A stretch of DNA of 24,749 bases from a virus. The notes beneath the pieces are model-generated. The model saw only the letters and a program-made list of their open reading frames with translations, searched no databases and had not been told where the DNA came from. This document shows, in pieces, positions 1 to 24,749 of this stretch. How positions within the stretch are numbered: position 1 is the stretch's first letter; every line of letters begins with the position of its first letter. The stretch covers positions 1 through 24,749 of IMG/VR virus record IMGVR_UViG_3300006805_000149; one strand, given 5' to 3'. Position numbers and translations under genes: made by a program.

Positions 1-783
1 AGCTGTTTCATCAAGCCGGTTCTTTGCAGCCCCTGCGTTCTTGCCAACCTCTTCAAAGCCTGCTAAGTCAATGGCAATAACATAATCACCATACTTAGGA
101 GAAGGGGTTTCTTTGAACCATTCTTCTTTAAATACATCACTACCCGCGTTGTCAAAGCTGGCTAAATATTCCTGCTTAAAAGCAAAGCTACTAAGGGTTC
201 GCTTAGCAGCAGCAATCTCTTTGGGGTCAATGGTTTCATTGTCTTCGGTGGTGAAGTGCCAGCTTTTCCATTCTTCGTCTGTTCCTTCTAACCCTAGCTT
301 ATATAGGTCATAGAACCAGTTGCGTCCAGAGGGCGTTGAGATGAAGAGGGCTCGTCCTTTTTGGTCAGACAAAGAAGCCCGAATAACTTTCTCCCAAATC
401 TCTTGCTTAATAAACGCAACCTCGTCTAGTACGACATAAGTGAGGGAAACCCCTCGTAAGCTGTCTGGATTATCAGCACCACGTACAAGAATCTTCCTGC
501 CGTTGATGAGGGTTATCTCTAGGTTGTTAACGTGGCTGCTTTTGATAACCTGTCTTCCAAGGTCATGTAGCAGCTCCCAGATAATTGAACGGGCTTGCCC
601 GAGGGTAGGGGCTATGTACATCACTGAAGAGCCTTCAGGACACTCCAAGCCCTCTACTAATAGTGTGATGGCTGCTTCTCTGCTCTTGCCACACCTTCGG
701 CCTGCAACAACAACCTTAAACCGGGTTTTGTCCTGAAACACCTTCTTTTGCCAGTTTAATAGTTGAAAGTTTAAATCTGCCAT
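1..783 (-). CDS. terL: Terminase large subunit (TerL), N-terminal part; runs off the left edge
   Basis: The motor ATPase that pumps DNA into the prohead and cuts the concatemer. Translating the reverse strand from the ATG at 783 gives 261 uninterrupted residues. An adenine-binding-type opening (LLNWQKKVF) is followed by Walker A AGRRCGKS (27-34), Walker B YVVLDE (116-121), the coupling motif ISTPSG (148-153) and the first nuclease aspartate in YVIAIDLAG (D239). The rest of the nuclease domain lies outside the window. The start is chosen because T7/T4-type large terminases begin shortly before a 'WQ...RFKVVVAGRR' block. It overlaps the end of the upstream HExxH gene by 68 nt, and the nearest SD-like GGAG is about 13 nt upstream, so translational coupling is likely. 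Confidence 0.93.
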   Translation of the reverse strand, partial: MADLNFQLLNWQKKVFQDKTRFKVVVAGRRCGKSREAAITLLVEGLECPEGSSVMYIAPTLGQARSIIWELLHDLGRQVIKSSHVNNLEITLINGRKILVRGADNPDSLRGVSLTYVVLDEVAFIKQEIWEKVIRASLSDQKGRALFISTPSGRNWFYDLYKLGLEGTDEEWKSWHFTTEDNETIDPKEIAAAKRTLSSFAFKQEYLASFDNAGSDVFKEEWFKETPSPKYGDYVIAIDLAGFEEVGKNAGAAKNRLDETA

Positions 784-1123
784 ATTCTTTAATTAGCTCC
801 GATGCAATCTTTTGTATGGCGTATGCCTCTGTTTCATCTCCCGGCCTATCTTCTCCTAGCCAGCGACAATGGGCCTGCCACAGGTGAACAGCTTCGTGGA
901 TTAGAAGGCTTGTTGCCTCTTCTGTTGTTGCCTCTTCTTTAAGACAAATAACAGCAACCCCATGTTCTTCATAAATAGAACAACAAGCCATTGCCCCTGA
1001 AGGCAAGAAAGAGCTGTCATAGATGTGTAGGGAACGAAGCACCTTCTTAAATTGCTTCTCACTTGTAACAAGGAAATACCTATAGGCAAGGTTTTGAAGA
1101 TCCCCTGCCAATGGTTTAGACAT
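716..1123 (-). CDS. Small HExxH (zincin-like metallopeptidase) protein between the terminase genes
   Basis: A 135-residue protein with an HEAVH motif at residues 76-80, embedded in the helix SLLIHEAVHLWQ. Nineteen residues after it comes GDETEAYAIQ, whose E97/E99 could be the third zinc ligand of a gluzincin-like site. No signal peptide or membrane segment is visible, so it should be cytoplasmic or virion-borne. It starts inside the small-terminase stop region (8-nt overlap) and ends 68 nt inside terL, so it is co-translated with the packaging genes. A role in prohead maturation or packaging is conceivable but not shown. The motif and the ORF are seen; peptidase activity is inference, because the family is not one I can name with certainty. 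Confidence 0.75.
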   Translation of the reverse strand: MSKPLAGDLQNLAYRYFLVTSEKQFKKVLRSLHIYDSSFLPSGAMACCSIYEEHGVAVICLKEEATTEEATSLLIHEAVHLWQAHCRWLGEDRPGDETEAYAIQKIASELIKEYGRFKLSTIKLAKEGVSGQNPV

Positions 1124-1493
1124 CGATTACATTCTCTATGTAAGTTTGCTGTGTGTCAGCTAAGCCTGTTATGTTTATGGTGACGGTGGGTGTGCTATTA
1201 GCGTTCTTAGCAGCATCGAAGGCACTCATAGGGAGGATACGCTCAGCGCAGAACTTCAGAGCAGCAAACTGATCCTTGTCCTCATCATCCATAGCTTTAC
1301 GAATAAGCGTGGCAATAATCTTCTCTCCTGTTGAGCCAAGGAGACGGGCTTTAAATTCCTGAAGCCTTGCTGCTTCTCCGGGAGGACGACCAATTGGCCT
1401 GCCAACGCTTCCCTTGCCTCCTGTCTTCTTGGAGGCTATAAGGGCCTTCGGAGGGCGTCCCTTGCGGGGGGGAACCTTAGTTTCTTCTTCCAT
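1116..1493 (-). CDS. terS: Terminase small subunit (TerS)
   Basis: A 125-residue DNA-recognition subunit of the packaging motor. The N-terminus is very basic, with two AT-hook-like motifs, RKGRPPK (10-16) and GRPIGRPPG (31-39). A helical body follows, containing LQEFKARLLG and the block AALKFCAERILPMSAFD, which I recognise from phage small terminases of this class. A good SD (AAAGGA, 8 nt upstream) supports the ATG at 1493. It is first in a minus-strand unit followed by the HExxH gene and terL. Two tandem sigma70 promoters lie upstream. Identity rests on the C-terminal block and position; the AT hooks suggest minor-groove binding to an AT-rich pac/cos site (inference). Confidence 0.82.
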   Translation of the reverse strand: MEEETKVPPRKGRPPKALIASKKTGGKGSVGRPIGRPPGEAARLQEFKARLLGSTGEKIIATLIRKAMDDEDKDQFAALKFCAERILPMSAFDAAKNANSTPTVTINITGLADTQQTYIENVIDV

Positions 1494-1591
1494 TTGTCTT
1501 TGTCCTTTCAGGGAGACATGCCTCCTTAGAGGGCTTTAAAGCCTATGGAGAACTTAGTCTTCTAAGTTTCCCCAATGATTAACAATTAAGA

Positions 1592-1697
1592 CAGTAATCT
1601 AAATGAACTATACCTTCTAAGAAGATCATAGCAACATGTGCAGATTCTGTCAAGTTTCTATGATGGGGCCCGGCATCACAGTTCATTTGAGTTACTG
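1592..1697. repeat. Nested inverted repeat around the terS promoter (operator candidate)
   Basis: The outer arms are CAGTAATCTAAATGAACT (1592-1609) and AGTTCATTTGAGTTACTG (1680-1697), which are complementary at 15 of 18 positions including 9 consecutive ones. The inner arms are ATCATAG (1625-1631) and CTATGAT (1658-1664), a perfect 7-bp pair that brackets the proximal promoter and includes its -10 box. The layout fits a dimeric regulator bound on either side of the promoter, or an RNA hairpin in transcripts from the distal promoter. Function is inferred. Confidence 0.65.
1625..1653 (-). promoter_or_regulatory. Sigma70-type promoter, proximal, for terS-HExxH-terL
   Basis: On the minus strand: TTGACA (complement of 1648-1653), a 17-nt spacer and TATGAT (complement of 1625-1630). 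The -35 is perfect and the -10 differs from consensus at one position. It points at terS, about 130 nt upstream of its start. The -10 overlaps one arm of the inner inverted repeat, which suggests repression by a phage or host factor. Confidence 0.8.
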
Positions 1698-1717
1698 ATA
1701 GGAATTCCTATACAAAT

Positions 1718-1745
1718 ATTATAGCACAAAATCCTCAGAAGTCAA
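1718..1745 (-). promoter_or_regulatory. Sigma70-type promoter, distal, for terS-HExxH-terL
   Basis: On the minus strand: TTGACT (complement of 1740-1745), a 16-nt spacer and a perfect TATAAT (complement of 1718-1723). Transcripts from here would carry the whole 1592-1697 inverted repeat in their leader. Tandem near-consensus promoters indicate that host RNA polymerase drives the minus-strand unit. Confidence 0.75.
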
Positions 1746-2111
1746 GCCTTTATTTACATAAAACACAAATAAACATAAATATAGTTGAAGCGAGCACTAA
1801 CTTCGTTAACTTAGGGTGTCTTTTGCTTCAAAGGGAACTGCGTTAGCGCAGAAAGAGCCCTCATCTCTTAGCTCCTTTATAGCAATTCCTTATATATAAC
1901 AACTTATACAGCTATTCTTTTATATATCAAGGGCTTATATGCGCTCCGAAGGCTTTCATCTGTCCCTATTTAGTCTACTTTCTTGGTGCTTTAAAGGCTT
2001 CATTTCTCCTTTTTGTGAGCTTTGGAGGCTCCCACAGTAATTCCAGAGCTACAAAGCCCCCTCCCCCCCCCTTCAAGGCAATCTCTCAAGCCCTTTGAAG
2101 CCTCGGGCACA

Positions 2112-2160
2112 GCTCCGAAGGGCTGCTGAGGGCTGCTGAGTGCTCCGAAGGGCTGCTGAG
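2112..2160. repeat. Short tandem/direct repeat, 19-bp unit
   Basis: GCTCCGAAGGGCTGCTGAG occurs exactly at 2112-2130 and 2142-2160. A third copy of its last ten bases (GGCTGCTGAG) lies between them at 2131-2140. The effective period is 10 bp within 30 bp, close to one and three helical turns. It could be an iteron-like protein-binding array or replication-slippage product; function unknown. Confidence 0.8.
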
Positions 2161-2359
2161 CAAGGGGGAAGGGCTTAAAAGGATCCTATAGAGCCCACCT
2201 ATCATGCCTCACCGACCAATAGTTAAAGCCTATTAATCCTTCTGTGTTGTATTTAAGCAACAGCAAAGCAATTGCCATGCCAACTAATAAGCATGCCAAG
2301 CCATAGAACGCTCTCTAAGCCCTTCGAAGGCATACGAGCCACTGCCACACCTAAGAAAG

Positions 2360-2437
2360 TTATTCACACTCAAGACAATGTTATCAACATAAAAGCCTGC
2401 TAAGCACTCTTATATAAGACTAACAAGCTGTGGATAA
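2360..2437. promoter_or_regulatory. Cluster of DnaA-box-like sites; candidate replication origin
   Basis: TTATTCACA (2360-2368) and TTATCAACA (2381-2389) each differ by one base from the DnaA-box consensus TTATCCACA and start 21 bp apart (two helical turns). A perfect box follows on the other strand, TGTGGATAA at 2429-2437. Flanking sequence to about 2490 is very AT-rich and could be the unwinding element. Boxes are read directly; origin function is inferred. Confidence 0.5.
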
Positions 2438-2496
2438 CTATTTATGTCTGCAAACCAAAGCATTCATTTATAAATAATTAAACAAAGAATAGAAAA

Positions 2497-2512
2497 CTTG
2501 ATCTAGGTCAAG
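2497..2512. repeat. 16-bp inverted repeat, operator candidate
   Basis: CTTGATCTAGGTCAAG pairs with its own reverse complement at 7 of 8 positions per arm. It lies 13 bp before the promoter-like motif at 2525-2543 and upstream of the first plus-strand gene, a natural place for an early-gene operator. Confidence 0.4.
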
Positions 2513-2524
2513 AGGATGTTACAG

Positions 2525-2543
2525 GTTTCTCCCTACACTACAG
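2525..2543 (+). promoter_or_regulatory. Promoter-like repeated motif, copy A
   Basis: GTTTCTCCCTACACTACAG resembles the motif at 3949-3966 (GTTTCCCCGACACTATAG). Aligned with one gap they differ at only two bases. Both lie in short gaps upstream of plus-strand genes. It may be a conserved promoter or leader element; the factor that would recognise it is unknown. Confidence 0.35.
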
Positions 2544-2588
2544 TCATGGGTTCAGGAATTGTCTTAAGCCCTAAACAGAAAGCCTCAA

Positions 2589-2786
2589 ATGTTAACCTTC
2601 ACATGCACCAAAGACGGCAACGACAGCAATTCATATGCACTAACAGGCACACTCATTGACCATGAAGGAAAGACGGTAGAGGTAGGAGAATTCACGTTTA
2701 ACCCAGTAAGAGCAGCTAAAAACATGCACTACTATATGACAGCCTTTGACAATGTACAGGTAGAATTTAAGACAATTACCCTCTAA
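2589..2786 (+). CDS. Hypothetical small early protein (65 aa)
   Basis: Not recognised. It is the first gene of the plus-strand unit. The sequence alternates polar and hydrophobic residues (SYALTGTLIDHEGKTVEVG) as in a small beta-rich domain, with no membrane segment and a single Cys near the N-terminus. No strong SD precedes the ATG. A 17-bp palindrome (CTGCAAAGGCTTTGCAG, 2802-2818) follows the stop and may act as a weak attenuator or mRNA-stabilising hairpin. It is likely real because of its position and good codon pattern. Confidence 0.55.
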   Translation: MLTFTCTKDGNDSNSYALTGTLIDHEGKTVEVGEFTFNPVRAAKNMHYYMTAFDNVQVEFKTITL

Positions 2787-2848
2787 AGCATAGCGTGAAG
2801 CCTGCAAAGGCTTTGCAGTATCCTTTCCTTCACTAACTAGGGCATATC

Positions 2849-3484
2849 ATGCAAGCAATAAAGACTCTTAAGCAAGCAAAAGCAATAGCAGGATCATTAG
2901 GCCAACCTTCAAAGATGCCGGGGCTCTCCTATGGCATCAGCGCCAAACGCTGCATTGTTGGGGCTAAGCTGGCAACTATCGAGGGCAGTGTGTGCCATGG
3001 TTGCTATGCTTTGAAAGCCAACTACAGCTATCCATCGGTTATGAAAGCCCATGAAACCCGTTACGAGTCCTTAGATCATCCTCAGTGGGCTGAGGCAATG
3101 ACGCTACAAATTGATAAGAGCCGCACACAATGGTTCCGTTGGCACGATGCAGGGGATCTACAAAGCTTTCAGCACCTGCTAAACATTGTCAAAATTGCTG
3201 AGGCCCTGCCCTTGGTTAAATTCTGGATACCAACTCGCGAAAAGAAAATTGTTCATCAATTCGTTGACACCTTCGGAGCTTTCCCCGATAACCTGATTGT
3301 CCGTGTAAGTGCTGCTATGGTTGATGGAGGCATTCCTGCTGGGTTTGCACACACATCTACAGTGCATGAAGCCTCCGAAGCCAAGGGCACAACGTGTGAG
3401 GCTTATAAGCACAACAACAAATGTAATGATTGTCGTAAATGCTGGGATAAAGAAGTTGCTAATGTCTCCTATAAGAAGCACTAA
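2849..3484 (+). CDS. GP88-family phage protein
   Basis: A 211-residue protein that I recognise as the phage 'gene product 88' family (function unknown). Typical blocks are MPGLSYGISAKRC (23-35), CHGCYALKANY (49-59) and the strongly conserved FRWHDAGDLQS (96-106). Cysteines at 35, 49 and 52, and a C-terminal set C183, C192, C195 and C198 (CNDCRKC), look like metal or Fe-S ligands. A distant radical-SAM-like fold is one possibility but is speculation. It is second in the early unit, preceded by a weak SD (AGGG). Family call is firm; biochemical role is unknown. Confidence 0.85.
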   Translation: MQAIKTLKQAKAIAGSLGQPSKMPGLSYGISAKRCIVGAKLATIEGSVCHGCYALKANYSYPSVMKAHETRYESLDHPQWAEAMTLQIDKSRTQWFRWHDAGDLQSFQHLLNIVKIAEALPLVKFWIPTREKKIVHQFVDTFGAFPDNLIVRVSAAMVDGGIPAGFAHTSTVHEASEAKGTTCEAYKHNNKCNDCRKCWDKEVANVSYKKH

Positions 3485-3514
3485 GCCCTCAAACCACTAA
3501 TAACAGGTGAATTT

Positions 3515-3937
3515 ATGTATATACAATCCATATCATCAGGGGCTCATGAGCCTCAAGAGAGCAGAGATTGCACTGTTAGAGCTTTGGCTAACGCCACTGA
3601 TATGCCCTACGGAGACGCACACAAAGCCCTACAAAGCAAGGGGAGACTTACCGGCTTTGGTTGCCGTGCCGGTGTGTGGCATGAAGCCTACACCGCTAAC
3701 GGCCTTAAGTTTATAGGGGTTTACGGTAAAAATAACACATCTAAAGCCTTCCAGCGACTCTATCCTGTGAAGCCCTTCAAAGGGGTTTCCCTTGGGGCTT
3801 TACTGCCTAAGTTAGGGGCTGGCCGGTTTATCGTCATGATTACAGGGCATGCTATAGCTGTGGTGAATGGTTCAATAATTGACATAGGAGGAAATAGCAG
3901 CAAAAAAAGTGTTGTTGCTGTGTATAAAGCCTCTTGA
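3515..3937 (+). CDS. Papain/C39-like cysteine-protease-fold protein
   Basis: A 140-residue protein. It has a Cys-bearing opening SRDCTVRALANATDMPY (C19), a 'GRLTGFG' stretch and a downstream GHAIAVVNGSIID with H112, the order Cys then His expected of a C39/papain-type peptidase. I recognise this as a common small phage protein whose substrate is unknown. There is no signal peptide. SD AGGTGA precedes the ATG at 3515. It lies in the early unit just after the GP88 gene, so a host-takeover role is plausible. Motifs are seen; activity is inferred. Confidence 0.65.
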   Translation: MYIQSISSGAHEPQESRDCTVRALANATDMPYGDAHKALQSKGRLTGFGCRAGVWHEAYTANGLKFIGVYGKNNTSKAFQRLYPVKPFKGVSLGALLPKLGAGRFIVMITGHAIAVVNGSIIDIGGNSSKKSVVAVYKAS

Positions 3938-3966
3938 CAACCTCCTAAGTTTCCCCGACACTATAG
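3934..3966 (+). promoter_or_regulatory. Promoter-like region with TTGACA and the repeated motif, copy B
   Basis: A perfect -35 hexamer TTGACA (3934-3939) is followed by GTTTCCCCGACACTATAG (3949-3966), whose last ten bases equal the end of the textbook SP6 promoter. No good sigma70 -10 sits 17 nt after the -35 (GACACT, 3 of 6). It is either a weak host promoter or a different phage element. The leader continues to the ATG at 3989 with GAAAGAAACC, nearly repeated as GAGAGAAACC before 5396. Confidence 0.35.
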
Positions 3967-3988
3967 CTTCACTAACGAAAGAAACCAT

Positions 3989-4126
3989 ATGGAAAATAAC
4001 ATGAAACCTCTTAAGCCCTATACAATCGCCACTGTTCCCTCGCGCCTTGAGCGTTTCGCTGATGTTGTCCTAGCTGTATGCTTAGGCATCGGCATTGCCT
4101 TCGGTTTATTTGTCTATTTCTCTTAA
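3989..4126 (+). CDS. Small single-pass membrane protein (45 aa)
   Basis: Starts at the ATG at 3989 and encodes a polar N-terminus (about 25 residues, with basic RLER) followed by one transmembrane segment VVLAVCLGIGIAFGLFVYF (26-44) ending one residue before the stop. The predicted topology is N-in with almost no periplasmic tail. The next gene follows after an SD (GGAG, 4127-4130). No family recognised; it may be a host-membrane effector in the early unit. The hydrophobic segment makes the coding call credible despite the small size. Confidence 0.6.
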   Translation: MENNMKPLKPYTIATVPSRLERFADVVLAVCLGIGIAFGLFVYFS

Positions 4127-4135
4127 GGAGCCCTC

Positions 4136-4288
4136 ATGTACAAAATTGTTCACGTCTCAAGCGGAATTGTTGCTGCAACGTTTAATGACCGCTCATATGC
4201 TCTTGATTGGATGGCTGATAACAACAGCTTAAACGGTGAACCTGCAAACCTTTATAAACTGATTAAAATCAAAGGGGCTAATGTATGA
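4136..4288 (+). CDS. Hypothetical protein (50 aa)
   Basis: Starts at 4136 with an excellent SD (AAGGAG, 5 nt spacer) and overlaps the next start as ATGA. The product opens MYKIVHVSSGIVAATF and continues SYALDWMADNN, which looks like a short beta-hairpin plus helix. I do not recognise a family. The strong ribosome site and the stop-start coupling support it. Confidence 0.6.
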   Translation: MYKIVHVSSGIVAATFNDRSYALDWMADNNSLNGEPANLYKLIKIKGANV

Positions 4289-4491
4289 AAAAGCACAACT
4301 ATTCCATTCTTGTCGATAATATTTGTTTCAATGGGCAGTATATAATGGAAGAGGACGAAGGGCGTCCACCTATATATACAGTAGTTTCCATCACATTGGA
4401 TAACGCGCTTGACCTTATGCTCGTCATTGACCCGCGTGTAGTGCAGGAAATTGAGCAAACCCTTCTAGATGATTGGTTGTGGAATGACTAA
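4285..4491 (+). CDS. Hypothetical acidic protein (68 aa)
   Basis: Coupled to the previous gene (4-nt overlap). A soluble, acidic product with beta-strand-like IYTVVSITLDN and an acidic C-terminal helix IEQTLLDDWLWND. No family recognised. Its end overlaps the next ORF. Confidence 0.6.
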   Translation: MKKHNYSILVDNICFNGQYIMEEDEGRPPIYTVVSITLDNALDLMLVIDPRVVQEIEQTLLDDWLWND

Positions 4492-4735
4492 CCTTATTAG
4501 AGGGATTGTATGGCCATTGGCAGGCTCCGCAGTGCTTGCCCTAGGTGCAGCCATTGGATACACTGCAAAGAGCGTAGAGGCTGATCTAAAGCTTGCTAAT
4601 GTTGAGGGGCTTTGCAGGCCTAGTAAGAGCTGGACAGCGCATGTATCAACTGACGACAGCGGGTATATTTGCTTTAAAGAGCAGGTATATACAAAGCGTT
4701 TAATTAAATATATTATTGTAGAAAGAACAGAATGA
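4484..4735 (+). CDS. Small membrane-anchored protein (83 aa)
   Basis: The ATG at 4484 overlaps the preceding stop; an alternative in-frame ATG lies at 4469. The N-terminus MTNLIRGIVWPLAGSAVL is followed by ALGAAIGYTA, giving one membrane helix (about residues 4-27). The remainder is polar with two Cys (GLCRPS and GYICFKEQ) that could pair if exported. The C-terminus is hydrophobic/basic (LIKYIIVERTE). No family recognised. It couples to the next gene by ATGA. Confidence 0.55.
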   Translation: MTNLIRGIVWPLAGSAVLALGAAIGYTAKSVEADLKLANVEGLCRPSKSWTAHVSTDDSGYICFKEQVYTKRLIKYIIVERTE

Positions 4736-5034
4736 CTAAACATAAACACTACGACACAATCATTGCGTGGGCTAATGGGAAAGAAATTGAAGCTAAGGAA
4801 TGTAAAGGATGGCGAACAAGCTCTTCTCCTATGTGGTTCCCTGAGAGCGAATACCGCATCAAGCCAGAGCCGGTGCGAGATGTTCTGCGAGATGCTCTCA
4901 TCATTAACAGCCTCAGTGCTGGGCCTTTTTTGTACGCCGCAGCCCCTTCGGAGGCCAACTTAGAGCTAGTCTTTGATGGGGCAACGGGAAAGCTTAAGGC
5001 GGTGTCGTTTAAACAGCCTCAGAAGCCCTTCTAA
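4732..5034 (+). CDS. Conserved phage hypothetical (100 aa), W-A-x-G / YRIKP type
   Basis: Begins with a pattern I have seen in many phage accessory proteins: 'IIAWANGKEIEAKE', a conserved Trp (GWRTSSSP), 'MWFPESEYRIKPEP', and then a variable C-terminal part. It is a small soluble protein of unknown role. It overlaps the previous stop (ATGA). A 12-bp palindrome GGCTACGTAGCC (5057-5068) lies in the gap after it. Confidence 0.7.
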   Translation: MTKHKHYDTIIAWANGKEIEAKECKGWRTSSSPMWFPESEYRIKPEPVRDVLRDALIINSLSAGPFLYAAAPSEANLELVFDGATGKLKAVSFKQPQKPF

Positions 5035-5097
5035 GCCCTTTACCCACCAAAGCAAGGGCTACGTAGCCTAAGCACTAACTAATTGAATTGAGACCCT

Positions 5098-5322
5098 ATG
5101 AAATGTATTTGTTGCAACAAGAACCTGAACGACTTCGAGAGCACCCGCCGCCACGCCATTACCCGCGAGTTCCTAGACATGTGCAACAGCTGCCATGCCT
5201 CTGTAGCAAGCACAGCACGGCTGCCCACCATTGACAGGAAAGACCTACTAAATGGAAGCGTTATTGAAGAAGAGCTTGACAACGATGACAATCTGGTGTA
5301 CCCTACCTTTAAAGAACTATGA
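5098..5322 (+). CDS. Small zinc-finger-like protein (74 aa)
   Basis: N-terminal CICCNKNLNDFESTRRH and then MCNSCHASV give Cys pairs at C3/C5/C6 and C29/C32, arranged like a treble-clef or ribbon zinc knuckle. The C-terminal third is acidic (EEELDNDDN). Such proteins are common in T7-like early regions, where they bind host proteins or nucleic acid; here the role is unknown. The leader (5035-5097) includes GCACTAACTAATTG, similar to other gene leaders in this region. Confidence 0.65.
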   Translation: MKCICCNKNLNDFESTRRHAITREFLDMCNSCHASVASTARLPTIDRKDLLNGSVIEEELDNDDNLVYPTFKEL

Positions 5323-5395
5323 AGTTCTTAGAAGTAATAGACAACAATTCCCTTAAACCACCTTTAGTACTACAGTCCTTTAAAGAGAGAAACCT

Positions 5396-5566
5396 ATGGC
5401 TAATGACTTTTATACGAATGAAACAGAAGACAATCAGGACAACTATGATTTGATGGAACAAGAGTTTCATGAATGGCAGGTTCTTAATGATGTCGTTGCT
5501 TTGGTTGCTTCAAAGGGGCTTCCATCTGTTCTGTCGTCAATCTTAGAGATGATGGAAGACCATTGA
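5396..5566 (+). CDS. Hypothetical acidic protein (56 aa)
   Basis: ATG at 5396 preceded by GAGAGAAACC, almost the same leader as the gene at 3989. The product is strongly acidic (NETEDNQDNYDLMEQEF) with a helical C-terminal half (VLNDVVALVASKGLPSVL). Highly acidic small phage proteins can act as DNA mimics, but that is speculation here. No family recognised. Confidence 0.5.
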   Translation: MANDFYTNETEDNQDNYDLMEQEFHEWQVLNDVVALVASKGLPSVLSSILEMMEDH

Positions 5567-5621
5567 TTTATCTTCTATTCCTTATTTGTGTATTTTTAAT
5601 TAAATGTATTGGAACAACTTA

Positions 5622-5819
5622 ATGAAACCAGTAGTAGAATATGTCGGAGAAGCTGATTTTCACAACCATGCCGGTAATCCTGCTTGGCCTGTGGCTAGTG
5701 TGTATGGGATTAATCATCCTTTGTTAGGGACACAGCTTATACGAACTTCAAAGATTGTGAAAAAGCATGATAATGGTGACTTTGAAACCCTTAATACACT
5801 TTATAGGAAAACAATATGA
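5622..5819 (+). CDS. Hypothetical protein (65 aa)
   Basis: I prefer the ATG at 5622 (MKPVVEYVGEADFHNHAG) to the upstream in-frame ATG at 5604, because the first six residues of the longer form look non-conserved and neither start has a strong SD. It looks like a small compact beta protein (WPVASVYGINHP, LIRTSKIVKK). It couples to the next gene with ATGA. No family recognised. Confidence 0.6.
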   Translation: MKPVVEYVGEADFHNHAGNPAWPVASVYGINHPLLGTQLIRTSKIVKKHDNGDFETLNTLYRKTI

Positions 5820-5962
5820 CTAAAGCCGAAACACTTGAAGTTATCAAGCTGCTCTCAGCACTTGAATCGTGGAGCTTCGCAGACAAGCACCACCTGCCCG
5901 ACTACCTCTACGAAAAGATTAACGTGTTAATAAATGCGTTAACGAAGGAGGTATTGAAATGA
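5816..5962 (+). CDS. Hypothetical helical protein (48 aa)
   Basis: Start 5816 overlaps the previous stop and its own stop overlaps the next start. A fully helical-looking product with the phrase SFADKHHLPDYLYEKI, which I associate with small conserved proteins in T7-like phages. Role unknown. Confidence 0.6.
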   Translation: MTKAETLEVIKLLSALESWSFADKHHLPDYLYEKINVLINALTKEVLK

Positions 5963-6138
5963 CTTTCTGCTTCCACGACTGGAGTATCTGGTCAAAACCA
6001 TTCGACACAACAAGTGACTATCAAAAAGTTCAAGTGCGGTATTGCACCAAGTGCAACAAGTGTCATGTCAAAAAAATCAAGCAACCTTGGAATCTCTGGT
6101 TTGGTGCAAAAGCACTTGAAGAAAGGAGCCAATCATGA
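5959..6138 (+). CDS. Small Cys-rich zinc-ribbon-like protein (59 aa)
   Basis: ATG at 5959 with SD GGAGG (5948-5952), coupled by ATGA to both neighbours. N-terminal CFHDWSIW, and in the middle YCTKCNKCHVKK with three Cys and a His closely spaced, a likely zinc knuckle. The product is basic. It resembles the small 'CxxC' proteins of other podoviruses; function unknown. Confidence 0.6.
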   Translation: MTFCFHDWSIWSKPFDTTSDYQKVQVRYCTKCNKCHVKKIKQPWNLWFGAKALEERSQS

Positions 6139-6230
6139 CTAAAAACTGGCCTTTTCCTCAACGTGATTCAAACGGTGCTATAATTATTCCTCCTAAGCCA
6201 ATTCCGGTAAGGGAAGACGCACTCTTTTAA
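6135..6230 (+). CDS. Hypothetical peptide (31 aa)
   Basis: A proline-rich 31-residue ORF (MTKNWPFPQRDSNGA, then IIIPPKPIPVRED). It has a good SD (AAAGGAG, 6123-6128) and ATGA coupling to the previous gene. It may be a real peptide or merely a translational bridge into the primase-helicase gene 9 nt downstream. Confidence 0.45.
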   Translation: MTKNWPFPQRDSNGAIIIPPKPIPVREDALF

Positions 6231-6239
6231 GGGATGAAG

Positions 6240-7841
6240 ATGGAAAGCAAATTCCTAAAGCACGTTTCATGCAATTGTGGTAGCTCTAACGGGGCTGCTT
6301 TGTACGATGACGGACACACCCACTGCTTTGTCTGCGGAGTTACAGCAGGGGAGCACGACAGGGAGGACAGCTACAGAGGACGAGAGGAAATGAATAGGCA
6401 ACAATCAATGAAAGCCCCTATGGAAATCAAAGGTGAAATTAAGAGCATTCCTGAACGAGGAATCACCCGCTCCACATGTGCTAAATACGAGGTGAGACAA
6501 GATGAAAACAGCCACTATTACCCTTACACTGACGGAAGCGGAGCTACAGTTGCTTCAAAGGTCAGAGGTGTTGCGGATAAATCTTTCTCTATCAGGGGAG
6601 ATTTTAAAAGCGCGCAGCTATTCGGACAATCCCTATTTGCTTCTGGGGGAAAGGCTGTCACCATTTGCGAAGGTGAGCTGGACGCTCTAGCAGCCTTTCA
6701 GATGCAGGGCTCTCTGTATCCAACAGTGAGTGTGAGGAACGGCGCACAGGCGGCTTTAAAGGACTGCAAAGCAGCCTTTGAGTGGCTGGATAGTTTCGAC
6801 TCAGTGGTTATCTGCTTTGATGCAGATGAACCGGGTCAGAAGGCAGCTAAGGAGGTTGCTGAACTCTTCGGAGGAAAGAGCAAGGTTGTTAAGCATGCAA
6901 CAGGCTTCAAAGATGCCTGCGACTACTTGGCAGCTGGCAAGGAGAAGGACTTTGTAAATACGTGGTGGAGAGCTGAGGAGTTCAAGCCCGAGGGAATTGT
7001 GACGGTGAGCGACATCAAGGAGAGAATGCTAACTCCTCCTGTAGCAGGGCTTCCGTGGTGCTTCGATACGCTCACGCAGCTCACTTATGGTCGACGCAAA
7101 GGAGAACTGTACGGTTTCGGAGCAGGTGTAGGTGTTGGTAAAACTGACGTATTTACGCAACAGATTAGTTATGATATCAATGTGTTAAATGAAAAAGTAG
7201 GAGTTATATATCTTGAACAAAACGTGGTGGAAACTGCCCAACGTGTCGCTGGCAAGCTTGATAAGTGCCTGTATCACATCCCTGATGCCGGTTGGACACA
7301 AGGACAATACGAAGAAAGCGTCGACCGACTAGAGAAACGAAACCAGCTCTACATGATGGAGCACTTCGGTGCTATGGATTGGACAACGGTGAAGGGGATT
7401 ATTCGATACTTCGCTAAAGCCTATGACATCAAGATGATCTATTTAGACCACCTGACTGCTTTAGCAGCCAACGAACAAGATGAACGGAGAGCACTCGATG
7501 GAATCATGGCAGATATGGCTTCTTTGGCTCAATCTGATGGGCTTATTATCCACTTTGTTAGCCACCTCACTACTCCAGAGGGTAAAGCACACGAAGAGGG
7601 TGGACGAGTACTTGAGAAGCATTTTACAGGGAGTCGTGCTATTGCACGCTGGAGTCATTACATGTTTGGTTTGGAAAGAGATAAGCAGGCTGCTGATCCT
7701 GTGAAGCGACAAACAACAACCTTTCGAGTGTTGAAGGATAGGTTTGCAGGAAGCGCCACAGGAGAGAAGTTTGGTCTTCATTACGACAGAAAGACAGGAT
7801 ATTTACATGAATGTCCTTTAATTGATGAAAGTGGGCTATAA
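6240..7841 (+). CDS. T7 gp4-like primase-helicase
   Basis: Bifunctional replication protein, 533 aa: it synthesises primers and unwinds DNA 5'-3' at the fork. Residues 1-38 form the zinc ribbon of the primase (HVSCNCGSS, HTHCFVCG; C11, C13, C29, C32). TOPRIM follows with CEGELDALA (143-151) and CFDADEPG (192-199). The RecA-like helicase has Walker A GAGVGVGKT (294-302), Walker B IYLDHL (400-405), the HFVSHL motif (438-443) and GSRAIARWSH near the arginine finger. The start at 6240 is preferred to 6234 because AAGGG (6229-6233) directly abuts 6234 but is 6 nt from 6240. The zinc ribbon has CxC where T7 has CxxC. It lies immediately upstream of the polymerase, as in T7-like phages. Confidence 0.95.
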   Translation: MESKFLKHVSCNCGSSNGAALYDDGHTHCFVCGVTAGEHDREDSYRGREEMNRQQSMKAPMEIKGEIKSIPERGITRSTCAKYEVRQDENSHYYPYTDGSGATVASKVRGVADKSFSIRGDFKSAQLFGQSLFASGGKAVTICEGELDALAAFQMQGSLYPTVSVRNGAQAALKDCKAAFEWLDSFDSVVICFDADEPGQKAAKEVAELFGGKSKVVKHATGFKDACDYLAAGKEKDFVNTWWRAEEFKPEGIVTVSDIKERMLTPPVAGLPWCFDTLTQLTYGRRKGELYGFGAGVGVGKTDVFTQQISYDINVLNEKVGVIYLEQNVVETAQRVAGKLDKCLYHIPDAGWTQGQYEESVDRLEKRNQLYMMEHFGAMDWTTVKGIIRYFAKAYDIKMIYLDHLTALAANEQDERRALDGIMADMASLAQSDGLIIHFVSHLTTPEGKAHEEGGRVLEKHFTGSRAIARWSHYMFGLERDKQAADPVKRQTTTFRVLKDRFAGSATGEKFGLHYDRKTGYLHECPLIDESGL

Positions 7842-7975
7842 TGATGAGCATTGAAGCCGTGATTGGCAGAATGATGGAAATGGAAACCAAGTATTACGAT
7901 CTTCAGGAGAAGTATCAAGAGCTTATCCACCAGTTTGAAGAACTAAAGGCAAGGTATGAAGAGGCTTGTAATTGA
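7841..7975 (+). CDS. Small coiled-coil protein (44 aa)
   Basis: ATG overlaps the primase-helicase stop (TAATG), and the 3' end overlaps the polymerase start by 20 nt. The product is one charged heptad-type helix (YYDLQEKYQELIHQFEELKA). It could be a small replisome accessory protein or a translational bridge; its position between helicase and polymerase supports translation. No family recognised. Confidence 0.5.
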   Translation: MMSIEAVIGRMMEMETKYYDLQEKYQELIHQFEELKARYEEACN

Positions 7976-9671
7976 CATTGAAACCACGCTAGATCATAAA
8001 ACCATCTGGCTTTGCTGCACTAAAGATATAGACACTGGAGAAACACACAAATGGTATCAGGCAAAAGCATTTCAGGACTATATCGCGGACGCTACGTTAC
8101 TGATAGGACACAATCTAATCAGTTTCGATGCCTTTCTATTGAACAGCTTGTGGAAGACACGGATAGTTTTGAACAAGTGCTACGACACTCTTCTAGTATC
8201 TCGTTTGCTCAACCCAAGCCGCGAAGGGGGCCACAGCCTCGCCGCGTGGGGCAGCACGTTAGGCACGAAGAAGATTGACTACAAAGCAACTTGGCAGTGG
8301 TTAGTAGACAGGAGAGAGGCTTACAAAGGGGAGTGCTATGACAGTCCTCATATGGGCTTATTAGCAACCTATTGTGAGCGCGATATTGATGTGACAGCCC
8401 TGCTCTATGAGCACCTGATAGCAGAGATGGAGGCTCAGAAGTTCTCACAAGAAAGCGTGGAACTAGAGCATACCGTAGCCGCTATTGTTGCTAAGCAGGA
8501 ACGTAATGGCTTTAAACTGGACATACCCTATGCAACCGTGCTTCTTACTACAATCAAAGGAAAGCTGGACAGCATTTATGAATCAATGCAAGACAGATGG
8601 CCTCCATACACAGTTGAACGAACAAGCGAGAAAACAGGCAAGCCTCTTAAGCCAACTACCGTTATATTCAATCCCGGAAGTAGACAGCAGATTGGGGAAA
8701 AACTTATTGAACTTGGATGGGAACCCGCCACATTCACCCCAACAGGACAGCCAATTGTCGATGAAGGAAGCTTAGCAGGTTGTGATCTTCCAGAGGCAAA
8801 GCTAATCAGTGAGTATTTGATGCTTCAAAAGCGTGTAGCTCAGATAGAGAGCTGGTTAGAAGCTGTGGAGGATGATGGAAGGGTTCACGGTAGGGTTACA
8901 ACCAACGGTGCTGTAACTGGCCGCATGACACACAGCAGCCCTAATATGGCTCAGATTCCTAACAGCGGAAGCGTGTTTGGGCCTGAGTGTAGGGAGTGTT
9001 GGTCTGTAGAGGAAGGAAATGTGCTTGTCGGCGCTGACGCCAGTGGCCTTGAGCTACGAATGTTGGCCCATTATATGAAAGATGATAATTATGTCAGTAC
9101 AGTCGTTAATGGGAGTTCTAAGGACGGAACAGATGTTCACTCTGTCAATCAACGAGCTGCTGGACTTGGAACGAGAGACGCTGCCAAAACCTTCATCTAT
9201 GCTTTCTTGTACGGAGCAGGAAATGCGAAGATTGGTTCAATTGTTGGAGGATCGGCTAAGGCTGGTGGAAAACTTAAAGAGAAATTCCTTGAACAGACGC
9301 CAGCTTTACGCCTCCTTATTGACAAAGTTGCAACAATCGCAGCAAGTGGATCTGTTCCCGGACTCGATGGAAGACGTATCTGGGTTAGAAGCGAACACGC
9401 AGCCCTCAACAGCCTCCTTCAGGGTGCCGGGGCAATTGTAATGAAGAAGGCCCTTGTCATATTTGATGCTAAAATACGACAGAATAAATGGCCTGTTAAG
9501 ATAGTTGTTAATGTTCATGACGAATTTCAGTGGGAAACCAAGGAAATGTATGCTACAATAACAGGTGAGGCAGCAGTGCAAAGCATTGTTGAAGCTGGGG
9601 AGTTTTATAAGCTACGTTGTCCCTTGAATGGAGAATTTAAATATGGAAGAAGTTGGAGAGACACCCACTGA
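7956..9671 (+). CDS. Family A DNA polymerase, T7 gp5-like (exo+)
   Basis: Replicative polymerase with proofreading, 571 aa. Exo I VIDIETT (D7, E9), Exo II GHNLISFDAF (D58), Exo III YCERDID (D143). In the palm and fingers: TGRMTHSSPNMAQIPN, motif A GADASGLELR (D361), motif B RDAAKTFIYAFLYGAG (R407, K411, Y415) and motif C VNVHDEFQW (H521, D522, E523). Fingers Tyr rather than Phe, as in T7. It is about 130 residues shorter than T7 gp5: the stretch before FNPGSRQQIGEKL is only about 25 residues, where T7 carries its thioredoxin-binding loop. SD AAGG lies just before the ATG. It overlaps the coiled-coil ORF and the next gene, implying coupled expression. Confidence 0.95.
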   Translation: MKRLVIDIETTLDHKTIWLCCTKDIDTGETHKWYQAKAFQDYIADATLLIGHNLISFDAFLLNSLWKTRIVLNKCYDTLLVSRLLNPSREGGHSLAAWGSTLGTKKIDYKATWQWLVDRREAYKGECYDSPHMGLLATYCERDIDVTALLYEHLIAEMEAQKFSQESVELEHTVAAIVAKQERNGFKLDIPYATVLLTTIKGKLDSIYESMQDRWPPYTVERTSEKTGKPLKPTTVIFNPGSRQQIGEKLIELGWEPATFTPTGQPIVDEGSLAGCDLPEAKLISEYLMLQKRVAQIESWLEAVEDDGRVHGRVTTNGAVTGRMTHSSPNMAQIPNSGSVFGPECRECWSVEEGNVLVGADASGLELRMLAHYMKDDNYVSTVVNGSSKDGTDVHSVNQRAAGLGTRDAAKTFIYAFLYGAGNAKIGSIVGGSAKAGGKLKEKFLEQTPALRLLIDKVATIAASGSVPGLDGRRIWVRSEHAALNSLLQGAGAIVMKKALVIFDAKIRQNKWPVKIVVNVHDEFQWETKEMYATITGEAAVQSIVEAGEFYKLRCPLNGEFKYGRSWRDTH

Positions 9672-9834
9672 TGAAGATATTTCTGAAGTTATCGGAAAGG
9701 TGGTAATTACAGTGTATAATGATTGCTTCTCAGTTGAACACACAGCAGGCCTAAGCCCTACAGAGATTGTAGGCTTGCTGATTGCAACACTTGAGAAGAT
9801 GGGTGGAGAGACAGAAGAGCGAGTAGTTCATTAA
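9643..9834 (+). CDS. Hypothetical acidic protein (63 aa)
   Basis: Start 9643 (SD GGAG, 9 nt upstream) is preferred over an in-frame ATG at 9628; it overlaps the end of the polymerase gene by 29 nt. Acidic product MEEVGETPTDEDISEVIG, then VVITVYNDCFSVEHTAGLSPTE-type alpha/beta sequence. It resembles small proteins often found near phage polymerase genes, but I cannot name the family. Confidence 0.6.
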   Translation: MEEVGETPTDEDISEVIGKVVITVYNDCFSVEHTAGLSPTEIVGLLIATLEKMGGETEERVVH

Positions 9835-9867
9835 ACAAACGGGCATAGCCCCTTTAAAAGGAAATAT

Positions 9868-10296
9868 ATGACAGCGAATATGAAACCAGTGCGTATTACA
9901 GGAACCCTCTACTGGACACAGTGGATGACCAAAATTAATACAGCGTTCAACGAGGATAGCACTAAGTATGAATGCACCATTGGCGACCTTTCTGAGAAGG
10001 ATTGTGAGGCTCTTAAGAGCATGGGTATTAAGATTAAGAACAAAGAAGGACAAGGCTCCTTCATTGTGTGTAAGAGCAACTTTGTTCATGGAGCTGTAGA
10101 TGAGGATGGTAAACCAGTTGATCCATTGGCTATTAGCAAGGGAACGAAGGTTGCTGCAATTATGAGTTTCTACACTCATAAGATGAGCAAGATGCACGGC
10201 AACGCCCCTTCTATTAAGAAGTTGATTGTCACTGAGCTGGTAACATACAATCCAGACAAGGCACTTGCTGAGGAGCTGGACGAATACGTCCTCTAA
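9868..10296 (+). CDS. Probable single-stranded DNA-binding protein
   Basis: A 142-residue protein that would coat the lagging strand. N-terminal OB-fold-like strands (VRITGTLYWTQWMTKINTAF) and then YECTIGDLSEKDCEAL resemble phage SSB/gp2.5-type proteins. The C-terminus is acidic with an aromatic near the end (EELDEYVL), the usual tail through which phage SSBs contact polymerase and helicase. SD AAAGGA. The position between polymerase and exonuclease fits. It is shorter than T7 gp2.5 (about 230 aa). Identity is inferred from context plus these features; no catalytic motif exists to confirm it. Confidence 0.65.
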   Translation: MTANMKPVRITGTLYWTQWMTKINTAFNEDSTKYECTIGDLSEKDCEALKSMGIKIKNKEGQGSFIVCKSNFVHGAVDEDGKPVDPLAISKGTKVAAIMSFYTHKMSKMHGNAPSIKKLIVTELVTYNPDKALAEELDEYVL

Positions 10297-10994
10297 TGGA
10301 TAAGCGCCTTAACACGGCGTTCATTGATGCTGACTACATGGTTTATAAAATAGGATTCTCATCTAAGGATGTCTCCGAAGCTATAGCCTGTAGTCGGCTT
10401 CAGGAACAGCTATTTGATCTAGTCTACACAACTTTGAAGTGTGAAGATTATGATGCTTTTATCACAGGCAAGACTAATTTCCGATATGAGGTTGCTATAA
10501 CGCATCCTTACAAAGGAAATAGGAAAATGCTTGAGCGTCCCATCCACTACGAAGCCCTACGAGAAAAACTTATCTCTCTAGGTGCTTCTGTTAGTGAGAA
10601 CCAAGAGGCTGACGATGATGTAGGCATTATCTCTTCACAGTATGAAGGAATTATTGTCCATGTGGATAAAGACTTAGACCAGCTTCCGGGTTTGCATTTC
10701 AATCCTATAAAAGGAGAGATGTATTCCATAACACCTGAGCAAGGGCTTAAAAACTTCTACACTCAGTTACTAACAGGAGATAGAATTGACAACATTGTTT
10801 GCTTGTATGGCATCGGCCCTGTCAAGGCTGCGAAGATTCTTAAAGACTGTACGACAGAGCAAGAGCTCTATGGAGCAGTGAAGAAGGCTTATGAAGACCA
10901 CGAAGAGCCTCTGGACAGACTTCTAGAGAACGGCAGGCTGTTGTGGCTAAGCCGTTATGAAGGACAACGCTGGGAGTTTCCTAGTGAGGAGTAG
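10296..10994 (+). CDS. T7 gp6-like 5'-3' exonuclease (FEN/PIN family)
   Basis: A 232-residue nuclease that removes RNA primers and degrades host DNA in T7. Metal-binding carboxylates appear in order: FIDADYMVY (D11, D13), EADDDVG (E104, D106-108), VHVDKDLDQL (D124, D126) and LLTGDRIDNI (D162, D165). A helix-hairpin-helix follows (YGIGPVKAAKIL, 171-182). ATG overlaps the SSB stop by one base. The order SSB-exonuclease-HNH is typical of this phage group. Confidence 0.92.
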   Translation: MDKRLNTAFIDADYMVYKIGFSSKDVSEAIACSRLQEQLFDLVYTTLKCEDYDAFITGKTNFRYEVAITHPYKGNRKMLERPIHYEALREKLISLGASVSENQEADDDVGIISSQYEGIIVHVDKDLDQLPGLHFNPIKGEMYSITPEQGLKNFYTQLLTGDRIDNIVCLYGIGPVKAAKILKDCTTEQELYGAVKKAYEDHEEPLDRLLENGRLLWLSRYEGQRWEFPSEE

Positions 10995-11361
10995 TTTTAA
11001 TGATGGAGAATGGACAGCTGCTAAATTCAGAAGCTTTGTTACTGGTGCGCTGCGAACGGCAACTCGCCGATGGCCTCCGAAGTATGCTGCTCTGAAGGAA
11101 GCCTCTACTACACGGAAAACTAACAAGAAGACAGGAAAGCTTGCTATGCACTATATGTGCTCTACTTGCTCTGTTGAGTTTGTTAGTGGAGATGTGCAGA
11201 TAGATCATACAAGCCCTGTGGTGGAGCCTTCGAAGGGCTTTATTAGCTGGGATGTTTATGTCGATAGATTGTTCTGTGAGAAGGATAATCTAAGTGTGCT
11301 CTGTAAGCCCTGCCATGCTGATAAGACAGCAGCAGAAAAGAAATTAAGGAAGAAGAAATGA
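10984..11361 (+). CDS. HNH endonuclease, replication-module type
   Basis: About 125 aa from a GTG at 10984 (GGGAG 7 nt upstream); a longer in-frame form begins at ATG 10957. It opens FNDGEWTAAKFRSFVTGALR and RRWPPKYAALKEA, then a zinc-binding CSTCSVEF, the HNH core VQIDHTSPVV (IDH), GFISWDVYVDRLF and a second Cys pair LCKPCHADKTAAEKK. This domain layout is common next to exonuclease genes in T7-like phages and is probably a resident recombination or DNA-processing nuclease rather than a recent homing gene. It overlaps the exonuclease by 11 nt and the next gene by ATGA. Confidence 0.85.
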   Translation: MRSSFNDGEWTAAKFRSFVTGALRTATRRWPPKYAALKEASTTRKTNKKTGKLAMHYMCSTCSVEFVSGDVQIDHTSPVVEPSKGFISWDVYVDRLFCEKDNLSVLCKPCHADKTAAEKKLRKKK

Positions 11362-11564
11362 AAGCAGTTGGCTTAGGGGGTGATCCTATTGCATGGGGCA
11401 TACCTACAAAGTGGCTTTCAATTGAAACGCCTCAGACTATAACTGAACGTCCTCATGATTGGCGTACGGAGTGGATTCCTCTATACGCCTGTTCTGTAAA
11501 GAGTACAAGCATTATAGACCATACAGAATGTATTTGCCGTCCTTATTGTGATAATATTGATTAA
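11358..11564 (+). CDS. Hypothetical protein (68 aa)
   Basis: Coupled to the HNH gene by a 4-nt overlap. It contains several Trp (DPIAWGIPTKWL, HDWRTEWIPLY) and a Cys/His cluster (YACSVKS, DHTECICRPYC) that might bind zinc. No family recognised. Confidence 0.55.
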   Translation: MKAVGLGGDPIAWGIPTKWLSIETPQTITERPHDWRTEWIPLYACSVKSTSIIDHTECICRPYCDNID

Positions 11565-11573
11565 AGGAAAACT

Positions 11574-12209
11574 ATGAAGGTAAGCACAGTATGGGCAACT
11601 CCAGAGGGAGAGGCTCTGGTGGCTTTCATGGCCCGTGTAAGTAACCCAACTAATCAGGACAACCCAGAGAGTGCTCCGAAGCTAATTAAATACTTAGCTA
11701 AGAACAACCACTGGAGTCCTTTTGAGATGGTTAACATCTGCATGGAGATTGAAACCACTAGAGACATTGCCCGTCAGATCCTTCGCCACCGAAGCTTTAG
11801 CTTTCAAGAATTCTCTCAGAGATATGCGGAGATTCCTCAAGATGGTTTTGAATATGGGCATGTTAGGCTACAAGACACGAAGAATCGTCAGAACAGTTTA
11901 ACTACAGATGATGAAGAACTTAGTGATTGGTGGGCTTATATGCAGAACCGTGCTGTAGGAGAGGCTGAGTTTATTTATAAAGCTGCTCTTAAGCGTGGGA
12001 TTGCTAAAGAAGTTGCTCGTAAGGTGTTGCCAGAGGGTTTGACAAAGAGTCGTATGTATATGAACGGAACGCTTCGGAGCTGGCTACACTATGTATCCAT
12101 TCGCTGTGACAAAGCCACTCAGAAGGAGCACCGAGAGGTTGCTCTATTGTGTAAACAGGAGATTGCTAAGGCATTCCCTAGTATGTTGGAGATATTAAAT
12201 GAGAATTGA
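11574..12209 (+). CDS. thyX: Flavin-dependent thymidylate synthase ThyX
   Basis: Converts dUMP to dTMP using methylenetetrahydrofolate and FAD/NADPH. A 211-residue protein with the diagnostic ThyX signature RHRSFSFQEFSQRY (71-84, RHRxxSxQxxSxRY). N-terminal HWSPFEMVNICMEIE and C-terminal LRSWLHYVSIRC are also typical. Strong SD (AAAGGA). It starts the nucleotide-metabolism block and boosts dTTP supply with the downstream RNR. Confidence 0.95.
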   Translation: MKVSTVWATPEGEALVAFMARVSNPTNQDNPESAPKLIKYLAKNNHWSPFEMVNICMEIETTRDIARQILRHRSFSFQEFSQRYAEIPQDGFEYGHVRLQDTKNRQNSLTTDDEELSDWWAYMQNRAVGEAEFIYKAALKRGIAKEVARKVLPEGLTKSRMYMNGTLRSWLHYVSIRCDKATQKEHREVALLCKQEIAKAFPSMLEILNEN

Positions 12210-12489
12210 AGAAATTGAAAACATCCTTGATGAGTTTGACTTTAGCTATGTCAATAAAGCAATGGCCTTGCTTGAATGGGAGTGGTGTAGCTCAGCTGGT
12301 GTGCCAACTGTGGGGGAGCTTCGGAGAGTGGCTCGTTCCCTCTTAGAAGAAGCCTATAATCAACCACCGGCTCCTTTCTACATGGTGGGTACGGGAGGCT
12401 TTGAAGCAATCCGAACAATGGAAACAGGCGGCTTGAATAAATACTTGTCTTTGAAATTTGTATTATCTGAATGGAACAACTATGACTAA
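12199..12489 (+). CDS. Conserved phage hypothetical (96 aa)
   Basis: Starts 11 nt before the thyX stop. A helical protein with LLEWEWCSSAGVPTVGELRR and VARSLLEEAYN, and a Gly-rich stretch (GTGGFEAIRTMETGGLNKYL) that could bind a nucleotide or phosphate. I recognise the pattern from other phages with ThyX-containing gene clusters but cannot name it. No membrane segment. Confidence 0.65.
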   Translation: MRIEEIENILDEFDFSYVNKAMALLEWEWCSSAGVPTVGELRRVARSLLEEAYNQPPAPFYMVGTGGFEAIRTMETGGLNKYLSLKFVLSEWNNYD

Positions 12490-12727
12490 CCTTACCGACT
12501 TTAAAGAAACTTACACATTCCGCTACTTTGACGGTGAAGACCGCAGCATCTCCACCTCCTTCTCTCCCGGAGACACGTGGCCGGAGGTGCTTGAGCAGTT
12601 TATCTCTTTCATGAATAATGTATATGGGTACGATATTCGTGAGAAGGTGGGAATTGTTTCTCGTCCTTTTGGTTTAAATCAAGAAAAATGGAGCGGCCCT
12701 GTATTTAATCCGGAGGACTCCCTATGA
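12482..12727 (+). CDS. Conserved phage hypothetical (81 aa)
   Basis: Start at ATG 12482 (MTNLTDFKETYTFRY), overlapping the previous gene by 8 nt, rather than the in-frame ATG at 12458. It contains SISTSFSPGDTWPEVLEQF and NNVYGYDIREKV, a pattern I have seen in small podovirus and siphovirus proteins of unknown role. Likely an alpha/beta monomer. Coupled to the next gene by ATGA. Confidence 0.65.
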   Translation: MTNLTDFKETYTFRYFDGEDRSISTSFSPGDTWPEVLEQFISFMNNVYGYDIREKVGIVSRPFGLNQEKWSGPVFNPEDSL

Positions 12728-12993
12728 ATTATCTCTCACGGCTTTTCCTGAACAAGAAGGAAGGCATGGCAGCAATGCAGGTTTCCTTTGAAGCCTCAAC
12801 GCACTATGTAGAATCTTCTGTTGTTATCAGTGACTGTAACCGACAAATAAATTTAGATTTCTCTAGCAGCAGTGCTAAAATGTACAAAGAGAAATTAGGG
12901 AAGTTAAGCACGCTAATTTCGGAACTAGGAAAGCTTGAATCCCACATGTATGATTTCCAAGAGTCTGCTGAGTTTAAGAAGATGTACAAATGA
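12724..12993 (+). CDS. Hypothetical protein (89 aa)
   Basis: Coupled on both sides by 4-nt overlaps. The N-terminal part is beta-like (MQVSFEASTHYVESSVV, INLDFSSSSAKM), followed by an amphipathic helix (EKLGKLSTLISELGKLESHM). No family recognised. Confidence 0.6.
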   Translation: MNYLSRLFLNKKEGMAAMQVSFEASTHYVESSVVISDCNRQINLDFSSSSAKMYKEKLGKLSTLISELGKLESHMYDFQESAEFKKMYK

Positions 12994-13760
12994 AAATATT
13001 AGTTATTCCTGACTGCCAAGTTAAGGCAGGTGTTCCGGTGGAGCACCTCGTGTGGGCAGGGAAGGCTATTTGTGACTATCGCCCTGATGTTGTTGTAAAC
13101 ATTGGTGACTTTGCAGATATGCCTTCCTTGTCCACACACGATACCAAAGGAAGCAAATACTTTGAAGGGCTGCGATACAATATTGATGTTGACACAACTA
13201 AGCTGGCTATGAAGCTGTTGCTACAGCCCTTGCGAGATTTACAAGAAACTCAGAAGGAAAGCAAGCATAAGGTTTATAAGCCTCGCATGGTGCTCACGTT
13301 GGGCAATCATGAACACCGTATTAATAGGGCAGTTAATAATAACCCCATGCTTGAGGGGCTCATATCAACAAAGGATTTAGGTTATGAAAATGATTGGGAA
13401 GTTCACGAGTTTCTGCATCCGGTTTTTATCAATGGTGTGGGCTTTAACCATTACTGGCCTGTTGGCGCTATGGGTCGTCCTGCCGCTTCTCCTGCTGCAA
13501 TTGTTTCTAAGCTTCACATGTCTTGTGTTGCAGGGCATCAACAAGGCCGCTCAGTGGCTTACGGTAAAAGAGCAGACGGCAGAAGCATCTGTGCTATCAT
13601 TGCTGGGAGTTTCTATCAGCACGACGAGGATTATATGGATCAGCTTAGTAATAAGCATTGGCGTGGTTTGGTTGTATTGAATGAAGTTGAGGATGGACAC
13701 TTCGATGAAATGTTCCTCAGCATTGAGTATTTGAAAGGTAAATATGGCACAGAGTTGTGA
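12990..13760 (+). CDS. Calcineurin-like metallophosphoesterase
   Basis: A 256-residue binuclear-metal phosphoesterase. Motifs in order: IPDCQV (6-11, Asp with the usual His replaced), NIGDFADM, TLGNHEHR, and AGHQQGRS near the C-terminus, followed by AIIAGSFYQ. I recognise the 'PDCQVKAGVP..HL.W' opening from many phages. Substrate unknown; its neighbours (ThyX, diphosphohydrolase, RNR) hint at nucleotide or nucleic-acid phosphate chemistry. It overlaps the preceding gene by ATGA. Confidence 0.88.
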   Translation: MKILVIPDCQVKAGVPVEHLVWAGKAICDYRPDVVVNIGDFADMPSLSTHDTKGSKYFEGLRYNIDVDTTKLAMKLLLQPLRDLQETQKESKHKVYKPRMVLTLGNHEHRINRAVNNNPMLEGLISTKDLGYENDWEVHEFLHPVFINGVGFNHYWPVGAMGRPAASPAAIVSKLHMSCVAGHQQGRSVAYGKRADGRSICAIIAGSFYQHDEDYMDQLSNKHWRGLVVLNEVEDGHFDEMFLSIEYLKGKYGTEL

Positions 13761-14232
13761 TGGATGCTTCTATGAGAAAGTACATGGTTCACAAGATCCC
13801 TGCTCTTCCTGTGGCTCTGGACATAGTTATGATAAATGGGTAGCAGTGGACTTCCTAAAGAATGTGCCAGATGATACAAGCAGCATGGAAGGAGAGAAGG
13901 TTATGAATAACATGCTGACAGAGCTTGAACGAATCAAGAGCAAGCAAGGGGTTAAATACGACAGTGAGAAGGCCAAGTGGTCATTGCTGCCCTTCCGAGC
14001 CTTGCAAGAAGTTGTGGAAGTTCTCACCTTCGGAGCTAAGAAATACGCCGCTGATAATTGGAAACATGTACCACAGGCGCGTGAGCGCTATATTGACGCA
14101 GCTTATAGGCATTTGTCTGATTGGAGCACTACATCTCGCTTAGATCCCGAGACAAACAAGAGCCACCTAGCACACGCTATTTGTTGCTTGCTGTTTCTCT
14201 TGTGGTTTGAGCAGAAAGACAGGGCCGTGTGA
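13744..14232 (+). CDS. dATP/dGTP diphosphohydrolase-type protein (DUF5664, MazZ-like) with N-terminal Cys motif
   Basis: A 162-residue protein with two parts. Residues 1-30 form a zinc-knuckle-like CDGCFYE...DPCSSC (C5, C8, C20, C23). Residues from about 69 are the all-helical domain GVKYDSEKAKWSLLPFRAL, VEVLTFGAKKYAADNW, YIDAAYRHLSDW and HLAHAICCLLFLLWF, which I recognise as the family including MazZ of Z-genome phages; the KW..LPF, KK and HL.DW positions carry metal-binding carboxylates and nearby residues. It starts 17 nt inside the metallophosphoesterase gene (SD AAAGG). No PurZ or DatZ gene is seen here, so 2-aminoadenine DNA cannot be claimed; dNTP-pool control is the cautious reading. 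Confidence 0.75.
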   Translation: MAQSCDGCFYEKVHGSQDPCSSCGSGHSYDKWVAVDFLKNVPDDTSSMEGEKVMNNMLTELERIKSKQGVKYDSEKAKWSLLPFRALQEVVEVLTFGAKKYAADNWKHVPQARERYIDAAYRHLSDWSTTSRLDPETNKSHLAHAICCLLFLLWFEQKDRAV

Positions 14233-14399
14233 TGGGATACTACACTCCCTATATAAAAAGTAGTTATATAACCGGAGGGCTACGAAGGCAAACAGTGCAG
14301 GACTTCCTTGCAGCTGTGGCCTTTGTAGACAAGTTTAAGAAGTTTGACCAGCTATATGTATACGAACAAGAAAAGAAGGAAATTAATGACCAAGAATGA
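14232..14399 (+). CDS. Hypothetical protein (55 aa)
   Basis: ATG overlaps the previous TGA by one base, and the 3' end overlaps the RNR start at 14386 by 14 nt. Product MGYYTPYIKSSYITGG, then a helix QDFLAAVAFVDKFKKF and a charged tail. No family recognised; it may serve mainly to couple translation into the RNR gene. Confidence 0.45.
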   Translation: MGYYTPYIKSSYITGGLRRQTVQDFLAAVAFVDKFKKFDQLYVYEQEKKEINDQE

Positions 14400-15456
14400 A
14401 CTATCCCCATACCAAACCTACATCTCCAAGAGCCGGTATAGCCGCTTCCTAGACAGTGAGGGCCGTCGAGAGCATTGGCCTGAGACAGTAAATCGTTATT
14501 TCAACTTCATGGAAAACCACTTGCAGAAGAAGCATGGCTATGTGCTCACAGAAGCCCTGCGAGGCCGCTTGCAAGAGGCTGTGACCAACTTAGAGGTTGT
14601 GCCGTCAATGCGCTCTATCATGACCGCTGGAGAGGCTCTGGAGCGTCAGAACATTGCAGGCTACAACTGTGCTTACATCACTATTGATGATGTGAAGAGC
14701 TTTGATGAGGCAATGTATATTCTTCTGTGCGGTACAGGCGTTGGTTATAGTGTGGAGCAGAAATATGTTAACCGTCTTCCAGAAGTTCCAGAGGTGTTGT
14801 ACAATAGCAATACTACTATTGGTGTTAAAGATTCCAAAGAGGGCTGGGCTAAGGCGTTACGACAGGTGTTTGCCCTCCTTTATGCAGGAGAGATTCCTAA
14901 GTGGGATGTATCAGCTGTGCGTCCTTCGGGAGCACGACTTAAGACATTCGGTGGCCGTGCAAGTGGCCCCGAGCCTTTGGTGGACTTGTTTAAATATGTC
15001 GTTGCTAAGTTCAAGGGTGCTGTGGGTCGGAAACTCACATCCCTTGAAGCACACGACATTCTGTGTAAGATTGGGGAAGTTGTTGTTGTGGGCGGTGTTC
15101 GACGAAGCGCAATGATTAGCTTGTCTGATCTTGGTGATGACAATATGGCAAAGGCCAAGGCAGGTAATTGGTGGGACGGTAATGGACAACGGGCTCTGGC
15201 TAACAACAGTGCTGTGTACGATACCAAACCCTCTGTAGGCCAGTTTATGCGTGAATGGAGCAGCATCTATGAGAGTCATTCAGGTGAGCGTGGTATTTTT
15301 AATCGCTATGCTAGTAAATTACAAGCGAATAAGAATGGAAGACGCGCTGTGCAGGTTGTAGTGACTTTAGAGGATGGAAGTAAGCAGACGTTTGAGTCAA
15401 ATGAGCTTTTTAATAACAAAGCAGCTATTGATTTGAAAGTAGGGGACAGTGTTTAA
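14386..15456 (+). CDS. nrdJ: Class II (B12-dependent) ribonucleotide reductase NrdJ, N-terminal piece of a split gene
   Basis: Reduces ribonucleotides to deoxyribonucleotides. This piece has 356 aa. Residues 1-320 are normal NrdJ: YNCAYITIDD with the first redox Cys (C95), LLCGTGVGYSVE, WDVSAVRPSGARLKTFGG, VVGGVRRSAMISL, ALANNSAVYD, ERGIFNRYASKL and NGRR. Residues 321-356 (AVQVVVTLEDGSKQTFESNE, then AAIDLKVGDSV) are foreign and end at TAA 15454-15456. The radical Cys and second redox Cys are on the C-terminal piece at 15811, so this polypeptide alone cannot be active. The start at 14386 has SD GAAGGA; an in-frame ATG at 14344 is less likely. N- and C-pieces are in the same reading frame. Confidence 0.93.
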   Translation: MTKNELSPYQTYISKSRYSRFLDSEGRREHWPETVNRYFNFMENHLQKKHGYVLTEALRGRLQEAVTNLEVVPSMRSIMTAGEALERQNIAGYNCAYITIDDVKSFDEAMYILLCGTGVGYSVEQKYVNRLPEVPEVLYNSNTTIGVKDSKEGWAKALRQVFALLYAGEIPKWDVSAVRPSGARLKTFGGRASGPEPLVDLFKYVVAKFKGAVGRKLTSLEAHDILCKIGEVVVVGGVRRSAMISLSDLGDDNMAKAKAGNWWDGNGQRALANNSAVYDTKPSVGQFMREWSSIYESHSGERGIFNRYASKLQANKNGRRAVQVVVTLEDGSKQTFESNELFNNKAAIDLKVGDSV

Positions 15457-15840
15457 TAAGATTTGTAACAAATGCAAAGAAACAAAATCTTTAGATTTAT
15501 TTGTAAAACATAAACAATGTATTGACGGAAGAGCCGGATATTGTAAAGCATGTGATGCAACTACAGTGAGCAATCTAAGGAGAGCAACAAAGCTGAAAGC
15601 TATTGCTTACAAGGGGGGTGCTTGTTCTAGGTGTAGTGGAGTGTTTCATCCAGCTGTATATGATTTCCATCATATAGACCCCTTAGAAAAAGAAGCTGAT
15701 CCCGGTTCTTTGATGGGAAGAAAATGGAAAGTAGTAAAAGAAGAGCTTGATAAATGTATCTTGCTCTGTTCAAATTGTCATCGGCTTACACACGCAGAAG
15801 AGGAGTGGAAATGAAAATTACAAATATAGAGGTTATTGCT
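15346..15840 (+). mobile_element. HNH-bearing insertion that splits nrdJ (about 495 bp)
   Basis: Inferred boundaries: after NGRR (codon ending 15345) and before DTGNHAYGTNPC (codon starting 15841). The length is a multiple of three. It contains 36 codons of open frame after the N-piece, an HNH gene in another frame and about ten codons before the C-piece. The base composition is visibly more AT-rich than the flanks. The N-side has an intein-block-B-like phrase (VTLEDGS...DLKVGDSV) and the C-side a block-F-like strand (KITNIEVI), but no Cys/Ser at position 1 and no terminal His-Asn. Exact edges need comparison with an uninterrupted homologue. Confidence 0.7.
15449..15814 (+). CDS. HNH homing-type endonuclease inside nrdJ
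   Basis: A 121-residue nuclease from a GTG at 15449 that overlaps the stop of the N-piece by 8 nt; its TGA overlaps the ATG of the C-piece. N-terminal zinc ribbon ICNKCKETKS...YCKACDA (CxxC plus CxxC), then the HNH fold with CSRCSG, YDFHHIDPLEK (HH) and ILLCSNCHRLTH. A typical free-standing phage HNH endonuclease. The gene is AT-rich compared with its neighbours, a sign of separate origin. Its likely target is the uninterrupted nrdJ of related phages. Confidence 0.9.
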   Translation: MFNKICNKCKETKSLDLFVKHKQCIDGRAGYCKACDATTVSNLRRATKLKAIAYKGGACSRCSGVFHPAVYDFHHIDPLEKEADPGSLMGRKWKVVKEELDKCILLCSNCHRLTHAEEEWK

Positions 15841-16791
15841 GATACAGGTAATCACGCTTATGGAACAAACCCCTGCTCAGAAATCATTCTGCGGCCTTTT
15901 CAATTTTGTAACTTAAGCAGTGTTATTGTGCGACCAGAAGACACAGAAGAAACCTTGCTAGACAAGATTGAAATGGCAACCATCTTGGGAACCTTCCAAT
16001 CAACCATGACCAGCTTTCCTTATCTCCGTAAGATTTGGCAGCAGAATACAGAAGAAGAGCGTTTGTTGGGTGTGTCTATGACAGGCCCGTTAGACAATGT
16101 TTTATTGAATAATCCGGAAGATGAAGATCTCCCACGTTTACTAGAAAGCCTAAAAGCCCGTGCTGTTATTACTAATAAACAATTTGCTGATGATATTGGC
16201 ATTAGTGCTTCTGTCGCTATTACCGCTATCAAGCCCGAGGGCACTGTCAGCCAGCTTAGTAACACTGCTAGTGGCCTTCACCCTCAACACAGTCGTTACT
16301 TTATTCGCCGTGTACGAAGTGATAATAAAGATCCTCTGACGGACTTCCTGAAGGCACAGGGGTTTCCTTCAGAGGCTTGTGTGATGAAACCAGATAGCAC
16401 AACTATCTTCAGTTTCCCGATGCGAGTTAAAGAAGGGGCTTTGTTGCGTGAAGACTTGGATGCTGTTAAGCACTTGAAGCTTTGGTTGCTGTATCAGCGT
16501 CACTATTGTGAGCATAAGCCTTCAGTAACTATCAGCGTGCAGGAACATGAGTGGCCTATTGTTGGTGCTAAGGTGTGGGAGAATTTCGATGAGATCACAG
16601 GTGTTAGCTTTCTACCTATGGATGGAGGGACATATCGACAAGCTCCTTATGAAGCTATCACGGAATATGAGTATCACACTATGGAAGCAACGATGCCTAC
16701 GAATATTGACTGGGATGCTTTGGTAGAAAACACTGATAATGTTGAAGGAGCCCAGATGCTTGCATGCACCGCAGGCGCTTGTGAAATTTAA
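15811..16791 (+). CDS. nrdJ: Class II ribonucleotide reductase NrdJ, C-terminal piece of a split gene
   Basis: A 326-residue piece starting at ATG 15811 with its own SD (GAGGAG, 15800-15805) inside the end of the HNH gene. The first ten residues (MKITNIEVIA) are foreign. From residue 11 it continues NrdJ: YGTNPCSEIILRP with the thiyl-radical Cys (C22) and Glu (E24), FCNLSSV with the second redox Cys (C33), LLGVSMTGP, AIKPEGTVSQL and the C-terminal thiol relay CTAGAC (C319, C324). N-piece (320) plus C-piece (316) gives about 636 residues, near the usual length of monomeric class II RNRs. All essential residues are present across the two pieces, so a functional two-polypeptide enzyme is plausible. 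Confidence 0.93.
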   Translation: MKITNIEVIADTGNHAYGTNPCSEIILRPFQFCNLSSVIVRPEDTEETLLDKIEMATILGTFQSTMTSFPYLRKIWQQNTEEERLLGVSMTGPLDNVLLNNPEDEDLPRLLESLKARAVITNKQFADDIGISASVAITAIKPEGTVSQLSNTASGLHPQHSRYFIRRVRSDNKDPLTDFLKAQGFPSEACVMKPDSTTIFSFPMRVKEGALLREDLDAVKHLKLWLLYQRHYCEHKPSVTISVQEHEWPIVGAKVWENFDEITGVSFLPMDGGTYRQAPYEAITEYEYHTMEATMPTNIDWDALVENTDNVEGAQMLACTAGACEI

Positions 16792-16800
16792 GGAGAATAT

Positions 16801-16959
16801 ATGTTTGTAGATTTTGAATGGATTGCTGGCTTGGTCTTTGGCCTTGATACCAACCAAGTTAGTATGATGGAAGAGGGAAGCACACTGTCTCTTGATGAGC
16901 CTCAAAGCACCTGCATCAATCTCTATTTAGGGCTTGCTGTAATACACCTAATCTTTTAG
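16801..16959 (+). CDS. Conserved small phage protein (52 aa)
   Basis: Strong SD (AAGGAG) before ATG 16801. MFVDFEWIAGLVFGL and a C-terminal NLYLGLAVIHLIF recall a widespread short phage protein of the type 'I.GLVFGiE...i.lyLGi..i'. Hydrophobic patches at both ends but no clear membrane helix. Last gene of the plus-strand unit, stopping five bases before the terminator. Function unknown. Confidence 0.7.
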   Translation: MFVDFEWIAGLVFGLDTNQVSMMEEGSTLSLDEPQSTCINLYLGLAVIHLIF

Positions 16960-16964
16960 GCGTG

Positions 16965-17002
16965 AAAAAGCCCCTACGGTATTGCTCCGTAGGGGCTTTT
17001 TT
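16965..17002. terminator. Bidirectional Rho-independent terminator
   Basis: A perfect 15-bp stem (left arm 16965-16979 with core AGCCCCTACGG, right arm 16987-17001) and a 7-nt loop TATTGCT. The A-tract on the left and T-tract on the right make it an intrinsic terminator on both strands. It sits exactly between the convergent plus-strand unit (last stop 16959) and minus-strand unit (last stop 17004). Confidence 0.95.
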
Positions 17003-17003
17003 G

Positions 17004-17420
17004 TTATCTTCTACAATTCTTCAAGGCTTCTCTGAGGATGTCTGCTTTGGAAGCTTCCCCGATAAGAAACTCTGCATCCTCTCTGTAAAGGGATTCTCCA
17101 GTGCTTCTTGTTCCTGAGCTGATAGGGGCAGGAGAGGCCTCTTTACTGACGAGGATGGCAACGGGTCTCTCTGCACGCTGGCGCAGCCCGTTAACAATAC
17201 TAGCATGCCGCTTATTAATAGTTTTAATAGCATCTTCTTTATCCTTTGTCTGCTCAGCCAGTTTAGACAGATGTTGTGTCTCTTGTTGAATGATTAGCAC
17301 TTGTTGCTCATTCCTGTACTTCAAAAGCTTAGCAGCTTCCTTGCCTGCTCCGGCCTTATAAGCAACTGTGCTAAACACTCCTAGAGAAACCGCCCATAGA
17401 ATAGCAATGATTTTATACAT
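17004..17420 (-). CDS. Rz: Rz-like inner-membrane spanin (i-spanin)
   Basis: 138 aa. One N-terminal membrane helix (IIAILWAVSLGVFSTVAY) with short cytoplasmic start, then a periplasmic coiled-coil-rich domain (QQVLIIQQETQHLSKLAEQT, KEDAIKTINKRH), as in Rz. It disrupts the outer membrane together with Rz1 at the end of lysis. It overlaps the endolysin end by 8 nt and contains the whole Rz1 gene in another frame. It ends at the terminator. Pair plus position make the call safe. Confidence 0.88.
   Translation of the reverse strand: MYKIIAILWAVSLGVFSTVAYKAGAGKEAAKLLKYRNEQQVLIIQQETQHLSKLAEQTKDKEDAIKTINKRHASIVNGLRQRAERPVAILVSKEASPAPISSGTRSTGESLYREDAEFLIGEASKADILREALKNCRR
17021..17233 (-). CDS. Rz1: Rz1-like outer-membrane lipoprotein spanin (o-spanin), embedded in Rz
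   Basis: 70 aa in a different frame wholly inside Rz. Signal peptide MLLKLLISGMLVLLTGC with lipobox LTGC (lipidated C17), then a Pro-containing mature domain (RDPLPSSSVKRPLLPLS) as in Rz1. The product would be anchored in the outer membrane and bind the Rz C-terminus across the periplasm. The completely embedded arrangement is the classical lambda/T7-type layout. Confidence 0.9.
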   Translation of the reverse strand: MLLKLLISGMLVLLTGCASVQRDPLPSSSVKRPLLPLSAQEQEALENPFTERMQSFLSGKLPKQTSSEKP

Positions 17421-17871
17421 GGTTCATACAAAGAGCGTATTCCCTTTGTCTCCGGTTTGTTAGCCCCTTCAGAGGAGCCCCTTTGAACTTGTCCCAACGA
17501 AGGATTTCCTTACAGGCTGCTTCGTAGTTGAGTTCTTTAAGGGATTTAACAAGGGTTGAAGAGCAGAATGAACCAAGACCAATATTATAGGAGAGAGATA
17601 CATAAGCATCAAACTCATACTGATAGAGGGGAACATCAGCGCACTTCTTAACACCATCAGAGAACTTATCTGCATCAGCCAGAAGCCGCATCAAAGCCCT
17701 CTCAGGTGTTATCTCATCGCCTTTCTTAACTCCCGTAGTCGTCCCAAAGCCTATTGTTGGAACATCGCCGGAAACAGGGATGATGGCTTTAGAGGAATAT
17801 CCCTCCTCCAAAGCAATCCCTACTAGCACAGCGGCTGATAAATACAAAGAGGCTACAGACGGGCGTATCAT
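17413..17871 (-). CDS. SAR-type endolysin, GH24-like muramidase
   Basis: 152 aa, cleaves peptidoglycan glycan strands. A weakly hydrophobic Ala/Ser/Gly-rich N-terminal helix (SLYLSAAVLVGIAL) reads as a signal-arrest-release segment. The lysozyme region has catalytic Glu (LEEGY, E22/E23) and GDVPTIGFGTT (D36, T39), followed by TPERALMRL and a C-terminal FDAYVSLSYNIG and GLTNRRQREYALC. The Glu-Asp spacing is longer than the E-x8-D of T4/R21, which I have seen in other phage lysozymes with 'IPV.GDVPTIGFG'. It overlaps holin and Rz by 4 and 8 nt. Confidence 0.9.
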   Translation of the reverse strand: MIRPSVASLYLSAAVLVGIALEEGYSSKAIIPVSGDVPTIGFGTTTGVKKGDEITPERALMRLLADADKFSDGVKKCADVPLYQYEFDAYVSLSYNIGLGSFCSSTLVKSLKELNYEAACKEILRWDKFKGAPLKGLTNRRQREYALCMNHV

Positions 17872-18065
17872 GGTGGATTTGTTACATCTCTATACATGCT
17901 AAAAAGCTTATGTATAATCATTAATACAGTGTATATAAGAGTACACCAAAGGAGTACATCAGATACTTGATAACCGGCAATAGTTGCCAGTGACACAGAG
18001 ACAGGAGCTGAGGCTTTTGCTAGTATTTCCACTGTAGTTTCTGTTGTGTTTTGCATGTCTGTCAT
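17868..18065 (-). CDS. Holin
   Basis: 65 aa from ATG 18065 (ATGA overlap with the upstream virion gene; a longer in-frame ORF to 18107 runs into that gene and is unlikely). An N-terminal polar helix (TTETTVEILAKASAPVSVSL) is followed by one strong membrane helix DVLLWCTLIYTVLMIIHKLF and a short basic tail. The size, charge pattern and position directly before the endolysin fit a T7-like class II/III holin that permits endolysin release and SAR activation. Confidence 0.8.
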   Translation of the reverse strand: MTDMQNTTETTVEILAKASAPVSVSLATIAGYQVSDVLLWCTLIYTVLMIIHKLFSMYRDVTNPP

Positions 18066-19558
18066 GGCTGCTCCTGCTGAGGCATACCAGACAGCATGCC
18101 ACGCCAAGCCATCTTAGGAGGAATCTCAGGAAGCTTTCCAGAGGCAACGTTAGAGACAAGACGTCCCATATCACGATTACGCATAAACCCTTGAAGCTTG
18201 TCTGCCCCATAGCCTGTAGCAGCAACACCAGCAGCGGCAACTGGATTAGCAACAGCGCCTGCTGCAAAGCCTGCCTGCGTTAGTGTGCTTCGCTGAGGGT
18301 TTAGACGAGCGAGTAACGAAAGAGCAGGATCAGCCATCGAGCCTCTAGCTACACTCTTAATAGCATTCTGCTCTGCCTCAGAGAACAAACTCATCTTATT
18401 CTTACTGGCAGCTAAGTTAATAAGCTGTCGACGAATAAGCTCACTTTCAGAAGACTTTGGATCAAGGGCTCGTGCTTCTGCAACACCTAAGGCATCTTCA
18501 AGGATCGTTGCACGGGAGAGGTTTCTCCAATCCTTACGAGCATCCTGCACGGCTTGAATGGCTGTTCCCATATTTCCCTTACTGGCTATTACATCTTTAG
18601 CTCCAAGTTTATCAATATAGGAATCTAGTTCAGAAACTGCCATGCCTGCAAACTTGCGAGTTGCCGGGTCATTGGCTTTCTTCAGATCGGTTAGGGCAGA
18701 ACGCATTTGCTCAAGCTTACTGAAGGATACCCGCTGTGTTCCAACCATGTCTCTAACCTGCTCAAGCACCTGAGCAACAGGCTTATGAGAATCTAGCTTT
18801 GGGTTGAAATTACTCTTCATTAAAGCATCTTCCACACTGGAGAAGTTATCCATAACACTTTTAGGCTTTAGATAAACACCCTGTGCCTCAACTGTTGCAT
18901 AAGCCTCCTGAGACCTTTTCTTGATAGAATCTATGGACACAATAGGGGCTTGCTTTGTTGAGGCCGCTGTAGCTCCCTTTGCAGCCAAGCCGCCAGCAAG
19001 TCCTCCAGCAGCAACCCCTGCAATGAGGCCCATTAGAGGGCTTCCTGTGGCTTCCTGTGTGCTCTCTGCAACTGACTGACCTGCAAGACCACCAGCACCT
19101 GCTGCGGCTGTTTGTTGCAATAGATTCTGACCCAATGGAGCCAAGGCAGCAGAAGCCCCTGAAAGGGCTGCTTGAGCCGGCACACCTGCCATTGCTGAAG
19201 CCCCTGCTTGTACACCCCTTTCCAGCTGTCCTTGAGGCTCTGGAAGGCCTGCGGCGGTCATTAGATTCTGAACCCCCTGTGTAGGGCTTCCCATAACCTT
19301 ACGACCAGCCAAAGCGTTCACACCTGCTGCTACAGGTTCTGCCATCATTGCAGGAATAGCTGTGAGGCCTGTAATGCCTGCTCTGGCGGTAAGCCCTAGC
19401 TGTCTGCCCATCTCTTGAGGAAAGCTTCTTTGAGCCTGCTCAGGAGGCTTGGCATAGTTCTCCTTGGCATAGGCCAATACCTGAGCCTCAGAAGCCCCCT
19501 CCGGAGCCGTCACCTCGTACTCCTTGCCGTCTGGGGCAGTAATAACAAATGTAGCCAT
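18062..19558 (-). CDS. Large Ala/Gly-rich virion protein, probable internal/ejection protein
   Basis: 498 aa. Begins MATFVITAPDGKEYEVTAPE, then GASEAQVLAYAKENY, a short N-terminal beta-type domain that I recognise from many phage structural proteins. The middle (about 55-215) is Ala/Gly-rich and hydrophobic (GLIAGVAAGGLAGGLAAKG), able to sit in a membrane. A helical half follows (SVMDNFSSVEDALMKSNF; VSFSKLEQMRSALTDLKKA), with a second hydrophobic Ala-rich patch near the end (AGFAAGAVANPVAAAGVAA). This suggests a DNA-ejection protein analogous to T7 gp15/gp16, though no catalytic motif is seen. SD AAGGA. Last structural gene before holin. Confidence 0.7.
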   Translation of the reverse strand: MATFVITAPDGKEYEVTAPEGASEAQVLAYAKENYAKPPEQAQRSFPQEMGRQLGLTARAGITGLTAIPAMMAEPVAAGVNALAGRKVMGSPTQGVQNLMTAAGLPEPQGQLERGVQAGASAMAGVPAQAALSGASAALAPLGQNLLQQTAAAGAGGLAGQSVAESTQEATGSPLMGLIAGVAAGGLAGGLAAKGATAASTKQAPIVSIDSIKKRSQEAYATVEAQGVYLKPKSVMDNFSSVEDALMKSNFNPKLDSHKPVAQVLEQVRDMVGTQRVSFSKLEQMRSALTDLKKANDPATRKFAGMAVSELDSYIDKLGAKDVIASKGNMGTAIQAVQDARKDWRNLSRATILEDALGVAEARALDPKSSESELIRRQLINLAASKNKMSLFSEAEQNAIKSVARGSMADPALSLLARLNPQRSTLTQAGFAAGAVANPVAAAGVAATGYGADKLQGFMRNRDMGRLVSNVASGKLPEIPPKMAWRGMLSGMPQQEQP

Positions 19559-19567
19559 GCTGTGTCC

Positions 19568-20791
19568 TTATTGTTTTGGTTTAATAGACCATACACCTGC
19601 CGCACCGCCGGTGTTTGCTACAGCAGGCTTAGGAGCAGCCCCCATTGTGTTTAACCAGTTGTTATAATGTAGGTCAATCTTGTCCAAGTTACGGGAGAGT
19701 TCTTCCCTTGACTGTCCTAATTCCATTGAACCAACAGTGGCTTGAAGGGCTTGAAGCTCTTGCACGGCCACCTGACCTAGAGCACCTCCTGTTGGGCTAG
19801 CTTCCCGCATTTGTTGCAACCTATCAAAGCCTAAATTGGCTTTAATTGTTAGTAGACGCTGGTTCAAATTGTAGGAGTCAGATCCGGGAATATAAGAGGC
19901 TGCTTTACCAGTTAGGCCTGTTGTGGTTCCCGACACAAGCGACTTAGCGGCTGCAACATCTTCAACAACTTTATTGGCGTGACTGATAGCAAAGCTCTTC
20001 GCCGCTTCTTTCTTCTCACCCTTGTCTGCCTGCTTCTCTTTTAAATCTGAAAGACGCTGCTGAGCCAACTCCCGCTGAACACTTGTCATAGATGAATTAG
20101 CCGCTTGTGTTAGTACAAGCATTTGCTGTTTGAAGTCCCTGTTCCTCTGATTCTCTTGTTCTCGTTGGGTAGCCTTCTCTCTTTCTTGCTCAGTCTTAGC
20201 GATTCGGTTAGCCTCTGCTGTAGCCTTGCGCTCCAGTGTTTTGAATATGTCATCAGGCTTGCCATACTTACGTACAACTGCTTCTACGTCCTTGTCTTGA
20301 GCGTCCATAGGGAGGGAGGACAGTTCAGATCGTAGCTGCTCATCCTTAGCCTCACCACGGAGAATCTTTCCTTCTTCTGCTTTGTATTTATTTGTCTGCG
20401 CTTCTTCCCGTAGCTTCGTGGTTTGTTCCGTAGCAAGTTTAGCCCCTTCCAGTTCCATTGACTTAGCCTTCTGAGCAATCTGCAAAGCCATTTCCGGGTC
20501 TGTAGTTCTCAAAGCATTAGCCATTTGAAGGAGGCCTTCAGGCGTGTTTGTATCAAACTTACTAGACAGCTCACGAAGCTTCGTAGCCCGTTTAATCATT
20601 GGGTCTTGTACATCAACTCCGAAGGCCCCTGCAAGGCCTGTACCCACTGAGGAGCCAGCTTTGTAGGCCATTTGCCCTAGTTGCTGGTCAGGGGTTAATT
20701 GAGCGAATGAGGAAGCCCGTTGATTCAACAACTGGTTTTGCATCTCTTGTGGAGACAAGGAGCCTCCGAATAAACTAGGTTCTGTAGCCAT
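19568..20791 (-). CDS. Coiled-coil internal virion-type protein
   Basis: 407 aa. N-terminal hydrophobic/Gly part (MAYKAGSSVGTGLAGAFGVD), a long charged coiled coil (about 100-270; Q/E/K-rich, such as RIAKTEQEREKATQREQENQ) and a C-terminal domain LGFDRLQQMREASPTGGALG with QVAVQELQALQATVGSM, a block I know from phage internal or ejection proteins. SD AAGGA. Placed between two other virion proteins, it probably forms part of the ejection complex. Exact T7 counterpart (gp14/15/16) cannot be fixed by eye. Confidence 0.7.
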   Translation of the reverse strand: MATEPSLFGGSLSPQEMQNQLLNQRASSFAQLTPDQQLGQMAYKAGSSVGTGLAGAFGVDVQDPMIKRATKLRELSSKFDTNTPEGLLQMANALRTTDPEMALQIAQKAKSMELEGAKLATEQTTKLREEAQTNKYKAEEGKILRGEAKDEQLRSELSSLPMDAQDKDVEAVVRKYGKPDDIFKTLERKATAEANRIAKTEQEREKATQREQENQRNRDFKQQMLVLTQAANSSMTSVQRELAQQRLSDLKEKQADKGEKKEAAKSFAISHANKVVEDVAAAKSLVSGTTTGLTGKAASYIPGSDSYNLNQRLLTIKANLGFDRLQQMREASPTGGALGQVAVQELQALQATVGSMELGQSREELSRNLDKIDLHYNNWLNTMGAAPKPAVANTGGAAGVWSIKPKQ

Positions 20792-20798
20792 ATATTCC

Positions 20799-21167
20799 TT
20801 ACTTAGTTAGCGATGCAATTAGTGCTGCAATTGGATCGGAGAGACCAGCAACACCTCCTGTTAGGGCTGAGCGAGTAGCAGTATTAGCTGTATTCTGACC
20901 AGCAATATATTGATTAGCCGCTGCTTGGTTGCTTGCTGCCGAAGCGGAACCAAGGGCTTGACCCTGTGTAAGGGCATTGCTTCCCAAGTTCTCAGCATTA
21001 GATGCACCTGAGATGAGGTTGGTATATGGAACAAGAGAATTAGCCTGTGCGCCGTAGCCAGCATTAGTCAATGCAAGACCGCCTGTCATCAAGCCACTAC
21101 CAAAGGTTGTCTGAGCTTGCCCCGCCAGTTGAGCATTAGCAGCCAGCTGAGCATCCTGCTGAGCCAT
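20799..21167 (-). pseudogene. C-terminal half of a frameshifted Ala/Gln-rich virion protein
   Basis: 122-codon ORF (MAQQDAQLAANAQLAGQAQT, ending IAALIASLTK). It has no SD before its first ATG and continues the sequence type of the ORF at 21089-21736. Reading through with a -1 shift near 21180 gives NPQMAA then YYNAMAQQDAQL, the form I expect in this family, and an unbroken product of about 312 aa. Either a one-base deletion, a sequence error, or a recoding event separates the halves. Confidence 0.65.
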
Positions 21168-21736
21168 TGCATTGTAATAGCAGCCATCTGTGGGTTAGCT
21201 GCTTGAAGGCCAGCACTCCCTGCACCATAGCCTGCGGAGGTGCTTCCTGTTGCAAGCCCTAAACGGCCTTGTTGTTGTTGCTGGTTAGTGAGTTGTGCAA
21301 GCTGCTGTTCACGCCCGGGAGCCAAGAGCCCCTGCTGTTGTGTCATCCAGTTCTGAGCAGCCATCTGAGGGGACTGAGCAACATACTGCTGCCCCAGATT
21401 AAACAAGCCTTGACCAGCTGCTGTAACCGTTGGCTGATAAGCCTGTTGCTGCTGAGCCTGTGACAGGCCTGTACCAGCCATGCCAATAAGCCCTTCACGC
21501 ATTGCAGCAATGTCAGGAGCAACTTGGTAGCCAGCCCCTGTAAGCTCTCCCTGTGGCCCGTACTGGAAGCCAGAGGTTCCAAAGCGGCTTGTAACCCCTA
21601 CTGGCCTAAACTGGGCCATCTGAGCAGCCTGAGCTGCTGAGGTGGTTGCATTACTTGCCGCTTGGTTGGCTACGAGGCCTGTACCCAGTGCCTGTACAGC
21701 AGGGTTGATTAGTGAAGTCCAATCGAATTCAGCCAT
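21089..21736 (-). pseudogene. N-terminal half of a frameshifted Ala/Gln-rich virion protein
   Basis: Start at 21736 (MAEFDWTSLINPAVQALGTG; SD GGGAG about 9 nt upstream). Ala/Gln-rich with VASNATT-like helices, FGTSGFQYGPQGELTGAGYQ, and poly-Gln runs (LAQLTNQQQQQGRLGLATG). From about 21180 the frame switches to an unrelated Trp/Leu/Met-rich tail (ITMQWLSRMLSWLLMLNW) that ends at 21089, whereas the expected sequence continues in the other frame at 20799-21167. The family is a minor virion/internal protein found between tail tubular and ejection genes. If it is intact in the real phage it would be a single CDS from 21736 to 20799. Confidence 0.65.
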
Positions 21737-21737
21737 A

Positions 21738-21965
21738 TTAATAACTCCCGCCATCTACTGTTGCTGTAAGAACACCCGACACTGTTAGATTCACCATTGT
21801 GGCTGTTCCTGTGAAAGAGCCGTTATTAGCCTCACTCTTGGAGCTGATTGCTGAAGCTATGTTAGTAAATTCAGTATCAATCTCCGTGCCTTTGATAATC
21901 TTATTAGGATTGCCTGTAACTAAGCCATCTTTAATGGCGAAGTTGGTTGTCTTTGTGTAGTTCAT
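21738..21965 (-). CDS. Small tail-associated protein (75 aa)
   Basis: MNYTKTTNFAIKDGLVTGNP, then NKIIKGTEIDTEFTNIASAI and a beta-rich C-terminus (MVNLTVSGVLTATVDGGSY). I recognise this opening from podovirus tail-fiber-like or structural proteins next to tail tubular protein B. The product is short and has no receptor-binding domain, so it may be an adaptor or a stand-alone tail component. Its ATG overlaps the HNH stop (ATGA); before that gene arrived it would have followed tail tubular B directly. Confidence 0.7.
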   Translation of the reverse strand: MNYTKTTNFAIKDGLVTGNPNKIIKGTEIDTEFTNIASAISSKSEANNGSFTGTATMVNLTVSGVLTATVDGGSY

Positions 21966-22495
21966 GGATAACCTCTATCTTTCATGTATTGTACAACTGT
22001 ATCTAGCTCTGCTGTTGTAGCATAGGATTTAATTCTATTTGCTTTCCAAGAAATAACTTGAACGTTATCCTTTGTGTAGCCTTTTGTAGAATCAATACGG
22101 TCTAAACTTGGGCTGGTTTCTCTAAAACCTGCTGAGTTCCATTCGAAATCAATATTAAAAATAGGACATTTGTTATCTACAGGCCAAAGCTCTTTAATAT
22201 CTTCTAACGTTAATGTGTGCTCTCTATTCTTTTTTAATGCTCTGGCTTTAGAGGCACTTAACAGCATCTGTACCCGATAAGATAAATTAGTCAATCTACG
22301 ATTGCGTTGATATTTTAAAGAATATTCTCTTATTTCATCCGCGCATCTTAAGCGACGAGCAGTCTGTCTAATCTTATCACAAGCTCTACAGCAGTTTTGA
22401 AGCCCATCCTTGTTGGCTCTGTTAATCGAAAATAAAGATTTATTTACCTCTTCTTTACAAAGATTGCAAGGTTTAGTTTCAAGGGCAGTGCTCAT
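21962..22495 (-). CDS. HNH homing-type endonuclease in the tail module
   Basis: 177 aa. N-terminal zinc ribbon CNLCKEEVNKSLFS...CCRACDKIRQ, a basic linker (ARRLRCADEIREYSLKYQRN) and a C-terminal HNH-type core with CPIFNIDFEW, SPSLDRIDSTKGYTKDNVQV and ISWKANRIKS (DRID...GY...NV..IS..AN..K signature). It is more AT-rich than the flanking virion genes. It fits between tail tubular B and the 75-aa gene with 4-nt stop/start overlaps at both ends and no damage to either neighbour. A free-standing mobile endonuclease. Confidence 0.9.
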   Translation of the reverse strand: MSTALETKPCNLCKEEVNKSLFSINRANKDGLQNCCRACDKIRQTARRLRCADEIREYSLKYQRNRRLTNLSYRVQMLLSASKARALKKNREHTLTLEDIKELWPVDNKCPIFNIDFEWNSAGFRETSPSLDRIDSTKGYTKDNVQVISWKANRIKSYATTAELDTVVQYMKDRGYP

Positions 22496-24030
22496 CGTGT
22501 CTTTCCTGTTTTAACATAAACATCTAACTTCTGAATGGATACAGGCTTTTCAAACACCGTTGTTTCAAAACCTAGCTGAATAACCTTACCTGAGCCGCCA
22601 ATGTTAATAACTTTATTATCAAAGGCACTTCCCCCGTATTCACCAATTGCATACTCAGCAATGGCATATTCTGCAACAGCTTTATTAGCTAGTGAGAACT
22701 GACGACTATTTAAAATATCACTATAATCAAAGCCAAACTTCAGCACCACTCCGTAGCCCTGTCCACCAATAACCGTAATGCCAACCTTCTTCATCAGTTT
22801 AATAACTGTGGGTACAGCGAAATCAAAGTAGTTGGTGAAATAACGCATTAAGTAGCTATCTGTATTGTCTTTGTAGCCGTCATACTTACCGATGTAGCCA
22901 GCCTTGCCCACTAGCAAGTCTTTGTTACGAAGGTATTGAAAAGCTGTTGGTACAAGACCATCCCATGTAGTTGTTCTATTGGCTCCATTCTGAAGGGCCG
23001 CTCTCATGTCAAAGCAATAAACCAACTGACGGGCTGGGAGAGACAACAAGTAGAAGGCATCCTTATCAGAATAAACAGCCTTAATCTCAGCAGCATTCTC
23101 TAGGGTTATTTCGTACACAAGATCATCGCGCACATTGGCACTAATGTCTCGCATAGGAGCACTCTTCTCTTGAATAGTTCTCATGAGGGACTTAACACCT
23201 GCATCAGACAAGAACAAGATGTCTCCACCTGTTACAACCACTGAGTCTCTAGCGAAGCAGCCAGTGCCTGTAATAGCATCTGAGAGGGCCAGCTCATTAG
23301 GGTTGTTGGCATTGGAATAGATAAGAATTTGTCTACGACCAAAGATTATAAGGAAGTTGTTATGAGAAGCAAGAGCAACAATCTCATCACCACCAGCAGG
23401 CCACACCTGAGATACATCCAATGTTCCTGCTGTGCCTGTACTCAGTACAAAAGGAGCCAATAAATCAGAGAATTGAACAAGGCTCTTATTAGTTCCGTTA
23501 TTAGCTGTCCATACACGGCCATAAGCACTAATAGCACAGTTGTTCTGAACCACAGTTCCTACGTAGCCTGCGTGCTCAGTTATTCTCCGATAGGATGTAG
23601 AACTAACTGCTGGATCAAAGATTAGAGGGTCGTGGCCTGTCTGATACATCACTAGGTGACTATTAAGAGAAGCCATCTGCCAGTTGCTATCAGTGATTGT
23701 AGGGGCTGTACCACCACCTCCGTAGGTTAGCTCTGTGAGGGTTGAACCTACCAGCTTAAACAGCTTATTGTTACCAGCAGCAACCACATAAGAAGACCCA
23801 TCAACTGTAATCAGTTCCCCAATAGATTTAACTGAAGCAGTACTTAGAGGGGTAGAAACAGCATGAGCAGGAACCCACCCCTTACGAGCACCAATACGAC
23901 CAAACTTATCAATCACACAGTTGTTAGCAATTGTAGCAAACCCATCCTCAAGAGTGATGGAGGAGTCTTGGGTATTAGCCCCTTTGAAGCCCGGAGCAGC
24001 AATAGTGGTTGTTAAGAGCTTTGCAACCAT
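22492..24030 (-). CDS. Tail tubular protein B-like (T7 gp12-like tail nozzle / stabilization protein)
   Basis: 512 aa. The N-terminus APGFKGANTQDSSITLEDGF, then ANNCVIDKFGRIGARKGW is a block I recognise from podovirus tail tubular B/stabilization proteins. Repeating beta strands with SYVVAAGNNKLFKLVG, NNFLIIFGRRQILIYSNAN and LVYCFDMRAAL suggest a propeller-type fold. The C-terminal part has VIGGQGYGVVLKF and a short repeat KAVAEYAIAEYAIGEYGGSA. It forms the end of the tail tube below tail tubular A. Adjacent to TTP-A with a 2-nt gap. Confidence 0.85.
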   Translation of the reverse strand: MVAKLLTTTIAAPGFKGANTQDSSITLEDGFATIANNCVIDKFGRIGARKGWVPAHAVSTPLSTASVKSIGELITVDGSSYVVAAGNNKLFKLVGSTLTELTYGGGGTAPTITDSNWQMASLNSHLVMYQTGHDPLIFDPAVSSTSYRRITEHAGYVGTVVQNNCAISAYGRVWTANNGTNKSLVQFSDLLAPFVLSTGTAGTLDVSQVWPAGGDEIVALASHNNFLIIFGRRQILIYSNANNPNELALSDAITGTGCFARDSVVVTGGDILFLSDAGVKSLMRTIQEKSAPMRDISANVRDDLVYEITLENAAEIKAVYSDKDAFYLLSLPARQLVYCFDMRAALQNGANRTTTWDGLVPTAFQYLRNKDLLVGKAGYIGKYDGYKDNTDSYLMRYFTNYFDFAVPTVIKLMKKVGITVIGGQGYGVVLKFGFDYSDILNSRQFSLANKAVAEYAIAEYAIGEYGGSAFDNKVINIGGSGKVIQLGFETTVFEKPVSIQKLDVYVKTGKTR

Positions 24031-24032
24031 AA

Positions 24033-24680
24033 TTAAACCCCTGTCCAGATCACCGCATCATCATACCTATTCTGTTCAATAGCAATGGCATCAGCAAGAG
24101 CAAGCCGGTATTGTTGATAAATCTCTCCGAAGGCTGTACCGCCATCTTCTCCTCGTTCACCCACAGCCTTAGCATAAGCAAGAAGCTGTACCAAGTGCTC
24201 AGGGACAAGCAATATATCGCTGTTAGCAACTAAGTTGGTTTGAGGGATAATTAGTTCAAACCGAAGCTGGTACACAGCATCAGGTTGAGGCCATACATCC
24301 ACCTTCGTATCACCTACAGAGGTAACTCCGTTATAGCTGTAATAAGTAGGAGCTGAGTTCTGTATTGTTCCCATATAGTATTGACGATTAAGCCATACCT
24401 GAGAAGCTTGGCTCATAGGAAAGTCTTTTGTATCATTAAGAACATCACTTGTCTTAAACCGACCACCAGAGCCTGTGAGGGCATAGGAGCGTGTTCCGGG
24501 AACAGTTGGAACAACAATGGTGGACGCCAGAACATTCCAATCATTCGCGTCTTCCACTTCCCTCTTAGCATCATTAACAAATACACCGATAAGGGAACTA
24601 TAAGGAGTGTCCTCAACAGAGGAAACAGGAGTTTCCCTTAGTCTTGTCAATACATTGTTAACTAATTGTAAATAGGCCAT
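24033..24680 (-). CDS. Tail tubular protein A-like (T7 gp11-like tail adaptor)
   Basis: 215 aa, the gatekeeper ring beneath the portal. Pattern: AYLQLVNNVLTRLRE, then VFVNDAKREVEDANDWNVL, GTRSYAL and WPQPDAVYQLRFELI, ending VPEHLVQLLAYAKAVGERGE and a C-terminal helix. I recognise this as the gp11/TTP-A type. SD AAAGGA in the leader. Immediately upstream is a consensus sigma70 promoter, so it opens a late sub-operon that runs to the lysis genes. Confidence 0.88.
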   Translation of the reverse strand: MAYLQLVNNVLTRLRETPVSSVEDTPYSSLIGVFVNDAKREVEDANDWNVLASTIVVPTVPGTRSYALTGSGGRFKTSDVLNDTKDFPMSQASQVWLNRQYYMGTIQNSAPTYYSYNGVTSVGDTKVDVWPQPDAVYQLRFELIIPQTNLVANSDILLVPEHLVQLLAYAKAVGERGEDGGTAFGEIYQQYRLALADAIAIEQNRYDDAVIWTGV

Positions 24681-24701
24681 CTGTTTCCTTTATTTGTATA
24701 C

Positions 24702-24730
24702 AGTATACCAGCTTTTGAGCAATATGTCAA
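24702..24730 (-). promoter_or_regulatory. Sigma70-type promoter of the tail/lysis operon with a GTATAC operator-like repeat
   Basis: On the minus strand: perfect TTGACA (complement of 24725-24730), a 17-nt spacer and TATACT (complement of 24702-24707), about 20 nt before the tail tubular A start. GTATACAGTATAC (24696-24708), two palindromic GTATAC hexamers one base apart, covers the -10, which looks like a repressor site. Host-polymerase transcription of late genes is implied. Confidence 0.82.
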
Positions 24731-24749
24731 GGCTTCTTTGTTGGTTTAG

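What the first reader, a model, noticed from the sequence alone, without database searches (positions are those of the whole stretch)
14386..16791. Class II ribonucleotide reductase cut into two same-frame pieces by an HNH gene
The N-piece carries the first redox Cys (C95); the C-piece carries the radical Cys (C22), Glu (E24), the other redox Cys (C33) and the C-terminal CxxxxC. Nothing essential is missing. The C-piece has its own SD and ATG, so both parts should be made. The N- and C-pieces share a frame and the insert is about 495 bp, a multiple of three. This looks like a genes-in-pieces enzyme, known for class I NrdA in phage Aeh1 (MobE), here in a monomeric B12-dependent NrdJ. It would mean a single-chain enzyme now assembles from two chains.
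Basis: partly seen in the sequence, partly recalled or inferred. Interest (0 to 1): 0.85.

Follow-up and report, generated by a model that had tools for sequence, protein, structure and literature searches.

The report
Enzyme gene split by mobile nuclease
In a family of uncultured phages, the gene for the B12-dependent enzyme that makes DNA building blocks is cut in two by a selfish DNA-cutting gene, and the cut ends carry a short matching tail and head that recur in unrelated cut copies and probably hold the two protein halves together.

Summary
NrdJ (class II ribonucleotide reductase) is encoded as two same-frame pieces, 14386-15456 and 15811-16791. An HNH nuclease gene (15449-15814) sits between them in another frame and overlaps both. 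The catalytic residues are divided as stated, and close relatives are uninterrupted.

The N piece gains a 36-residue tail, and the C piece gains a head of about 10 residues (MKITNIEV...). Intact relatives have neither. The same tail, always exactly 36 residues, recurs in six further distinct split NrdJ sequences at the same loop; the head is seen in the five whose contigs reach it. Five of the six carry an unrelated nuclease of the endonuclease VII type. On NrdJ trees the split state needs 4-5 changes. Both halves are under strong purifying selection, and identity between two split alleles peaks around the insert, as homing predicts.

No intron was found, and intein splice residues are absent. 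Most likely a homing element carries a small beta-rich clamp and leaves a working two-chain enzyme. Assembly is inferred, not shown.

Genes-in-pieces RNRs (Aeh1) and split class II RNRs are known. New: the split site, recurrent clamp and exchanged nucleases.

The parts
14386..15345 (+). NrdJ-N body: N-terminal half of a monomeric-type class II ribonucleotide reductase, ends ...KNGRR; carries redox Cys C95
   Evidence: (Pfam RNR-II_ins_dom 8.5e-9); an intact homologue modelled by AF2 matches PDB 1l1l best, E 2.9e-37
15346..15453 (+). 36-aa C-terminal tail of NrdJ-N, AVQVVVTLEDGSKQTFESNELFNNKAAIDLKVGDSV (stop TAA 15454-15456); part of the insert, predicted beta hairpin
   Evidence: Absent from intact NrdJ; same length and 50-97% identical in six other distinct split NrdJ sequences; AF2 pLDDT 74-81 with strands 323-327 and 333-337
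15441..15446 (+). SD-like AGGGGA before the GTG start of the HNH gene (short spacing), lying inside the tail codons KVGD
   Evidence: Sequence; in L003 it is AGGAGA
15449..15814 (+). HNH endonuclease, 121 aa, GTG start overlapping the NrdJ-N stop; free-standing FelixO1-type HNH (phrog_2255) with intact HH...N..H and zinc cysteines
   Evidence: phrog_2255, E 1.1e-32; 47% identity to FelixO1 p088; dN 0.021, dS 0.27 against L002
15799..15805 (+). Shine-Dalgarno AGAGGAG of NrdJ-C, inside the HNH gene
   Evidence: Sequence; GGAG-type sites at the same place in L057, L087, L204 and L256
15811..15843 (+). N-terminal head of NrdJ-C, MKITNIEVIAD (last one or two residues uncertain); ATGA overlap with the HNH stop; part of the insert
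   Evidence: MKITNIEV, MKITNIEV, VKITKIET, MKIKKIEV, MKISSVNV heads in other split loci; absent from intact relatives
15844..16791 (+). NrdJ-C body: native linker TGNHAYGT, then NPCSE (radical Cys C22, E24), redox Cys C33 and C-terminal CTAGAC pair
   Evidence: PF02867, 7.3e-7; phmmer to 1l1l, E 3.4e-25

Best explanation
A homing element has inserted into the exposed, length-variable loop just before the active-site NPCSE segment of a phage monomeric-type NrdJ. It consists of a nuclease gene flanked by coding sequence for a 36-aa tail and a head of about 10 residues. Shown: the single enzyme gene is now two same-frame genes with the nuclease between them, each overlapping it; both halves keep the catalytic residues and evolve under purifying selection; the tail/head module recurs in other split NrdJ genes with another nuclease family. 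Inferred: NrdJ-N, nuclease and NrdJ-C are made by coupled translation; the two NrdJ chains assemble without splicing, helped by the tail (a beta hairpin) packing with the head (a beta strand) as a small non-covalent clamp; and the nuclease spreads the whole cassette by cutting intact alleles.
For: ORF layout and overlaps. Intact alleles and exact insert borders. Tail always 36 aa and head conserved across the distinct split sequences, with two nuclease families, HNH phrog_2255 and Pfam Endonuclease_7. Tail protein is more conserved than its DNA: L087 vs L204 81% aa, 74% nt; L057 vs L256 dN 0.18, dS 1.7. NrdJ halves have dN/dS about 0.06 and 0.10 between window and L002. The tail is predicted folded while its neighbourhood is not. 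Split state needs 5 changes on the C tree (4 forced by well-supported branches) and 4 on the N tree (3 forced). Identity between two split alleles rises to 92-95% around the insert, while L003 is elsewhere closer to intact L008/L010. Lower GC in the insert. Native loop length varies 7-33 residues. No second NrdJ in the contigs carrying the split gene.
Against: No experiment; assembly and activity are not shown. The tail-head interface was not modelled (no two-chain prediction was available), and the tail was predicted from only four tail-bearing rows. The contigs are fragments, so an intact RNR elsewhere in these genomes is not excluded. The KVGD codons also form the nuclease's SD-like site, which could explain part of that conservation. 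Nuclease activity and target site are untested.
Confidence: 0.68

Rival explanations
1. The tail and head are remnants of an intein or split intein (Hint fold), still splicing or recently dead: an endonuclease sat inside a Hint domain between LKxGDxV and KIxxIE, as in 'fractured genes' with split inteins.
For: LKVGDxV and the K-I-x-x-I-E strand resemble Hint core motifs, and the nuclease sits where intein endonucleases sit (own knowledge). hhalign of the tail against phage inteins scored 22.8 against a column-shuffle maximum of 17.5, probability 45%.
Against: The hhalign match covers only 15 columns of a common beta-turn motif. No Pfam Hint/intein hit even at E 10. No intein in the PDB profile searches. 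No Cys/Ser/Thr at the N junction in the window, no block B TxxH, no HN at the C end, and 36+10 residues are far fewer than in split inteins (gp41-1 is about 88+37). Splicing is therefore excluded by sequence; descent from a dead intein is not.
Confidence: 0.15
2. The split NrdJ is a decaying pseudogene; the nuclease killed the enzyme and the phage uses host dNTPs.
For: Split RNRs in some Campylobacter phages appear to degenerate (PMC3653736).
Against: Strong purifying selection on both halves after the split, all catalytic residues kept, intact reading frames and ribosome-binding sites in the other split sequences.
Confidence: 0.07
3. Tail and head have no protein role; they are only the DNA/RNA context (translation coupling, nuclease ribosome-binding site, homing-site flank) that travels with the nuclease.
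For: The nuclease SD-like sequence lies within the KxGD codons, and the nuclease start lies in or next to the tail's last codons in every locus.
Against: Constant length of 36 aa, protein more conserved than DNA over the whole tail including the distant VTLEDG part, two unrelated nucleases with the same tail, and a fairly confident hairpin prediction.
Confidence: 0.15
4. A spliced intron: the insert is a group I/II intron with a nuclease ORF.
For: Introns with nuclease ORFs are common in phage RNR genes (PMC3653736).
Against: Rfam finds no intron in the window stretch even at E 1 or in L087/L057 at gathering threshold. The nuclease gene fills most of the roughly 498 bp and the rest is conserved as protein.
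Confidence: 0.02

Closest known systems
Phage Aeh1 NrdA-A / MobE / NrdA-B (genes-in-pieces class Ia RNR)
   Same: A homing HNH nuclease gene splits an RNR catalytic subunit into two genes, dividing active-site residues, with extra sequence on both halves; per PMC2988022 the two-part enzyme is active, and a paper cited in PMC3267527 is titled as showing assembly by interaction domains derived from the mobile element.
   Different: Aeh1 is class I and is split after the NLCIEIALPT segment; its tail and head sequences show no resemblance by eye to these; the nuclease differs. Here it is class II, split before NPCSE, and the module recurs in several lineages with two nuclease families.
Split class II RNR NrdJa/NrdJb of Pseudomonas aeruginosa
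   Same: A class II RNR working as two chains, both needed in vivo (PMC4520616).
   Different: That split leaves the catalytic machinery in NrdJa and only the disulfide-exchange part in NrdJb; the paper describes no nuclease between them.
Thermus phage phiYS40 nrdJ-a/nrdJ-b
   Same: Phage class II RNR in two ORFs (PMC3653736).
   Different: Only a 12-nt gap and so no nuclease; its split point was not compared here.
Fractured genes with split inteins and free-standing endonucleases (NrdJ-1, gp41-1)
   Same: Split phage genes, including NrdJ, with a nuclease gene between the halves (own knowledge; the Dassa 2009 paper was not readable here).
   Different: Those halves carry intein parts that trans-splice; here the splice residues and most of the Hint fold are absent.

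Membership tests
Genes-in-pieces RNR (Aeh1 type) | RNR catalytic subunit interrupted by a homing-type nuclease gene, intact alleles elsewhere | tested here: met
Genes-in-pieces RNR (Aeh1 type) | Two chains assemble into active enzyme | not testable with these tools
   Only indirect: selection and residue conservation
Genes-in-pieces RNR (Aeh1 type) | Extra segments on both halves that come from the mobile element and mediate interaction | tested here: inconclusive
   Tail and head are insert-borne and conserved; their interaction is untested; not similar to Aeh1's by eye
Monomeric-type class II RNR (NrdJ) | RTPR-like fold, NPCSE radical Cys/Glu, two redox Cys, C-terminal Cys pair | tested here: met
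   (best PDB match 1l1l)
Intein / split intein | N-terminal nucleophile and block A, TxxH block B, C-terminal HN plus Cys/Ser/Thr | tested here: not met
   Residues absent; no Pfam or PDB hit
Group I/II intron | Conserved intron RNA core | tested here: not met
Homing endonuclease | HNH motif and relatives among phage free-standing HNH genes | tested here: met
Homing endonuclease | Spread into intact alleles with co-conversion | tested here: inconclusive
   Identity peak around the insert and scattered split state fit; cleavage not tested

The most novel reading that the evidence does not exclude
The cassette is a third way for a selfish nuclease to survive in an essential gene. Instead of an intron (RNA splicing) or intein (protein splicing), it carries a small two-part protein clamp that lets the broken host protein reassemble non-covalently. 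The clamp is mobile and independent of the nuclease, which has been exchanged at least once.
Probability: 0.5. Interest if true: 0.8.

Novelty: new variant of a known kind. Interest (0 to 1): 0.62.

Why it matters
Homing elements usually escape harm by sitting between genes or by RNA or protein splicing. A recurrent, length-invariant tail/head module shared by split genes with unrelated nucleases points to a general, splice-free route: carry the stitch with you. It also divides a B12-dependent radical enzyme between chains right beside its radical cysteine, which makes class II RNR assembly testable, and it could give a compact natural tag pair for joining proteins.

Tried and rejected
Intein or split intein: no catalytic residues, no Pfam/PDB hits; hhalign matched only a 15-column LKVGDxV motif.
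Intron: no Rfam match.
Aeh1 tails as homologues: no resemblance by eye.
Tail as the N-terminus of the HNH family: FelixO1 and Phriendly HNH proteins lack it.
Tail elsewhere in bacteria: the only genome-contig hit (Massilia, L192) looks like an oxidoreductase with a chance VTLEDG stretch.
Tail in cultured phages: weak matches only; the Streptomyces and Rhodococcus alignments running through the tail came from single-ORF NrdJ genes, the two checked at the junction having the short native loop.
A contiguous, uninterrupted form of the tail+head in NrdJ: not found; longer loops (L111, L132, L175) are unrelated.
Single-chain rescue by frameshift: would need two shifts, and the overlaps differ between loci.

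Full report
Observation. The window is an uncultured phage record. NrdJ is encoded as NrdJ-N (14386-15456) and NrdJ-C (15811-16791), in one frame, with an HNH gene (15449-15814) in another frame between them. The HNH GTG start overlaps the NrdJ-N stop, and the HNH stop overlaps the NrdJ-C ATG (ATGA). NrdJ-C has an SD-like AGAGGAG at 15799-15805. The residue claims are right: C95 in N; C22, E24, C33 and C319/C324 in C.

Identity of the enzyme. The halves match Pfam class II and RNR barrel models and the solved B12-dependent RNR 1l1l. An AlphaFold2 model of a close intact homologue, L008 (pLDDT 79, pTM 0.84), matches 1l1l best in the PDB (E 2.9e-37, TM 0.80). This is therefore a monomeric-type, B12-dependent NrdJ.

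Borders of the insert. Intact relatives read ...NGRR + about 8 residues + NPCSE, for example NGRRTTGKEWGTNPCSE in L008. The window reads NGRR + 36 aa + stop, then the HNH gene, then MKITNIEVIAD + TGNHAYGTNPCSE. So the insert is 15346 to about 15843 (498 bp), and it includes a tail on NrdJ-N and a head on NrdJ-C. The loop lies between a helix and the strand before the active-site segment in the model, and its natural length varies from 7 to 33 residues, so it tolerates insertions.

Recurrence. L001 is near-identical. L002-L004, from another metagenome, have the same structure at about 95% (N, HNH) and 89% (C). Further split NrdJ genes with the same kind of tail and head were found, and these carry an endonuclease VII type nuclease instead (Pfam PF02945, E 1e-22 to 1e-25 in the three scanned): L057, L087, L204/L205, L209, L252/L256/L259. 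L209 and L252 end before the head. All seven distinct tails are exactly 36 residues. The invariant core of the tail is V-T-x-E-D-G...E...A..L..GD. In every locus the nuclease start lies within or next to the last tail codons, and in all loci that reach it NrdJ-C starts at the nuclease end with a GGAG-type SD.

Selection and mobility. Between the window and L002, dN/dS is 0.041/0.66 for the N body and 0.080/0.84 for the C body, so both halves have been kept functional after the split. The tail protein is more conserved than its DNA (L087 vs L204: 81% aa, 74% nt). Nucleotide identity between window and L003 is about 60% upstream, rises to 92-95% across the insert and its edges, and falls again downstream. 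L003 is otherwise closer to intact L008/L010. On trees of 131 C bodies and 122 N bodies the split state needs 5 and 4 changes, with 4 and 3 forced by well-supported branches. Insert GC is lower, 0.37-0.40 against 0.45-0.48. Together these fit repeated transfer of the cassette by homing; precise losses cannot be fully excluded.

What the tail and head do. AlphaFold2 on NrdJ-N gives the tail pLDDT 74-81 with a beta hairpin, although the adjacent half-barrel is poorly folded without its partner. The heads alternate hydrophobic residues (KIxxIxV) like a strand. The best inference is a small two-part clamp that brings the halves together; this is not shown. Part of the conservation (KxGD) may reflect the nuclease's ribosome-binding site.

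Alternatives. No intron RNA. Intein splicing lacks its catalytic residues and database support; resemblance to the Hint core is limited to a common motif, so descent from a dead intein stays possible. A pseudogene is contradicted by selection.

Known context. [quoted passage not shown] I could not read that paper. P. aeruginosa NrdJa/NrdJb (PMC4520616) and phage phiYS40 nrdJ (PMC3653736) are split class II RNRs. The find is therefore a new variant: a new split point in class II, with a recurrent clamp shared by different nucleases. I found no paper describing it in the searches made, but the library is partial.

Limits. All loci with the module come from metagenome contigs; none was found in the cultured phage collection. 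Assembly, activity, nuclease cleavage and expression were not testable.

Noticed in passing
window 10957-11361: HNH-like ORF overlapping the end of the 5'-3' exonuclease gene (10296-10994); no Pfam hit. A similar ORF follows the exonuclease in L200.
   Followed up: partly
window 21962-22495 (-): Another probable nuclease-like ORF (CNLC...CRACD zinc motif) with an ATGA-type overlap to the ORF at 22492-24030 on the minus strand; no Pfam hit.
   Followed up: no
L198, L199, L200: Relatives of the window's HNH sit just upstream of an exonuclease-like gene in other phages, so this nuclease family occupies more than one place in such genomes.
   Followed up: partly
L184 (Shigella phage ESh36), 901-1167: A DNA primase/helicase ORF ends in a gp41-1-like N-intein (47% identity over 81 aa) and overlaps a following ORF: a possible fractured gene with a split intein in a T4-like phage; the record is marked UNVERIFIED.
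   Followed up: no
window 13744-14232: dATP/dGTP diphosphohydrolase N-domain protein (PF18909, E 2.9e-33) just upstream of split NrdJ, with ThyX further upstream: a dNTP-modifying gene cluster.
   Followed up: no

What the first reader, a model, noticed from the sequence alone, without database searches (positions are those of the whole stretch)
15346..15840. Foreign ends of the nrdJ insert look like a degenerate intein/Hint domain
The N-piece does not stop at the junction. It continues 36 residues reading VTLEDGS...AAIDLKVGDSV, very like intein block B ('v.LEDG....t.dH......a.dLkvGDev'), while the C-piece begins MKITNIEVIA, like the block F strand. The insertion site is five to ten residues before the NPC radical-Cys motif, in a region of RNRs often invaded by inteins. 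However, no Cys/Ser1, no TxxH and no terminal His-Asn are present. It may be a dying intein split by a frame change, or a purpose-built docking module that holds the two halves together.
Basis: partly seen in the sequence, partly recalled or inferred. Interest (0 to 1): 0.72.

Follow-up and report, generated by a model that had tools for sequence, protein, structure and literature searches.

The report
Split-intein remnant holding halved reductase
A phage enzyme that makes DNA building blocks is cut into two genes by a mobile DNA-cutting gene, and the two pieces carry short matching ends that look like the non-catalytic core of a split self-splicing protein (intein), kept by selection and probably used to clip the halves together rather than to splice them.

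Summary
nrdJ (class II ribonucleotide reductase) is split six residues before the NPC radical-Cys motif. The N-piece carries a 36-residue foreign tail, the C-piece a 13-residue foreign head, with an HNH endonuclease ORF overlapping both. The Hint resemblance is real. Seven sequence-distinct tail/head pairs at the same site were found in IMG/VR. Tail+head profiles align to phage inteins (hhalign 94%, score 41; shuffled maximum 17), and a model of the tail-to-head stretch has inteins as its top 18 structural neighbours. Only the part facing the intein's split site survives; block A with Cys1, the block-B His and the terminal His-Asn are missing, so it should not splice. It is not a dying intein: tails keep their protein sequence while synonymous sites are strongly diverged. 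The nuclease between them differs (HNH in the window, EndoVII in the others). Split genes are scattered among intact ones (at least 5 changes on the tree), and the insert is younger than its flanks, as expected for homing. Best reading: a mobile homing cassette that brings its own docking domain, a domesticated split-intein core, so the broken reductase reassembles. Docking itself is inferred, by analogy with the split NrdA of phage Aeh1.

The parts
14386..15456 (+). nrdJ N-piece (class II ribonucleotide reductase, first part) with foreign C-terminal tail
   Evidence: phrog_367 residues 4-312, E=3e-91
15346..15453 (+). Foreign tail, 36 codons, matching the C-terminal part of N-inteins (block B region to split site, His lost)
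15449..15814 (+). HNH endonuclease ORF (GTG start), overlapping the N-piece stop and the C-piece start
   Evidence: phrog_2255 E=1.1e-32
15811..15849 (+). Foreign head, 13 codons (MKITNIEVIADTG), matching the first strand of C-inteins
15811..16791 (+). nrdJ C-piece (second part of the reductase, with the radical-Cys loop)
   Evidence: phrog_367 residues 12-326, E=3.1e-81
15862..15876 (+). GTNPC radical-Cys motif of the reductase, just after the insertion site
   Evidence: sequence; conserved in the aligned reductases

Best explanation
nrdJ has been split by a homing cassette made of tail + endonuclease ORF + head. The tail and head are the two split-site-facing pieces of a former split intein (Hint domain) whose catalytic outer parts are gone. 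SHOWN here: the insertion and its boundaries; homologous tail/head pairs in several phage lineages with different endonucleases; their similarity in sequence profile and predicted fold to the matching part of inteins; purifying selection on the tail; scattered distribution and younger age of the insert. INFERRED: the two reductase pieces are translated from one mRNA by stop/start overlap; the tail and head pair into a small beta domain on the loop in front of the radical-Cys finger loop; and this non-covalent clip holds the halves together as an active enzyme, so that the endonuclease can insert into an essential gene without killing it. The endonuclease presumably cuts empty nrdJ alleles at this site and spreads the whole cassette.
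For: Hint similarity: the 7-tail profile aligns over 40 columns with the C-terminal part of phage N-inteins, Prob 93%, score 35.2, against column-shuffle nulls of maximum 15.9 (0/300) and 69 real RNR windows of maximum 13.3; heads align with residue 1 onward of C-inteins, score 14.2 vs null maximum 14.1; tail+head together score 41.0 over 48 columns vs null maximum 16.8. The AlphaFold model of tail-linker-head has as its top 18 VIA-align neighbours only inteins (best Z 6.9, rmsd 2.0-2.1 A over 51-55 residues spanning tail and head; first non-intein Z 3.7). Conserved pairs with different nucleases: EndoVII (PF02945) in L086, L087, L125 and L128 by Pfam, and in L090 and L100 by 80-84% identity to these; the window has HNH phrog_2255, not detectably related to them by BLAST. 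Selection: L087-L100 tails differ at 21 of 25 synonymous sites but only 7 of 83 nonsynonymous sites; the split reductase itself has dN/dS of about 0.07-0.10 between window and L002, and four split records hold a single copy. Mobility: at least 5 forced changes split/intact on the tree, L125 split vs sister L245 intact; synonymous divergence 0.17-0.26 in tail and HNH vs 0.60-0.81 in the reductase, p=1.8e-6. Precedent: the split NrdA of phage Aeh1 is an active enzyme (PMC2988022).
Against: No direct evidence of binding or activity. HMMER against Pfam and PDB did not find the Hint link; only profile-profile comparison did. Foldseek alone gave no significant match (best E 0.09), and Z 6.9 is below the tool's caution level of 8. 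Model confidence is moderate (pLDDT about 65-79 in tail and head; the linker is a read-through artefact). The head is too short for firm homology on its own. Why a piece lacking the first ~55 residues of the Hint fold should be stable is not explained.
Confidence: 0.74

Rival explanations
1. The tail and head are still a working, non-canonical split intein that trans-splices the halves into one NrdJ chain.
For: Same layout as fractured genes with split inteins, for example Salmonella phage S16 uvsW and Campylobacter phage CPt10 nrdA, and kinship to inteins.
Against: All seven tail types lack a nucleophile that could be residue 1 of an intein together with the ~55 residues before block B, and have NE where the block-B His sits; all heads lack block F and the His-Asn, and no Cys/Ser/Thr follows the head.
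Confidence: 0.03
2. A decaying intein or endonuclease insertion in a dying gene: the tail and head are translated debris with no function.
For: Catalytic intein residues are gone; the window's tail has a unique Val-to-Phe change at a conserved position.
Against: Tails keep protein sequence while synonymous sites are strongly diverged, and the reductase halves themselves are under strong purifying selection; tails and heads recur as a pair in several lineages.
Confidence: 0.06
3. The tail is kept for the nucleic-acid or expression side of the cassette (start site of the endonuclease, homing site) and adds no protein function.
For: The endonuclease start codon overlaps the last codons or stop of the tail in the cases examined.
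Against: Conservation is at amino-acid level over the whole tail, with synonymous sites saturated in L087-L100; the head, on the other side of the endonuclease, recurs too.
Confidence: 0.05
4. The tail/head is a small beta domain that resembles Hint by convergence and has no intein ancestry, but docks the halves as in phage Aeh1.
For: HMMER finds only beta-hairpin look-alikes such as Rib domains; Aeh1 solved the same problem with unrelated tails.
Against: The match covers the whole tail, ends at the intein split site and continues in the head in the same order, with an endonuclease in the same place; the second half of the tail alone also matches inteins.
Confidence: 0.12

Closest known systems
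Split nrdA/mobE of Aeromonas phage Aeh1 (Friedrich 2007; Crona 2011, both from memory; reviewed in PMC2988022)
   Same: Ribonucleotide reductase cut in two by an HNH endonuclease gene; foreign tail on the first piece and foreign head on the second (read here); split enzyme reported active (PMC2988022). From memory, the tails are essential for activity.
   Different: Class Ia NrdA, not class II NrdJ; different site; Aeh1 tail and head show no similarity to these or to Hint.
Fractured genes with split inteins and a nuclease between the halves (Dassa 2009, from memory; S16 uvsW and CPt10 nrdA read here)
   Same: Order N-extein/IntN, ORF, IntC/C-extein; compact or overlapping ORFs; our tail matches the end of IntN and our head the start of IntC.
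   Different: Here block A, the block-B His and blocks F/G are missing, so no trans-splicing is expected.
NrdJ split inteins such as NrdJ-1 (from memory)
   Same: Same gene and same neighbourhood, near the radical-Cys loop.
   Different: NrdJ-1 is a complete splicing intein inserted after GTNPC (from memory); here the insert lies before GTNPC and cannot splice.
Phage homing-type endonucleases (HNH of Felix O1 type; EndoVII type)
   Same: The inserted ORF is an ordinary relative of these.
   Different: Here it lies inside a host gene between the two halves of a putative docking module.

Membership tests
Split intein | Hint-domain similarity of the N and C pieces | tested here: met
   hhalign tail+head vs phage inteins, score 41.0 vs null maximum 16.8; top 18 structural neighbours are inteins
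Split intein | Block A with Cys/Ser (or Ala) at residue 1 | tested here: not met
   Tail aligns only from position ~56 of 97 of the N-intein; everything before it is absent
Split intein | Block B TxxH | tested here: not met
   xxNE in all seven tail types
Split intein | Blocks F/G with terminal His-Asn and Cys/Ser/Thr at +1 | tested here: not met
   Head is one strand followed directly by host sequence
Split intein | Protein trans-splicing activity | not testable with these tools
   Needs expression
Fragmented RNR with docking tails (Aeh1 NrdA-a/NrdA-b type) | RNR gene split by an endonuclease ORF into two open genes | tested here: met
Fragmented RNR with docking tails (Aeh1 NrdA-a/NrdA-b type) | Foreign tail on the first piece and foreign head on the second | tested here: met
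Fragmented RNR with docking tails (Aeh1 NrdA-a/NrdA-b type) | Tails homologous to those of Aeh1 (if the term is used for common descent) | tested here: not met
   No alignment
Fragmented RNR with docking tails (Aeh1 NrdA-a/NrdA-b type) | Pieces assemble into active enzyme and tails are required | not testable with these tools
   Only purifying selection on both pieces was seen
Group I intron | Catalytic intron RNA around the endonuclease ORF | tested here: not met
   No Rfam match at E up to 1 in 15200-16000; only ~140 nt of insert lie outside the ORF
HNH homing endonuclease | HNH (His-Me finger) domain | tested here: met
   phrog_2255 E=1.1e-32
HNH homing endonuclease | Cuts the empty nrdJ allele and promotes its own transfer | not testable with these tools
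   Indirect only: scattered distribution and lower synonymous divergence of the insert

The most novel reading that the evidence does not exclude
A third way for a homing element to live inside an essential gene, besides self-splicing introns and inteins: the cassette leaves the gene broken but carries a domesticated, non-splicing split-intein core that clips the two polypeptides together; the nuclease inside can be exchanged while the clip is kept.
Probability: 0.55. Interest if true: 0.86.

Novelty: new variant of a known kind. Interest (0 to 1): 0.74.

Why it matters
It would explain by what parts a gene split by a homing endonuclease can stay functional, a question left open for Aeh1 NrdA, T4 topoisomerase and phage 25 polymerase (PMC2988022). 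It suggests an evolutionary step between splicing split inteins and plain split enzymes: loss of chemistry with retention of the IntN/IntC fit. It also supplies small natural pairs (36 + 13 residues) that could be tested as non-covalent clips for split proteins.

Tried and rejected
HMMER of single tails and of tail profiles against Pfam and PDB: only weak beta-hairpin look-alikes (aRib, Spindlin, a designed small barrel), no intein. tblastn of two tails in the cultured-phage collection: only chance, mostly antisense hits. Genome-contig scan for tails: none. Aeh1 tails as homologues or as Hint remnants: rejected. Group I intron: no Rfam match. Foldseek alone on the tail-to-head model: no significant match. 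HNH relatives in Vibrio phage Phriendly and Salmonella phage PKM.Hi.22.6: no split gene apparent from the annotation; tails were not searched for there. GTG-start heads: only the already known L087 contig. In-frame read-through to give one chain: excluded by the stops. Two nrdJ loci with other inserts (L219, L281) are not of this family; L281 holds a group I intron. Dassa 2009 and Crona 2011 are not held in the library, so they are cited from memory.

Full report
What is there. The window is a 24.7-kb IMG/VR virus record. nrdJ is split into an N-piece (14386-15456) and a C-piece (15811-16791), with an HNH endonuclease ORF between them (15449-15814) that overlaps both: GTGTTTAA at the first junction, ATGA at the second. 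The N-piece continues 36 residues past the reductase sequence (AVQVVVTLEDGSKQTFESNELFNNKAAIDLKVGDSV*), and the C-piece begins with 13 foreign residues (MKITNIEVIADTG) before NHAYGTNPC. Both pieces match the phage ribonucleotide reductase family, and a joined model is closest to the B12-dependent reductase 1l1l (Z 36.9).

Empty and filled sites. Of 80 loci related to the N-piece, three carry the split (L001, L002 and L074); the others with sequence across the site read straight through it. In the 248 loci later compared, 230 have 3 or 6 nt at this point; the rest are loci of this split family, two other inserts (L219, L281) and six loci without a scored C side, one of which (L074) is split. The window and L001 differ at a single base in 9,068.

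A family of tail/head pairs. Tail and head searches in IMG/VR found seven sequence types, all at the same nrdJ site. The tails share invariant E-D-G, N-E, V, A and D. The nuclease differs: the window clade has an HNH ORF of phrog_2255; the other types have Endonuclease VII ORFs (PF02945). There is no BLAST similarity between the two sets, although a weak link to an endonuclease VII family exists at profile level. So the ends were kept while the middle changed at least once.

Is it Hint? HMMER against Pfam and PDB said nothing. I therefore collected 14 phage inteins, aligned them and compared profiles. The seven tails align over 40 columns with the last part of the N-intein, up to its end (Prob 93.2, score 35.2). 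Three hundred column shuffles reached at most 15.9, and 69 windows of the reductase itself at most 13.3. The second half alone (after the hairpin) scores 23.5 against a null maximum of 12.5; a single tail of the window type (the L001 form) 18.2 against 15.1. The heads align from residue 1 with the start of the C-intein, weakly (14.2 against 14.1). Tail plus head against IntN plus IntC scores 41.0 over 48 columns against 16.8. The reported E-values are for single comparisons, and the intein set was chosen with a generic Hint consensus query that I composed, so I rely on the nulls. In S16 UvsW the matching intein stretch reads TGNHKFLTNRGWVRADELTENDDIVEWK; in L125 the tail reads SANEYVKTSRGDIPAYKVKEDDEIL: the block-B His is replaced, much of the rest of the pattern is kept.

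Structure. AlphaFold models were made of the in-frame read-through from N- to C-piece (801 residues) and of the tail-linker-head alone (185 residues); the stop codons and the out-of-frame nuclease region serve only as an artificial linker. Both show the hairpin, a short turn-helix, a short strand and the head as one long strand, with pLDDT about 65-79 there. VIA-align against PDB lists 18 inteins first (Z 6.9 to 3.8; best 2.0-2.1 A over 51-55 residues spanning tail and head); the first non-intein has Z 3.7. Foldseek alone was not significant and Z 6.9 is modest, but the purity of the list is hard to explain by chance. The matched ranges in the solved inteins begin at residue 38 to 103 (for the best two, 58 and 73), not at residue 1: what precedes block B in the intein is missing.

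Selection and mobility. Between L087 and L100, 21 of 25 synonymous sites of the tail but only 7 of 83 nonsynonymous sites differ; L086-L090 gives dS 1.6, dN 0.18. The reductase halves have dN/dS of about 0.07-0.10 between window and L002. The tail and endonuclease of those two are less diverged at synonymous sites (0.17, 0.26) than the reductase (0.60, 0.81; p=1.8e-6). Nucleotide identity is 94-95% in tail and nuclease, 91-92% in the next 200 nt on either side and 83-87% over the full reductase halves; the 39-nt head (84.6%) does not follow this trend. On a tree of 81 reductases the split state needs 6 changes, at least 5 of them forced by well-supported branches; L125 (split) is sister to L245 (intact). 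The tree was the quick kind and sampling is uneven.

Mechanism. Shown: an inserted cassette with homologous, selected ends that correspond to the split-site-facing core of a Hint domain without its chemistry. Inferred: the ends pair and hold the halves. Support by analogy: in phage Aeh1 the nrdA gene split by mobE gives an active enzyme (PMC2988022), and I recall from Crona et al. 2011 that its tails are essential; I read those tails here and they are unrelated in sequence to ours and to inteins. Natural split inteins associate tightly before splicing (established knowledge), so keeping the association while losing the chemistry is a short step. The loop in front of the radical-Cys finger loop varies between intact relatives and could tolerate an added domain; a group I intron in two related loci hits almost the same place.

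Membership. It is not an intein: three defining features are absent. It works, on the best reading, like the Aeh1 split reductase, and it looks like a fractured-gene split intein that lost splicing. I found no open-access report of such a domesticated, non-splicing intein core, but key papers are not in the library, so novelty is judged with that limit.

Noticed in passing
L281 and L270, at the GTNPC motif of their nrdJ: Group I intron sequence (RF00028, 72.7 bits) interrupts related nrdJ genes at or a few codons after the split site, so this spot is hit by several kinds of mobile element.
   Followed up: partly
window 15409: Only base at which the window differs from L001 over 9,068 bases; it changes a conserved tail Val to Phe. 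May be a polymorphism or an assembly error.
   Followed up: partly
L150 (Salmonella phage S16 uvsW) and L162 (Campylobacter phage CPt10 nrdA): Fractured genes with apparently complete split-intein halves around inserted ORFs; CPt10 nrdA is annotated as a pseudogene but the intein halves look intact, so it may be a trans-spliced gene.
   Followed up: partly
window 10957-11361 (+) and 21962-22495 (-): Two more small ORFs that look HNH-like by eye; the first matches Pfam HNH only below the curated cut-off, the second gave no Pfam match.
   Followed up: partly
L219, nrdJ at GTNP: Another insertion or break at GTNP: the C side resumes about 180 nt late, with no Rfam match at the gathering threshold.
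   Followed up: no
window 15449-15811: The HNH ORF matches both HNH (phrog_2255) and, weakly, endonuclease VII (phrog_1035) profiles, so the nuclease exchange may be between distant branches of one superfamily.
   Followed up: no
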